64,000 nucleotides of DNA from Cyanobacteriota bacterium. GTDB taxonomy: Bacteria > Cyanobacteriota > Cyanobacteriia > Cyanobacteriales > Microcoleaceae. A model generated the notes under the pieces. The model did no database searches. It had not been told where the DNA came from and saw nothing but the letters and a program-made list of their open reading frames with translations. The stretch covers positions 1 through 64,000 of the forward strand of contig JANYGO010000332.1 in NCBI GenBank assembly GCA_025362325.1. Reading direction: 5' to 3'. This document shows positions 1-64,000 of the stretch, piece after piece (position 1 is the first letter of the stretch; the number at the start of each line of letters is the position of its first letter). The position numbers and the translations under genes were made by a program.

Positions 1-1
1 T

Positions 2-1126
2 TTGATCGAGGTGAATGCTAAGGGCGAGGAAATCCAGGATTTAGGTGTAAAAGAGCCTATTCCCGGTAAATCCGTGCAGCTAACTTTAGATTTAGATATG
101 CAGAAAACTGCGGAAAAAGCTTTGGGCGATCGCCTGGGTGCAGTTGTGGCGATCGACGTGAAAACCGGAGCGCTTTTAACAATGGGTAGTTGGCCGACAT
201 TTGACCCCAATATTTTCACCCGCAAGGTGACTCAAAAAGAATGGGATCGACTGCAAGGACCAGACAAACCGTTTTTAAATCGGGCTGTTCAAGGCTATCC
301 AGTCGGGAGCACATTTAAAATTGTAACTTCTGTCGCCGGGATGGAATCGGGCAAGTTTTTTCCTGACTCTACTTTACAATCATCTTCTTCAATTACGATC
401 GGCGGAATTTCTTTCAACGAACACGGCGCGGGTAAAGGCGTTATCGGTTTCCGCGATGCTTTAGCCTACAGCAGCAATACGTTTTTCTATCAAGTAGGCA
501 TGGCCGCAGGCCCCGAACAAATGTCGAAATGGGCGTCTAAAATGGGCATTGGCGGCACGATTAATTTAGACCTTTTGGGGATAGACGGCGCCAATCACGG
601 CCAAGTTCCGACGCCGGCAGAGAAAAAGAAAATGTACAAGGAAGATTGGTATGTGGGCGATACGGTAACAATGGCGATCGGTCAAGGTTTGGTACTTTGT
701 ACTCCCCTAGAATTGGCAGTGATGGTATCAACTATTGCTAACGGTGGTTCGCGAGTGCAGCCGCATTTGTTGGCTTCTCAAACCAATACACCCCTCACGA
801 AAAAAATCCCAACTGGTATTAAACCTTCTACTTTAAAGGTCATTAAAGAAGGATTGATTGACGTGGTGAAGAAAGGTACAGGCCGCGGCATGAATGACGG
901 TACTATTCCTTTAAGTGCTGGTAAGACTGGGACTGTGGAAATGCCCGGCCATGCTGACAATTCGATGTTTGTGGGTTTTGCTTCCGCTGATAAACCGGAA
1001 ATTGCGATCGCAGTTATTGTTGAAGGCGGCGGATTTGGTGCTGTATCCGCGGCACCAATTGCTCATGAGGTATTTAAAACCTATTTTCAAAAGCAGGGTT
1101 TTAAACCTACTAATAAACCTTTCTAG
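2..1126 (+). CDS. mrdA: Penicillin-binding protein 2 (peptidoglycan D,D-transpeptidase), C-terminal part, truncated by window start
   Basis: Transpeptidase motifs: 'YPVGSTFKIVT' (SxxK), SSN ('YSSNTFFYQ'), 'SAGKTGTVE' (KTG). Confidence 0.9.
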   Translation: MIEVNAKGEEIQDLGVKEPIPGKSVQLTLDLDMQKTAEKALGDRLGAVVAIDVKTGALLTMGSWPTFDPNIFTRKVTQKEWDRLQGPDKPFLNRAVQGYPVGSTFKIVTSVAGMESGKFFPDSTLQSSSSITIGGISFNEHGAGKGVIGFRDALAYSSNTFFYQVGMAAGPEQMSKWASKMGIGGTINLDLLGIDGANHGQVPTPAEKKKMYKEDWYVGDTVTMAIGQGLVLCTPLELAVMVSTIANGGSRVQPHLLASQTNTPLTKKIPTGIKPSTLKVIKEGLIDVVKKGTGRGMNDGTIPLSAGKTGTVEMPGHADNSMFVGFASADKPEIAIAVIVEGGGFGAVSAAPIAHEVFKTYFQKQGFKPTNKPF

Positions 1127-1166
1127 TCCTGAGTTAATTGTTGACTATTCGTATTTTGTTAAGTAG

Positions 1167-1188
1167 GGTGCGCGCTGCGCACCTTTTT
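1167..1188 (+). terminator. Intrinsic terminator after mrdA
   Basis: GGTGCGC-gct-GCGCACC followed by TTTTT. Confidence 0.75.
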
Positions 1189-1201
1189 GTTGTCAATGCA
1201 C

Positions 1202-2005
1202 TCAAAAGTTTTCTCCTACCAATCGTCTCACTTCCAAGGTCGATAAATTCATCATTTGTGCCACCTGTTCCAGATTCATCCCAGAACTTAAAAGTTGAGT
1301 TAAGAGCGATCGCAATGTTGACTCCGCTGCCAGCCGTGCTTGTTGCTCGGCTAGCCGCGCCTGCTCTGATTGTTGAAAGGCTGACTCCGCTGCCAGTCGT
1401 CCCAGATTTTCTTCCTTGTGAGTCTTCAGAAACTCACCAGTTTCAGGAACTCTAAACCTCAATTCTCCTGAAATTATATGCAATTCTAGTCCCAACACCT
1501 CACTGCACAACCACAGCGTATCGAAAGCAATATTGTTAGCTGGAATCGGCTCATACTGATTATTTACTAAACGTACTCCCTGCAAAATCGGATTCAAATA
1601 ATCTCCCGATGGATCGTACTGAAAATATTCCCTCACTCCCAAAGCCCGATAAATTTCCGGTTTGGTTTCTTGGTCTTTCGTCTGAGTTGTTTCCGAAGTT
1701 ATTTCTAACACAAAATCGGGAGTAATTCCCCCTTCTTCCCAGACTTTATAATTATCCCTTTTGCGTTTAGCAACTCCAAACACCACATAAAAATCTGGAG
1801 CAACAACTGCTTGGTTGTTCCCTTGTTCATAATAGATGAAAGAATGCGCTGACACATAAACATCAGAACGCCCTTGAAAGTAAAGTATGGCAGCTTCTAC
1901 GCTGTAAATCATGTAATCGCGCGTGATGTCGCTTTCAGCCATCGGCTCTCCGTCGCTGCTGGGATATTTAATTTCTGTTTGTTCGACTTGAGTTAAAATT
2001 GTCAT
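1202..2005 (-). CDS. Uma2 family (DUF820) putative restriction endonuclease-like protein
   Basis: 'APDFYVVFG...PDFVLEITSETT...K...YRALGVREYFQYDP' Uma2 signature. Confidence 0.85.
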   Translation of the reverse strand: MTILTQVEQTEIKYPSSDGEPMAESDITRDYMIYSVEAAILYFQGRSDVYVSAHSFIYYEQGNNQAVVAPDFYVVFGVAKRKRDNYKVWEEGGITPDFVLEITSETTQTKDQETKPEIYRALGVREYFQYDPSGDYLNPILQGVRLVNNQYEPIPANNIAFDTLWLCSEVLGLELHIISGELRFRVPETGEFLKTHKEENLGRLAAESAFQQSEQARLAEQQARLAAESTLRSLLTQLLSSGMNLEQVAQMMNLSTLEVRRLVGENF

Positions 2006-2187
2006 TTTTCAATTTTCCTCAAAGCTAATTAATTTAATCTCTGGTAAATCAGCTTTTTAAGGTTCGTAGTGAGGACTGAAGTCCTCTCTCATTTGATGAG
2101 GACTGAAGTCCTCACTACAAACCTAGCTAATTTGATGCTGCGTCTTGAACTTTTCGGCTAATCTGACTGTTGGCAAATACATCCGAT

Positions 2188-3249
2188 TTAAACTTTATTA
2201 ATCCCTCTCTCTAAAATAATCATTTCCGAACCAACAACCGGACTTCTAGCTATTAACTTTCCTTCCAAATTGGCAATTTGTAACTTGCTGAAATCGAGGG
2301 AATTAGCCTCTTTCCACATTTGACTGGCGAGCTGATTTTGCTCGCTTTCGCTGAGTTTGTACCAATCTTCAGCGACTTTGACACTCAAAAGACCGATCGA
2401 GAAATCAGCTTCAACAGACTTAACTAAACCGCCGCCAAGTCGATCGGTAATTTCAGCAACCTGATTTTGAATCGCAGCAATCAGAGACTGTTCCGGCGTC
2501 AGCGGCGGCGGGATAATTTCTACAGGTTCCGGTTTTTTCGGAGCCACTAAATCGGGCAAGTTGCTTTTGAATTTAGGAGATATTGGCTCAGACTGCGCGA
2601 TCGCCTTTGGGGATTTCGCTGTTCCCGGCGCCACAAAATCGTCAAAGGTTGGCGGTAACTGCTGTGCTGCTGGGAAAGGGACTTTTGCTACTTTCTGGGG
2701 CGGTTTTGCCGAGAAACTGTTGAAAGTTAAACCGATCGCAACGATGAGAATTGCTGCTAACCCCGCGTTTAAAATTGGATCGGACAGCTTGGCGTTTGCA
2801 GATGCAGGTAGCAGATCCCGCACTAGCCGCACAATACTTTGCCAAAGTACACCGACTTTCTTTAAAAAACTCCCTTCCGTGCGTTGGGATACAGGCTTTT
2901 TCTCTAATTTTACAGCAACTTTTGGCGGGGGAACGCTCTTAACTTCCGCAGCAACCGCCGGAGGAGTTGTTGTTGCTGAGTCAGCAGCCGTGGGCGCGAT
3001 CGGCTTTTGGGCCTGCAATGGGGGTTCTGCTGTTAATTTTTTCCCCTTTTTTCCCAAATTCCCAATCGAGACAATCAAAGCTTTGATTTTCTGATTTGTG
3101 GAAACAGCGCTGCTGGCATTTTGAGCTTGGCTGCGAGTCGCGGCCGACTTTTTCGGCGACTCAACCTCCGGTTTCGGAGATTGAGACGGTTCTGGAGTTG
3201 GTTGGTTTAGTGGTTTTTCTGACATTTTTTCTGCCTTGGGGCGTTGCAA
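2188..3249 (-). CDS. Hypothetical proline-rich protein with one predicted TM segment
   Basis: Long ORF; Pro/Lys/Ala-rich N-terminus, hydrophobic 'LNAGLAAILIVAIGLTF'. Confidence 0.65.
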   Translation of the reverse strand: MQRPKAEKMSEKPLNQPTPEPSQSPKPEVESPKKSAATRSQAQNASSAVSTNQKIKALIVSIGNLGKKGKKLTAEPPLQAQKPIAPTAADSATTTPPAVAAEVKSVPPPKVAVKLEKKPVSQRTEGSFLKKVGVLWQSIVRLVRDLLPASANAKLSDPILNAGLAAILIVAIGLTFNSFSAKPPQKVAKVPFPAAQQLPPTFDDFVAPGTAKSPKAIAQSEPISPKFKSNLPDLVAPKKPEPVEIIPPPLTPEQSLIAAIQNQVAEITDRLGGGLVKSVEADFSIGLLSVKVAEDWYKLSESEQNQLASQMWKEANSLDFSKLQIANLEGKLIARSPVVGSEMIILERGINKV

Positions 3250-3327
3250 ATATATCTAAACGCGATAAATTTTAGTTGAGCCATCCCAGCCTTAATTTAT
3301 CATTTCATTAGTTGTAACTGAATCAAA

Positions 3328-4263
3328 ATGAGCATCAAACGCCGTGATTTTTTGACTTTAGGTGGTCTCGCCAGCTTAGGTTTGACCGGAATATGGAAAA
3401 TGCTTCAGCTTCGGACTTCCTGGGATACAGACGCCACTGCTGCTGTGCCTTCTAACGTTGAGGCTCAAAGGGCGATCGTCCCATTGCCGGCCTCACAGCC
3501 TATTTTACGCTTTATTTCGGTAGCCGACACCGGCACCGGGGCTGAAGGTCAGTATGCTGTAGCTGGGGCGATGGCGCAATATCACCTGGAAAATCCTTTT
3601 AATATTGCTGTTCTCGCCGGTGATAATATCTACAATAACGGCGAAATAGAAAAAATTAATGCTGTTTTTGAGCAGCCTTATCAGCAGTTATTGCAGCAAA
3701 ATGTTAAATTTTATGCTTGTTTGGGAAACCACGACATCCGCACTGCTAACGGCGACCCGCAACTTAAATATGCGGGTTTTAATATGCAAGGTCGCTACTA
3801 TACTTTTCGGCGCGATCCGATACAGTTTTTTGCCTTAGATACCAATCACAATGCGGATTGGGAAAATCAGCTTGTTTGGCTGGAGAAAGAGTTGAGTCAA
3901 AGCACGGCACTTTGGAAGGTTGTCTTCGGCCACCACCCGATTTATTCTTCTGGCGTGTACGGCTCCAATCAATCTTTTACTAAGACTTTTACGCCTTTGT
4001 TTCAAAAGTACGGCGTGCAGCTTTATATCAACGGACACGAGCACAGTTACGAACGCACTCGATCAATTGACGGTACGACTTATTTAATTTGCGGTGCCGG
4101 TGCGGGGACTCGTCCGGTGGGACGTTCTGAGTGGACTGAGCATTCTGCTAGCCGCCTGAGTTTTGTGACGTTTGATGTCTATGAAGACCGGATGTTTGTC
4201 AGTTCTATCGGTACTGACAACCGGGTTTTTGACCGGGGAGTGCTAAAAGTGCGATCGGCTTAA
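3328..4263 (+). CDS. Metallophosphoesterase (purple acid phosphatase-like), Tat-type N-terminus
   Basis: 'KRRDFLTLGG' Tat-like signal; 'VADTGTG', 'AGDNIYNNG', 'GNHD', 'GHHP', 'NGHEHSYER' motifs. Confidence 0.88.
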   Translation: MSIKRRDFLTLGGLASLGLTGIWKMLQLRTSWDTDATAAVPSNVEAQRAIVPLPASQPILRFISVADTGTGAEGQYAVAGAMAQYHLENPFNIAVLAGDNIYNNGEIEKINAVFEQPYQQLLQQNVKFYACLGNHDIRTANGDPQLKYAGFNMQGRYYTFRRDPIQFFALDTNHNADWENQLVWLEKELSQSTALWKVVFGHHPIYSSGVYGSNQSFTKTFTPLFQKYGVQLYINGHEHSYERTRSIDGTTYLICGAGAGTRPVGRSEWTEHSASRLSFVTFDVYEDRMFVSSIGTDNRVFDRGVLKVRSA

Positions 4264-4290
4264 TTCACATTATATTCAGGAGCTAACAAT

Positions 4291-4773
4291 ATGAATAGGG
4301 GTTGTAGAGCCAATAAAACGGGTTTAGTTTTAGAAGCAACTGTAGAAGGTACGTTGAGAGGTCACGGATATCTCGAAATCTGTCCCGAGTTGCCGAAAAA
4401 GCGCAAGCGCGATTGGCTCTTGCTCTCCACGGCCAATCCCAAGCGATATGCTAAACAGGTTTATATCGGCTCTAGCATTTATGACACTGAAATAAATGTC
4501 GATTTTTATATTGTTGGCTCTGGTTCGTTTCCTCTCGGTCTAATTGTTGAGTGCAAATGGCAGGAAGATAAAGGTTCTGTTGACGAGAAGTATCCTTATC
4601 TCAATTTAAATATTAAAAATTGCTACCCGGTTCCAACTATTGCGATCGTGGGCGGTGACGGCATGAGGCAAGGTTCGATCGACTGGTTTAAAAAACAAAT
4701 TCCCGAGAATCCAAATCTGTTGGCAGTTCACAAGCTCGAAGGTTTTATTACTTGGGCTAACAAACATTTGTAA
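4291..4773 (+). CDS. PD-(D/E)XK superfamily nuclease, possible restriction endonuclease
   Basis: 'VDFYIVGSGSFPLGLIVECKWQ' fits D-(X)n-ExK core; next to an adenine methylase. Confidence 0.65.
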   Translation: MNRGCRANKTGLVLEATVEGTLRGHGYLEICPELPKKRKRDWLLLSTANPKRYAKQVYIGSSIYDTEINVDFYIVGSGSFPLGLIVECKWQEDKGSVDEKYPYLNLNIKNCYPVPTIAIVGGDGMRQGSIDWFKKQIPENPNLLAVHKLEGFITWANKHL

Positions 4774-4889
4774 TAACAACGATTTCGACCGTTTCATGCC
4801 TGACGCGTGGGGACGAGAAACCCGGTTTCTACGAGGAGAATAATTTTATATGATTGAATAAAAAAAAACGCCTTTTTCGGGTTGACAGC

Positions 4890-4918
4890 TTGACTCGGAG
4901 ACTTTTGGGAAGTATAAT
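4890..4918 (+). promoter_or_regulatory. Sigma70-type promoter: TTGACT-17 nt-TATAAT
   Basis: TTGACT cggagacttttgggaag TATAAT, directly ahead of the 4925 ORF; architecture repeated at 43.99 kb. Confidence 0.55.
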
Positions 4919-4924
4919 TAAATA

Positions 4925-5071
4925 ATGGAAATAGTGGCAAAAATAAAATTTAAATTACCAGTCCCATTATTTAAAATATACCCCCAAAGTCTAGAAAAAT
5001 CAATAGGTAATAGTTCCTTTTTTTCGGCGGATTTTGAAACCCAGTTTCGAGGATTTTTTTTGAGTAACTAG
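4925..5071 (+). CDS. Putative 48-aa small protein (MEIVAKIKFKLPVPLFKIYPQSLEKSIGNSSFFSADFETQ...), homologous to 44035..44193
   Basis: Not in ORF track (<60 aa). Gap-free alignment to the second locus; preceded by TTGACT-N17-TATAAT. Could instead be a transcribed RNA/repeat. Confidence 0.4.
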   Translation: MEIVAKIKFKLPVPLFKIYPQSLEKSIGNSSFFSADFETQFRGFFLSN

Positions 5072-5257
5072 AAATATCCTCGAAGAAACCAGGTTTCTGA
5101 GGCCACAGAAGAGAGTGTTTGCGGATGATGGCGCTGATTTCCGGTTTCTTCGAGTATTGCGTTTAGTAACGATAAATATACGAAGAAATCGGGTTGATGA
5201 GGTGACGCATTGCCGGTACAAAATATGTTTAGATAAAGACTTTCCTTAAGTTTTTAT

Positions 5258-6136
5258 CTAAGCTGAACATATTAATAATTCTTTGACTTTACCGCGCTTG
5301 CAACTATTAGAGTTAATCCCCCTAGAGGCTGATATTTCAATTTGTTTGGGGAGCCGAACATTTTGAAAAGCTTGACTGTCGCTGTAGATGTTTTCGATGA
5401 AATCGCAGTTAGAATTAGACAGCATAACTTTGACGCCCTGCTCGGCAAGTTCGGCAAAAACATCTCTGAGTTTAAGCTGTTCGGATTCTTTGAAATTATC
5501 CCGGCTGTAAGCCGTGAAGTTACTTGTGGCACTGATTGGATAATAAGGCGGGTCAAAATAAATAAAGTCTTCGCTGCTGGTAACAAAATCCAAAATTCGA
5601 TCGAATTTTCTGACTTCAATTTGAGCGGGCGCGAGTAAAGATGAGACCGATCGCAATAAATCTGCTTGACAAATGTTAGGATTTTTGTATCTGCCCATCG
5701 GAACATTAAATTGACCTTTGGAATTTTCTCTGTAGAGCCCGTTGTAACAAGTTTTATTGAGATAGATCAGGCGCGCTGCTTTTTCTGTGTCTGTGTTGTA
5801 GGAGCGCGATCGCACCGAGTAATAATAATACTCTTTATTGTCCTTGCTGTGTTCTGAGGCGTGCTCCTCTAAAAGCTCAATTAGCTCCTCAACTCGATCC
5901 CTGACACAGCAATAAGCATTAATCAACTCAGGATTAATATCTGTTAAAACAGCTTGCAAACCAGGGTGATGCTGTGCTAAGTAAAAAAATACAGCTCCGC
6001 CGCCCAAAAAAGGCTCGTAGTAAGTTGTGAACTTTTCAGGAAAATAAGGTTGATATTGTCCAATTAACCTGGTTTTACCTCCAGCCCATTTCAGAAAGGG
6101 ACGCGGCAAGACGAAAGAAGGTGCGGAAGCAGACAT
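5258..6136 (-). CDS. dam: DNA adenine methylase (Dam/D12 class)
   Basis: 'PFLKWAGGKTRL' and 'DFIYFDPPYYP' (DPPY) motifs. Confidence 0.92.
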   Translation of the reverse strand: MSASAPSFVLPRPFLKWAGGKTRLIGQYQPYFPEKFTTYYEPFLGGGAVFFYLAQHHPGLQAVLTDINPELINAYCCVRDRVEELIELLEEHASEHSKDNKEYYYYSVRSRSYNTDTEKAARLIYLNKTCYNGLYRENSKGQFNVPMGRYKNPNICQADLLRSVSSLLAPAQIEVRKFDRILDFVTSSEDFIYFDPPYYPISATSNFTAYSRDNFKESEQLKLRDVFAELAEQGVKVMLSNSNCDFIENIYSDSQAFQNVRLPKQIEISASRGINSNSCKRGKVKELLICSA

Positions 6137-6415
6137 TTATCTAGAAGTAACGGCCCTATAATATTTATCACAACTACAACTGAATATAAATACTTCTGAA
6201 TTTGTCACTCCCTGGTTGCGTTCCGACATTCAACAGACAGCGCTGGATTGATCGACCAAAAGTTTTCGTTAGAATTATATATGTCAGCATCGCCGGGAAA
6301 AAGGCCCGATCGCCCGATCGGCAGATTTAGCTCTGGCTGTGCCAAAATTGTCTAACTCGCTCACAAGTGTTACCAGTCAAAGATCGAGCTGTAACACTTT
6401 ACCCCACCTGTGCTC

Positions 6416-6619
6416 ATGCAAGATTTCATCAATAACGTCTCTCGTTACCCCCGCTTTTTCATTACGATTTGTCTGGGGATTTTCTTTTTCCTGTTCGAGC
6501 GACTCAAACCCCTGCTCGAACGGCCGGCAACTGCGATCGCCCTGATTACTTCGATTGTAGCGACTTTTGTGTTTCTAACTTTTACACTGCGCGCCATGTT
6601 AGGCCTGAGTCCGGTTTAA
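6416..6619 (+). CDS. DUF751 family protein (Ycf33-like)
   Basis: 'MQDFINNVSRYPRFFITICLGIFFFLFERLKPLLERP' cyanobacterial/plastid DUF751 pattern. Confidence 0.8.
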   Translation: MQDFINNVSRYPRFFITICLGIFFFLFERLKPLLERPATAIALITSIVATFVFLTFTLRAMLGLSPV

Positions 6620-6948
6620 AGAGGACAAAAAGCGCCAATAGCAACGGCGAATTCAGACAAGCTCAAGCGCACAGAGGAAGCAGACAAAGGCTTCGGAGAA
6701 GTTGCGAATTTTGAGTTAAAAGTTGAAACACCAACTCCCGAAGAAACTGCTAACTCTGGGGCGATCGCACACTTAGCAATAGTCGCTGCGATAGATTGGA
6801 AGAGGAACTGAGTAAGCTAGTTACGTCAGCGCTCCTCAACCTTGGTGCAGGCAAAGATTACCCAAGTGCAGGACAAGCGTTTGAGGCTATCAACATTCGC
6901 TGGGGAAATACTGCACCTCTGTTTCCCCCATTCCCAGTTAATCCTTAG
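6617..6948 (+). pseudogene. Degenerate or frameshifted ORF downstream of DUF751
   Basis: '...KLKRTEEADKGFGEVANFELKVETPTPEETANSGAIAHLAIVAAID' then, in another frame, 'RLEEELSKLVTSALLNLGAGKDYPSAGQAFEAINIRWGNTAPLFPPFPVNP*'; no start codon. Confidence 0.4.
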
Positions 6949-7024
6949 GAAGCGGCACACCCCGCCCCGCTTTCCTCTCTCGTTAACCTGACGGTATCAC
7001 GAGAGTTTCCAGCGGATAATACAG

Positions 7025-7417
7025 ATGAAATTTGAACATATCTATCAATTTTTTCAAGACCCCCCTCCTGTTTATCTAAACAAGGAACTAGCAGTGTGCT
7101 ACATTCTCTCCGTGTTGTTGCGCGGAGATTCCTACGGTACAGAACTCATCGGACAACTAGAGAGGGAATTCCCCATCTACCGACTTTCTGATACCGTACT
7201 CTACAGCGCTCTGAAATTCCTCGAAGATGAAGCGGTAATCACTGGTTACTGGAAAAAAGTAGAAGGACGCGGCCGCCCCCGCCGGATGTATCAAATCCTC
7301 CCGGAGTGGCGACACCAAGCTCAAGACCTGGCCCGTCTCTGGCACGACTACATCGGTCAGGGAAACGGCGCGTCTGGCCGTCGGCCCCGCGCCTTAGAAA
7401 CTGGTCACACGGGTTAG
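7025..7417 (+). CDS. PadR family transcriptional regulator
   Basis: 'AVCYILSVLLRGDSYGTELIGQLE...LYSALKFLEDEAVITGYW...GRPRRMYQI' PadR wHTH. Confidence 0.85.
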   Translation: MKFEHIYQFFQDPPPVYLNKELAVCYILSVLLRGDSYGTELIGQLEREFPIYRLSDTVLYSALKFLEDEAVITGYWKKVEGRGRPRRMYQILPEWRHQAQDLARLWHDYIGQGNGASGRRPRALETGHTG

Positions 7418-7539
7418 CCGGCGCTGGAATCGGATGCCTAAACCCTTGAGATGCTGGCGCTACTAGCAAAGCGAATTGTCGGATTGCCTTCGCTTTGCCA
7501 GCCTCGCCGCATAGCGATTAGAGCAGCTACACTACGTCA

Positions 7540-8895
7540 GGACTTACCAAAAAAATGGGGTAGTGCCCCGCACTTCAGGGCGGCTTGTTAATCGATAGTA
7601 GCATCTCAAGGCATTCTTATATTAGGTGTGCTACTTACTATAAGAACAGGAGGAAATACCATGCTAGTTCTTGAGTTCAAAACCTACGGCAAAGCGTTTC
7701 AGTTCGTTGCAGTAGACGAGGCGATTCGGATAACTCAGTTCATTCGGAACAAATCGATCAGGCTGTGGATGGATGGCAACGCTAAGTCTTGGTTGGAGAT
7801 GTCTCGGAACTGTGCTGTTCTGGCAAAAGAGTTTGACTTTGCAAATAGATTAAATTCTATGGCAAGGCAGGCTAGTGCAGAACGGGCATGGGCTGCAATA
7901 ACTCGGTTCTACGAAAATTGCCAGAAAAAGACTCTCAAGAAGAAAGGTTTCCCTAAATTCCAGAAAGATTGTCGCTCTGTAGAGTACAAAAGCTCTGGGT
8001 GGAAACTGGCATGCGACCGAAAATCAATCACCTTCACCGATAAATGTGGGATAGGCAAACTCAAGCTGAAAGGGACTCGCACTCTGCTGTTCTATAGCTT
8101 AGACCAAGTAAAACGGGTTCGACTGGTCAAGAGAGCTGATGGTGTCTATGTTCAGTTTAGTATTTCCGTAGACCGCTCTGAATCTATCCCCGCAACTGGT
8201 AATGCTATTGGGTTAGATGTGGGTTTGAAAGAATTCTATACCGATTCAAACGGTGAAACAGCAATCAATCCCCGATTCCTGTGCACAGGTGAATTGGGAT
8301 TAAAGAAGGCCCAAAAGCGCGTATCAAAGCGGGTTAAGGGTTCAAACAATCGTCGCAAAGCACGGGTGGTTCTGGGTAAGAGGCATCTCAAAATAAGTAG
8401 GCAACGTAAAGACCACGCTGTCAAGTTAGCGCGGTGCGTAATCACATCAAACGATGTAGTGGCTTATGAAGATTTGAGAGTGCGAAATATGGTAAAGAAT
8501 CACTGCCTTGCGAAATCGATTAACGACGCATCTTGGTATCAGTTCCGTGTTTGGCTGGAATATTTCGGCAAGGTGTTTGGGAAAATCACCATTGCCGTAA
8601 ATCCAGCTTATACGAGCCAAGAATGCTCTAACTGTGGGACTGTGGTGAAAAAGACTCTATCCACCCGTACCCATGCTTGTCAGTGTGGATGCGTCCTAGA
8701 TAGAGATCACAATGCAGCTAGAATTATCCTCAGTCGAGGATTAAGTACGACGGGGCACGTCGGAACTTTTGGACGAGATCCAATAAACGTTTGGGGAGTT
8801 GAGACCGCTACTGAGGTTGGTGCAAACCTATCTCAGCAAGTCACGACGCGGAACCAAGAATCCCTGCGCCTAAAGGCCGGGGAGTGTCAAGCATT
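7540..8895 (+). mobile_element. IS200/IS605-type element encoding only TnpB (no TnpA); ends approximate
   Basis: tnpB with hairpin-forming flanks (GCCCCGCACTTCAGGGC upstream; CCCTGCGCCTAAAGGCCGGGGAG at the 3' end). Confidence 0.7.
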
Positions 8896-8917
8896 GTCAC
8901 TTGAGAATTGGGGATGA
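7661..8917 (+). CDS. tnpB: RNA-guided endonuclease TnpB (IS200/IS605 family)
   Basis: ATG after AGGAGG; RuvC-like 'IGLDVGLKEF', 'VVAYEDLRVRNM', 'DRDHNAARII'; zinc ribbon 'CSNCG...CQCGC'. Confidence 0.93.
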   Translation: MLVLEFKTYGKAFQFVAVDEAIRITQFIRNKSIRLWMDGNAKSWLEMSRNCAVLAKEFDFANRLNSMARQASAERAWAAITRFYENCQKKTLKKKGFPKFQKDCRSVEYKSSGWKLACDRKSITFTDKCGIGKLKLKGTRTLLFYSLDQVKRVRLVKRADGVYVQFSISVDRSESIPATGNAIGLDVGLKEFYTDSNGETAINPRFLCTGELGLKKAQKRVSKRVKGSNNRRKARVVLGKRHLKISRQRKDHAVKLARCVITSNDVVAYEDLRVRNMVKNHCLAKSINDASWYQFRVWLEYFGKVFGKITIAVNPAYTSQECSNCGTVVKKTLSTRTHACQCGCVLDRDHNAARIILSRGLSTTGHVGTFGRDPINVWGVETATEVGANLSQQVTTRNQESLRLKAGECQALSLENWG

Positions 8918-9077
8918 TGGGGAGATATGGGAATTTGGTGATGGGGAGAAAAACGCCTTGCTACAAAGCTTGCTGAGAATTTTGGTAAAAAAGTGTGTGC
9001 GTAAGTCCTCGATCGCTTTCATCGGTAAAGTTCTGTAAAGTAAGAGTAGATAATTTCAATTAGACAAATTTCTACCG

Positions 9078-9614
9078 ATGGATACTACTGTTCTTTCTTC
9101 AACGTTTGTAATCACGCTGCTGCTGGCTGTAGGCTTGTTTTTCTTCATCAAGGCCTCAGTCAAAGCTCGAATCGAACAAATCAAGCTTGCTTCCGAGAGC
9201 GCCCAAGAGTCACTGTTAACACAGCTACAAGAGTATTTTGCTTCTAGGGCTTACCGAGTTGTAGCCGTCGATGCTCCCAACTATAAAGTCACTTTTGAAG
9301 GTTTTGTGCGACCTAGTTGGTTTTTAGCTATTTTTCTAACCATGCTAAGTGCAGGTGGCACTCTGTGCTTGGGACTGGTTTTGGGAATGCTAGTTCCTTC
9401 TTCAGGTCAAATTTTCCTAGCTTTGGTACTGCTGTCGCCGCTGGCGGGCATATTTTATTGGAAAAAAGCTGGACGCTCGGAGCAAGTCTCGCTCAAACTC
9501 GAATCAGTCGCTGACTCGGGAAGCCCAACCAAGAGCTTTGTTACTGTCAGAGCTCACCGCGATGAACTAGAAGCTATGCAACAAGCTTTAGATTTGAAAC
9601 CGCTAGAAGATTAA
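9078..9614 (+). CDS. Conserved cyanobacterial membrane protein, cofactor assembly of complex C subunit B-like
   Basis: Two TM regions, 'MDTTVLSSTFVITLLLAVGLFFFIKASVKAR'; family name from memory. Confidence 0.6.
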   Translation: MDTTVLSSTFVITLLLAVGLFFFIKASVKARIEQIKLASESAQESLLTQLQEYFASRAYRVVAVDAPNYKVTFEGFVRPSWFLAIFLTMLSAGGTLCLGLVLGMLVPSSGQIFLALVLLSPLAGIFYWKKAGRSEQVSLKLESVADSGSPTKSFVTVRAHRDELEAMQQALDLKPLED

Positions 9615-10075
9615 AAGAGGAGTGCGGAACGTTTTTTGATATGCTAGATGCCGTGATTAGACTTCGAGCAGACAAACCGATGAATGCTTGTGGCTCTCTC
9701 GTGGGCTGGAAAGTTCGATCGACCGGCACAGTCAGTCGATTTGAGATTTGAGATTTGAAATTTGAGATTTATTCCACAGATGAATCTGGGAGCTTGAATT
9801 TTTGTCTGAAATTTTGGGCAGCTCGCGATGAGTGTCGAAGGCTTGTATCCGTTTTTGGGCGGGGTCAAAAAAAACCATTATCGTGAGAGTGCCCCCTGTG
9901 GCGATCGCCCCCGTAAGGCAATCTATCCTGCTGCGATGGCTCCTTATACCCTAGTTTAATCAGGACTTTTCGCATAAATTTCAGTTGGCACTCTCCAGAC
10001 AATGAGAGCTATCGCGCTTTTGTTAAAAGAGTTAGAAAAACATTGCTGTCAATGTTTTGAGCTAAACATTTTGCT

Positions 10076-10399
10076 CTAGGCGCGACTGGCTGACACCACA
10101 GGAATTTTTTCTGTGGTTGCTTCCAGCATTACCTTTAAGCTGGGAAACAAGAAATGGTTCTCTTCTACGTATTGGGCTCCAAATAAACCTTTTTCAGCCC
10201 AGAAGTATCTGTCAGTGGTATGCTCGTTACGCTTGACTAACAGCAAAGCTGGGGGAGCAATGCCTTCGGCATGGATGAACTTGCGAGCCGCTGTTACGGG
10301 TTTATCTTCGCCGCTCTCGATGCTATATTGAGGCACACACTCTAAAATTCTTCGTCCTTCTTGTCGGCGGCGACTTTTGCGTTTGCGTCTCCTGGCCAA
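10076..10399 (-). CDS. DUF3155 domain-containing protein
   Basis: 'MARRRKRKSRRRQEGRRILECVPQYSIESGEDKPVTAARKFI...RYFWAEKGLFGAQYVEENHFLFPSL'. Confidence 0.85.
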   Translation of the reverse strand: MARRRKRKSRRRQEGRRILECVPQYSIESGEDKPVTAARKFIHAEGIAPPALLLVKRNEHTTDRYFWAEKGLFGAQYVEENHFLFPSLKVMLEATTEKIPVVSASRA

Positions 10400-10567
10400 T
10401 TTCTTTACCTCCTCTGTGAGCAGACAGTATGAGCAGACAGGTTGTAATGATAGCTACCAAATCCGAGGCCAGTATATCCCTTCTAGCTCAAAACTTCAAC
10501 TGTTTTTAATATATCGACATAATCTTAATATTCGTGCCGATCGAGAAAATTGCAGAGGTTGTGGTAT

Positions 10568-10740
10568 TGTGACCCGAAAGAGAGAGGGCAAAAGCCCAGA
10601 AAAGAAAGCTGTGGAAGCCCAGGAGAGGGGTTTGGGGCAATTGTTGTTGGTCAGGCTCCCGCAGGCATTGAACTCCGGCTGCCTTCAACCACAGGAAGAC
10701 ACCTGAAATCTAGAAGTCTCTCATCTGTAATCGGGGGCTG
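10568..10740 (+). ncRNA. Probable 6S RNA-like rod-shaped structured RNA
   Basis: Nested pairing by eye: CCCGA/TCGGG, AGAGA/TCTCT, purine-rich internal loop, CTGTGG/CCACAG, AAG/CTT, CCaGGAG/CTCCGG, CAAT/ATTG. Confidence 0.45.
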
Positions 10741-10781
10741 ACCAGTTGTAATTTATTTAGAATTCCGTTAGAGATCTTAAT

Positions 10782-12167
10782 GTGGCGCTCATGTTAATGC
10801 CAGCCAGTTCAGAATTTGTCAAGCTTTGCCGATCGCAGGTGGCGATCGCCGTGAGTTTGGGAGCGACATTCAGCGCGGTATACCTGACACAAGAGCTGGT
10901 ATCCGGGAGCGAGGCAAAGTTGGTGCCGATCGCGGTTTACCCAGAAACCTCAGTCGAATCAGCAGAAAATCAAGAGTTGAGGCTGGAACCTGCTGCAAGC
11001 TCGACAGTGACACCGGTGCCGCGGCGGCTGGCGGCGCCGGATCGAACTGTGGAAGAATCAACGGTGGGGGCGATCGCACCGGAACCACTTCCGGGTTTTG
11101 ATGGCAGTTCCAATCAGTGCCAAGGCCCGCAGAATCTGTGGCAGCAGCGCAGGCAAATTGTGACGCCTCTGATACACGAGGGATCTGTAATGGGACTCCT
11201 GGTCAGCGGTCGCCAAGACAGGGCTTGGAACGATCGAGAGGAGGCTCAGATGCAACAAATTGCTCGCACCTTGGCCCTGGCTTGCATTTTAGACCAGCGT
11301 CGAGCGTGGATGCAGCAGGAATTGAGATCTTCTCGACAAATCCAGGCTCAGGTGTACGACACGATGCACAATTTGCTGCACCAGTTTAAAAGTCCGCTGA
11401 CAGCGTTGCGAACTTTTGGCAAATTGTTAGCGCGGCGGCTGGTACCGGAAGACAAAAATCGCAATGTAGCTTTTAGTATTGTCCGAGAGAGCGATCGGCT
11501 CTCTGAATTGCTGGGCCAGTTCGATCGCACGGTTGACACCGGCGAAGCAAATCTCACACTCCCATCTGGCACTTCCGAAACAGCAACCTCCCATGTGGAA
11601 TTTACTAGGCATTCTCCTCTGTCGCTGTCACCTGCGGCGAATAATGTGGAAGAATCCTGTTGTGTAGGATTCGTCTTAAAACCGCTGTTAATTTCCGCCG
11701 AGGCGATCGCATCGGAAAGGCATATTTCATTGCTAGCAGATATACCCGCGGATTTGCCACCAGTCTGGGCGAACGATCGAGCTTTGCGCGAAGTTTTGAG
11801 CAATTTAATTGACAATGCTTTGAAATATACCCCTGCCGGCCGCCAAATTTACATTAAAGTAAACTACGAGGCAGCACACCGCCCGTTGCCTGCTGCAGCA
11901 GTTGCAGTCAGCGACACCGGTTCAGGAATTCCCCCCCAGGATTTAGAGCATTTATTTGAGCGGCACTACCGGGGAGAAAAAGCGCAGACAGAAATTCCCG
12001 GCACAGGATTGGGTTTGGCTATAGCCCGCGATTTAGTCCGCCAAATGCAAGGAGAAATCGAAGTATTTTCCCCAATAAATCCTGAATGGCTGCCATCTGG
12101 AGAAGCTGATTTATATCCAACCGATCGCGGCACGACATTTGTGGTTTGGCTGCGGGTGAATAAGTAA
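10782..12167 (+). CDS. Sensor histidine kinase
   Basis: H-box 'HQFKSPLTALRTF', N-box 'NLIDNALKYTP', G1 'DTGSGIPP', G2 'GTGLGLAIARDLV'. Confidence 0.88.
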   Translation: MALMLMPASSEFVKLCRSQVAIAVSLGATFSAVYLTQELVSGSEAKLVPIAVYPETSVESAENQELRLEPAASSTVTPVPRRLAAPDRTVEESTVGAIAPEPLPGFDGSSNQCQGPQNLWQQRRQIVTPLIHEGSVMGLLVSGRQDRAWNDREEAQMQQIARTLALACILDQRRAWMQQELRSSRQIQAQVYDTMHNLLHQFKSPLTALRTFGKLLARRLVPEDKNRNVAFSIVRESDRLSELLGQFDRTVDTGEANLTLPSGTSETATSHVEFTRHSPLSLSPAANNVEESCCVGFVLKPLLISAEAIASERHISLLADIPADLPPVWANDRALREVLSNLIDNALKYTPAGRQIYIKVNYEAAHRPLPAAAVAVSDTGSGIPPQDLEHLFERHYRGEKAQTEIPGTGLGLAIARDLVRQMQGEIEVFSPINPEWLPSGEADLYPTDRGTTFVVWLRVNK

Positions 12168-12195
12168 TAAACTCTATTGTTTGGAGAAAATTTTT

Positions 12196-12951
12196 ATGAA
12201 GCATCTGCCTTTATTCAATAAGATTCCCCAGTTTTCAACTTTTTTAGAAGTTCTCAAAAAACACTTTTTTACTGTACCCTTTTTAGCTGTTTTCAACACT
12301 TTTACTGTCCTGATTTTAGGCGGGCTGAGCCTATACGCAAAACTCAACAACCAGGGAGACGGAGTGGAACGTTTGTTTAGCGATCCTTTTAATTCCTGGT
12401 TCCCTTACGAAGGCCTTCTAACCGGAGTTTCCGAAGTCCTCTGGTGCATCCCAGTCGCAATTTGTGCATTTACTTTCGGAGTGCTGCGCCAAAAAGAGCC
12501 GCGCAGTCGATCGGCAATATTCTTGTTTTTTAGTGCTTTACTGCTAGGAGTCTTTTTCCTGGATGACAGGTTTCGGATGACTTTGATTCTTTCTCGGTTG
12601 GGAATATCTACAAAATTAATTTATTTGTGTTACGGGAGTGTTGTTTTCGTTTACGGAGTTAAGTTTTGGCGATACATCAAAACCACTCCTTACTTGCCAT
12701 TAGTCGCAGCATTTATTTTATTCGCTATCTCGCGGTTTGAGGATATTTTAGACTCTCCAAGTCTAGGAATACACGCGATGTTAGAAGATGGCACTAAGTT
12801 ATTAGCTCTTCTGAATTTAGCTTTGTATTTTTGGTACTTATGTCATCAAGAGGTTGGGCGGCAATTGCAGCAGAAGGAAGAAGAGTCAGGAGTCATTAGT
12901 CATGAGTCATTAGTTAGTCGTAGGGTGCGACGAAGAGCGAAAAATCCATAA
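12196..12951 (+). CDS. Hypothetical multi-pass membrane protein
   Basis: Several hydrophobic segments; follows the histidine kinase. Confidence 0.6.
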   Translation: MKHLPLFNKIPQFSTFLEVLKKHFFTVPFLAVFNTFTVLILGGLSLYAKLNNQGDGVERLFSDPFNSWFPYEGLLTGVSEVLWCIPVAICAFTFGVLRQKEPRSRSAIFLFFSALLLGVFFLDDRFRMTLILSRLGISTKLIYLCYGSVVFVYGVKFWRYIKTTPYLPLVAAFILFAISRFEDILDSPSLGIHAMLEDGTKLLALLNLALYFWYLCHQEVGRQLQQKEEESGVISHESLVSRRVRRRAKNP

Positions 12952-13043
12952 CTTGCATACCCACAATCTCATAGCGACGCACCTGTGCATAGGGAGATCG
13001 TGTAAACAAACCCAACACTTTGTTGGGAGAAAAATTTTGTAAA

Positions 13044-13092
13044 AATGCTATTACCAATTACCAATTACCAATTACCAATTACCAATTACCAA
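13044..13092. repeat. Heptanucleotide repeat (CCAATTA)n
   Basis: ccaattaccaattaccaattaccaattaccaattacc. Confidence 0.9.
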
Positions 13093-16000
13093 GGATTGCC
13101 AATCATGGTAAAGGCGGCCCAATAATAAGGATGCGAAAGCAGTCGATCGCCCCGCGCGGCAATTTCCGGAGGCAAAATTAGAGTCACAGAAAGCCCTTCG
13201 ACTCGCAGCAGCCCGTCTTGAATCCGCACCCGCCCCCGCAGCATCTGCAATTGCGCCCGCCGCAAAGCCTCGGCTTTAATCCTCAGATTCCCCTCGCCCC
13301 TAGGAGCTCGCAACTGCCGGTAAAACTCCGTCATCAGCCCCAAAGTTCCCTCATCGCTGACTTCCCACAAACTCGCCAAAGCCGATCGCGCACCGCTAGC
13401 TACCGCCAAACCCGCAAACCCCAACTCCGCATCTTCATCGCCCAAAGCGGTACTGCAAGCGCTTAAAACTAACAAATTCACAGGCGGTTCATTCCAGCGC
13501 AACTGCCGCATTTGATCGATGCGCAATTTAGTATCCCACAACTGAATGTAAGAATTTTTCGGTTCCCCAGGCTGGAATTCGCTGTGAGTTGCTAAGTGAA
13601 TGATCCCAAACGGACGTTTTGCCCGCTGAGCTTGCAAATTTGCGAGAGTAAAATCTTGATTCAAAAATGATTTTCCGTGCGTCGGCGGCGCGATCGACTC
13701 TAACTCCACCGGTACCGCAGGTAATGGCGCTTTATCTTCAAATACCGACGCCCCCATCGCCAAAACTTCATCGTCAGCAATGTTGTCGTAGCGGATATCA
13801 GTCAAACTCAGACTCGGAATCACGCTAATGCTGTATTTTTCAATTAAAAATTCTTTGCCGTCGTGAAGCGCAGCAAACGGCACACTTCGCAAACCTGCTG
13901 CCGGAATTACAATTAAATTGTCAATCTTTAAAGCTGCCAATTCTGCGGCCATTGGCGCAATTAACCACCGATAAAGTTTTTGAGCAGAATCCAAATAACT
14001 ACTGCTGCTTCTTCTTCTGGGATTAGTGATTTCGCTTTGAAACGCGTCAGCCAATTGTAGCACCTGCCAGCGCGTTGTCGCCGGAACTAACACGCGCATC
14101 GGTTGAGCGTTAGCTGTGACTAATACTAATTCTAAATGCTCCCCGTTCGGAACATCGGAAACTTCTGAACTCGCTGGTGCCAACCTCTCCCCCGCCCAAT
14201 TGTCTAAGATGCGAGGTGGCTGGGGGGCGAGGTTTTTTCTCGCAGGCAATAGATTAGATAAATCCCGACTTGCTACCAGCACTCCTCCATTTTCTTTGGT
14301 GGCGGCTCCGTCCGAACCGCTGACCCAATTCATATAAATGATTGCCGATTTTACCCCAGTAATTTGTTCGTTTTGGCGCAGAGTTTCGTAAATCACTGAC
14401 ATATTAGTGATCGGCGTTCTTGGGGGTAGATCTAGATATTTTTCGTACTCGCGACTGAAGGTTTTTTCAAATGCTAAAACTCCAGAGCTTGCCGAATCTA
14501 GTCTGCGAGAAGGAACGAAACTGTCCGAGCTAATTTGGGAATTTTTGTCCCGATTTGGTTGCCGCAATTGTACTTGCAAAAATGCAGGAAATGACAGCGC
14601 ACTAGGAGGAGTTACGGGCACTATAGGGGGTGTGGGAACTGGTTCGGGAATTGGTTCGGGAATTGGTTCGGGAATTGGCTGGGGAATTGGTACAGGAGGA
14701 GGCGGCGCACTTGGTGTAATTAGGGAAATCTGATTTGGTAAATTTCCTTGGGTGTAAGTTTGCGCAAAAGCAAAACTGGGCAAAATGGCGTTTCCAGTGC
14801 CAGCATTAATGCTTCCTTGGGTGCCGTTGTCGATCGCCCCGCCAACTACAAAAGGTCGATCGCTACCGCCGGAGTGGCGAATGGCGATTGGCGCCGCCCC
14901 CGCACCTCCAGCAGTAGAAATACTGGCACTATTGCCCGATCGATCGTCGGTAAAAACATTGTTCGATAGGAACAAACCGAGGGTTGTCACATCCACGCTG
15001 CCCCCTGTGCCGCCCGTGCCGCCTCTAGCGTTAACAAAACCCAACAGAATGTTGCCTGTCGCACTCAGGGAGACTGCGCCGCCGTTTCCCTGAGTGCCGC
15101 TGGAGGTGAGATCGAGAGCGGAAATTCCCGCTGGCGAAGTCAGAGCAATATTGCCGCCAACTGCCCCCGAAGCGTTCACAGATCCAGCAGTTAAAGGCCC
15201 AGCATTGCTTTTGAGTGCGATCGCGCCGCCTGTTCCCGCTGCTGAGGAGGAGTCGATCGCACCCGCAGCAACCGCATTCCCCTCAACCCGAATGCTCCCG
15301 CCGTTGGAGGTAATATTGCCAGTCCGAACCTCGCGAGTTGCTTGCAGGTTCACGCTGCCGCCATCCGTCCTTAAATTACCCTCTAAGAGGACATTTCCTG
15401 CCTGGATATCGGCTGCCAAAGCTGCCGTCGTATCCCCCCGAAGGGTAACAGCATCTCGCGCGTTCGCGGCCAAAGTGCGGGCGGTAATTCTCGAATTCGC
15501 CGTTATGCTAGCAGCGTCAGCCGAGAGCTGGCCCAAGCTCTGAGTTTGACCGACGGCGCCCCCAAAAGTAATGTTGCTACCAGCGCGCAGCGTCAAATTA
15601 TTTGCCCGGCCCGGGGTGCTGTCGAGGGTACTGGCAAAAGCGATGTTGCCGGTACTGGCCGAAATCGTGCTGCTGCGATCGACAGTGACGGTACTGTTGA
15701 AAAAGATGTCGCCAGATGTGGCAATATTGCCCGAAACCTCGGTACTGCGGCCGTTGACAGTCAAACTCGCCAGCGGTGCAGTTTGACCGACTGTACCGCC
15801 GAACCGCACTCGCTGAGCGTCAAGTCTGAGGGCGCGAGTTCCGTTTAGGCTGCCGGAAAACAGAATGTTGCCGCTAGCTTGAGTTCCCAAAGCTGCATCA
15901 GCATTCAGGGACAGGTTGCCGGTGAAAGTGAGATCGCCGCCGGATGTGGCAATGTTGGCGCCGATATCGGTTTGGGCCGCGTCTAGAGTCAGGGAAGCGC

Positions 16001-17939
16001 TGCCGCTGGTTCTCAGGGGATTGTCGATCGCGATCGAGCGGCCTTGAACTGTCAGCGGGCTGTTGAAGGTAATCGGTGCGACGATCGCGATCGAGCTGGT
16101 GTTGGCACGCCCGATCGCGATCGAGCCAAAACCGCCGGCGAGGGAGCTTAAATCCTCTGCTGTCAAGTCCAAAATCCCTAAAATATCACCGCTACCGCCG
16201 ACCCGAATTCCTCGGCTGTCGTTGGGTTGCAAGCGAATTGTTGCCCCCGCGCTGCTGACGGAATTGCTGCCGCCCCTGAAGTCAATGCCGTTAGCGGTGA
16301 GAGCGATATTGCCGCCGTGAGCATTGACGGAGCCCAGAGAGATGCTGCTGGCAAAAATGTTGATGTTGCCGCCCTGAGTCTCGATGACATCGTTGGCATC
16401 ATTGACAACAAACACTCCGCCTGCGGTAAATGTTACGCTGTCTCCGGTTCTCGCTTGCAGCCCGAGTGTGTGATCGGGCAAGTCTTGGAGGGTGATGTCG
16501 CCCGGAGTCTCTAGAATCAGGTTGCTGCCGGCGGCCATCTGTTCCAACTGCACCTCTGAAAGAAATGTTTCAGTGGCTTCTGCGGCCGGTTCGAGTGTCT
16601 CGGCGGTCGATCGCGCGCTGGTGTCGCCGCTACCGCCGACTATGGTAATATTTGCCGGATCGATCCACAAAGTGCCGATCGCCCCGTTAGGCGCGCGGGT
16701 ATCGACCTCTCCTTGGAAAGTTAAAGCATTTTTGCCGGAAACTTCTACTCTGCCGCCGTTACCGCCTGCTGTGCCGCCGCGAGCAGTAATATTGCCCAAG
16801 AAGCGGGTGGTATTGTCTGCCCAAATTACCGCAGTACCGCCGTTGCCGCGGTCGATCGCGTTTACTGCGATCGTAGAATCAGGACTAACATAAGTTACCT
16901 GAGCATTTGGCACTGGTTCCATCCCCCGCCAACCGCCACCGACGCGCACAACTCCTCCGCCGTCTGTCCCCGAAGCATTAATGTTGGCGCCGAACAGTCC
17001 GACTTTTTCCCCTAAAATATTGATTGTGCCGCCTGTTGTGCCAGAAGGGGCAAAGACATTTACAGTACCGGAGACGATCGCACTTGCGGCATTTACTGGC
17101 ACGGTTTTGCCGCCAATTAGTACCAATTGTCCTTGTTCGTTGGTAGTTAAACCTGTGGCTGAAGCTACGCCCGGCCCCGTCAGCAACTGGGGTAAAGTAA
17201 CTGGGGCTATCGCAGATTTTTCTGACAACAAAGACGGATTAATTTCTAAACTCAATAAGTTACCCGTTTGACTGATGCGAACTGCATTTTGTCCGGGAAC
17301 CGCAGCCACTGTAATTTGACCTGCCGGGGCTGACAATTCTCCAGTATTAATTACGGTTCCGCCCAGCAAAGTTAAATTTTGACCGCTACCAACGGCTAAG
17401 TTTCCGGCATTGACAATTGTCCCGGCTTGTGAGTTATCAAAATTAAATTGATTGGGAGTTCCCAGTAAAGCTTTGTAATCATTAATTCCGGCAGAACTGA
17501 ACCAGCGATCGCCGAAACCAATACCTGTCGCAGTGGTCGCGAAAAAAGAACCAGGCACATTTAATCTAGCATTTTGACCGAAGACAATTCCCGCCGGATT
17601 CATTAAGAATAAATTAGAGTTGCCGCCGCTCACGGAAATTATACCGTTAATGACGGAAACATTGCCGCCAGAAATCCGCCCGAAAATATTTTGAATATTT
17701 GGATTAGTTAAAAAATTCGCAATTTGACCTTCGCTGAGATTAAATTGGCTGAAACTGTGAAACAGATTTGCGCCGTTTCCCGACAGTTGTCCGCCGCTAA
17801 TGTTTAAGCGATTTTGCTTCTCATTGACAACAGTATTCGTCCCGTCCTTCGCTGGAACGACAGATTGCGATCGCACTGCTAGCGGTAGCAGCCAAAAACC
17901 TAATGTCAAAATTAGAGCAGAGCGAAAAAAATTAGTCAT
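13086..17939 (-). CDS. Filamentous hemagglutinin N-terminal (TPS) domain protein fused to a C-terminal CHAT protease domain
   Basis: TPS domain 'GGNVSVINGIISVSGGNSNLFLMNPAGIVFGQNARLNVPGSFFATTA'; CHAT 'FGIIHLATHSEFQPG...NLLVLSACSTALG...GLAVASGARSALASLWEVSDEGT'. Confidence 0.92.
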   Translation of the reverse strand: MTNFFRSALILTLGFWLLPLAVRSQSVVPAKDGTNTVVNEKQNRLNISGGQLSGNGANLFHSFSQFNLSEGQIANFLTNPNIQNIFGRISGGNVSVINGIISVSGGNSNLFLMNPAGIVFGQNARLNVPGSFFATTATGIGFGDRWFSSAGINDYKALLGTPNQFNFDNSQAGTIVNAGNLAVGSGQNLTLLGGTVINTGELSAPAGQITVAAVPGQNAVRISQTGNLLSLEINPSLLSEKSAIAPVTLPQLLTGPGVASATGLTTNEQGQLVLIGGKTVPVNAASAIVSGTVNVFAPSGTTGGTINILGEKVGLFGANINASGTDGGGVVRVGGGWRGMEPVPNAQVTYVSPDSTIAVNAIDRGNGGTAVIWADNTTRFLGNITARGGTAGGNGGRVEVSGKNALTFQGEVDTRAPNGAIGTLWIDPANITIVGGSGDTSARSTAETLEPAAEATETFLSEVQLEQMAAGSNLILETPGDITLQDLPDHTLGLQARTGDSVTFTAGGVFVVNDANDVIETQGGNINIFASSISLGSVNAHGGNIALTANGIDFRGGSNSVSSAGATIRLQPNDSRGIRVGGSGDILGILDLTAEDLSSLAGGFGSIAIGRANTSSIAIVAPITFNSPLTVQGRSIAIDNPLRTSGSASLTLDAAQTDIGANIATSGGDLTFTGNLSLNADAALGTQASGNILFSGSLNGTRALRLDAQRVRFGGTVGQTAPLASLTVNGRSTEVSGNIATSGDIFFNSTVTVDRSSTISASTGNIAFASTLDSTPGRANNLTLRAGSNITFGGAVGQTQSLGQLSADAASITANSRITARTLAANARDAVTLRGDTTAALAADIQAGNVLLEGNLRTDGGSVNLQATREVRTGNITSNGGSIRVEGNAVAAGAIDSSSAAGTGGAIALKSNAGPLTAGSVNASGAVGGNIALTSPAGISALDLTSSGTQGNGGAVSLSATGNILLGFVNARGGTGGTGGSVDVTTLGLFLSNNVFTDDRSGNSASISTAGGAGAAPIAIRHSGGSDRPFVVGGAIDNGTQGSINAGTGNAILPSFAFAQTYTQGNLPNQISLITPSAPPPPVPIPQPIPEPIPEPIPEPVPTPPIVPVTPPSALSFPAFLQVQLRQPNRDKNSQISSDSFVPSRRLDSASSGVLAFEKTFSREYEKYLDLPPRTPITNMSVIYETLRQNEQITGVKSAIIYMNWVSGSDGAATKENGGVLVASRDLSNLLPARKNLAPQPPRILDNWAGERLAPASSEVSDVPNGEHLELVLVTANAQPMRVLVPATTRWQVLQLADAFQSEITNPRRRSSSSYLDSAQKLYRWLIAPMAAELAALKIDNLIVIPAAGLRSVPFAALHDGKEFLIEKYSISVIPSLSLTDIRYDNIADDEVLAMGASVFEDKAPLPAVPVELESIAPPTHGKSFLNQDFTLANLQAQRAKRPFGIIHLATHSEFQPGEPKNSYIQLWDTKLRIDQMRQLRWNEPPVNLLVLSACSTALGDEDAELGFAGLAVASGARSALASLWEVSDEGTLGLMTEFYRQLRAPRGEGNLRIKAEALRRAQLQMLRGRVRIQDGLLRVEGLSVTLILPPEIAARGDRLLSHPYYWAAFTMIGNPW

Positions 17940-17986
17940 TAGTCATTAGTCATTAGTCATTAGTCATTAGTCATTAGTCATTAGTC
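17937..17986. repeat. Heptanucleotide repeat (TTAGTCA)n overlapping the CHAT gene start
   Basis: ttagtcattagtcattagtcat... Confidence 0.92.
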
Positions 17987-18360
17987 TGAGGCAAGTCAGA
18001 AAAGCTAATTCCCTATTGCCAATTCTAGTCTCTGGTACTTGAGATTTTTTTTGAGCTGTAATGTTCCGCGAAAGTGCCCGTAAACTTAAAAAGGTCGATC
18101 GAGCTTCCGGGGCCGTGGGTTTGCTCCCCGGGTGCGCATCTGTCTCTTGTGGTCGAGATCGCACTTGGAAAGCACGCCTTCCCACCATCTCCAAACTACC
18201 GCGCAGAGGTGATATTTATCTGTAGCCGGTATCTTGACAAAATGCCCGCTTTCGTCCTATGATTGCAGCACTGATTGAATAAAATAGCAGTCAACCCACA
18301 AAATAACTAGCTCCTCTAATCAAGTTAAAAACCAAATATTGATGCTTTGAGAGACGACCC

Positions 18361-18555
18361 ATGCAAACTCAAACTTTCCCATTTCTAACCGAACAAATAG
18401 TTGAGCGGATCTTTGCTTCAGGCGAACTGACTCGCGATGACAGACAGCGAATTCAGTCAATGCTCTTAAATGAGTCGATCGGCGAAAATGAATTGAGCTT
18501 AGTTGAAAGAGTCATGGAAGGCGTAGTCAAGGGCATACTTGACGTGCTGAATTAG
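18361..18555 (+). CDS. Small hypothetical protein (64 aa)
   Basis: MQTQTFPFLTEQIVERIFASGELTRDDRQRIQSMLLNESIGENELSLVERVMEGVVKGILDVLN. Confidence 0.65.
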   Translation: MQTQTFPFLTEQIVERIFASGELTRDDRQRIQSMLLNESIGENELSLVERVMEGVVKGILDVLN

Positions 18556-18626
18556 TTTAAAACTCGCGCTCGTCGAGGTAAATATAGGGTGCGCCCGATG
18601 ATCGCGCATCTTACCATAAAGAATTG

Positions 18627-18740
18627 GTTTAAAGCCGGAATCCTTAAAGGCGAGAAATTAAAACAAGACTATTCATTACTCGAATCCTCGGACTTCCAGG
18701 TAGAGGTCGCCCTAAACTGTCGAGCGGTCAACTGTCAACC
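18627..18740 (-). repeat. Dispersed ~115-130 bp element, second copy inverted at 35600..35730
   Basis: Reverse complement 'gttgacagttgaccgctcgacagt..ggcgacctctacctggaag...gaggattcgagtaatgaat' matches 35.6 kb. Confidence 0.75.
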
Positions 18741-18775
18741 TAATTTCCGATAAAATCGAAAATCGACTCACCGTT

Positions 18776-19054
18776 CTAAAAATCATCATCTGAACCCTCA
18801 TCCAAGTTCTCATCCTGACGTACAAGCTCAGAAGGGGGTCTGTCGCTACTCCAGGCCCACCACACGCCGCCACACGAGCAGCGGTAAAATTCTTGCCACT
18901 TGCGGCGGTTGGACTCGGTGTATACTGGCGATCGACGATTAATCCAGACCTCATGGGCATCCGTGCAGCTAGCAGCGCACTTGGGACAGCAAAACTCAGT
19001 AGCGTGAACCGCCGCCGCAGTCCATTCGGGAGGATGTGGAGCAAAAGCTTCCAT
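18776..19054 (-). CDS. Hypothetical zinc-ribbon-like protein
   Basis: CCPKCAASC...CSCGG cysteine pattern. Confidence 0.5.
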   Translation of the reverse strand: MEAFAPHPPEWTAAAVHATEFCCPKCAASCTDAHEVWINRRSPVYTESNRRKWQEFYRCSCGGVWWAWSSDRPPSELVRQDENLDEGSDDDF

Positions 19055-19264
19055 GTGTTGCGTGTTTCTATTTAAACTGCTGGTAATTACGGCAAATCAA
19101 GAGTTGCTAAAGATCCGCTCCCGCTCGCAATGACATAAGTACACTGTTGAGTACGTAATTCATCTGCCAGTTATTTTTTTTGGCATTTGCCGTCCGATGA
19201 ATAGTATAACTGATGTGGTGCAAACCGTCGATCGGCATTCTCAGCTATTTTAAGGACTAGGCTC

Positions 19265-20839
19265 ATGTCTATTTACAACTTTATCTCATTTCTGGGAATT
19301 TTTGGCTTGTGCGCGATCGCCTGGATTTTCTCAGAAAACCGCCAAGTTCGGTATATACCTTGGCGCGTCATCATCTGGGGCATTGGGCTGCAATTAGTCT
19401 TAGGATTTTTAGTATTCCTGTTTCCCCCAACTCGCATCGCCCTAGAGTGGTTTACAGGCTTGCTCGATGGAGTATTCACCGCTGCTGACACCGGAGCGAG
19501 ATTTGTATTCGGCACAAACATCGTACCAAAACCAGGTCAAGAGCCGCCAATTAATTTAGGATATATTTTCGCCTTTCGAGCTTTACCGACAGTCGTATTT
19601 TTTTCCGGCCTCATGGCCTTACTTTACAACATCGGCGTAATTCAAATAGTCACCGAAGTTTTTGCCAAAATATTTTACATGACAATGCGGTTGAGCGGCG
19701 CAGAAGCACTAAGCGGCGCGGCTAATATTTTCGTAGGAATAGAAGCAGCAATTGTCGTCAAGCCTTATTTGCCACAAATGACTCGTTCCGAACTTTGTGC
19801 AATCCTCTCCTGCTGTTTTGGGACTGCCGCTTCATCAACTTTAGCAATTTACGTCAGTTTTCTCAAGCCTGTTTTTCCAAATATTTTAGGGCATTTAGTT
19901 TCAGCCTCAATTATCGCCATTCCCGCTTGCTTTGTCCTCTCCAAAATCTTAGTGCCCGAAACAGGAGTACCGCTAACAATGGGCGGCATTCCCAAAGAAA
20001 ATCCGAAGCCCCAAGGCCACGAGTTCATCGGCGAAGAAATTGCCGAGAATGACGGTGAGCACCGCAAACAAGAGACAGTTGGTGGAGAACCCATCGAACG
20101 AGTCAGCCCTTTAGATGCTGCAATCATCGGCGCTTTGGATGGTGTGAAGATGTCAGTCGCCATCGCCGCTGTTTTGATTTTAATCTTGGGCTTAGTTTCC
20201 TTAATCAATCAATTCTTTGGCTGGCTGGCCGTGCTACCGGCTCCCATCGGCACAATCTTTAGTTTTGTCACCCTGCAAAACATTCAAGGAGCCTTATTTT
20301 ACCCGCTAACCTTGTTAACCGGAGTTCCCCTTGAAGATTCTTGGATAGCATCAGTAATCATCGGACGGCGACTGTTAGAAACGGCAATTCCGCCCTATCA
20401 AAGTTTAGCAGAAGCGGCGGCAAAAGGACTGATTAGCGATCGCACAGTATTAATTGTCAGTTACGCGCTTTCCGGTTTCGCCCACTTAGCCTCCGTCGGC
20501 ATATTTGTCGGCGGTACAATCGCCCTAATTCCATCCCGCCGCAAAGACATTTCCGAACTCGGTTGGAAAGCCTTATTTGTCGGCACTTTAGCTACAATGA
20601 TGATTGCCTGCATCGCCGGATTATTTGACACCGGAGACACCAGCATTTTAGGTGTTAAGACAGCCCCTGCTGCTCCGATAACAGCGCCTGCTTCCCCGAA
20701 ACCGCTGGCATCCCCAGCAGCAACTTCCAAGCCGTCAGTTGCTCCAGCAATTGCCAGCCCGAAGCCTTCGCCGAAGGGTGAAAAAGTGGCTCCAAAAGTG
20801 AAAGAATCTCCTAAATCTGAATCGAAGAAAACGCCTTAA
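19265..20839 (+). CDS. NupC-type nucleoside transporter (CNT family)
   Basis: 'GAEALSGAANIFVGIEAAIVVKPYL' and 'SYALSGFAHLASVGIFVGG' CNT motifs. Confidence 0.88.
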   Translation: MSIYNFISFLGIFGLCAIAWIFSENRQVRYIPWRVIIWGIGLQLVLGFLVFLFPPTRIALEWFTGLLDGVFTAADTGARFVFGTNIVPKPGQEPPINLGYIFAFRALPTVVFFSGLMALLYNIGVIQIVTEVFAKIFYMTMRLSGAEALSGAANIFVGIEAAIVVKPYLPQMTRSELCAILSCCFGTAASSTLAIYVSFLKPVFPNILGHLVSASIIAIPACFVLSKILVPETGVPLTMGGIPKENPKPQGHEFIGEEIAENDGEHRKQETVGGEPIERVSPLDAAIIGALDGVKMSVAIAAVLILILGLVSLINQFFGWLAVLPAPIGTIFSFVTLQNIQGALFYPLTLLTGVPLEDSWIASVIIGRRLLETAIPPYQSLAEAAAKGLISDRTVLIVSYALSGFAHLASVGIFVGGTIALIPSRRKDISELGWKALFVGTLATMMIACIAGLFDTGDTSILGVKTAPAAPITAPASPKPLASPAATSKPSVAPAIASPKPSPKGEKVAPKVKESPKSESKKTP

Positions 20840-20846
20840 TATCTGC

Positions 20847-21097
20847 CAGGGACTCGTAGGGGCGGGTTCACCCACAATATTTGTCAATAATTGACAATCT
20901 CTAAAACCCGCCCTCACTCACCCAACAGTAAATCCCGGACTCGCTATCACTCAACAGGAAATCCCCAGTTACAGTTATATTTTCGTATTGGATCGAAATC
21001 AAGGTTGATGTAGTTTATTGGTTGTGTGGGGGCGGGTTTATGTAGATTATTGATACTCGTTAAATATTGTTGGTGAACCCGCCCCTACGAGCCCCTG
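20847..21097. mobile_element. MITE-like element with 36-bp terminal inverted repeats
   Basis: CAGGGACTCGTAGGGGCGGGTTCACCCACAATATTT vs reverse complement of the right end CAGGGGCTCGTAGGGGCGGGTTCACCAACAATATTT (34/36 by eye). Confidence 0.7.
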
Positions 21098-21164
21098 ATA
21101 GATAAGATTGTTTTTTTTGCAGATGTAATCACCAATTATCAATTACCAATTATCCCAAAAATCC

Positions 21165-21770
21165 ATGAATCCCGAACCTGAAATCCGCCGTCTATTAGAT
21201 GTGATGCCCGCCTCGGGCCGCATGACGTGTAAAATTATTAATAAGCCTCAACAATCTACGGTCATTGATTGCGATTTTCCTTTGCCTTGGAATCAATCTC
21301 GCCCGATTTACATTAATTTTGACCTGTGGCGGCTGCTATCTAAGCCGCAGCGGGATTTACTGCTATTGCGTACTGTTAGTTTTCTGGGCAATTTCAAGTG
21401 GTTTAAGCCGGATATTTATCAAGGCGCGGCTGTGGCGGGAATTGTCGGGACTGTTGTAGAATTATTGCAGGGAGATGCGATCGGAATTGCGATCGCCGGT
21501 GGGTTGACGGGACTGGCGATGACTCGAATTTGGCGCGACAATCGCAGTTCGCAAGTAGAGCTAGATGCTGACGAAACGGCGATTAGAGTCGCTCTAAGGC
21601 GTGGTTACAGCGAAGCCTATGCCGCCGGACATCTGCTGTCTGCTATTGAAGCTGTGGCTCAAATTGAAGGGCGCAGTTTGGATTTTAATGAGTTGATTCG
21701 GTGTCAGAATTTAAGGGCGATATCGGGTATTTCGGCGGTGGGCGTGCCCGATCGTGTTAGGCAAGATTGA
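21165..21770 (+). CDS. DUF3318 domain-containing protein
   Basis: Cyanobacterial DUF3318-like pattern; 3' half duplicated at 24.5 kb. Confidence 0.7.
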   Translation: MNPEPEIRRLLDVMPASGRMTCKIINKPQQSTVIDCDFPLPWNQSRPIYINFDLWRLLSKPQRDLLLLRTVSFLGNFKWFKPDIYQGAAVAGIVGTVVELLQGDAIGIAIAGGLTGLAMTRIWRDNRSSQVELDADETAIRVALRRGYSEAYAAGHLLSAIEAVAQIEGRSLDFNELIRCQNLRAISGISAVGVPDRVRQD

Positions 21771-21831
21771 AAAAATTTGGGGACTTTGATCTCGTATTGC
21801 GGGGCGGATCGCGAGGCTGTGGTATTATTTT

Positions 21832-23886
21832 CTATTCTGGCGCTCGATCGCCCGCAAGTTTAGAATATTTCAAATTCTTTTGATATTCTACAATCTTTTG
21901 CTGGCTAATTTTGTATTTAGGACTATTAGCTGGTGTTTTTTTCAGTCCAGCAATTGCCTGTTCCCACTCAGCAATCACCTGTTGCCACTGTTGTTTAGTT
22001 TGCGCGGTTTGAGTTAAAGAAGCTGCGCGAGTTGCTCGATTTATTGCTTGCCGAAAGTCATTGTCAGTATTGGTTGGAATTGCTGGCGGAGTTACTGTGG
22101 GATTTGCTGGTAAATTTTTCGGTGGAGTAGTTTTGCTGGGAGTCGGGCGCGGAGAAACTGCTGGCGGAGTAGCAGGTAAATTTGCTGTAGGAGTTTGTGG
22201 TGGCGCACCCGCAGTTGCTGGTTTTAGCGCGATTAATATCTCACTTCTTTGTGTGGATTTGTCTGCTTTCGTCGCTGTCACAGCTATGCCGCGTACAGAA
22301 TTAAGGGCGGCGATCGTCCGATCAAATTCTGCTATATTTTCTTTGGGTACAGATGACTTGATTAAATCTTGAGATGCAGGAGAATTGACAAGGGTGAGAA
22401 TTTGTTCAAAATTTAAATAACCGTAGCCGCTGTTAGGCGTTGGTAAAGATTTGGTAATTGTTTGAAAGTTTTCGCTATCAGCTAAAGATGGATTTGACGT
22501 AGCTGCGATCGCAGGCAATGTTTTGACATTACCTAAAGTTACAAATACTGAATTTGCATCCAACCAGCCGTGTCCCAATAAAAAGTCTTGACCTGGAGCT
22601 TGCCATTCAGTTATAGCTTGACCTTCAATATTTTTCTCAGATACAGTTATACCATTACCTTGAGCAAGTGCGTTTAATTTAGCAAATGTGCTTTTAGCTA
22701 CTTCGGGATTGCTGGTCTGGATGACTATTTTTAAGCCGATCGCAGTTTCTCCTGGTACATTTTGCAGCGAGATTACTCCGAAGCCATACTCTCCATCCAT
22801 CCAACCAAAAATATCTTTATCTAAATCAAGATTTACAGCCGATAAATTGCCTTTAAATCCATCTATTCCCTGCTTGATTTCTGGTATGTTTTGTGTTTGA
22901 GTCACAAAGTTCGACCAATTATTGCTGATATTTTTTCCTGTAAATAAAGCAACTGTTTGCTGCGTAAAATAACTAATTATTTTTTGAGTTGCTGGTTGAA
23001 AGTTGTTGGAAATATTGGCATTTGGCTGCAAATTGGCAAGAGTATTAATGCGAACTCCATAATCATCAATACCAATACCGAGACTTAAAGACTTTATCGG
23101 ATATAGTTCGGCTCGATCGAATAGCGGTGTGTTTTGAGCTTGAGGAGTAGTTGCTGCACTCTCCTTTATCAAAGCCAAACTATCAAAAACATAAAATTGA
23201 GCTACTGGGTTTTCAATTTTTAAATCGTTGGATAATACTTTAGCAACTTCTGGCTTACTTGCTAAAGATGGTTGTCCTTTGTAGACATCAATAGCTTTTT
23301 GGACATTTTTATCCTTGTCACTACAAACAACATAGCGCTTCACGATCGCGCAGTAGCTTTTATCGCCTTTGTTGGAAGCTGACTCTATAATTTTAAATCC
23401 TTTGTAATCAGTCTCTTTGAATTTTTCCGATGCTTCGAGCTTGCTTAGTTTTTGAGAAAATTGCCACAAACTTAGCTTGTTTTTAATCGTAATTACCACG
23501 ATAATATCAGGGTGGGCAGTTGGCTGATTTTCTCGGGTTTTTGCTGATGGCAATACAGTCCAAACAACACTGCCCAGCCAAGGTTTGATATCTCGATCAA
23601 AATTAATTTGAGGACTTTCCGTGGCAAATTCTTTTTCAAACTCTTTCCAGGCTTTTTGAGAAATTTCCCTAGCTTCTGGCGTACCAAATTTCTGTAATTT
23701 TGACCAAGCCTCGGGGTTCATAGAAATTGTTCCACCTAGCAAAGCGTCAGCAGGAATCAGTTTGGCACTTTCCAAAGGCGTGCTATCACCTCCTAAATAA
23801 CCCTCACCGTAGAGATATGCCGCCGCGCCGCCAATAGCCAGAATACTACAAACAGCTATTATGGTTTTAGTGAATTTGCCAGCCAT
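21832..23886 (-). CDS. DUF3352 domain-containing protein
   Basis: N-terminal TM anchor then 'ESAKLIPADALLGGTISMNPEAW'; Pro/Thr-rich C-terminus. Confidence 0.75.
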   Translation of the reverse strand: MAGKFTKTIIAVCSILAIGGAAAYLYGEGYLGGDSTPLESAKLIPADALLGGTISMNPEAWSKLQKFGTPEAREISQKAWKEFEKEFATESPQINFDRDIKPWLGSVVWTVLPSAKTRENQPTAHPDIIVVITIKNKLSLWQFSQKLSKLEASEKFKETDYKGFKIIESASNKGDKSYCAIVKRYVVCSDKDKNVQKAIDVYKGQPSLASKPEVAKVLSNDLKIENPVAQFYVFDSLALIKESAATTPQAQNTPLFDRAELYPIKSLSLGIGIDDYGVRINTLANLQPNANISNNFQPATQKIISYFTQQTVALFTGKNISNNWSNFVTQTQNIPEIKQGIDGFKGNLSAVNLDLDKDIFGWMDGEYGFGVISLQNVPGETAIGLKIVIQTSNPEVAKSTFAKLNALAQGNGITVSEKNIEGQAITEWQAPGQDFLLGHGWLDANSVFVTLGNVKTLPAIAATSNPSLADSENFQTITKSLPTPNSGYGYLNFEQILTLVNSPASQDLIKSSVPKENIAEFDRTIAALNSVRGIAVTATKADKSTQRSEILIALKPATAGAPPQTPTANLPATPPAVSPRPTPSKTTPPKNLPANPTVTPPAIPTNTDNDFRQAINRATRAASLTQTAQTKQQWQQVIAEWEQAIAGLKKTPANSPKYKISQQKIVEYQKNLKYSKLAGDRAPE

Positions 23887-24280
23887 GATATTTTTTAAAT
23901 AAAAAGTGTGAGCGATCGTTCAGGAGTTATGCAATCTCGTCTAAAAATCCACAGTCGCGATGGCGAAGCACAGCGAATAATGACAGAAATACGTTATTTT
24001 TGCGTCAGTTAGGCCATTCTAAATTCGCATAGATCGCACTTCTTTCAGTTAAAAATAGAACGCTGGGCAAGGGAAAATAACCTTGCTTTCATGGTTAAAT
24101 GAAAAAAATATTTTACAACTGGATTTGTATCATACATTATTGTAGTTGTTTCATTTTGGAGTGTCAAGGGAGGAGATTTAACGGCAACAATTCTTAATCA
24201 TGAGTTAAACTTAACATAATACTGGGTGGCATTACCTAAACGACAAACTAGCAAGTTGTCTTAGCACGCGCATAGCTTCA

Positions 24281-24628
24281 TTATTCTTTACTTTCAATTA
24301 CCAACATCCAAAATTGATGTTGGACGACTAAGGCATCAATTAGCCATTGTAAAACCAGGTCTTCATTTTGTCCAACAATCTCAATTTTTAGCGATTGCTC
24401 GCCTCTAATTCTAAATGGAAAGTCGCACAAACCCATGAGATATAGCAGGGGATGCAGCATAATAATATTGACTGTACCTTCGGAAATTTCATCTCCTTCT
24501 ATATAAGAAAAATAGCGATTTTTTAATCTATTTAAAACAGTTGTAGAGTTATTGCAGGGAGATGCGATCGGAATTGCGATCGCCGATGGGTTGACGGGAC
24601 TAGCGATGACTCGAATTTGGCGCGACAA
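24281..24628 (-). pseudogene. Chimeric ORF: hypothetical protein body with N-terminus made of antisense duplicated DUF3318 DNA
   Basis: First ~29 codons lie inside the 24540..24866 duplicate. Confidence 0.55.
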
Positions 24629-24866
24629 CCGCAGTTCCCAAGTAGAGCTAGATGCTGACGAAACAGCGATTAGAGTCGCTCTAAGGCGTGGTTACAGCGA
24701 AGCCTATGCCGCCGGACACCTGCTGTCTGCTATTGAAGCTGTGGCTCAAATTGAAGGGCGCAGTTTGGATTTTAATGAGTTGATTCGGTGTCAGAATTTA
24801 AGGGCGATATCAGGTATTTCGGCGGTGTGCCCGATCGTGTCAGGCAAGATTGAAAAAATTTGGGGA
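24540..24866 (+). pseudogene. Partial duplicate of the DUF3318 gene 3' half
   Basis: Near-identical to 21453..21783, with a 4-bp deletion (ggcggtgggcgtgccc to ggcggtgtgccc) changing the C-terminal frame. Confidence 0.9.
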
Positions 24867-24869
24867 TAA

Positions 24870-25331
24870 TCAATTAGCCTTGACAGACAAAGATTCCAGA
24901 AACTTAACTGCCTCATCCAGCATAGCTTCTGGTAATTTCTCAACAATTGCGATCGCCCTTTGACGAGTTTCTAGATTAACTGCTTCTGATTGCTGCAAGT
25001 CAGTTCCTACAAAAGTGCCACTTTCAAACGGTTTTTGCTTCGACAAAGCTGTTTCTGGAGTGACAAAAATGCCGACATCTGCCGGAAATTCAACAGCTTG
25101 ATGATTGTAGCATTTAACCACCAGATTGGTCACGTTCATCGCCACCCGCTGATTAAATCGGAAAAAATCTGCAAAGGTGCGAGATCCGTGAGTAGTTTGC
25201 AGTAAATGCTCTCCCAGGCGATCGACTTCTGTGGTAAAAATAAATTTGTGTCTGTCTGCACCGACTGACAGTAAAACTTCGTGGGAGTTAAGGGCGATTG
25301 CAGGTTGAACGGACAAAACTTGTACATTCAT
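24870..25331 (-). CDS. Hypothetical protein
   Basis: 153-aa ORF with plausible coding composition. Confidence 0.6.
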   Translation of the reverse strand: MNVQVLSVQPAIALNSHEVLLSVGADRHKFIFTTEVDRLGEHLLQTTHGSRTFADFFRFNQRVAMNVTNLVVKCYNHQAVEFPADVGIFVTPETALSKQKPFESGTFVGTDLQQSEAVNLETRQRAIAIVEKLPEAMLDEAVKFLESLSVKAN

Positions 25332-25443
25332 CGTCTTAAATCAGCTTCGGTAACGTACTTATTTTAAGCAAAAGTGCGATCGCTTGATTTACTCTTGAAA
25401 ATTCATGATATAATCAAGACGGAAACCCATAAAATCCACAACT

Positions 25444-25716
25444 ATGCTAATCCTGCCACAACTGGAAAATCTGCGTGATACTCTACCCATCGAAGGAGCC
25501 GTCCGCATTGAATTAGTGGAAGGCATACCCATGTTTAGAGCCTCCACAACCGTCAAAAATCGCATAGCAGATCTGTTAGACAAACAACAAACTTTACCCC
25601 TAAATCCTGACGAAGAACAAGAACTCAATCTTTACGAAGAAATCGACGATTACCTCAGTTTTGTCAATCGGACTGTCCGCAATCTTTTCCTCAACCAGAT
25701 TCAGCCTACTGTATAG
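25444..25716 (+). CDS. Hypothetical protein coupled to HNH endonuclease
   Basis: 90-aa acidic protein; stop 2 nt before the HNH start. Confidence 0.65.
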   Translation: MLILPQLENLRDTLPIEGAVRIELVEGIPMFRASTTVKNRIADLLDKQQTLPLNPDEEQELNLYEEIDDYLSFVNRTVRNLFLNQIQPTV

Positions 25717-25718
25717 AA

Positions 25719-26177
25719 ATGTCCCCTCGCCGTCAAATCCCTGAAAATATCCAAAATCAAGTTCGTCAGAGAGCAAACTGTCTGTGCGAATATTGTCATG
25801 CCTCCGAACAATGGCAGTACGTAGAGTTTACTATCGAACACATCATTCCCTTAACGAAAAATGGGACTAACGATGTTGACAATTTGGCACTAGCTTGCTT
25901 TCACTGCAACCGCAAGAAATCTAATAAAACTACAGCGATAGATGCTCAATCAGACGTAGAAGTATCATTATTTAATCCCAGACAAGATAGTTGGAACGAA
26001 CATTTTATTTGGTCTGCTGATGGATTATCAATAGTTGGTTTGACTCCTATTGGACGAGCTACAGTTACAGCATTAGTCTTAAATAGAGATAGAGTGCTTA
26101 ATATTCGGGCCGCTGACAAACCTATAAAGCGACATCCTCCTGCTGGCGATTTAATTCAATCATGTAGATCGTACTGA
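25719..26177 (+). CDS. HNH endonuclease
   Basis: 'CEYCHAS...FTIEHIIPLTKNGTNDVDNLALACFHCNRKKSNKT'. Confidence 0.93.
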   Translation: MSPRRQIPENIQNQVRQRANCLCEYCHASEQWQYVEFTIEHIIPLTKNGTNDVDNLALACFHCNRKKSNKTTAIDAQSDVEVSLFNPRQDSWNEHFIWSADGLSIVGLTPIGRATVTALVLNRDRVLNIRAADKPIKRHPPAGDLIQSCRSY

Positions 26178-26322
26178 GAGTTAATGAAAGTTTGAGAGGC
26201 TACCTCTGTCGCGAATTTTGTACTGAAATCAAAGCTCGATTCCTGCCGAAAGCTTGGCTAACGTACTTATTTTAATCAAAAGCGCGATCGCCCGAGCAGT
26301 TACTCTCGATACTTGTCACAAT

Positions 26323-26553
26323 TCAAACCAGTAACTCACCAAAAATTGCTTGTTCTCGAATAGCCTGATAATTTTTCAAAATCTCCGACAACCTCAGCAA
26401 AGCTTCTAATTCTCGTGCTTGCTTCGGAGTCAAATCTTTCCGTTCCGCTGCATAAATAAGTTCCCCAAGCACAATCAACCTAGCTTCAACAGGAATATTA
26501 TTTTTGATGCCCAGCTCGATTCTTTCCTTGAAACTATTGAAAAGATTCTCCAT
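26323..26553 (-). CDS. Small hypothetical protein overlapping the upstream CdiA-CT-like gene; candidate immunity/antitoxin
   Basis: 76-aa ORF, 20-nt overlap with 26534..27046. Confidence 0.55.
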   Translation of the reverse strand: MENLFNSFKERIELGIKNNIPVEARLIVLGELIYAAERKDLTPKQARELEALLRLSEILKNYQAIREQAIFGELLV

Positions 26554-27046
26554 TGTCTAATTCCTCCCTAGTTAAAACTTGAACGTTACCATCATTAAAA
26601 ATCAGTGAGATTTTTTGCAACAGCCTTTCCGTATCCCAAACCATCGCTCTGGTAATTCCTTTATTGATATCTGCAATATCAGCCTCAGTATTTATATGAT
26701 AAGCTACATTACGAGCGCGTTTTTTAGCTACAGCTACCCCCCTTTGAACTGTATTTTTGATACTGACTGCCTCTGGACTCAGTTCTTTAAACTCCCAGAT
26801 TTCTCCATCAATTTCAGCATCAGGTGTTCTGATGCCTGGTGCAGCTTGCTCGCTCAATAACTTCACTCGCCGCCCAAGTCTTGCCAAAACTTCAGCGATA
26901 AACCGCTCAGAATCATTGGTATTATGGTTTTGATGGATGAGTATAAACCCGCCTGTATCCTCATCATAATAATACCGTTCATACTCAGCCTCGGCAAGGT
27001 TGTAGATGTTCTGACTTTGCTGGATATAATTTGGCTTCACCGTCAA
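26534..27046 (-). CDS. CdiA C-terminal tRNase-like domain protein (orphan toxin-like)
   Basis: 'GIRTPDAEIDGEIWEFKELSPEAVSIKNTVQRGVAVAKKRARNVAYHI' resembles CdiA-CT nuclease domains. Confidence 0.6.
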   Translation of the reverse strand: MTVKPNYIQQSQNIYNLAEAEYERYYYDEDTGGFILIHQNHNTNDSERFIAEVLARLGRRVKLLSEQAAPGIRTPDAEIDGEIWEFKELSPEAVSIKNTVQRGVAVAKKRARNVAYHINTEADIADINKGITRAMVWDTERLLQKISLIFNDGNVQVLTREELDNGESFQ

Positions 27047-27218
27047 TCTCTAGCCTGATTTTATGATTGTAGCTTACTGTTTCAGGGAAAGCGATCGCGC
27101 TCTCTCTCTACTGTCTCATCGTCTGATCAATGGTAGCGGTAAATAAAAGGTCGATTTCTGCCGAAAGCTTGGCTAACGTACTTATTTTAATCGAAAGCCC
27201 GATCGCCCGATCGACCTC

Positions 27219-27476
27219 CTATGACTCCTCCTCATCTACCCACCGACTGAGATAATCCGGCAACTCATCAAAAGATACCCCCACCAAACGGCAAAAATCC
27301 CTCATTTGGCGAACAGTCATCGTAGGTTCATCTCCCTTTTCCCATCGCCGCACCGACGAAGCAGAAACCCCCATCAGCACAGCCAACTCTTCTTGGCTGA
27401 AATTAGCGTCCTCCCGCAGTCTCCGAAAAGGCAACTCATTTTCTGGTTGCCGTTGACGTTGCCTTTTTCTTACCAT
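27219..27476 (-). CDS. XRE-family helix-turn-helix regulator
   Basis: 'FRRLREDANFSQEELAVLMGVSASSVRRWEKGDEPTM'. Confidence 0.88.
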   Translation of the reverse strand: MVRKRQRQRQPENELPFRRLREDANFSQEELAVLMGVSASSVRRWEKGDEPTMTVRQMRDFCRLVGVSFDELPDYLSRWVDEEES

Positions 27477-27628
27477 ATCATAAGATGTATCTACTTTAAG
27501 TATTCAATTTAAAAGCTTAAACTCGCTTATCGTAGGCACAGCCATAGCCAGAACAGACTGCACCAAAAACACAAGGTGCAAGTCTGTGACTTTCCTATGG
27601 GCAAACATACCCAATTTACAATACAACC

Positions 27629-28039
27629 ATGAACACCCCAGAAACTCCGAATTCCTGGATTATTTACCGACTGCTGCCCAACTTTGGGCGCTTACCCATC
27701 GGACAATTTCGCAGCCGCAGCGAAGCAGAATCTTCCCTGAAAGTCATCCGACAACTGCTACCCAATACCGAATTAATACTTGCTTTCGAGATTGGCGCAG
27801 AAAATCCAACTACCGAATTCATTCAGCCCCCCGCTAAAGAGCAAAACTTGCAAACTTCTGTTAACCGAGAACTCTTGAAAATCTTTCTGATCAGTTCTCG
27901 TCCCATTGTTTCCCGCGTTATTCATTCTTTGCATTGCAATAATTTTGCCTGCGTTTCTGACTGGAGTCCCCTTGTCCCAACTCAAAATTCTGGTGAAGTG
28001 ATGAGCGTCTTAATTAAATATTTTGCTCCGGACTCTTAG
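27629..28039 (+). CDS. Hypothetical protein
   Basis: 136-aa ORF 'MNTPETPNSWIIYRLLPNFGRLPIGQFRSRSEAESSLKVIRQLLPN'. Confidence 0.6.
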   Translation: MNTPETPNSWIIYRLLPNFGRLPIGQFRSRSEAESSLKVIRQLLPNTELILAFEIGAENPTTEFIQPPAKEQNLQTSVNRELLKIFLISSRPIVSRVIHSLHCNNFACVSDWSPLVPTQNSGEVMSVLIKYFAPDS

Positions 28040-28150
28040 TGTCTGCTTTATTTCTGAGATTGTAGGGTGTGTCATTTTTGGATATAGCACGAAAAACTAG
28101 GTTTTTATCCGATGAAGACCCTGCTAATTGTGCCTGTTGCGTCAAAGTTT

Positions 28151-28217
28151 GTAAGGTGCGTCGCTACTCGAAAAATCGATTTTTATTTAGGGATTTTCTG
28201 CAAGCGACGCACCCTAC
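28151..28217. repeat. Short MITE-like hairpin element, inverted copy at 34254..34317
   Basis: gtaaggtgcgtcgct...atttagggattttctgcaagcgacgcaccctac. Confidence 0.65.
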
Positions 28218-28219
28218 AA

Positions 28220-29995
28220 CTACGACCTAGAACAATGATAAACTTGATATTCATACCCATCCACCCTAGGTAAATTGCGAGATTCAAGCTGACACTTTTG
28301 TGCTGCTAAATTGACAGGTATACGAGAATTTACCAACCACAAATCTAGTGGACGTTCCAATTGATTGAGTGTCTTGTCAAGTATCCCCGCCACAATTTCC
28401 GGCGCATCCCTTCTCTGCTTAACTAAAAGAAACTGTGGAGAATCAAAGGTTTTAACTTCTTCCTTTTTCCCTCTTCCTTCTTCCTTCTTCCTTCTTTCTT
28501 CTTCCTTCTTCCTTCTTTCCCATTCCAATCCTATCCCCATCAACTCTCCTATTTCTACATGAGTCTTTTGAGTAGTGGCAATTAACACGGGAACTTTCGA
28601 GACTTCGCGGATAATTGGAACTAAAAGGTCTGGCTTGTAATATTTGCGATAGCCGAGATTGGAATTGACTGTTATACCGCTCACAAAACCCATTGCTAAA
28701 ATTAGCATAACTGCTTTTTTACCAGAAACTTCGATCGCAGGTAAATTAAACCATCGAGTTTTTGTTGTAGGTGTGTCATAAATAAATGCTAAGGTTGCTC
28801 CTAATAGTAATATTACTCCCGGAAAGTAGACGAAATTATACCGAGGGCCGCGAGTTAGGTCAATTCCTAGAATGTATGCAAAGCTGAAAAATAGGAAAAT
28901 TGCGCCTAGCAAAAATCCGCCGAAAATAACAGTACCTAAACGAGTCTCGGTTGTTTTTAAGGAAGTTTTGAGAGCGTTTTGCAGCAGGGGAAGCGCCCAA
29001 ATCAAATATATTGTCATGCCGATCGCAGATCCAGCCACTACGGCCAAATTCGGCGATTCCACCGGAAGCAGCGATATCACAGTGATCCATCCCGCCAAAG
29101 CTTGGAAAATCGGACTAATCCAATCTACAAATGTGCGATCGCCACTAACAATCCAATTGGTGAGTTCGCTACCATATTTATTCGACAAAAATATCGGTAG
29201 CCAGACTAAACCGCCCGCTAAAGTCCCCAGCGCTACAACTATGAGTCGCCAGAGGATTTGAAATTGCCAAACATTGGGCAACTTCCCATAAAACGGCTGC
29301 CACATTACAGCAATTAATGCTATTGCTTCCGAACATAAAGTCAAGGCAAAAAAGTAGTGAACCGCAATTCCCAAACAATTAACAATTATCCAAAATAGCA
29401 CCGTCCAAATAGGCAGCGGAGCGCGCTGTTGTAGCTTTTTTGCAGCTACTGTCAAGCAAAAAAGAGATGCAATAACTAATAAGATTCCTAACGTATAATG
29501 GCGGGCTTCTTGAGCGAGATAAATGCCGTAGGGAGAAACTGCCATCATCGCGGCCGCACATTGACCGACTAAACTTGAATTGAATGCAAATTTGCCTAAA
29601 AAGTAGATGGCGGGAACTGAAATTACTCCTAATAACGCCGGGAGCGATCGCCCAATGCAGACTAAACTATCCTCTGATGGCCCAAACAGTCGCATCCACC
29701 AGTGGGCAACCATAAAATAAACCGGAGGATGGTTGCTTTCTAGCAGCAAATGCTTTAGGACATCTGCAATGCCAGCATTGGGAGGAAATTGCAGCGGTTG
29801 TAGTAGAGTAGAAAGGTCGATCGCCCGATCGAGCGGCACCCCGCGAAAACTGTTACCCAAACTAAACACCAGAGTCGAAAACTCGTCTGTCCACAGCGGT
29901 TTCAAGTCCAGATTGGCAAAACGTAAAATAAAGGCGATCGCTGTCCACAGCAATAGCAACAACAGTTGTTTGTTCTTAATCATCAATTCAGTCAT
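28220..29995 (-). CDS. Glycosyltransferase family 39 (ArnT/PMT-like) membrane protein
   Basis: 'LDLKPLWTDEFSTLVFSLG...ESNHPPVYFMVAHWWMRLFGPSEDSL', multi-TM. Confidence 0.85.
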   Translation of the reverse strand: MTELMIKNKQLLLLLLWTAIAFILRFANLDLKPLWTDEFSTLVFSLGNSFRGVPLDRAIDLSTLLQPLQFPPNAGIADVLKHLLLESNHPPVYFMVAHWWMRLFGPSEDSLVCIGRSLPALLGVISVPAIYFLGKFAFNSSLVGQCAAAMMAVSPYGIYLAQEARHYTLGILLVIASLFCLTVAAKKLQQRAPLPIWTVLFWIIVNCLGIAVHYFFALTLCSEAIALIAVMWQPFYGKLPNVWQFQILWRLIVVALGTLAGGLVWLPIFLSNKYGSELTNWIVSGDRTFVDWISPIFQALAGWITVISLLPVESPNLAVVAGSAIGMTIYLIWALPLLQNALKTSLKTTETRLGTVIFGGFLLGAIFLFFSFAYILGIDLTRGPRYNFVYFPGVILLLGATLAFIYDTPTTKTRWFNLPAIEVSGKKAVMLILAMGFVSGITVNSNLGYRKYYKPDLLVPIIREVSKVPVLIATTQKTHVEIGELMGIGLEWERRKKEEERRKKEEGRGKKEEVKTFDSPQFLLVKQRRDAPEIVAGILDKTLNQLERPLDLWLVNSRIPVNLAAQKCQLESRNLPRVDGYEYQVYHCSRS

Positions 29996-30020
29996 TCAAA
30001 GGCATAGGGAAGAAGAGTCA

Positions 30021-30193
30021 GTAGTCAGTAGTCAGTAGTCAGTAGTCATTAGTCATTAGTCATTAGTCAGTAGTCAGTAGTCAGTAGTCATTTTACCAAT
30101 CACCAATTCCCCATTACCAATTCCCTATTACCAATTCCCAATTCCCAATTCCCCATTACCAATTTCCCATTACCAATTCCCCATTACCAATTA
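30021..30193. repeat. STRR arrays (cagtagt/cattagt followed by ccaatt(c/a)c)
   Basis: Visible tandem heptamers. Confidence 0.9.
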
Positions 30194-30194
30194 G

Positions 30195-31409
30195 CTAATC
30201 AACTTCTGTCACCCGCCAGCTCAGCTTCATATTGATCCAGAAATTCCACAGAGTCACAGCCAAGATTGCAATTAAATTAGCCAAATATTCATTCATCCCA
30301 AAAACATTAAACATTAAATTAACCAGCAGCACATTTAAAATCAAACCCATCAAGCAAATCGTATTAAATTTCAATAGGCGTTTTAAGCGCTGGCGATTTC
30401 CTGGCTGCCGCTTAGAAATATCCCCAAAAGTCCACAAATCATTCCACAAAAAGTTACTAATAATTGCCAATTCAGCAGCAATAATTAGACTGCGAGTCAG
30501 CTCCAAATTGAGGCTATGCCGCAGCAGGTACAAAACCCCCATGTTCACAAACACGCCGCTGAAACCCACGATACCAAACCGCAGAAACTTACCCATCGGC
30601 CAGCGGGCAAACCGCAAGATGAGCAAATGCCGCAAATACTCAATATACTGTTTCCCAGTAACTTTGCTCTCGCCTTCTTTGCGTTCTTGAAACACGTAAC
30701 CAACTTCTCCAATCCAGCGGATATCCCCCCTGCCGAGCACTTCAATTAAAATTTTGTAACCGGCAGGATTGAGCGTTTTGCCGGCAATACAACTGCGGCG
30801 CAACATAAAATAGCCGCTCATCGGATCGGAAACTCGGCCCACCACTCCCGGCAGTATAATCAATCCGACAGTTTGAGCGCCCCGCGACAAAAATCGCCGG
30901 ATCGCACTCCAGTCGCTCACGCCGCCCTCAGCAACGTGGCGACTCGCAGCAGCCAAATCGGCTCCCCGCTGAATTTCTGCTAAAAGCTGCAACAGCGTCT
31001 CCGGCGGATGCTGCAAGTCGGCATCGATAACGCCCAAAACCTCGCCCCGAGCGGCCTGCCACCCGCGAATTACCGCTGTGGAAAGTCCCCGCTCGTCTTC
31101 CCGGCGCATCACCCACAATTGCGGATATTCCGGTGTCAGGGACAGGGCAACTTCCCAGGTGCGATCGGGGCTGTTGTCATCGACTACAATTAATTCGTAG
31201 TTGCCGGGAATCATGCCATCGAGCAATTGAGTCAATTGTTCCACAATACTCTTGACATTCTTGCACTCGTTGTAGGTGGGAATGACCAGGGAAAAATAAA
31301 TTGGCGGTGTGTCTGCATCTGTAAAAGTTGAACCGAAAGTCGGTACAGCAGGAATTTGCAAAGGCCCAGAAGGCACTGGCAACAGGTGATTTGCTGGGTT
31401 GATGCCCAT
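30195..31409 (-). CDS. Polyprenol-phosphate mannosyltransferase-like GT2 fused to a GtrA domain
   Basis: 'FSLVIPTYNECKNVKSIVEQL...IVVDDNSPDRTW...VLGVIDADLQHPPE', C-terminal GtrA TM region. Confidence 0.9.
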   Translation of the reverse strand: MGINPANHLLPVPSGPLQIPAVPTFGSTFTDADTPPIYFSLVIPTYNECKNVKSIVEQLTQLLDGMIPGNYELIVVDDNSPDRTWEVALSLTPEYPQLWVMRREDERGLSTAVIRGWQAARGEVLGVIDADLQHPPETLLQLLAEIQRGADLAAASRHVAEGGVSDWSAIRRFLSRGAQTVGLIILPGVVGRVSDPMSGYFMLRRSCIAGKTLNPAGYKILIEVLGRGDIRWIGEVGYVFQERKEGESKVTGKQYIEYLRHLLILRFARWPMGKFLRFGIVGFSGVFVNMGVLYLLRHSLNLELTRSLIIAAELAIISNFLWNDLWTFGDISKRQPGNRQRLKRLLKFNTICLMGLILNVLLVNLMFNVFGMNEYLANLIAILAVTLWNFWINMKLSWRVTEVD

Positions 31410-31548
31410 AATTTTAGTTCCCAGAAAGTAAAGGATGGTTTGTAGGACTTGAGATTTTAGATTATCGTTCCTCTATGATTGATTCGTTAAGATATAAAAA
31501 CGCCTTAATTCTAGGCAGTAATTCTGTAGCTGAGCTAACAAAAAAACT

Positions 31549-32694
31549 GTGGATGCAATTCTCGATCGAGCTTTACAAGGTTATAACATTTCTACCGCAG
31601 AAGCCTTGGTACTTTTGCAGCAAAGAGATCCCGATGCGATCGCTTCTATTCAAACAACCGCTGATTTGCTGCGCCGCCAACAATCAGGGGATACTGTCAC
31701 CTACGTGATCAACCGCAATATTAATTTCACGAATATTTGCGAACAGCATTGCAGTTTTTGTGCATTCCGCCGCGACGAGGGAGATGAGGGCGCTTTTTGG
31801 TTAGATGCAGCCCAAATTCAGGAAAAGGCAACTGATGCAGTGCAACGGGATGCGACGGAAATTTGTATGCAGGGTGGCTTAAATCTTCAAGCTAAGCTGA
31901 ACGGCGCATCTTTGCCTTATTATCTGCAATTGGTAAAAACTATTAAGGATAAGTTTCCGCAGTTGCACTTGCACGCTTTTTCGCCGCAAGAAATAGAATT
32001 TATTGCCAGACAAGATAATCTTAGTTTCAGCTATGTAATTTCGGCTTTGCGGGATGGGGGAGTCGGTTCGATGCCGGGTACCGCAGCGGAAGTTCTCGAC
32101 GATGCAGTGCGCCGGGTGATTTGCCCGGAAAAACTAAATTCCGCAACTTGGTTGGAAATTGTGGGAACTGCTCACAGCTTGGGTTTGCCAACAACAAGCA
32201 CGATGCTTTGCGGGCATATTGAGAGCGCCCAACAGCAGGTTTTGCATTTAGAAAAAGTGCGATCGCTCCAACAAACAGCTATTAACAACAACTATCCAGC
32301 GCACATCACAGAATTCATTTTACTACCCTTTGTCGGACAGGATGCACCGGCTCCTTTACGCAGTCGAGTCGGCCGCGATCAGCCAGTTTTAGCAGATACA
32401 TTGTTACTCACCGCTGTATCTAGAATCTTCTTGGGAAATTCGATTAGCAATCATCAGCCAAGCTGGGTAAAATTGGGTTTAGCGGGAGCGACAGAAGCGC
32501 TGACATGGGGCTGCAACGATATCGGCGGCACTTTGATGGAGGAACACATTACCACAATGGCCGGTGCGGTTGGTGGCAGTTGTCAGTCGGTGGAAGATTT
32601 GCAGAATGCGATTCGTTCTTTGGGGCGGAGTTATCAGCAAAGAGATACAATTTATCGATTTTTGGGGGTTGACAAATTGGCTGTAATTGTGTAG
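31549..32694 (+). CDS. cofH: FO synthase subunit 2 (radical SAM), CofH; GTG start
   Basis: '[21 protein letters not shown]' CxxxCxxC; '[10 protein letters not shown]'; CofH C-terminus. Confidence 0.92.
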
Positions 32695-32768
32695 GTTTTG
32701 GGATGCGAAGCGGGAAGCGCGTAACGCATCCTAGAAGTTCAGTCGATTCCCTACGGGATAGCTACGCT

Positions 32769-33407
32769 TCACGCACTTTCAAATTCTTCTAGCGCTTGTA
32801 AATTTCCCACCTGCCAAGCACGTTCCACGGTAGCAGGGATAAGTTGTGCGATCGCAATTCCCGGAAAATTCGGACTCATATCTGATTCCAAATACTCTCC
32901 ATCTTGTTGCAGCAAATAGATGCGAATTCTGCCGCTATCGTAAACCCAGACTTCTGGAACTCCAATAATTTTATAGGCATCGATCGTAGTTTTGGAAGTA
33001 ACATCCGTCTCAATGGCTAAATCCGGCGGCGGAGCGTCTGGTTGCAGTCGGCGACGACCGATCATCCGCTGATAATTCAGAATATAAAAGCCAGCATCAG
33101 GTTCAACTCCTGCTGCACCTTCCCGCTTGAAAGTAGTAGAACCAAAGGGTTGGTATCTTCTGCCCGCCGACTTGAGTAAAATTTTGACAATATCAGAGAT
33201 TAAATCTCTGGGAATTTCGTGTTCTGGTAAAGGAACCATGATTTGTAAAGTTTCTTTGCTGTAAGCAATTCGCGCCGATCGCTTTTCGCCCAATTCTTCC
33301 AAAATAGACTCGAATTCCAGCCAACTTATATTGGGAATAGTTACGACACTGCCGGGAGCAAGCTCGATTTGACTAACAGGTGTGAGGACGCGAGTGATAA
33401 CAATCAT
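32769..33407 (-). CDS. Uma2 family (DUF820) endonuclease-like protein
   Basis: 'EPDAGFYI...PPDLAIETDVTSKT...YKIIGVPEVWVYD'. Confidence 0.88.
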   Translation of the reverse strand: MIVITRVLTPVSQIELAPGSVVTIPNISWLEFESILEELGEKRSARIAYSKETLQIMVPLPEHEIPRDLISDIVKILLKSAGRRYQPFGSTTFKREGAAGVEPDAGFYILNYQRMIGRRRLQPDAPPPDLAIETDVTSKTTIDAYKIIGVPEVWVYDSGRIRIYLLQQDGEYLESDMSPNFPGIAIAQLIPATVERAWQVGNLQALEEFESA

Positions 33408-33485
33408 AAGCTGAATTGAAAGCTAGTTGTTAAGTTGGTTTGAGGCGGGCTCTCCGGCCCACCCCACAAGAATAAAATTGAGTAT

Positions 33486-33587
33486 TTGTGGAACAGGCAT
33501 CTTGCCTGTTTTTAACTCCTTGTGGAACAGGCAAGATGCCTGTTCTTGACTCTTTGTGGAACAGGCATCTTGCCTGTTCTTGATAAT
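33486..33587. repeat. Three tandem 34-bp units with an internal palindrome
   Basis: Units start at 33486, 33520, 33554: TTGTGGAACAGGC(ATCTT/AAGAT)GCCTGTTyTTrACTCy. Confidence 0.9.
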
Positions 33588-33686
33588 GGTACAAGATATC
33601 TGTTGAGTGTAGCACGGGCAAGGAGAAGAGATTTGCGATCGCACTTTCGACTACAATTCTAGAAAGGGCGATCGCAAATTAACACA

Positions 33687-33989
33687 TCAATCCAACCGAA
33701 TCAACTTGACCAACAAGCTCATGATTTCTCCCTGTTGCGGCGTAATGACGATGCGATTGTCGGGAATCGTGATCCTCTCCGAGGGCTGCGCTAACGGATG
33801 CGTCCAAAGAGCAACCTCCGCGTAGCGCAAAGCGTGGAGTTGGTGGATAGTGCGCCGTACACCCAGCGGCGAACCGATGATGACGTGACGGATGGATTCG
33901 CGATTATCAGCCTCAAAGCTTTGGTTGGTTAAAACTTGGGGCGATACTTGCTTCGATGCAGAATCTTGCAGCATAGTTTTGACAAACAA
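33687..33989 (-). CDS. Hypothetical protein (100 aa)
   Basis: ORF with plausible protein composition ('RHVIIGSPLGVRRTIHQLHALRYAEVALWTHPL'). Confidence 0.6.
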   Translation of the reverse strand: MFVKTMLQDSASKQVSPQVLTNQSFEADNRESIRHVIIGSPLGVRRTIHQLHALRYAEVALWTHPLAQPSERITIPDNRIVITPQQGEIMSLLVKLIRLD

Positions 33990-34118
33990 TTTTCGATAGG
34001 TTTGATTCTGTGTAACGGTAAAACCGCGTACAATTTCAAATTAATGAAAAGACCGCAATTCCCGTACATCACAATTTGTTTAAACAATACTATCTAATGT
34101 TTCTATGTTTGCCTAGAC

Positions 34119-34215
34119 TAAATCAATTTACGGTCAGGGTCAATATATTTAGAGTTAGCGTAAATCAATTTACGATCAGCATAAATCAATTTATAGTCAG
34201 GGTCAATTAACTTAG
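34119..34215. repeat. 21-bp tandem repeat, about 4.5 degenerate units
   Basis: TAAATCAATTTACGGTCAGGG/TCAATATATTTAGAGTTAGCG/TAAATCAATTTACGATCAGCA/TAAATCAATTTATAGTCAGGG/TCAATTAACTTAG. Confidence 0.85.
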
Positions 34216-34253
34216 GGAAATGTTTAACAAAACTTACACAAGTGGCACAATTA

Positions 34254-34317
34254 GTAGGGTGTGTCGCCATCGAAAATCCCTAAATAAAATCGACAATCCC
34301 ATAGCAACGCACCTTAC
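34254..34317. repeat. MITE-like hairpin element, inverted copy of 28151..28217
   Basis: gtagggtgtgtcgccatcgaaaatccctaaataaaatcgaca...gcaacgcaccttac. Confidence 0.65.
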
Positions 34318-34632
34318 TTATGTAAATGTTGAACATTCTTGAACGCCACTGGTACAATTAGGAGGGTGCGTCAGGAAAGGACAACCCAAATTTTTCGTAC
34401 TAACCTTAAGACGCTCCGCACCCTACAGGCTATATCACCCACTTTAAATCTCTACAAACTTGTGAAATAGCGGTACTTGAAAACGATATTTTTTCTGAGA
34501 AAGCAGGTATTTGATGCCACCGCGCGGAGCGTCTTTCCAGAATAAAAAAACCTGCTTTCCGAGCCGTGAAGTGTTTAAAATTTCGTTGTTAAATAAGCCT
34601 TCAAAAATCCCTACTCACACCGTCGCTAAACC

Positions 34633-35460
34633 CTAAACAATCTGTTCTGAAAACAAATTATTGCTCAAGCTTACCCATTGCGCCACGCTTAAATCTTCAG
34701 CACGAGATTGAGGATTTATCTGTAACTCTTCTAACAATTGAACGAGTTTATCTAAATCCACAGCTCCTTTCAAATTATTGCGCAACATCTTGCGCTTGCT
34801 GCCAAATCCCAACTTGATTAAAGTCTCCAAATAGCGCGGATTAACCGCTGGTGTTTCTATCTGTCTGGGAAGCAGCCGCACCACGGCTGAATCGACTTTT
34901 GGCGGCGGATAAAAGTCTTTTGACGGTACATCGCAAATTAACTCGCATTCTGCTAAATACTGCACCCGCACCGACAAAGCGCCAAAAGCTGTAGAACCCG
35001 GTTTAGCATAAAGCCTTTGGGCTACTTCTTTCTGTACTAATAGCACGATCGCATCGAAGGGTTTAGCAGCAGGGGCAGATATCGTTCCCAGCAGTTTTTG
35101 CAGGATCGGCCCAGTGATATTATACGGAATGTTGGCAACAACTTTATTGGGATTTTGGAATTTGGGAAAAGCCGTAAGTTCCACTTCTAAGTCCATTTCC
35201 AGGAAATCGCCTTGCAGCAGTAAAAAATTGTCGGTTTTGCCGAGTTGCTTGGCCAGTTTTAGGCACAAATCTCGATCAATCTCCACAGCAACAACAGACT
35301 CAGCCGCAGGCAGCAAGCGCCGAGTCAGAATCCCCGTGCCCGGCCCGATTTCCAGGACGCTAGATCCCTCCAAACTCGCCGCTTTCACAATCTTATCTAA
35401 GGCTTTCTCGCTTTTGAGCCAATGTTGAGCAAACTGTTTCCGGGGTATGGTCGATCGCAT
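34633..35460 (-). CDS. rsmA: 16S rRNA dimethyladenosine transferase
   Basis: 'VLEIGPGTGILTRRLL', 'VVANIPYNITGPIL' KsgA motifs. Confidence 0.93.
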   Translation of the reverse strand: MRSTIPRKQFAQHWLKSEKALDKIVKAASLEGSSVLEIGPGTGILTRRLLPAAESVVAVEIDRDLCLKLAKQLGKTDNFLLLQGDFLEMDLEVELTAFPKFQNPNKVVANIPYNITGPILQKLLGTISAPAAKPFDAIVLLVQKEVAQRLYAKPGSTAFGALSVRVQYLAECELICDVPSKDFYPPPKVDSAVVRLLPRQIETPAVNPRYLETLIKLGFGSKRKMLRNNLKGAVDLDKLVQLLEELQINPQSRAEDLSVAQWVSLSNNLFSEQIV

Positions 35461-35599
35461 TTTTTGAATTCTTGGAGAAATCTTAGCCTGTCATTCTATC
35501 ACAACCTCATATTTTTCTCCCACCTAAAGTCATGTTTATTTTTGTAAACAGGGGTTGAATTCAGCAAAAAACTTGGGCATCATAAAAGGATTAACCTTC

Positions 35600-35730
35600 A
35601 GTTGACAGTTGACCGCTCGACAGTTGACAGTTGACCGCTTGAGGGCTACCTCTACCTAGAAGCAAGAGGATTGGAGTAATGAATCGTCTGATTTTAATTG
35701 ATCCCGATCGGGGTTCCGGCTTTGAATAAA
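35600..35730 (+). repeat. Dispersed element, inverted relative to 18627..18740; ends in short ORF MNRLILIDPDRGSGFE
   Basis: gttgacagttgaccgctcgacagt...gagggctacctctacctagaagcaagaggattggagtaATGAATcgtctgattttaatt. Confidence 0.75.
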
Positions 35731-35801
35731 GTTCTAATAAAAAATAAGTTTATTTGTTCTCAATTACCCATTCCCAATTACCAATTCCCAATTCCCCAAA
35801 A

Positions 35802-36881
35802 ATGAAATTCCAACGAGTATTTGGTACATTACCCAAAACCCAAGCCAGCGCGCCCGGAAGAGTAAATATGCTGGGCGAACACACAGACTACAACGACGGA
35901 TTTGTACTTCCGACTGCAATTCCCCAGCGCACAACAGTACAAATCGGCTTCAGCAGCGACGCCAGACACCATTTTTATTCAGCAGAATATGACGAACTCA
36001 TAAATTTTTCAGACGACGATACCATACCGCAAAAATTCGTAAGTTATATCTGCGGCTGCATCAGACTTGTAGAAAAAGAAGGATACAAAATACCGCCACT
36101 AAATATCTACATTACGTCGGATGTGCCGATCGGCGCCGGTTTGTCCAGCAGCGCCGCTTTAGAAATAGCCACCCTCAGAGGGATGCGCGCCCTGCTCAAC
36201 CTCCCCCTAGACGACGTGCGGCTGGCTCAAATCGGACAGTTAGCCGAAATTCGATATGCCGGGTTGAACTGCGGCATCATGGATCAAATGGCGTCGAGTT
36301 TAGCAGACACCAAAACTATGCTATTTTTCGATACCCGCAGCCTCGAATACCGCCCGATACCCTTTCCCACAGGCACAGAAATTTTAGTCGTTGACAGCGG
36401 TGAAAGCCACCAACTAGCGGCCGGAAGCGGCTACAACCAGCGGCGCGCTGAGTGCGAAGAATCCGCCCGCAGATTGGGCGTTAAAGCCCTTAGAGATATC
36501 ACCGATCCCAAAGCAGTCGAAGTATTGCCAGAACCCCTCAACAGGCGATCGCGCCACGTCGTCACCGAAAACAACCGCGTGCTCGAAGCAATAAAATCTT
36601 TGCCAGCAGAGCGTTTCGGCGAGTTGATGAATGCTTCCCACGCCAGTCAACGCGACGACTACGAAGTTTCAGTACCCGCAGTAGACGCCCTGGCGGCAAT
36701 CTTGCAGTCAATCCCCGGAGTCTTCGGCGCGAGGCTGACGGGCGGAGGTTTTGGCGGTGCTTGCGTAGCCCTAGTCAAGAGCGGCAAAGCGGAGGCGATC
36801 GCATCAGAGGCGATCGATCGCCACCAGCGCGCAGGTTATAGCGGCCGCGTTTTGGTTCCCGAAGTTAAACTTAATTCTTAA
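35802..36881 (+). CDS. galK: Galactokinase
   Basis: 'APGRVNMLGEHTDYNDGFVLP', 'PIGAGLSSSAALE', 'GARLTGGGFGGACVALV'. Confidence 0.94.
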   Translation: MKFQRVFGTLPKTQASAPGRVNMLGEHTDYNDGFVLPTAIPQRTTVQIGFSSDARHHFYSAEYDELINFSDDDTIPQKFVSYICGCIRLVEKEGYKIPPLNIYITSDVPIGAGLSSSAALEIATLRGMRALLNLPLDDVRLAQIGQLAEIRYAGLNCGIMDQMASSLADTKTMLFFDTRSLEYRPIPFPTGTEILVVDSGESHQLAAGSGYNQRRAECEESARRLGVKALRDITDPKAVEVLPEPLNRRSRHVVTENNRVLEAIKSLPAERFGELMNASHASQRDDYEVSVPAVDALAAILQSIPGVFGARLTGGGFGGACVALVKSGKAEAIASEAIDRHQRAGYSGRVLVPEVKLNS

Positions 36882-37245
36882 TAGCAGAACTATCACCCGA
36901 CACCGAAGGCCAGCGCACAGTCACTATAACCGAATCCTGCTCGGCAGACCAATAATGAGGCACTCCCGGCAACCACAGAGCATAATCTCCTTCGTGAGAA
37001 AGCAAGATTTCTTGCTCGGGAAATTGCAGGCGAAACCGCCCTTTTACCAGGATAGAAAGCGTAGTTGCTTCCGCATTTACCGCCCACTGAGTCCTACAAT
37101 CTCCGGCGGGGTGAACGCCCCATTTTACCTCTAACACAGAAGTCGATCGCGCGTCGTCGAACGGCGTCATAAAGTGACCCGCAAACCAACCCCCGCGACT
37201 TGCACCTTCAGCGCCCGCATTTCCGAAAATCACTTCAGACGGCAT
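36871..37245 (-). CDS. Cupin-like domain protein
   Basis: 'VLVKGRFRLQFPEQEILLSHEGDYALWLPGVPHYW' beta-barrel pattern. Confidence 0.6.
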   Translation of the reverse strand: MPSEVIFGNAGAEGASRGGWFAGHFMTPFDDARSTSVLEVKWGVHPAGDCRTQWAVNAEATTLSILVKGRFRLQFPEQEILLSHEGDYALWLPGVPHYWSAEQDSVIVTVRWPSVSGDSSAIKN

Positions 37246-37399
37246 CAGCTAACAATCTCAAAAAAAAAAAATTAGTAACACAAACTCAACGGTTTGTAGT
37301 AAGGACTTTAGTCCTAATTAATTTCAAGGCCCAGAGAGAGGACTTCAGTCCTCACTACAAACTTGATGATTGTTAGACGAGCAAACACGATCGCAATTA

Positions 37400-38110
37400 T
37401 TACTTGCGCCCCGAAGATTGACCTTCCGTCGTAGCCATTTCCCCAGCTTCCATAAACTGCTTAAACCTCCGCAAATCGTCAGCAATTTGCTGTTCGGGAG
37501 CTTCCCCAAATAGTTTAGCAGCGCCCGCAGCGATCGCACCGCCCGGAGGGCTGTATTCAATCACCACTTTTACCTCAGTACCGCGTCCCGCTGGTGCCGC
37601 TTGAAAGCGCACAAAACCCGAATTCTCAACATCCGCCCCTTCCACAGACGCCCAAGCAATTAACCGATTTTCTTCTTCGCGCACAATCTCCGCGTCCCAT
37701 TCTACACTATTGCCGATCGGCGCGCTGGCAATCCAGTGAGAACGCTTGTCATCTATTACCGTCACGTGTTTGAGATGCTTCATAAACCGAGGCAAATTCG
37801 CAAAATCGCGCCAGTAACGGTACAATTCCTCGGCCGGTTGGTCGATCGTCACCGTCTTTTCAACTTTAATAGTTTGATTCGCGTCTGCGGCCGACTGTAA
37901 GCCCTCCACAACCCCTAGCCCGCGCGCCGCCAAACCGCCCCCCGCAACCGCCAGCAAAGCACCTCTGAGTGAACGCTGCGACAAACCGAAAAGCACCAGC
38001 GCTCCACCACCAATTAATGAAGCCCAGCGTTCGGTATCGCCGCTGTTAGCTTGGTTTTCTTTGTCAGAATTTGCGATCGAAGTAGATTCCATTGTTTTAA
38101 ACCTCGTCAA
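37400..38110 (-). CDS. SRPBCC family protein (polyketide cyclase/dehydrase-like)
   Basis: 'VEKTVTIDQPAEELYRYWRDFANLPRFMKHLKHVTVID'. Confidence 0.85.
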   Translation of the reverse strand: MTRFKTMESTSIANSDKENQANSGDTERWASLIGGGALVLFGLSQRSLRGALLAVAGGGLAARGLGVVEGLQSAADANQTIKVEKTVTIDQPAEELYRYWRDFANLPRFMKHLKHVTVIDDKRSHWIASAPIGNSVEWDAEIVREEENRLIAWASVEGADVENSGFVRFQAAPAGRGTEVKVVIEYSPPGGAIAAGAAKLFGEAPEQQIADDLRRFKQFMEAGEMATTEGQSSGRK

Positions 38111-38254
38111 TTAAGCATGAAAAATTGCCGCCACACAGTTCCCTCGAAACTCAAAATTAGGCGTTAGTGCTTTTCGCTTAACCCCCAAATTTTGCGGCGG
38201 ATTTCAATCCACCCATTACAGCAAAAAATCGCCGCCACAGCCGCGCATTTGCTC

Positions 38255-38533
38255 CTAAATATACTTGTCAACACCGAGCGTCAAAATTGTGAACGCTCCC
38301 AGCAAATGACCGGCGCTCATGCAAGCGAGAAATGCCGGTACGCTAACATTGTTGAACAAAGATGGGAAAGGCAAAGGCATTTTCGGCCCGACGTGGGGAT
38401 ACCAAATTCTGCGGCTCAAAACTAGCAATGCTAGCATATTGCACACAAACATCACTAGCGGCTTTTGCCAATTTCCTGATGCTGTATCAGTCACAGCCGA
38501 TTCTACTACTGCCAGTAAATTTGAGTTAATCAT
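38255..38533 (-). CDS. psaK: Photosystem I reaction centre subunit PsaK
   Basis: Two TM helices, 'VMFVCNMLALLV...PLPFPSLFNNVSVPAFLACMSAGHLLGAFTILTLG'. Confidence 0.82.
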   Translation of the reverse strand: MINSNLLAVVESAVTDTASGNWQKPLVMFVCNMLALLVLSRRIWYPHVGPKMPLPFPSLFNNVSVPAFLACMSAGHLLGAFTILTLGVDKYI

Positions 38534-38833
38534 CGTTGATGCTCCTATTTTTGATAAACTATCAGACGTTCTCGATGAGATTTCTTGCCAAAAATATAGC
38601 AGGGGCGAGCGGCTTTACACAATAAATATCTGTTTTGCTCTCAATATTTACCGCGCCAGCACCCTCGCCCCCACCCGCAATCATCGAATCACAGCAAGAA
38701 GTCTTTTAATGCCATTCAAAAGTAACGAAAGATACAAAGGGACAAAAGCCTGCTCGCTGCCATTTGTAACTTTTAGGCTGTCTGGCATTTCCCGCATTTC
38801 CTCATGCTGCCAGACAGGAAAGACTGCTCGTTA

Positions 38834-39046
38834 TTACTGAGCAATGTAGGTAGGCAGAAAGTGAAGTATGTCGCGCAGAACGCTATATCCAGCCATGTCC
38901 CAGAGCAAATAAGCTAAGAAACCGATCATCGCTAAGCGGCCGTTCCAAAGTTCTGCTTGCGGGTTGAAGCCAAACAAAAAGGCATTGCGATCTTTGCCGT
39001 TGTAGGCATTAGTGGTTGTAGGTACGTTAGTAGGACGAGTTTCCAT
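38834..39046 (-). CDS. High-light-inducible (Hli/SCP) chlorophyll-binding protein
   Basis: 'FGFNPQAELWNGRLAMIGFLAYL' ExxNGRxAMxGF. Confidence 0.9.
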   Translation of the reverse strand: METRPTNVPTTTNAYNGKDRNAFLFGFNPQAELWNGRLAMIGFLAYLLWDMAGYSVLRDILHFLPTYIAQ

Positions 39047-39427
39047 GTTTTTACATTCCTTAACAATGTTTCGCTTATCATAGTAGCGACCTAATTTCTG
39101 CTTTGCTATCTGCCTGTAGGCTCAAAATACACACAAGTCTAAAGGAGGATTTTGAGACCCTAAATTACGTGTTAAGTTTTGTTAAGGGAGATTTTTTCAT
39201 GGTTTGCCTGTATCTATAGATACTAAAGACAACCGCAAGTTGAGATGGATGCTGTGAAAGCCTGCATCGCCCGCAGCGACAAACAACCGCGCTGGTGACT
39301 CGACAATACTGAATCCGCGAGATCCTAGAGGCAAGAAGATTTAGTAAATTTTAACTGCCAACGAGAACACGATCGCCCCAGAGTTAACTAAAATAGGAAA
39401 TAAACAGAGCGATCAGGAGAAACAGTT

Positions 39428-41230
39428 ATCGAAACCATCTACGGCAATCTTCAGGGTTTAAAGTCCAGCCAGCTCAAACAACTCGAAAAGCTTTACCACC
39501 AGCGACTACCGGGCGATCGCATCACCACGGCAGAATTCGCCCAGCGCGTCGCCGCCATCAGCACCGAAATCGACAAACCAATCTGCACCTACATCAACCG
39601 CCGCGGCCAAGTAATTCGCGTCGGTGTCGGTACGCCCCGCCAAACCCAAATTGCGCCCCTAGAATTGCCCCGCTACGGGGGAGGTCGCCTCAGCGGCATT
39701 CGCTGCATCGCCACCCACCTCAAACCAGAAATCCCTAGCGAAGCAGCACTCACGGCAATGGCAATTCAGCGCCTAGACGCCCTAGTGTGGCTGACGCTGA
39801 CCGGCGGAGGATTTCAGCGTCGCGGCGGCGGTGCGACAGGTTACATCAAAGAAACTTATCTCGTTCACCTGATACCCCAGGGAGACCAGCCAAATTTTGA
39901 GTTCTCTGTTTTGAGCGCTAAGTTAGAACCAGCTTCAACTGATGAAACTGAGGAAATAGAAGAACCTGTAATTCAAAAATCACCAATCAAAACTCAAAAC
40001 TTTCCCTGGAAAATATCAGAACCTCTGAGTTTGGACGACCTCGCAGATCAAGACTTTCTGGAGTTGGTGGAAGGACTCGAAGCAGATTTTCAAGCAGAGT
40101 TTGTAGCTAAGCAGGTCGATGCAGACCAAGATAAAGTGCTGCTGGTGGGTGTGATGACTCAGCACATGACTCTGCTGGATTTTGAGGACGGACTCGCAGA
40201 AATCACGCGGCTGGTGGAAAGTGCCGGGGGTCAGGTATTGCAAACAGTCCGTCAAAAGCGATCGAACCCCCACCCGCAGACAGTCGTCGGCGAAGGCAAA
40301 ATTCAAGAAATTTCCCTCACCGCTCAAACGATTAGCGCTAACCTCGTGGTATTCGATCGCGACCTGTCCCCAGCACAAATACGGAACTTGGAAATTCAAA
40401 TCGGTATCCGCGTAGTCGATCGCACGGAGGTAATTCTCGACATCTTCGCCCAAAGAGCGCGATCGAGCGAAGGTAAATTGCAAGTCGAACTCGCTCAGCT
40501 AGAATACACCCTGCCCCGGCTCAGAGGTCGCGGCCAGGCAATGTCGAAACAAGGTGGCGGCATCGGTACCAGAGGCCCCGGGGAAACCAAACTCGAAACC
40601 GAACGCCGGACGATCGCCAAACGCATTTCAAGATTGCAGCAAGAAGTAAATCAACTCCTCGCTCACCGCTTCCGGCTGCGGCAGAACCGGCACCACATGG
40701 ACGTACCCTCAGTCGCGATCGTCGGGTACACAAACGCCGGTAAATCGACTCTGCTCAACCTGCTCACCAATTCCGAGGTCTACGCCGCCGACCAGTTATT
40801 TGCCACCCTTGACCCCACCACCCGAAAGCTGACGCTGAGCGGCGCCCTCACGGGCGAACCGCTGTCGATCGTCCTCACAGATACAGTGGGATTTATTCGC
40901 GAACTGCCCCCCTCATTGATCGACGCTTTTCGGGCTACCCTCGAAGAAGTTACTGACGCCGATGCTTTGCTGCACCTGGTCGATCTCTCCCATCCCGCGT
41001 GGCAGAGCCAAATTCGATCGGTGATGAATATTTTGACAGATATGCCCGTAACTCCCGGGCCCGCCCTTGTAGTTTTTAACAAAATCGATGCTGTAGATCA
41101 AGATACTCTTGCCCTCGCCCGAGAAGAGTTTCCTCAAGCCGTATTTATCTCGGCGGCCGCATGTCTCGGAATGGAAACTCTCCGCGATCGACTAGCGCAG
41201 CTCATTCAATACGCCCTCTACCCTCGGTAA
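39428..41230 (+). CDS. hflX: GTPase HflX with N-terminal extension; probable non-canonical start (ATC at 39428)
   Basis: G1 'GYTNAGKST', G3 'DTVGFI', 'NKID'; coding-like sequence 'ETIYGNLQGLKSSQLKQLEKLYHQRLPGD...' upstream of the first TTG (39665); AGGAG at 39415. Confidence 0.85.
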   Translation: METIYGNLQGLKSSQLKQLEKLYHQRLPGDRITTAEFAQRVAAISTEIDKPICTYINRRGQVIRVGVGTPRQTQIAPLELPRYGGGRLSGIRCIATHLKPEIPSEAALTAMAIQRLDALVWLTLTGGGFQRRGGGATGYIKETYLVHLIPQGDQPNFEFSVLSAKLEPASTDETEEIEEPVIQKSPIKTQNFPWKISEPLSLDDLADQDFLELVEGLEADFQAEFVAKQVDADQDKVLLVGVMTQHMTLLDFEDGLAEITRLVESAGGQVLQTVRQKRSNPHPQTVVGEGKIQEISLTAQTISANLVVFDRDLSPAQIRNLEIQIGIRVVDRTEVILDIFAQRARSSEGKLQVELAQLEYTLPRLRGRGQAMSKQGGGIGTRGPGETKLETERRTIAKRISRLQQEVNQLLAHRFRLRQNRHHMDVPSVAIVGYTNAGKSTLLNLLTNSEVYAADQLFATLDPTTRKLTLSGALTGEPLSIVLTDTVGFIRELPPSLIDAFRATLEEVTDADALLHLVDLSHPAWQSQIRSVMNILTDMPVTPGPALVVFNKIDAVDQDTLALAREEFPQAVFISAAACLGMETLRDRLAQLIQYALYPR

Positions 41231-41730
41231 ATACTTAAATATTCCTTTTAAGTAGTTGACAGTCGGGAATATACGTACATATACTGAGGACAGATCGCGT
41301 CGAAGCATGAGACTATAAAAGAGTAGTCAGATTGTGCATTAAATACTAGAATACGGCAGCTCTAGTTTGCGATGAGTTAAATAATTAATTTCAGGAGGCG
41401 GCGGTCAAGGTAAAGATACTCTTAGTTAAGGGCTGTAAAAGCCGTTGGTTGAGAGGCTGAGAAAAAAAAGATGTTGCTTCACTGCGTGCCAACCACTAAT
41501 CATAGTGTAAGCCAGGCTACGCGACCTCAAGGTGAAAGAGAATAAGATAATAAAAGTGTTTGGGCGATCGCCTCAAGCGCTATACTATCTGTTAAAGGCG
41601 CCCACGATAGAAAACATCCATGGATTGTCCGCTCTCTCAAACAGCTCTCTCAAATCCTTGCCCGCCGTGCAGCGCTAATCTCTATCACTATTTCTATTTT
41701 ACGATTTTACCACTGTTTAACTAAATAGTT

Positions 41731-42411
41731 ATGTGTACGCTACTGGCAAAACTAGCAATTGGACTCTCTGCCACAATGGCAACCGGGTTCTACTATCTAG
41801 CTGCCGCCCCTCCGGCTTCAGCAGCAGTCGATGTGTGCGGGCCCGGAAACTTCTCAAGTGCCTGCGCGCCTGCCACTTCCCGGGACCCGCAATCACCAGC
41901 AGCCGTAGCAGACCCGGTAACGGCATCACCGCTGCCTTCACCAGATCCGGTACCGCCGTCCTGGGTAAATCCCTCACCGGTATCCTCGCCGCTAGACATA
42001 GTAGCGCCGGCGCCGGTATTTGAATCACTGCCAACACCACCACCGATAGCGGACCAAGTAACGTCGCCAACACCACCGATAGTCGAACCAACACCACCAC
42101 CGGTATTCGAGCTAGTACCGCCGCCAACATCACCGATAATCCAACCGACACCACCACCGCTGGTAGTTGCATCCCCTGAACCAACACCAGACCCGATAAT
42201 TATATCGCCAGCAACCCCGCCATCGGTAGTATTATCGCCTCCACCCATCTCGCCGCCCCCGCCGACCTTTCCAAACATATATACAAACGCCACCCCGCAG
42301 AGAGCAACATCTATCCCAGAGCCAGGTACAGTGGTAGCACTTCTGGTGACAGGGGCAGGAATCATCTGTTCCGGCAGAAAACGAAACAAGCAGGCAGGTC
42401 AGCAACGCTAG
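41731..42411 (+). CDS. PEP-CTERM sorting domain-containing proline-rich secreted protein
   Basis: Signal peptide; C-terminal 'SIPEPGTVVALLVTGAGIICSGRKRNK'; Pro-rich middle. Confidence 0.82.
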   Translation: MCTLLAKLAIGLSATMATGFYYLAAAPPASAAVDVCGPGNFSSACAPATSRDPQSPAAVADPVTASPLPSPDPVPPSWVNPSPVSSPLDIVAPAPVFESLPTPPPIADQVTSPTPPIVEPTPPPVFELVPPPTSPIIQPTPPPLVVASPEPTPDPIIISPATPPSVVLSPPPISPPPPTFPNIYTNATPQRATSIPEPGTVVALLVTGAGIICSGRKRNKQAGQQR

Positions 42412-42608
42412 GCAGGCGCAACCTGCTGCTGCTTGTTTTCAAAATGTCTCCGTTTCTTCAAGGGCGGGTGTTTTTTTTATTTTTAGGTCAAATTAAGTTA
42501 AATTGTATTAATAATCACCTGACAGCTTGCGGGCTGCAACTATATAAAAATTAAAATAAGATTGGTTAAGATTACAATAAAAAAATATTCTTATTGTTTG
42601 AGCGTCCG

Positions 42609-42872
42609 ATGATCCCTAAAGTAGAAATTTACACTTGGAGAACCTGCCCGTTTTGCATTCGTGCCAAAGCGCTGCTGAAGCGAAAAGGGGTTGAGTTTAC
42701 AGAATACGCGATCGACGGAGATACAGCAGCACGCGATCGCATGACCGATCGAGCCAACGGAGGTCGCACCCTGCCTCAGATATTCATCAACGACCAACAC
42801 GTAGGCGGCTGCGACGAGATCCACGCACTTGATGCTCAAGGCCTGCTAGATCCGCTGCTAGCAGCAACATGA
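42609..42872 (+). CDS. grxC: Glutaredoxin 3
   Basis: 'VEIYTWRTCPFCIRAKALLKRKG...GGRTLPQIFINDQHVGGCDE'. Confidence 0.93.
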   Translation: MIPKVEIYTWRTCPFCIRAKALLKRKGVEFTEYAIDGDTAARDRMTDRANGGRTLPQIFINDQHVGGCDEIHALDAQGLLDPLLAAT

Positions 42873-42939
42873 GGCATTCCCTGTTAAATTTTGAGTTTTC
42901 CCAAATTTTCATGCGACCAATTCTTAATTTTAACTGAAA

Positions 42940-43914
42940 ATGAAATTTGCATTCCTCATCGATCCCCTCGCGCGACTAATTCCAGGACACGATACCAGCG
43001 TAGCGCTGATGGAAGCAGCTCAAGAGTTGGGTCACGAAGTCTGGGCGACTCAAGCCAACGAATTAAGCGTCATCGGCGGCCAAACCTGGGCAATGCTGAG
43101 TCGAGTAGCCCTTACCCCAGTAAAACTGGTAGATGGACGCTGGGAGGCTGCTGAGGCTTGGTACGAGGTAGAACCGCCTACATTGCAGCCACTCGAAGCA
43201 ATGGACGCAGTATTCATGCGGACAGACCCCCCAGTCAACGTTCCTTACCTCTACGCAACTTACCTTCTAGACGGCATCGATCCCGCTAAAACTTTGGTCG
43301 TTAACAGTCCCAAAGGATTGCGGGCGGCGAATGAAAAAATGTATGCTTTGCAATTTGAAGGAGCGATCCCCGAAACCATTGTTTCTCAAAACCAACAGGT
43401 AATTCGGCAATTTGTTGAGAAAAAAGGAGCGGCAGTTCTTAAACCCTTGGGCGGCAAAGCGGGCGAGGGGATTTTGTTCTTGGAACCGGGCGATCGCAAT
43501 CTCAACTCTATGGTCGAAATTAGCACTCAACAAGGGCAAATCCCCGTGATGGTTCAGACATATTTGCCCGAAGCCAAAGACGGAGATAAACGAATAATCC
43601 TCTTAAACGGCAAGCCCATCGGTGCTATTAACCGCATTCCCACCGGCAATGAATTTCGCGGCAACATGGCCGTCGGCGGCCGAGTCGCAAAAACAGAAAT
43701 TACCGATCGCGAACATCAAATTTGCGCTCAGTTAGCACCCGTGCTGCAACGGGACGGACTCTACTTTGTCGGGATTGATATCATCGGCGGTTATCTCACC
43801 GAAGTCAATGTCACCAGCCCTACAGGGATCAGAGAAATTGACTTGTTTGACGGCGTTAGTTTGGGCAAACAAGTAATTGAATGGACAGTCTCGCAGGCAC
43901 AAAGTAGAAATTAG
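42940..43914 (+). CDS. gshB: Glutathione synthetase
   Basis: 'MKFAFLIDPLARLIPGHDTS...LKPLGGKAGEGI...NVTSPTGIREID'. Confidence 0.94.
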   Translation: MKFAFLIDPLARLIPGHDTSVALMEAAQELGHEVWATQANELSVIGGQTWAMLSRVALTPVKLVDGRWEAAEAWYEVEPPTLQPLEAMDAVFMRTDPPVNVPYLYATYLLDGIDPAKTLVVNSPKGLRAANEKMYALQFEGAIPETIVSQNQQVIRQFVEKKGAAVLKPLGGKAGEGILFLEPGDRNLNSMVEISTQQGQIPVMVQTYLPEAKDGDKRIILLNGKPIGAINRIPTGNEFRGNMAVGGRVAKTEITDREHQICAQLAPVLQRDGLYFVGIDIIGGYLTEVNVTSPTGIREIDLFDGVSLGKQVIEWTVSQAQSRN

Positions 43915-43997
43915 AAGGTAACACAGAATTAGTCATGGGCGAGATAATTTGGGTTAGAGAAAAAAAAAAAAAATTCTTTTTTTTTTCGGGCTAAAAG

Positions 43998-44026
43998 CTT
44001 GACTTTCAGATTTACTTAAGGTATAT
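43998..44026 (+). promoter_or_regulatory. Sigma70-type promoter TTGACT-17 nt-TATATA, paralogous to 4890..4918
   Basis: TTGACT ttcagatttacttaagg TATATA. Confidence 0.5.
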
Positions 44027-44034
44027 ATTAGATA

Positions 44035-44193
44035 ATGGAAGTGGTGGCAAAATTAAAATTCAACTCACCACTCCCATTATTTAAAATATATCCCGAAAAC
44101 CTCAAAAAATCAATAGGTAATAGTTCCTTTTTTCGGGCGGATTTTTTTAACAAGACTAGAAAAAATTCGGTTGCTTCAACAATAGCTTTATAA
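44035..44193 (+). CDS. Putative 52-aa small protein MEVVAKLKFNSPLPLFKIYPENLKKSIGNSSFFRADFFNKTRKNSVASTIAL, paralogue of 4925..5071
   Basis: Not in ORF track; gap-free codon alignment to the first copy over 37 codons. Confidence 0.4.
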   Translation: MEVVAKLKFNSPLPLFKIYPENLKKSIGNSSFFRADFFNKTRKNSVASTIAL

Positions 44194-44251
44194 AATCATC
44201 TGTGCGCCAGCTTTTAGCTTTTGTATGAGTGTTCCCTGCGAGAACCCCAAA

Positions 44252-44280
44252 AATGCTCCCAGATGGCAGATGGGAGCATT
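44252..44280. terminator. Perfect 10-bp hairpin AATGCTCCCA...TGGGAGCATT
   Basis: Inverted repeat with 9-nt loop; no T-tract, so terminator function uncertain. Confidence 0.45.
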
Positions 44281-44309
44281 CCCAATTCCCAATTCCCAAT
44301 TATTAAATT

Positions 44310-45449
44310 ATGTCAAAAATTGGCGTTGCAGTAGTCGGTACAGGTTTCGGTCAAAAAGTGCACCTTCCCGGATTCCAGACACACCACCGCACAGAGGTTG
44401 TGGCTGTCTATCACCGGAATTTAGACAAAGCTCAGGCGATCGCCTCTACCCATAATATCCCCTACGCTTGCAACTCGATCGCAGATATAGTCGCCATCCC
44501 CGAAGTAGCGGGTGTCAGCATTTCCACGCCGCCATTTTTGCATTTTGAAATGGCAAAAACCGTCTTGGAAGCAGGTAAACATTTATTGTTAGAAAAACCT
44601 ACAGCCCTGACAGCACATGAAGCCAGGGAACTTTACCGATTGGCAAACAGCGAGTCTCAAACCGACTTAAAAAATGGTGGTTCGAGAGCAATTGCCACAA
44701 TGGACTTTGAGTTTCGCTTCATCCCCGCATGGCAAATGCTAGCCGAATTGTTAACAGCAGGATATGTGGGAGAACAGCGTTTAATTAAGATTGATTGGCT
44801 AGTGTCAGGCCGCGCTGATGCGAGTCGCCCTTGGAATTGGTACGCGCAAAAAGAGCTTGGCGGCGGAGTTCTGGGCGCAACAGGTTCTCACGTTTTTGAT
44901 TATATTAGCTGGCTGTTCGGCCCTGTAAAGAGGCTTTCTGGGCAATTGATTACAGGAATTGCGGCGCGGCCAGATCCCAATGATTCGGGAAATTTAAAAT
45001 TAGTTGATGCAGATGATTCTTGCACGTTGATGTTGGAATTGGCCGGGGGAACGCCTTGTCAAGTTTGTTTGAGTTCCGTTACTTATCAAGGGCGGGGACA
45101 TTGGGTCGAAATTTACGGAAGTAAGGGTACGTTGGTGTTGGGAAGCGACAACCAGCAAGATTACGTCCACGGATTTCGCTTGTGGGGTTCCCAACATGGA
45201 GAACCTTTAGCTGAAATTAAGATTCCTCAAAAATTGGAGTTTCCTCAAGTTTATCCAGACGGCAGAATTGCAGCGTTTATTCGAGTAGTGGATAGGTGGG
45301 TAGAAGCCATAGATGCGGGAAAATCTTTGATACCGTCGCTGAAAGAAGGGGTTTACTCGCAGTTGTTGATGGATTTGACTACTGAGTCAAATGCTACGGG
45401 AACTTGGGTGGATGTACCGAATTTAGAGAATTTTTTGGGCGGCCGATAA
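44310..45449 (+). CDS. Gfo/Idh/MocA family oxidoreductase
   Basis: 'IGVAVVGTGFGQKVHLPGF', 'HLLLEKPTALTAHEA'. Confidence 0.92.
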   Translation: MSKIGVAVVGTGFGQKVHLPGFQTHHRTEVVAVYHRNLDKAQAIASTHNIPYACNSIADIVAIPEVAGVSISTPPFLHFEMAKTVLEAGKHLLLEKPTALTAHEARELYRLANSESQTDLKNGGSRAIATMDFEFRFIPAWQMLAELLTAGYVGEQRLIKIDWLVSGRADASRPWNWYAQKELGGGVLGATGSHVFDYISWLFGPVKRLSGQLITGIAARPDPNDSGNLKLVDADDSCTLMLELAGGTPCQVCLSSVTYQGRGHWVEIYGSKGTLVLGSDNQQDYVHGFRLWGSQHGEPLAEIKIPQKLEFPQVYPDGRIAAFIRVVDRWVEAIDAGKSLIPSLKEGVYSQLLMDLTTESNATGTWVDVPNLENFLGGR

Positions 45450-45548
45450 AAGTAAAAACTAACAAAGCAATCTCTCGCACTCGATCGCACCCAAACCCGA
45501 TAAACTACGAATAGATAAACTCAATCAATCCTATATCCAGAGTTGTGA

Positions 45549-47387
45549 ATGGCGCGCCCTGAAAGTCCTTGCCTCAGTATAGCGATCGCTCGCCTGAGAA
45601 CCGCTGGGGCAAACCATTTTGCCACTTGGGTTCTACAAGCTCCCTATCCCAGTGGGTACGTTCACCACGACTGTATGTGGCCTTCGACCCTATCTCAATC
45701 TTGGAAAGCTTGGCAGGAAATGTTTTCGCCCTCGGGGACAATTCATGAATTGCCCCTAAATCCTGATGGCAGTTTTGTATCGCCGGAAAATAACCAGCAT
45801 ATACTGACAGAAACTGAAAAACAAACTCCTCACTTGCTACAGATACCTCCAATGATGCCCTATGGGCCGAGGAGCATCGGTCAAGGGGGGTCGGTGGAGA
45901 GGGTAGAGCAGAATCCGCCGCCGCCACCTGCCAGCTACAGCAGCCGCCTGATGCAGCATTTGGGGATCGATCTTTGGCAGTGGCTGTTTGAAGGGCCGAT
46001 TCAGGGCAGTCTCCAGGAAAGTAAAGGTATCGCGATCGGGCAAAATCTACCCCTGCGAGTGCGCATAGACTTGCGCGAACCATATTTAATCGCTTTGCCT
46101 TGGGAAATTATGCAGCCTCAAGCCGGTCAACCGGCAATTTCTCTATCGCAGCAACTGCTTTTCAGCCGTACTACCAGCAATGTTGAGCCTTTGCCGCCCC
46201 TGCGTCCTGCGGAGTCGCTGAACATTTTGCTAGTTTTGGGACAAGCAGAACCCGGCCTCCGTGCTAATTCTGAATTTTCCAGCGCGAATAACCGTCATTT
46301 GCAGTTGGAAGCAGAAGCATTCGCCCTAGCTAGCGTTCTGGAAAGTGCTTTTCAAACCGACAACAGCGGCAAATATTTTGACATCAGCGTTCCGACTCGC
46401 GTGGATACTCTGATCGAACCTACTCCGGCGGAACTAATTTCTCGGCTGGAAACGCAAGCTTACAATATTATGTTTTACGCTGGCCACGGGATACCTGGGC
46501 CCGACGGTGGCTTGTTGTTTTTGGGGCCGGACACGACGATTAACGGCACTGAACTGGCTCAGGTGTTAGTTCGGTGCCGCGTGACTCTGGCGGTGTTTAA
46601 TGCCTGCTGGGGAGCTCAGCCGGCGGTGGAGAGGCTGCACTCAATTAATGGCCAGCAACAGGCGATCGCCCGCAGCAGTTTGGCTGAGGTGCTGATCCAT
46701 CACGGGGTGCCGGCGGTGTTGGGGATGCGGGACTCGATCGCCGATCGCGAGGCCCTGAGTTTTATCCAAACTTTTGCCCAAGCTTTGGCCGCGCGGATGT
46801 CTGTCGATCGGGCCGTCGCCGTCGCCAGACAGCAGCTACTAACACTGTACAAGTTCAATCAACCGGCTTGGACACTTCCCGTACTGTATATGCACCCGGA
46901 GTTTGACGGTCAACTGACTGAACCGGTAGATGACTTGAAAACTGAATTGCCTTTAAATTCTTCTACTTGGCTGGGACGTTTGCCGTCTTGTGCTTACTTG
47001 CGGGGGCGCGATCGACCAAATGTCAAATCCACCGAATCTGGCAATCAGGTTTGGCCCATTCGCACCGGTATGGTTCGAGTCGGACGCTGGGAAGAAAACG
47101 ACGTAGTGATTCGAGAACAGTGGGTTTCTCAGAAACACGCCGAGATTTTCTGCCGCAACAACATCAGAGATAGCCGGGAAGAACCTAGCTACTTCCTGCG
47201 CGATTTTTCTCGGTATGGGACTCTAGTTTTGGGTTCTGAGGGGTGGGTGAGAGTTCACCACCAAGAACTGCTGCTGGAATCGGGCACTCAGCTAAAATTT
47301 GGCAGTTCTCAAGGTCAGATTTTTGAGTTCACTATTGAGGTTCCAAAAACTTCGGGCTACAGTGAGACTGATTACGGAACCAATTAA
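45549..47387 (+). CDS. CHAT domain protease with C-terminal FHA domain
   Basis: 'IMFYAGHGIPGPDGGLLFL...LAVFNACWGAQP...HGVPAVLGMRDSIADREA'; FHA 'GMVRVGRWEENDVVIREQWVSQKHAEIF...LRDFSRYGTLV'. Confidence 0.85.
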   Translation: MARPESPCLSIAIARLRTAGANHFATWVLQAPYPSGYVHHDCMWPSTLSQSWKAWQEMFSPSGTIHELPLNPDGSFVSPENNQHILTETEKQTPHLLQIPPMMPYGPRSIGQGGSVERVEQNPPPPPASYSSRLMQHLGIDLWQWLFEGPIQGSLQESKGIAIGQNLPLRVRIDLREPYLIALPWEIMQPQAGQPAISLSQQLLFSRTTSNVEPLPPLRPAESLNILLVLGQAEPGLRANSEFSSANNRHLQLEAEAFALASVLESAFQTDNSGKYFDISVPTRVDTLIEPTPAELISRLETQAYNIMFYAGHGIPGPDGGLLFLGPDTTINGTELAQVLVRCRVTLAVFNACWGAQPAVERLHSINGQQQAIARSSLAEVLIHHGVPAVLGMRDSIADREALSFIQTFAQALAARMSVDRAVAVARQQLLTLYKFNQPAWTLPVLYMHPEFDGQLTEPVDDLKTELPLNSSTWLGRLPSCAYLRGRDRPNVKSTESGNQVWPIRTGMVRVGRWEENDVVIREQWVSQKHAEIFCRNNIRDSREEPSYFLRDFSRYGTLVLGSEGWVRVHHQELLLESGTQLKFGSSQGQIFEFTIEVPKTSGYSETDYGTN

Positions 47388-47546
47388 GGTGCGGGTGTAG
47401 CTAATGAAGGCAATCGGCGCTCCCGACAGCAAAGTTCTGGGCGTTTAGTCTCAAGTCTGAAGTTAAAAGAGTTACTCACCACTGACAACTCGCACTTGAC
47501 ACAACCCCCCTTCTGTATTTTCCTTTTCCCACATAGGTATTACATC

Positions 47547-48128
47547 ATGGCTACCCAATCTCCTGATTCTGAATATTTTCGCGACTCGCAAACTCAGGCC
47601 CAGATGGAACTTCTCGCCACAATAGTTCAGACTGATGTTGCTTATCCTTGGAATCCTGCACAGCTTGAATCAGAATCTTATTTAGCCGATATAGAGCAAG
47701 AATTTGCCCTGTGTGATTCCTTCAGCGACAGCGATATTGCCCTGAAGTCGCAAGTTTTATTCGCGCAATTAGAACAAGTTTGGCTCGCGACTTCCCTGCA
47801 AAAGTCTTTGCGCGAAAAATTTGCTCACGTTCCTGAAGATTTTTTAGCCCGCATCGCTCAAAGCGTTCAAAACGCAACAGTTAAGTATCGATCTTTAGCA
47901 GACCAAATGGTTGAGTGCGTGTTAGATATTTTGCCTCAGTGGGCTGAGGAAGATTTGCAGGTGTTGGCGCGTCCTTTGGCTTATGCAATGCGAGAGGCTG
48001 ATTCGTCCGGGGTGGAAGTGGTCATGGAGACTAGAAGATCTTGGGCAGAATTGTCGTCCATAGAACAGGCGAGAGTTGGTTTGGCTGTCGCCCGCTATGC
48101 AATCTCGCAATTAGAAATTTCTGATTAG
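47547..48128 (+). CDS. Hypothetical cyanobacterial protein downstream of CHAT-FHA
   Basis: 194-codon ORF, good codon structure. Confidence 0.7.
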   Translation: MATQSPDSEYFRDSQTQAQMELLATIVQTDVAYPWNPAQLESESYLADIEQEFALCDSFSDSDIALKSQVLFAQLEQVWLATSLQKSLREKFAHVPEDFLARIAQSVQNATVKYRSLADQMVECVLDILPQWAEEDLQVLARPLAYAMREADSSGVEVVMETRRSWAELSSIEQARVGLAVARYAISQLEISD

Positions 48129-48630
48129 TTTTTTGTTGGCTAAGTTTTTGTGCTGCGATCACGCTAATTTTTTTAAATTAATATAAAATTAATCTACCTT
48201 TAGTTAGATGTGAAAAGCGTCTAATTGTTAAGGGCTAGGGATTGCTATCGTTTGATATAGCAATCCTATTTGATTTGTAGACATGATATTTTTGGGGAAC
48301 GATAGCAACCGCGCCCGACGCTATAGACGTTCTTAATTGCTGAAATATGAGTTCTTATATTCCTTCTTCCTTCTTCCTAAAATCCGTTACATCCGTTACA
48401 TCCGTTTCTTGCATCCGTTGCCGAACTTTCTTCTTCCTTCTGCTAGACTTTGCCAGGATGGGACTTGCCCAGCAGTTTGCCACCAGCCAGCAGGTGAACT
48501 ATGATGAAATTGTCAGAATGTTAAAAAATGTAAATATAGTAAGTGGGTGTGTGGGAATTTTCAACTAAATTAAAAAGCCGACAGCAGGAAACCTTGACTG
48601 TTGCAGACACGATCGGGAATTTCACATTTT

Positions 48631-51135
48631 ATGACAACTTCAAGATTTGACATTCAAGACTGGAAACGCCGCTTTTTTTGGCGGATTTCGCGCATACCGG
48701 CCGCAACGCTAGTCGTGTTGGGGACGGTTGCTTTCGCAGGTGCGATCGCCGGAGCCTGGTTTAGCGGTGAAGGTACTGTCAGCGGCATTTTTGCCACAAT
48801 CAATACTTGGCAGCAAAACCCGCCTGTTTGGCTGCAAGTACCCGCTGCGAGCAAAATGTATTTGTTAGTGCCGACTTTTGTCCTAGTATCGGCGGCTTTA
48901 GTTGCAATGAAAATTTCGCCTCAGCCCCAGACTCGATCGCGCGCTGTGGTAGTTGCGATAGTTTTGGCTTTAACTATTCGCTACGTTTTGTGGCGATCGC
49001 TAGCCACTCTCAATTTAAGCAATCCCCTCAACGGTATCTTTAGTTTGGGGCTGTTTTTCTTAGAAATGCTGATGGTGTTGAGTACCAGCATTCAAATGTA
49101 TTTAATGCTGAGAGTGAAAGACAGGCGCCGAGAAGCCGATCGCATGGCAGTTGCAGTTGCAGAGGGAAACTTCGCCCCAACAGTCGATATTTTTATCCCA
49201 ACTTATAACGAACCGATTTTTATTTTACGGCGCACTGTCATCGGCTGTCAAGCTTTAGATTATCCCAACAAACAAGTATATTTGCTCGACGATACGCAGC
49301 GCCATGAAATCAAATTGCTAGCAAAAGAACTGGGATGTGAGTATATAAGCCGACCAGATAATAGTTATGCCAAAGCTGGCAACCTCAATCACGCCACAGC
49401 CCTAACGAATGCAGAACTAATTGTAGTTTTTGATGCAGACTTCATTCCCACTAAAAACTTTTTAACCAGAACAGTTGGCTTTTTTCAAAATCCCGAAATC
49501 GCCCTCGTCCAAACACCGCAAAGCTTTTACAACCATGACCCCCTCGCCCGAAATTTGGGATTAGAAAATCTTCTCACTTCGGAAGAAGAAGTATTTTACA
49601 GGCAAATTGAAAATATCAAAGATGGCGCCGATAGCGTAATTTGTGCTGGCACGTCTTTTGTGATGAGGCGCAGCGCCCTAGAAACAGTGGGAGGCTTTGT
49701 TACAGATTCAGTCTGCGAAGACTATTTTACCGGAATTCGCCTATCAGCAACCGGGTATCGCTTAGTTTATTTAGATGAAAAATTGAGTGCAGGTTTGGCT
49801 GCTGAAAATATAGAAGCCCATCTAACTCAAAGGCTGCGCTGGGCACGGGGCACACTTCAGGCATTTTTTATTGATTCCAATCCTTTAACGATTCGCGGCC
49901 TCAGATTCATCCAAAGGTTGTCTCACCTGGAAGGATTGCTGCACTGGTTTACCAGTTTAAGCAGGGTTTTGTTTTTGTTGATGCCTTTAGCTTATTCGTT
50001 TCTGGGCGTACTTCCTTTGCGGACAAATGCGCGGGAATTGCTGTACTTTTTCCTGCCTTATTATTTGGTGCAAGTTACAGTGTTTTCTTGGCTGAACCGC
50101 AAATCGCGATCGGCTTTGCTGTCGGATGTTTACTCGTTCGTGCAGTGTATTCCTTTAGCGGTGACGGTGGTGAGTGCCATGCTGAATCCCTTTCAGAAAG
50201 GGTTTAAGGTGACGCCCAAAGGAATTGCGAGCGATCGCTTTAGTTTTAACTGGAATTTGGGATGGCCTTTGATTGTATTATTCGCAGCGACAGCATTCAG
50301 TTTGTTCCATAATTTAAACATTCATTTAGTTAAAAGTTTTGGCAGCTTGCAGGCAATATCAGAAACTACAGATTGGTCAAAAGGCATGAGTTTGGGCTGG
50401 ATTTGGAGCGCTTACAACCTGCTGATGTTGGGGATTGCGCTGCTGATTTTGGTGGATATTCCTAAGCCGGATATTTACGAATGGTTCAATTTGCGCCGGG
50501 TTGTACAATTGAATGTGGGCGGTGAAAGTTTTTGGGGAATAACGACTGTAATTTCGGAAAGTGGTGCTGAAGTTGCTTTGACACAGCGGCCGAGTTTTGC
50601 AGTCAAAGATCAAGGCAGTAAACAGAGTTTTACAGCAGCAGGGATGTTGCAAAAATATGCTGTTCAGACAAGTTTATCGCAGGGTAAAATCAAAGAAATC
50701 GCTCGCAGCGCGGCCGTCAAATCGAGGAAATCGCTAGCACCGGCTGTTCTGGAGTTCGACACCGAAGCCGGTTTTATCAACCCTTTGATTGATTGTGACT
50801 CGGCGACTCTGGAAATTATGGAAGAGGAATGTTTGATTCCTGTGGCTAAGATTGAGTTGGTTAGCGATAAATCTCATTTGGAGTCTAGTCTTCGGGGTAC
50901 AGCAGGGTATAGTTTTGCGGAGTTTCCGACTGTGCGAATTGCGTTCGATCGCCTGAACATTAGTCAACACCGCTGTTTGATCGAAATGCTGTACTGTCGC
51001 CCGGGCCAGTGGAAGCGGCAGGAAACGCCCGGAGAATGGCGTTCGCTGTGGCTGTTATTGAGAATTGCTTTGAAACCGAGGGCTGTTTTTGAGAGAAACA
51101 GGCAAGTTAGACCGATCGCAGTTTCGCAAGTTTAA
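48631..51135 (+). CDS. Cellulose synthase-like family 2 glycosyltransferase (BcsA-like) with C-terminal PilZ-like region
   Basis: 'VDIFIPTYNEP', 'VFDADFIP', 'CEDYFTGIRL', 'QRLRWARGTLQAF' (QxxRW). Confidence 0.9.
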   Translation: MTTSRFDIQDWKRRFFWRISRIPAATLVVLGTVAFAGAIAGAWFSGEGTVSGIFATINTWQQNPPVWLQVPAASKMYLLVPTFVLVSAALVAMKISPQPQTRSRAVVVAIVLALTIRYVLWRSLATLNLSNPLNGIFSLGLFFLEMLMVLSTSIQMYLMLRVKDRRREADRMAVAVAEGNFAPTVDIFIPTYNEPIFILRRTVIGCQALDYPNKQVYLLDDTQRHEIKLLAKELGCEYISRPDNSYAKAGNLNHATALTNAELIVVFDADFIPTKNFLTRTVGFFQNPEIALVQTPQSFYNHDPLARNLGLENLLTSEEEVFYRQIENIKDGADSVICAGTSFVMRRSALETVGGFVTDSVCEDYFTGIRLSATGYRLVYLDEKLSAGLAAENIEAHLTQRLRWARGTLQAFFIDSNPLTIRGLRFIQRLSHLEGLLHWFTSLSRVLFLLMPLAYSFLGVLPLRTNARELLYFFLPYYLVQVTVFSWLNRKSRSALLSDVYSFVQCIPLAVTVVSAMLNPFQKGFKVTPKGIASDRFSFNWNLGWPLIVLFAATAFSLFHNLNIHLVKSFGSLQAISETTDWSKGMSLGWIWSAYNLLMLGIALLILVDIPKPDIYEWFNLRRVVQLNVGGESFWGITTVISESGAEVALTQRPSFAVKDQGSKQSFTAAGMLQKYAVQTSLSQGKIKEIARSAAVKSRKSLAPAVLEFDTEAGFINPLIDCDSATLEIMEEECLIPVAKIELVSDKSHLESSLRGTAGYSFAEFPTVRIAFDRLNISQHRCLIEMLYCRPGQWKRQETPGEWRSLWLLLRIALKPRAVFERNRQVRPIAVSQV

Positions 51136-51206
51136 CTCGAATTCGCTACACACTCTCGTCTGTGCAATGCGAATTTTCGGACGGGCTGGCTATTTTTGCC
51201 ACAAGT

Positions 51207-51377
51207 CTATTGCTTCGGTTTGGGTGTCGGGGCGTAGGGCAAATTTGGGCTTTGTGTCGGTGAAACCGGGAGATTTGCGCGGCTGCGGCCGGCCAGCCAC
51301 CAAATACCTGCACCTACGAGGGCGATCGTAATTAACAGCGACAAAATCACAATCGGAGCTTTATTTTTGGGAGACAT
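51207..51377 (-). CDS. Small ORF (56 aa) paralogous to the N-terminus of the adjacent substrate-binding protein
   Basis: MSPKNKAPIVILSLLITIALVGAGIWWLAGRSRANLPVSPTQSPNLPYAPTPKPKQ vs MSQKNETAVLVLSLLFTIGLAGAGIWWLTSRGG...; absent from ORF track. Confidence 0.6.
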   Translation of the reverse strand: MSPKNKAPIVILSLLITIALVGAGIWWLAGRSRANLPVSPTQSPNLPYAPTPKPKQ

Positions 51378-51453
51378 AACAGCATAATTTTAGATCGGAC
51401 GGCGGTTGAAACCGCCCAGTCTTCGACAAACATTATAACAATGACAATACAAT

Positions 51454-52887
51454 TCATAAACCGGATATCGGCACAAATTCGTAACCGTAACTGGTGCGAT
51501 TTCCCGGTTTAACAATTACTAACTGAACTGCTCGATTGCGATCGCCCGAAGGTAAAAAGCGAATCGGCCCCGATGCTCCTTGTGCCGAAAAATCCGATGC
51601 CGATAAAGCTTGTTGAATGCCTGTACGAGTCGGATTGCGCCCTAAACCGGCAATTAGCGCGATCGCCGCATCGTAAGCTAAAGCTGTGCGCCAACTTACT
51701 TCAGCATTCCAAAGTTGTTTCGATGTTTGAGGAAAGCTTGACTGCGGATCTGCGAGAATGTGCCAAGGAACTGCCAGCACCATATTTACTGCTCCTGCAC
51801 CACCAATTTGCAGTGTTTTAGCAGTATAAACGTCGTCTCCTGCTAGTAACGGCAGCCGTTTGGCGTTGACTTGCACTACTTGTAAAGCTTGGTCTAGCGT
51901 GGCGGTATTGGCTGCTAACATAATCACTTCTGCTCCCTGGGCGATCGCACTTTTAAAGCTCTCGGTAGCATTAAAATTGCCCTTAGCAAAGTCAAATTCC
52001 GATACTACTTGTCCGCCATCTCCGTAAAGAGCCGTCGTGAATTCACTTTTTAAAGATTTGCTATAATTGCTAGCAGAATTGAAAAATACAGCCGCTTTTT
52101 TCTTTTGCAATTTTGTCAGCATATAGCGGGAAAGAGAATTCGCAGCAAATCGATCGCTCGGCACTGTCCGAAATATGTTGCTGCCAATTCCTGATAGTTG
52201 CACAGACGTACTGATCGGAGAAATTGCTACTAATTGATTTTGCTGGTAAATCTTGCTGGCTGCTAGCGTTGCGTCAGAACTAAAATGCCCGATTACTCCT
52301 AAAACTTCTGAGTTATTTGTTAAAGCACTGGCAATTTGTGAGGCAATCTGTGGGTTGTCGTCGTCGTTAGCAATTAGCACTTTTAATGGAGTACCGTTAA
52401 TCCCGCCACTTTGGTTAATTTCATTTTGAGCTTGAGCGACACCCCGCAGAATTTCTTGAGCACCATTGATATCGGCGCCAATGGGAACCGCTGCGGCAAT
52501 TGTGTAGGATTTTTGGTTGCCGATGCGGGCGTTGTTGAGGTAAATTAGTGCTTCGGGATCGTTGCGATTGGTTTTCAGCGAAGCTTGTAAATCGGAAATA
52601 GCTGCGTTATAGTTGCCAGATGCGATCGCCTGTACTGCTGCTTGTTTGGTGGTTGTTGCTCCATCTGGAATTAACAGTTTTTTTCCGGTACTCAGACGCT
52701 GCCCAATTGCTGGCTCTGACTCCGGGGAATTCCCAGTCGGGGGCTTAGAAAACGTCTGATTTTCGGGTGATAAACCTCCGGGGGTGATGCCGCCGCGACT
52801 TGTCAGCCACCAAATTCCTGCACCGGCTAGCCCGATCGTAAATAGGAGCGATAATACGAGAACAGCGGTTTCATTTTTTTGGGACAT
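51454..52887 (-). CDS. ABC transporter substrate-binding protein (branched-chain amino-acid type)
   Basis: 'IAAAVPIGADINGAQEILRGVAQAQNEINQSGGINGTPLKVLIANDDDNPQIA...VIGHFSSDATLAAS'. Confidence 0.88.
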   Translation of the reverse strand: MSQKNETAVLVLSLLFTIGLAGAGIWWLTSRGGITPGGLSPENQTFSKPPTGNSPESEPAIGQRLSTGKKLLIPDGATTTKQAAVQAIASGNYNAAISDLQASLKTNRNDPEALIYLNNARIGNQKSYTIAAAVPIGADINGAQEILRGVAQAQNEINQSGGINGTPLKVLIANDDDNPQIASQIASALTNNSEVLGVIGHFSSDATLAASKIYQQNQLVAISPISTSVQLSGIGSNIFRTVPSDRFAANSLSRYMLTKLQKKKAAVFFNSASNYSKSLKSEFTTALYGDGGQVVSEFDFAKGNFNATESFKSAIAQGAEVIMLAANTATLDQALQVVQVNAKRLPLLAGDDVYTAKTLQIGGAGAVNMVLAVPWHILADPQSSFPQTSKQLWNAEVSWRTALAYDAAIALIAGLGRNPTRTGIQQALSASDFSAQGASGPIRFLPSGDRNRAVQLVIVKPGNRTSYGYEFVPISGL

Positions 52888-53202
52888 GGCTGCACAGTTT
52901 TAGATTTTAGGTTTTAGATTCAACGACTCAGGAAGAAGGCAGAAGGCAGACTTGTCCTGAGTGTAGCCGAAGGGAGGAAGGAGGTAGAAGGCAGGAGGAG
53001 AAAAACTAATCTAATTATATTTTGACATTTTTTTGATTAATCTTAGATACTCATGGAGGCACGGATACCTAGCAACTGGGTTTGATGGACGAAAATACAC
53101 AGGTTGCGGCCCGGCGAAATAGTCAAAAACCAAGGTTATAAGGCGTTGTCCATGCGATCGCTAACGGTTAGGATTATTTAACTGAATGCGATCGGAAAAT
53201 AA

Positions 53203-53224
53203 AAACCCCAAGGCTGGGGGTTTT
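53203..53224. terminator. Intrinsic terminator (bidirectional-looking)
   Basis: AACCCCA-aggc-TGGGGGTTTT. Confidence 0.75.
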
Positions 53225-53499
53225 CTGCTGAATCAACTGTCACTTTAAAAAAGTGTCAGGATGTAAACACTTTTGAGCTGTTCATATCACAATTATTTAT
53301 TAAAATGTTTTTCTTAATTATATCTTTATTTTTTAACGTAAACTCGACAGTGGGGGAGTTGACAACCATCAAGGATTGGGGTGAAAGATTAAAGTTTTTT
53401 GAAGTTTAGCAAAAATCCTGCAATCTTTTGTAATATAAACAGGAAAGTTGAAAAATATCTAAAGACAAACTAATTAGATAAAAGAGTCGCTAAGGTAGT

Positions 53500-53898
53500 A
53501 AGTGTCAGGAACCCCAGCCTAAAGGCATGAGGCTTGTTAGAGAAATTTAGTAAGCTATTCTGACCAGACCCCTAGCAATAGGAGCCGATATGTAGGTCAA
53601 GACACCGGGCGGATGCGTGCCAGTCCCCTGCTCTGTCGTTACCCGCCCGACCAGTTTTAAGGTCACTGAAACAGTGCGTGTAACCGAACAAGCCCATATA
53701 TCTCGGTCGAGGCAAACATTACCCCGTAAGGGAGGCTCCATCGCGAGCAAAATACTATGCGTACAGGATTGGAACATTTGAAGCGGTAATTGTCCCGTTG
53801 AAAGTGCAATACAAAAGTACCCCGAATTGACCGATCCCAAGTTGCTTAGTAAATTCAAAAATGCAAAGCCGTCCTAGAAGGACGGGGTTTCAAACCCA
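53500..53898 (+). ncRNA. HEARO-type (IscB omega) RNA, stand-alone, with terminal IS200/IS605-like hairpin
   Basis: 'gtcaggaaccccaGCCTaaaGGCatgaggcttgttagagaaatttagtaagctattctgaccagaccCCTAgcaaTAGGagccgatatgtaggtcaagacaccgggcggatgcg...acccgcccg...CACTGaaaCAGTG...' and terminal CCGTCCTagAAGGACGG; no iscB ORF adjacent. Confidence 0.75.
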
Positions 53899-54014
53899 TA
53901 ATTTTGATGACAACTTGTCCGATAAAAAAGTGTTAAGCTCGGCTAAGCTCAGCCAAAACAAAACCGCAATATTTAATTAAGCTCGATTCGATAACAAAGG
54001 CTAAGGTAAAGTTC

Positions 54015-54929
54015 ATGGCAAACTCAGTTTTAAATCAGCCAAACGCAGCAGCAGGAGTGCAGTGGCAGCCAAAAGATATTATCCGCGGCCTAGTGTGGAA
54101 AATTGCGATCGCAACCTGGCTGTTGATGGCTGTAGGCAGCGCTACGCGGGTAATGAACGCGGGCCTCGCTTGCCCGGACTGGCCGCTGTGCTACGGTCAA
54201 TTAATACCCACAGCACAGATGAATTTGCAGGTGTTTCTGGAGTGGTTTCACCGTTTGGATGCAGCAGCAATTGGCTTAAGCGCGATCGCCCTTTTAGGAC
54301 TTTCTGTGTTCTACCGCAGCCGCCTGCCTTCATGGGTGCCGTTTGCCAGTGCTGGGGCAGTATTTTTAATAGTTTTTCAAGGCGTATTGGGCGGATTGAC
54401 TGTAACACAACTGCTCAGATTTGACATCGTTACCGCTCATTTGGGAACCGCTTTACTGTTTTTTTGCGCCCTGCTAGCGATCGGTTTTATGCTGAGTCCC
54501 TACGAAGCTACAGGCAATACAGGCAAATTAGCATGGGTAAGTTCGATCGCAGCACTGCTAGTTTACCTGCAAAGTCTGCTAGGAGCATTAGTCGCCTCCA
54601 GATGGGCGCTGCATCAATGTTTGGGATCGTCAGAATTGTGTTCGGTAATGAACAGCCATATCGCTGGTATCGTACCAGCTACCGCAGCAACTTTAGCAGT
54701 AGCAGTAATGGCTTGGCGACAACCAGCACTAAGTTCAAACTTGCGAAAATTAGGGAATTGGGCGAGTGTTTGTCTGATTGCTCAATTAGTTTTGGGATTG
54801 GCAACTTTCCGGCTGCACCTTCAGGTAGAACCGCTGACAGTCGCCCACCAAGCAGTCGGCGCAGCGTTGCTGGGAACTCTGGTAGCGTTTAGCATTTTAG
54901 CGTGGCGCGATCGAGTTTTATCAGCTTGA
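54015..54929 (+). CDS. ctaA: Heme A synthase (COX15/CtaA)
   Basis: 'GSATRVMNAGLACPDWPLCYGQLIP...EWFHRLDAAAIG...TAHLGTALL...VAHQAVGAALLG'. Confidence 0.93.
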   Translation: MANSVLNQPNAAAGVQWQPKDIIRGLVWKIAIATWLLMAVGSATRVMNAGLACPDWPLCYGQLIPTAQMNLQVFLEWFHRLDAAAIGLSAIALLGLSVFYRSRLPSWVPFASAGAVFLIVFQGVLGGLTVTQLLRFDIVTAHLGTALLFFCALLAIGFMLSPYEATGNTGKLAWVSSIAALLVYLQSLLGALVASRWALHQCLGSSELCSVMNSHIAGIVPATAATLAVAVMAWRQPALSSNLRKLGNWASVCLIAQLVLGLATFRLHLQVEPLTVAHQAVGAALLGTLVAFSILAWRDRVLSA

Positions 54930-55101
54930 AAATAAACCGCATCCCGTAAGAACCAATTTATTTATCGCTGCGTGAGAGGGAAGTTTACCAATCCTTTTAG
55001 CGATAGTAAATTTCTCGGCTAAAATCGCCCCCTAATGACTAATGACCAATGACCAACGGCCAATGACTAATTCGCAAATAATTACTAATAGCTTACAACC
55101 A

Positions 55102-56079
55102 ATGCAAGAAATCCTTACCACCGACAGCCCCCGCCTCCACGAAAACTTTTCAAAAGTGCTGAAAAGTTACTACCAACTAACAAAACCGAGAATTATTCTG
55201 CTGCTGCTAATCACCACATCAGCAGGAATGTGGATGGCCGCCAAAGGAGAAGTAGACCCGCTATTGTTGGTATCAACTATTACCGGAGGCGCTTTAGCTT
55301 CCGCGTCGGCTAATACGATTAATTGCATTTACGACAGCGACATCGACTATATCATGGAGCGCACCCGCTGGCGGCCGATTCCTTCGGGGCGTGTCAAGAA
55401 GCGGGATGCTTTGATATTTGCGATCGTCCTAGCGACAATATCCTTTACATTACTGACAGTAGTTGCCAACTTATTAGCAGCATTGCTAGCCATGTCGGGC
55501 ATCGTTTTCTACGTCCTAATTTACACCCACTGGCTGAAGCGCCACAGCGTGCAAAACATCGTCATCGGCGGTGCTGCTGGGGCGATTCCCCCGCTAGTTG
55601 GATGGGCTGCGGTGACGGGAGATTTGAGTTGGGGCGCGTGGCTGCTGTTTGGGATTATCTTCCTGTGGACACCGCCGCATTTTTGGGCATTAGCAATGAT
55701 GATTCGCGACGAATACGAGGGAGTAGGCGTGCCGATGTTGCCAGTAATTGAAGGCGACGAAGAGACAGCCCGCCAAATTTGGATTTACACATTATTGATG
55801 CTTCCTGCAACTTTGCTGCTAGTGTATCCGCTGAATTTAGCCGGCCCGGTGTATGCGGGTACTGCGATTTTCCTCGGTGCTATTTTTGCTCAAAAGGCTT
55901 GGTTGCTGTTGCAGACTCCAGAGGACAAGAACGTAGCGCGATCGCTCTTTAAATACTCTATTCTGTATCTGATGCTATTGTGCGCTGGAATCGTGGTTGA
56001 CAGTTTGCCCGCGACTCACAATTTTACTGCTGCTGTTGTGCAAAATGTGCAAACTTTGATTAGTACAGTTGTGATGTAG
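55102..56079 (+). CDS. ctaB: Protoheme IX farnesyltransferase
   Basis: '[21 protein letters not shown]', '[25 protein letters not shown]'; possible earlier start at 55042 in repeat DNA. Confidence 0.93.
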
Positions 56080-56111
56080 CAATCAGTTAAATTGAAGTTC
56101 TTAAAATGAAG

Positions 56112-56130
56112 CCCGCACCTTGCGGGTTTT
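56112..56130 (+). terminator. Intrinsic terminator after ctaB
   Basis: CCCGCA-cct-TGCGGG-TTTT. Confidence 0.75.
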
Positions 56131-56296
56131 GTTTATGGTAAAATAGCGATCGCCATTCTCCTATATGCGTTAATCAGCGTTAATCTGCTTTAATCTGCGG
56201 TAAAAAAAGAGCGAAGGAACATCAAAGAAATCATTAAGCTAAATGCTGACTGTGGTAGCCACCCGCGTGTAAAATTAAAACTAGAGGAAAGTTCTG

Positions 56297-56536
56297 ATGA
56301 CTGAGAATACTGTGAAAGTAGAGATATCATTTCAATCACTACTGGAAGCTATTTCGTCGCTGGAAATTGCTGAAAGATACAAGATAGGGGAATTTTTGGA
56401 AGCTGAGTTATTTGCGAATGAGGAAGATTCTTCAGAAGACATTGCCGCCATTGAAGCTGCCCGCGATGACTACAAAGCTGGAGACTACACAACTTTCGAT
56501 CGATACATGGCCAGGCGGGCCAATAAATCTGCTTGA
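56297..56536 (+). CDS. Small hypothetical acidic protein, antitoxin-like
   Basis: 79-aa ORF. Confidence 0.55.
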   Translation: MTENTVKVEISFQSLLEAISSLEIAERYKIGEFLEAELFANEEDSSEDIAAIEAARDDYKAGDYTTFDRYMARRANKSA

Positions 56537-56712
56537 CTGACACATAAATATCAAAGAAAACGGGTTTTTGACCAGTGTTAAAGGGTGAGATGCAGTATTT
56601 CTGTAAAAAAAGCCGGTTTCCGCCTAAGTCCTAGATAACGATGAACCTTTTCTTTCACCGTCTGTGGCTCGAAAATCGCTACAATTAAGCTATCAAATTC
56701 GCCTGCAATACT

Positions 56713-57282
56713 ATGATTGCCATCCCCTCTGGATTTAGCCCCGAAGAGTACCTTTCCCTGGAACATGACAATACAGTCCGACATGAATATCAGCGTGGCT
56801 TAGTCTATGCAATGGCCGGAGGTAGCGACGATCATGATGAACTATCGTTGAATCTAATTGAACTTTTGCGCCTGAAGCTTCGAGATGGGGGTTGCTCTGT
56901 GCGATCGGGTAATGTGAAGGTGAATTATGCGGGTGAGTTTTTCTACTATCCCGATGCCTTTGTGACGTGCGATCCGCGAGATAGGAGCGATCGCTATGTG
57001 AAGCGCTATCCTAAGTTGATTGCTGAGGTGTTGTCTCCTTCGACTGAAAAGTTCGATCGCACTGATAAGTTTGATGATTATCGACAGTTGGAATCCTTGG
57101 AAGAGTATGTTTTAATCGCGCAGGATGAGATGCGAGTTGAGTGTCGCCGTCGGGTGAAAGATGGGGGTGGGGAACGATGGGAAACGGTGGTTTATGGTGC
57201 GGGGGATTTAGTGATGTTACAGAGTATTGAGCTGGAAATGGCGATCGAGGAATTATATCGCGGTGTGAGTTTGGGGCGATAA
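56713..57282 (+). CDS. Uma2 family (DUF820) endonuclease-like protein
   Basis: 'FSPEEYLSLEHDNTVRHEYQRGLVYAMAGGSDDH...YYPDAFVTCD...LIAEVLSPSTEKFDRTDKFDDYRQLESLEEYVLI'. Confidence 0.93.
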   Translation: MIAIPSGFSPEEYLSLEHDNTVRHEYQRGLVYAMAGGSDDHDELSLNLIELLRLKLRDGGCSVRSGNVKVNYAGEFFYYPDAFVTCDPRDRSDRYVKRYPKLIAEVLSPSTEKFDRTDKFDDYRQLESLEEYVLIAQDEMRVECRRRVKDGGGERWETVVYGAGDLVMLQSIELEMAIEELYRGVSLGR

Positions 57283-57344
57283 ATAAAGTAAGTTAGAGAC
57301 AAAGGTTTCAAAAGAGATGAAAACTCTATAGAGGCAAACTGGCT

Positions 57345-57590
57345 ATGAACTGGAAAGCATACATTCATTCAAATCCTAAAATTCTGCTTGGCAAGCCTGT
57401 AATTAAGGGAACGCGAATATCAGTGGAGTTCATTCTAGGGCTATTTTCAGAAGGTTGGACTCAGCAACAAGTTCTAGAAAACTACCCAACGCTTAATCCT
57501 GAATCTATCCAAGCAGTGTTTGCTTTCGCTGCGGAATGCCTCAAAAAAGACGTATTTTACACGCCTCTACTGTTTGCTAAGGCCAGTTAA
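57345..57590 (+). CDS. DUF433 domain-containing protein (antitoxin-type)
   Basis: 'IHSNPKILLGKPVIKGTRISVEFILGLFSEGWTQQQVLENYPTL'. Confidence 0.9.
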   Translation: MNWKAYIHSNPKILLGKPVIKGTRISVEFILGLFSEGWTQQQVLENYPTLNPESIQAVFAFAAECLKKDVFYTPLLFAKAS

Positions 57591-57819
57591 TGCGGATGAG
57601 GAACGGGTGATTTTGACGTTCGATCGCGATGACGGCGAACTCATTTATCGCTTGCGGTTGCGATCGCCAAGAGGTGTCATTTATTTGCGGTTTCGTCCTC
57701 ACACGCCGGAAGAACCAGCATCAATATTGTTAAATTTATTAAAGACCGAAGGATTGGAATTTGAGCAATGGTTTACGGTGGTGGAGCGCGATAGAATTCG
57801 TCAACGCCCCCTACCGTAG
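57591..57819 (+). pseudogene. N-terminally truncated DUF5615 (PIN-like) protein
   Basis: 'ADEERVILTFDRDDGELIYRLRLRSPRGVIYLRFRPHTPEEPASILLNLL' lacks the N-terminal half. Confidence 0.75.
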
Positions 57820-57933
57820 TTATTGCCGGAAGCAAGTAGTTGTGTGGATTGAGGCAGGCTTTGGGTTTAGCAGTCCTTAATTCACACTTAACGTGTTACA
57901 ATTGTAATACAAGCCTGACTCACTTATGATCTT

Positions 57934-58962
57934 ATGATGAACCTCGAACGTAAAACACATAGAGATGGCAACTTACACCCTAAAGCATTTAATTGTCTAA
58001 AACTTCTCGATGAAAGCTTTACCTATCATAACGAGCACACCCAACGGCATCCGTTCTCAATCTACTGTAGCTCAATACAGGAAGTAATGCAGTCTTTCAA
58101 TGCTGTTCTGGATGAAATAGATCAGATTTCTACGGCTTTATTTAATGCTGATGGAGATTTAGATTATCCTTTAAAAAAGCTGCCGAATTTACAAAAAGGA
58201 TTACTATACGCCTTACAATCTCACATTGATGATTGCTACGGTATTCTTAAAGTTATTCACCCATATGATAGCAAGGTTCAGGAAATATCCGCAGACGGTT
58301 GGTTAAAGAAGGTAAAACACCCTGCTTATAAGGAATTTCGGAATGCAATCAATGACTACAGAGAATCATTTGCTCCTATTGTTAATAAGATTAAACACAA
58401 TGGTGGTAAATTGCGTCCCATAATGATGTACTCAATGGGACGTGGCATAGTTGCACGTACTGTAGATAAAGGTATTCAAACTTTTCCCAAAAATGCTCGT
58501 ATTGTTGGGTATTTTCTAGAGGGGATGCAACCTAATGGACGTATAGGCCCTGATTGTGAGATTCATCGCGATGGTACAACCGCTATTTCCTTAAATCGTG
58601 ACCTACGTTATCACTTTGCAAATCTCTACCGAGTTGGCGATCATTTGAGGAGTGCAATTGCCAGTACGGTTCGTAAGCTTCACGGAAAAAAAATGCCTCG
58701 CGATCTCGCTGTTAATGATACCGTATCCCAATATGATATAGAGTCAATTGCACAACGAGTCAGTAAGCTGCCACCTCTATTCTTTGAGAATGAGTTTTCT
58801 AAGAAAACACCAGATATTAAGTTCCACCGTCATAACGGGAATGCAAATTTGATTTTGGAGGTTCCTGGTTCTCAGTATATGACTTGGGAGGGAGAATTAA
58901 TGATATATTATGAAATACAAGTAGATGCTGTTTGCCCTTACTATCAACTTCCTTACAGGTAA
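57934..58962 (+). CDS. Hypothetical protein (342 aa)
   Basis: Long ORF, no recognised motif. Confidence 0.7.
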   Translation: MMNLERKTHRDGNLHPKAFNCLKLLDESFTYHNEHTQRHPFSIYCSSIQEVMQSFNAVLDEIDQISTALFNADGDLDYPLKKLPNLQKGLLYALQSHIDDCYGILKVIHPYDSKVQEISADGWLKKVKHPAYKEFRNAINDYRESFAPIVNKIKHNGGKLRPIMMYSMGRGIVARTVDKGIQTFPKNARIVGYFLEGMQPNGRIGPDCEIHRDGTTAISLNRDLRYHFANLYRVGDHLRSAIASTVRKLHGKKMPRDLAVNDTVSQYDIESIAQRVSKLPPLFFENEFSKKTPDIKFHRHNGNANLILEVPGSQYMTWEGELMIYYEIQVDAVCPYYQLPYR

Positions 58963-59264
58963 GTCAGAAGCGTTTGTAATTCCATACCCGGAATGCCTAA
59001 CAACGAAATAAAATTGTCTAGGTTGGGTTTCGTTCCTCAAGCCAACCTAGGTGAATTTTAATTTTTAGCCTTAACTTTATTAGTTCATCACCAATTTCGA
59101 CTCAAAACCAGGAGCGATCGCCCACACCAGTCTTGTTATTATTAAAATCAATGGCTGCAAAAGAGAGCTTATACCATGTTTGCCCTCGTCTCACCAGAAA
59201 AAATTCAATTGCCTGTGAGTTCTTCCATCTATAATAAGAATTAGTTAGAGTCTAAAAAATTTTA

Positions 59265-59659
59265 TGCCAGTTGTAGCAGTTAAAACTTACATACAATATC
59301 GGAACGATGCCTATTGAGTTGAAGGAACTCAGATTTCTCTTGACTTGATCGCCTATGCTTTCCAACAAGGATTATCCCCCGAAAGTATTGTTCAGTCTTT
59401 CCCACTACTGACACTGGAACAAGTTTATGGGGCGATCGCCATCTTGCGAGAAATTGGCTTTAGGGCAGGTGAAGCTGAAGCCTTTAGGAATTTAGCACAA
59501 CTGCATCAGATATTGGGTGAGTTGGCGGTGGCAAACCAGTATTGTCAGCAGGCGTTATCGCTGGCGACAGAGTTGGGCATTCCGTTGGCGGCGGAGTGCG
59601 AGGCGTTACAATTAAACATTGAGAATGAAAAATTAAAAATGGAGGAGACGCAAGCTTGA
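59265..59659 (+). pseudogene. DUF433-like N-terminus (in-frame TGA) fused to a TPR fragment
   Basis: MPVVAVKTYIQYRNDAY*VEGTQISLDLIAYAFQQGLSPESIVQSFPLLTLEQVYGAIAI | REIGFRAGEAEAFRNLAQLHQILGELAVANQYCQQALSLA. Confidence 0.75.
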
Positions 59660-59696
59660 TTCATGTCCAGCCAAGTGACTTATACCATTTCAACAG

Positions 59697-60032
59697 ATGA
59701 AACTACCCAACGGAGAGAAGGCACTGCTTGGCGACAAGCTTGAGCGATACTCACTAAATATGCAACATCCCAAAGGAAAAGACAAAGCCATCCTGTTTAG
59801 AAATCGATTGGGAATTACACTAGAAAATAAAGCTATTTTAGAAGTCGCTTTATTAGAATGTGCGGTCAATCAGGAGGCAGAAATTTATAAAACAGACAAC
59901 TATGGAACCCAGTATGATGTCAAATTTTTCATGACTACAGAAACGGGAAGCTCTTGGGTGGTGTCATGTTGGATGATTCGCACCGATGAAGACTTTCCCC
60001 GGTTAACTAATACCTATCCTGTCAATAAGTGA
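59697..60032 (+). CDS. DUF6883 domain-containing protein
   Basis: 'LPNGEKALLGDKLERYSLNMQHPKGKDKAILFRNRLGI'. Confidence 0.8.
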   Translation: MKLPNGEKALLGDKLERYSLNMQHPKGKDKAILFRNRLGITLENKAILEVALLECAVNQEAEIYKTDNYGTQYDVKFFMTTETGSSWVVSCWMIRTDEDFPRLTNTYPVNK

Positions 60033-60039
60033 GGATACT

Positions 60040-60285
60040 ATGATGACGTTACACGAGTATGATGTTGTTGCCTTAACCGACGGAATTCAGGCAATCCATA
60101 AAGAAACCTCTGAGCCAATTTTGCTCCGACCTGGACAAGTTGGCACGATTCTGATGAGCTTTGACGACGATCGCGCTTATCTAGTAGATTTTGCCGATGC
60201 TCAAGGTAATACCTATGCAATGGAAACCGTTTCCTCAGAAAAACTCATGCAACTCGTTTATGAGCCACTTCCTGCCTACGCCTAG
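60040..60285 (+). CDS. DUF4926 domain-containing protein
   Basis: 'YDVVALTDGIQ...LRPGQVGTILMSFDDDRAYLVDFADAQG'. Confidence 0.82.
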   Translation: MMTLHEYDVVALTDGIQAIHKETSEPILLRPGQVGTILMSFDDDRAYLVDFADAQGNTYAMETVSSEKLMQLVYEPLPAYA

Positions 60286-60438
60286 CCTACATAAAGACAG
60301 CCATTACACTATTATTATATTGATGGGCGATCGCTATTATTTTAACTTGACTGAGATTCTCAGAAACCGGGTTTTTGACCAAATCTGCGATGCTCTAACG
60401 AAATATTATCGTAAAAACCCGGTTTCTGAACCCCCAAA

Positions 60439-63312
60439 TTAATTCGACTGAATCTGTGCGTTCAAAACCTTAGAAATTCGATCGCGCGTTTCCTCCAAAT
60501 GAACCCGCGTATAAGCATCCGCATTCCGATCCAAATTCCGAATACTCTTGCTCAAACCCTCCCGCAACTGCCGTAACTCGTACCAAGCAAAACTCCGCGC
60601 ATCCTCTGGAACACTGGTTTTTCGCAGCACCATTCCGATCAAAATCGCCAAATGTTCCCGCTGCAACGATCGCCTAAAAGTCGAAATCTCCATCTTTTTA
60701 TTTGTCTGCTGCAAAACCTCCTGCCAAATATCTTTTTGCAACGTATCAAACACTTCCGGCAACCTTAAAGCGCTTTCCGGCGAAGATTTTAACTCAGCAT
60801 CCCGCAGCCTCGCCAGTCGCACCGGAGATAGCAAAACTCGCAGCACAAATCGCTGCAAGAAAGTAATTCGATCGCCGATCGGGTAATCTAGAGGAAACAC
60901 CAAAGCCGGACTTCCCCAGTGCTCCCAGCGCGAAGGCGCTAATTTATTCAGCAATTCCGGCGCAAAACTAAACGCATCCGGTGCAAATACGTACTTGTCC
61001 AGTGTAGCCAAAGCTTCTCGCTGCTGCGAAAGTTCGATCGGCACAAACGGCAATTTCGCATTGCTATCTCCCGGGCGAACCCGGTTAAACGACTGTCCGC
61101 CCACGTACAAAGTAGCATTCATCACCTGGCTGACATAATACCCGAACACCGAATCAAACATCACCCGCAGTTCGTTGTAACCCTCTTCCCCAGCCGGAAT
61201 ACGCATTTCCAAACGCTTCCACATCGCCCTAGCATTATCCAATTGCCACTGCGAGTATTTGAGCATATTACCGCTGAGATCGAAGCTATTGGCAGCGGGA
61301 TCGAGATTGTCAACAGTATCCTCATCCGGCGCGTAAGCTAATTGCGGTTCCCCCGCGCGGCTGGCAATTTGTTGCAGCCCTGGTAAGTCGCTGTTGGGGT
61401 TAGCGCCGCCCAGAACTTTGTAACCGTACTCGATCGCCCAATCGTCATAAGGCCCTACAATCGTCGGATAATAGTCGCCCTGTACAGTTCCCGGAGGTGC
61501 CAAATTAATCGGCAGGTAATCCATCACCGACGCCACCATACCTTGGGTGCGAGTTACCTGAGTATTGTTCAAATCTTCCGGTTGCAGCATTGTACTACCG
61601 TGAAAATTGTGCCTCAAACCCAGAGTGTGGCCGACTTCGTGCGCCGTCAAAAATCGGATGTACTGAGTCACATAATTGTCAATCGCCGCACTGCTAGGCG
61701 CTGCATTATTTTCCAACAGCGACATCGACATGGCGCCGATTGCAAACTGCCGACTAGATTCCAACCCAAAACACATATCCGAACTCGAAAGCAACCGATC
61801 CAAAGGCGAGCGTTTTTGCTGTTGATAGCGTTCCACCAAAGTCGGCAAATCGCCAGCAATTCCACCTGAAGAACTTTCGCCATCTTTTTTTAAATCCGCA
61901 TTTTCGAGCATCTGCAAATAGCGAGAATACATCCCGAACTGACAGGGATTGGTATTAGAGCCGTTTCGCCCTTGAAAACTCTTCGCTAGCGAGCGATTTT
62001 GTTCTACCAGAGACCGATAGCCCTGCTTGATTTGCCGGACAATATTCGCATCCAACAAAATATCAGCATCCAAAATTTCCCCAGTCAGCGGGTTAGTGCG
62101 AGAAGGCCCAAGACCTGCAAAATCAGGCTCAAACGAACTCGACCACCTAATAGTATTGTAGCGGACATCAGCGGGGTCCCATTTAGCATTGTCCGGCATT
62201 TGTTTGACTTGAATAGCCTCGGTAAAACCTGCCTTTTCAAAAGCTTTGTTCCACTCCCAAATGCCGTCGCGAATGGCGTCTCGGTATTCTAGGGGCACAT
62301 TGTTTTCAATCCAAAACACGATCGGCTGCACCGGAGGAGACATTGGCGCGGTGGGGATTTGCTTTTGCAAATGCCAGCGATTAATATAGCGCACAAAAGG
62401 CTGGCGGCCAGTTTTGTCAGAAAAGTCTTTATATGCTGTGAGAAAATAGCCCACTCGCTCGTCGGCGAGTCTGGGGCGGTAGCCATTATTCAGCGGCACT
62501 TCCGAGAAACTGTAGTGAATGCGGAGGTTAAAAGCGCGACTGTCGGGAACCGAAGGTAAATAGTTAACGGCACTGTCATTATCGCTGGAAAAACCGTAAA
62601 TAGAAGCAATTTCTACATTCAGCGGAAAGGCTTTGACATCTTTAAAATAAGACTTGTCTTCGTCGATCGAATAAGCAGCGCCCAAAATTTTCGGTAAAAT
62701 CGCTCTTAAACCCGGTAAATCGCGCTTTTCGCTCATCAGCAAATCGCCTAAATCGATCAGCAGAGTTTGCCTTTGCGGGTGAATGCTTTTGAGCGGCAAA
62801 GAATAGAGAATCGACTCGCTAAATGCCCTTTCCACCGAACCGGCTTGCGGGTCGCCCGGACTGGTGCGAAAATTGATATTTGGGATGACAAACTGCACGT
62901 TATTCTGGACTCGCCGCAGTTGAAACAAGAAATCGCCGAAGGGCAATCCGCTAACAATGCCTCCTTCCCCCAAACCCGATTCCAATGTCACAAAACACAG
63001 GAACTTTTTGGTGAGTTGTTGCGGTGTAATTTCCAGATAAACTTTATTAGTTGCTGGATTGCGGTAAAGGGTAAATAGTCCCTCCAACTTTTGGGCATCT
63101 TTGACAACCTGTTCAAAGGGTTGCAGAGCTTCCTGTTCGCTAGTTTGTTCTTTCCCCGGCGGCGCTGATAAAGCATGAGATAAAAATAAACCTTTATACA
63201 AACTAAACAGGAAAAATACTAGAGATAATATAAAAAATATCAAAGGCAGATTTTTTCGGCGATTTTTTATCTGTTGATTTTTGCTATTTTCCGGAAATAT
63301 CAATCTTTTCAT
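60439..63312 (-). CDS. Zinc-dependent metalloprotease (metzincin, DUF5117/DUF4953-type)
   Basis: 'TAHEVGHTLGLRHNFHGSTM' HExxHxxGxxH. Confidence 0.88.
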   Translation of the reverse strand: MKRLIFPENSKNQQIKNRRKNLPLIFFILSLVFFLFSLYKGLFLSHALSAPPGKEQTSEQEALQPFEQVVKDAQKLEGLFTLYRNPATNKVYLEITPQQLTKKFLCFVTLESGLGEGGIVSGLPFGDFLFQLRRVQNNVQFVIPNINFRTSPGDPQAGSVERAFSESILYSLPLKSIHPQRQTLLIDLGDLLMSEKRDLPGLRAILPKILGAAYSIDEDKSYFKDVKAFPLNVEIASIYGFSSDNDSAVNYLPSVPDSRAFNLRIHYSFSEVPLNNGYRPRLADERVGYFLTAYKDFSDKTGRQPFVRYINRWHLQKQIPTAPMSPPVQPIVFWIENNVPLEYRDAIRDGIWEWNKAFEKAGFTEAIQVKQMPDNAKWDPADVRYNTIRWSSSFEPDFAGLGPSRTNPLTGEILDADILLDANIVRQIKQGYRSLVEQNRSLAKSFQGRNGSNTNPCQFGMYSRYLQMLENADLKKDGESSSGGIAGDLPTLVERYQQQKRSPLDRLLSSSDMCFGLESSRQFAIGAMSMSLLENNAAPSSAAIDNYVTQYIRFLTAHEVGHTLGLRHNFHGSTMLQPEDLNNTQVTRTQGMVASVMDYLPINLAPPGTVQGDYYPTIVGPYDDWAIEYGYKVLGGANPNSDLPGLQQIASRAGEPQLAYAPDEDTVDNLDPAANSFDLSGNMLKYSQWQLDNARAMWKRLEMRIPAGEEGYNELRVMFDSVFGYYVSQVMNATLYVGGQSFNRVRPGDSNAKLPFVPIELSQQREALATLDKYVFAPDAFSFAPELLNKLAPSRWEHWGSPALVFPLDYPIGDRITFLQRFVLRVLLSPVRLARLRDAELKSSPESALRLPEVFDTLQKDIWQEVLQQTNKKMEISTFRRSLQREHLAILIGMVLRKTSVPEDARSFAWYELRQLREGLSKSIRNLDRNADAYTRVHLEETRDRISKVLNAQIQSN

Positions 63313-63674
63313 GTTCAGTCTTCAGCCACAGGAAAGGATAGTTTTGAGAGGGTCGCATCGCAGGAGTGATGACTTAAATATAAATCATAAATATTGCTTA
63401 ACCAGCCTTTACAATAAGATTTAAATGATTTAAGTGCTAACAACACGTAGCGACAGTTTTAGGGTAGACGCGCCGGGGGGCTAGAAACCGGGTTTCTACG
63501 AGTTTTTGGCGGCAAGGAACCAGAAATCTTTGCAGAAACCGGGTTTCTGGGAGCGACGCGCGTCTGGGAGTATTTCTCCAGCTATTTCCCTCGAACATAA
63601 CAGACAATCGAGATGCGCAGTAGCCGATAAATTTTCCCCTGTTTACCCCCCGAGCGAAGCCGAAGGGCCTCTGT

Positions 63675-63992
63675 TTACTTCTCGGTCGGCCACGGAATCA
63701 TCGGATCTTGAGCTAACCGCTTAGAAACTGCAACAGCACCGTAACGGTTGAGGTGGCTGGGGTCAGAAAAAGATTCCCGCGCCTCGGGCCACAATAAACT
63801 ATTATCTCGGAAAATTAGCCCGGTTTGAGCTGCGAGTTGTTGCATATATTGCCGGAATTCTTGTTCGTAACCTTTCCGCACGGGGTCTAAGTAATCTTCA
63901 GTCAGAGGCATATTCACAAACACGAGATTGATGTTGCGAACCTTGCTAAATTCGATCAGATTTTTGAGTGCTACGGTTTGTTCGCCTGTCAA
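63675..63992 (-). CDS. DUF1574/SGNH-like protein, C-terminal part, truncated by window end
   Basis: 'INLVFVNMPLTEDYLDPVRKGYEQEFRQYM...DPSHLNRYGAVAVSKRLA' (DxxH). Confidence 0.65.
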   Translation of the reverse strand: MTGEQTVALKNLIEFSKVRNINLVFVNMPLTEDYLDPVRKGYEQEFRQYMQQLAAQTGLIFRDNSLLWPEARESFSDPSHLNRYGAVAVSKRLAQDPMIPWPTEK

Positions 63993-64000
63993 TTTAAAAT

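What the first reader, a model, noticed from the sequence alone, without database searches (positions are those of the whole stretch)
53480..53910. Stand-alone HEARO/omega RNA without IscB, ~115 bp upstream of ctaA
About 400 nt has the primary-sequence and hairpin signature I recognise as HEARO, the omega guide RNA of IscB (GCCTaaaGGC; CTTGTTAGAGaaatTTAGTAAG; CCTAgcaaTAGG; CGGGCGG...CCCGCCCG; CACTGaaaCAGTG; terminal CCGTCCT/AGGACGG). IscB normally follows its omega RNA, but here a transposon-end-like hairpin follows and then ctaA; no iscB is in the window. It could be an orphan, trans-acting guide RNA or an iscB-deleted mini-element. The ~20 nt 5' of the scaffold (ending ...aagagtcgctaaggta) would be the guide. 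The insertion also sits in the presumed ctaA leader.
Basis: partly seen in the sequence, partly recalled or inferred. Interest (0 to 1): 0.8.

Follow-up and report, generated by a model that had tools for sequence, protein, structure and literature searches.

The report
Guide-RNA-only jumping element with extra RNA
A 403-base mobile element has inserted upstream of a cytochrome-oxidase assembly gene in a Microcoleus-like cyanobacterium; it carries the guide RNA of the Cas9-like nuclease IscB but no nuclease gene, and in the place of that gene it carries a second conserved structured RNA that has no entry in the public RNA-family library.

Summary
Rfam's HEARO model matches 53504-53722 at 110 bits (cut-off 83). 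Relatives with an empty site show the whole insert: exactly 53504-53906, 403 bp, no target duplication, placed 5' of ATGA. Both ends obey the IS200/IS605 cleavage/guide pairing rule (TCAT/GAAA and TGAC/CAAG). It is therefore a non-autonomous, omega-RNA-only IS200/IS605 element. The assembly has five such HEAROs lacking a gene, plus one intact iscB and one isrB-like gene elsewhere, so any nuclease partner acts in trans. Standalone omega RNAs were already known.

Less expected is module M (53730-53852), in the place of iscB: a ~120-nt RNA with strong covariation (18 of 29 pairs with double compensatory changes; 96.9% of cells pair, at most 40% in slid controls). It matches no Rfam family, occurs in 45 of 245 genomes sampled from the order, was found behind orphan omega RNAs but in no iscB/isrB locus tested, and joined different omega-RNA lineages repeatedly. 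Such elements usually sit exactly at start codons. M's function and trans cleavage are untested.

The parts
53504..53906 (+). whole inserted element, 403 bp, no target duplication
   Evidence: gap-free empty site in G001 (L023) and empty sites in other same-genus genomes; 92% copy at another place in G011 (L020)
53484..53503 (+). presumed guide: last 16-20 nt of the left flank (16 nt: CGCTAAGGTAGTAAGT)
   Evidence: position by analogy with IscB omega RNAs; exact boundary from the empty site; guide plus ATGA not found elsewhere in the assembly with up to 3 mismatches
53504..53722 (+). omega RNA scaffold (HEARO)
   Evidence: RF02033, 110 bits, model 1-211
53504..53536 (-). transposon right end in the TnpA frame: cleavage site TGAC (53504-53507), hairpin 53512-53532, guide CAAG (53533-53536)
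   Evidence: IS608 pairing rule; TGAC/CAAG in 100 of 105 copies
53730..53852 (+). module M, structured RNA of ~120 nt in the place of iscB; small hairpin GCTC/GAGC at 53735-53748, then a junction with three inner helices
   Evidence: model R1 110 bits, E 2e-24; covariation
53869..53906 (-). transposon left end in the TnpA frame: hairpin 53869-53885, guide GAAA (53888-53891), end at 53906
   Evidence: GAAA predicted and found for target TCAT in 71 of 72 elements; same end on own-genome isrB element C94 and tnpA+tnpB element C268
53907..53910 (+). target motif ATGA (TCAT on the transposed strand), presumed TAM of the guide
   Evidence: empty-site alignment and end rule
54015..54929 (+). ctaA (COX15/CtaA), host gene downstream, followed by a UbiA-family gene at 55042-56079
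   Evidence: PF02628 108 bits, PF01040 254 bits

Best explanation
A non-autonomous IS200/IS605-type element made only of RNA and DNA ends: omega RNA (HEARO), then structured RNA module M, then the end hairpin. SHOWN: exact boundaries, ends that obey the TnpA guide/cleavage pairing rule, mobility (empty sites, a 92% copy elsewhere), conserved secondary structure of both RNA domains, no nuclease gene in cis, an intact IscB gene elsewhere in the genome. INFERRED: a Y1 transposase supplied in trans moves it as single-stranded DNA to sites 5' of ATGA, often gene start codons. A host promoter upstream then transcribes the flank as guide, followed by omega RNA and M, in the 5' leader of the host gene. 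IscB in trans binds the omega RNA and cuts copies of the site that lack the element, so that repair restores it. M most likely stabilises the omega RNA or separates it from the downstream message.
For: HEARO 110 bits. Empty sites, exact 403 bp. End rule TCAT/GAAA 71 of 72, TGAC/CAAG 100 of 105. Own IscB intact with RRXRR and HNH, 454 bits for NF040563, and 90% identical to an IscB (L091) whose cis omega RNA lies in the same large clade as this one. Orphan omega RNAs keep 93.5-95.8% of the pairs of a structure derived from iscB-linked RNAs, with compensatory changes. M: covariation, spread, always behind orphan omega RNAs where tested. Start-codon insertion 46 of 61 against 22% background.
Against: No transcript or activity data. 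The own IscB's cis omega RNA (C375) lies in a different clade from this RNA, so compatibility is not certain. No promoter-like site above background upstream. The window copy is not at a start codon. The transposase that moves it is not identified. M's function is a guess.
Confidence: 0.6

Rival explanations
1. Dead remnant: a HEARO element that lost iscB, is no longer transcribed or used, and is carried passively.
For: No iscB in cis; the window copy sits away from a start codon; a Limnospira study set HEARO RNAs aside as remnants (PMC8400943).
Against: Orphan omega RNAs and M both keep paired structure with many compensatory changes; near-identical copies at different sites show recent movement. 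This does not exclude that this single copy is inactive.
Confidence: 0.2
2. Leader device: the inserted RNA mainly acts in cis on ctaA (or on the host genes at whose start codons such elements sit), for example through M, and guide use is secondary.
For: The element lies in the presumed ctaA leader and relatives sit exactly at start codons; M lies between the omega RNA and the gene.
Against: Copies are scattered upstream of unrelated genes; the start-codon preference also follows from the ATGA target plus selection against insertions inside genes; most same-genus genomes have the empty ctaA site.
Confidence: 0.12
3. M works as single-stranded DNA for transposition rather than as RNA.
For: IS200/IS605 elements move as single-stranded DNA with hairpins; M is internal to such an element.
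Against: In the pair table, G-U types outnumber A-C types on the + strand (about 158 to 32 without the one fixed U-G pair, my tally), while the strand transposed by TnpA is the - strand, for which the opposite is expected. The isrB element with the same right end has no M.
Confidence: 0.05

Closest known systems
HEARO RNA (Rfam RF02033) / IscB omega RNA
   Same: full-length match, conserved fold, guide position 5' of the scaffold, ATGA next to the insertion
   Different: no iscB follows; module M stands in its place
Standalone omega RNAs (Altae-Tran 2021, as cited in PMC9581776)
   Same: an omega RNA without a nuclease gene in cis, thought to work with IscB in trans
   Different: here part of a mapped mobile element with a second structured RNA; whether those carry M was not checked, as the paper is not held
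Non-autonomous IS200/IS605 elements (MITE- or PATE-like)
   Same: both ends with hairpins and guide/cleavage pairs, no transposase, many copies, no target duplication
   Different: the interior is two conserved RNA domains rather than empty sequence
343-nt HEARO construct of Limnospira maxima (PMC12286853)
   Same: the length equals HEARO plus M as seen in L262 (344 nt from HEARO start to M end), so that construct may contain M

Membership tests
HEARO / omega RNA (RF02033) | covariance-model score above the gathering cut-off, full length | tested here: met
   110 bits against 83, model 1-211 of 211
IscB OMEGA system | iscB gene directly downstream of the omega RNA | tested here: not met
   no RRXRR gene in the window
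IscB OMEGA system | an intact IscB (RuvC and HNH) in the same genome that could act in trans | tested here: met
   C375, 425 aa, NF040563 454 bits, RRXRR and HNH domains
IscB OMEGA system | RNA-guided cutting of the guide+TAM site with this RNA | not testable with these tools
   needs a biochemical test
IS200/IS605 transposon ends | end hairpins with guide tetranucleotides that pair with the cleavage sites | tested here: met
   TCAT/GAAA and TGAC/CAAG in this element; 71 of 72 and 100 of 105 in the family
IS200/IS605 transposon ends | insertion without target duplication next to a fixed short target | tested here: met
   empty-site alignment, 5' of ATGA
IS200/IS605 transposon (autonomous) | tnpA (Y1 transposase) within the element | tested here: not met
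   no gene in the 403 bp; Y1 genes only on other contigs
Described RNA family for module M | match of 53730-53852 to any Rfam 15 family | tested here: not met
   no + strand match over M at E up to 5

The most novel reading that the evidence does not exclude
Module M is an undescribed functional RNA domain of cyanobacteria that lets omega RNAs spread and work without their nuclease gene: a two-domain trans-acting guide RNA deployed as the 5' leader of host genes, swapped in the place of iscB many times.
Probability: 0.45. Interest if true: 0.8.

Novelty: new variant of a known kind. Interest (0 to 1): 0.6.

Why it matters
Orphan omega RNAs show how an RNA-guided nuclease and its guides can become separate genetic units, a step also needed on the road from IscB to CRISPR-Cas9, where many guides serve one nuclease. 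A conserved RNA that takes the place of iscB, with insertion at start codons so that host promoters would make the guide, gives a concrete testable system for trans-acting omega RNAs. M itself would be a new RNA family to characterise.

Tried and rejected
M as a protein-coding remnant (tnpB, iscB or isrB C-terminus): frames are broken by stops, the short ATG CGT ACA GG reading frame has premature stops in several copies (sequences), and the changes follow base pairs. M as part of cis iscB elements: absent from every iscB/isrB locus tested. A simple internal deletion of iscB: fits orphan C66 better, which keeps the right end of iscB elements, than the window copy. Another target site for the guide in the own genome: none within 3 mismatches. 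The papers Altae-Tran 2021, Meers 2023, Weinberg 2009 and Kapitonov 2016 were looked for by DOI and are not held; nor is PMC8929163. RNA families other than HEARO over the element: only a chance-level - strand hit.

Full report
CHECK OF THE OBSERVATION. The Rfam scan of the 64-kb window returns one family above cut-off: HEARO (RF02033) at 53504-53722, + strand, full length, 110 bits against a cut-off of 83. Even at E up to 5 nothing else covers 53723-53852 on the + strand. No RRXRR (IscB/IsrB) gene is in the window. The assembly (6.37 Mb, 396 contigs, 95% complete) has seven HEARO hits but only two RRXRR genes: a 425-aa IscB on C375 with its own omega RNA, and a 345-aa IsrB-like gene without an HNH domain on C94. 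Five HEAROs are orphans: C66, C160 (this one), C40, C202 and C145.

EXACT ELEMENT. A search of 30 related genomes with 53280-54110 shows that same-genus genomes carry the two flanks joined together. In G001 the join is gap-free (...gtaagt|atgac...), which sets the insert at 53504-53906, 403 bp, with no target duplication. A 92% identical copy lies at a different place in G011 (L020), where the ctaA site is empty (L047). The element has therefore moved. The rejoined site would carry guide plus ATGA. The same string is not found elsewhere in the own assembly with up to 3 mismatches.

THE ENDS ARE IS200/IS605 ENDS. In IS608 the cleavage sites (CL TTAC, CR TCAA) pair with guide tetranucleotides (GL AAAG, GR GAAT) placed 5' of the end hairpins; A+16 pairs with T-3 and A+17 with T-4 (PMC5934647). 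I wrote this as a rule (G1 pairs C2, G2 pairs C1, A opposite A, G4 pairs C4) and applied it on the - strand of the element. The target TCAT predicts GL = GAAA, found directly before the hairpin foot in 71 of 72 elements including this one. The other end, TGAC, predicts GR = CAAG, found in 100 of 105 copies; elements that begin GTAA (TTAC) instead carry AAAG in 5 of 8 cases, while a random tetramer is found in 10%. The same end hairpin closes the own-genome isrB element C94 and the tnpA+tnpB element C268, whose Y1 transposase is intact. A trans-acting TnpA is thus plausible, but which one is unknown.

ORPHANS DOMINATE. In 30 same-genus genomes there are 439 HEARO matches but 144 RRXRR matches, fragments included. 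Of the 150 HEAROs listed, 114 have no RRXRR within 600 bp downstream; some of these may be at contig ends. Orphan omega RNAs keep 93.5% (with M) and 95.8% (other orphans) of the pairs of a structure derived only from iscB-linked RNAs, with 28 and 23 pairs showing compensatory changes, against about 35-41% paired in slid controls. That is hard to reconcile with dead remnants as a class.

MODULE M. Between the omega RNA and the end hairpin lies a region conserved at about 75-92% in many elements, found with two different right ends and with both IscB-type and weakly matching, probably IsrB-type omega RNAs. An alignment of 65 distinct copies gives a 29-pair consensus. Of these pairs, 18 have double compensatory changes, 96.9% of cells pair (26.6-40.3% when partners are slid), and all five measures exceed all 500 shuffles. 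G-U types exceed A-C types on the + strand (about 158 to 32 from the table, leaving out one fixed U-G pair; my tally), which points to RNA of this strand and not to the transposed DNA strand. A covariance model (R1) finds M in 45 of 245 genomes drawn from the order, in 22 genera, and in 26 of 386 drawn from the phylum, all of them in the same order. An exact-pattern scan of a collection of about 85,000 species genomes gave 77 stretches, all in records of cyanobacteria such as Microcoleus, Tychonema, Nostoc, Tolypothrix, Calothrix, Anabaena, Dolichospermum, Lyngbya and Kamptonema. In 17 of 20 loci from other genera a HEARO ends 7-9 nt before M. M was in none of the iscB/isrB loci tested. On a tree of 111 omega RNAs the labels iscB, M and other-orphan are intermixed; well-supported branches force at least 10 changes for M. 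M therefore behaves as a cassette that takes the place of iscB again and again.

START CODONS. Of 61 distinct right flanks of M elements, 46 open a frame of 50 or more codons exactly at the ATG of ATGA, against 22% for other ATGA in the same loci (P about 2e-18; flanks are not fully independent). Insertion 5' of start codons puts guide, omega RNA and M into the host gene's 5' leader, so a host promoter can supply the transcript that the element itself cannot start, because its guide lies outside it. The window copy is an exception: its ATG opens only nine codons, 108 bp before ctaA. No promoter-like site above background was found near it.

HOW IT MOST LIKELY WORKS. Shown: ends, mobility, RNA structure, absence of a nuclease in cis, presence of an IscB gene in the genome. 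Inferred: TnpA moves it; host transcription makes the RNA; IscB in trans cuts sites that lack the element, so that repair from a filled copy restores it. That retention model is from my own knowledge of TnpB/IscB work and was not tested here. The own IscB is 90% identical to one in G036 (L091) whose cis omega RNA falls within the large clade that also holds the window RNA, although the C375 omega RNA itself lies in another clade. IscB proteins therefore seem able to go with diverse omega RNAs. M's role is open; stabilising the omega RNA's 3' side, or separating it from the downstream message, is my first guess.

KNOWN OR NEW. Standalone omega RNAs that can work with IscB are reported (cited in PMC9581776), and HEARO RNAs were detected in Limnospira RNA-seq and set aside as remnants (PMC8400943). 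The orphan itself is thus a known kind. M is not in Rfam 15. A 343-nt Limnospira maxima HEARO construct (PMC12286853) has the length of HEARO plus M, so M may have been part of earlier constructs without being recognised as a module. The founding papers were not available here. I therefore rate it a new variant of a known kind.

Noticed in passing
L002, L004, L006 (own-genome C66, C40, C145) and orphans such as L049-L051: Orphan omega RNAs without M carry another 3' module: tandem small hairpins with loop CAACCAT (e.g. GGAGACAACCATGTCTCC). They resemble the hairpin around the iscB start codon (e.g. AGACGCAACCATGTCT in L082, L093), as if that hairpin had been kept or copied.
   Followed up: partly
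L107-L114, L197-L203, L206, L208, L212, L220: M also follows omega RNAs that match HEARO only weakly (30-34 bits in four of eight), like the isrB-linked RNA of C94, so M is not tied to one omega-RNA type.
   Followed up: partly
M elements of the genus, e.g. L174-L251: Right flanks: 46 of 61 distinct insertions lie exactly at the ATG of an open frame of 50 or more codons, including what look like psbA and gatB start codons.
   Followed up: yes
53280-53503 and 53907-54014: The non-coding region upstream of ctaA is strongly conserved across the genus on both sides of the insertion (GCTAAGGTAGTAA; AGTGTTAAGCTCGGCTAAGCTC), which may be regulatory.
   Followed up: no
window 8534-8728: A tnpB-type gene (PF07282, 441-aa open frame) lies in the window; its relation to the element was not examined.
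   Followed up: no
window 53857-53906 compared with Microcystis phages: The element's right-end hairpin is 91-93% identical over 42-47 bases to stretches in Microcystis phages such as LMM01 and MaMV-DC, a sign of IS200/IS605-type elements there.
   Followed up: no
Dolichospermum sp. UHCC 0315A plasmid NZ_CP043057.1, 42014-42359: A related element (75% identity over 84% of the query, covering the omega RNA and most of M) lies unannotated on a plasmid, 154 bp before a peptidylprolyl isomerase gene.
   Followed up: partly
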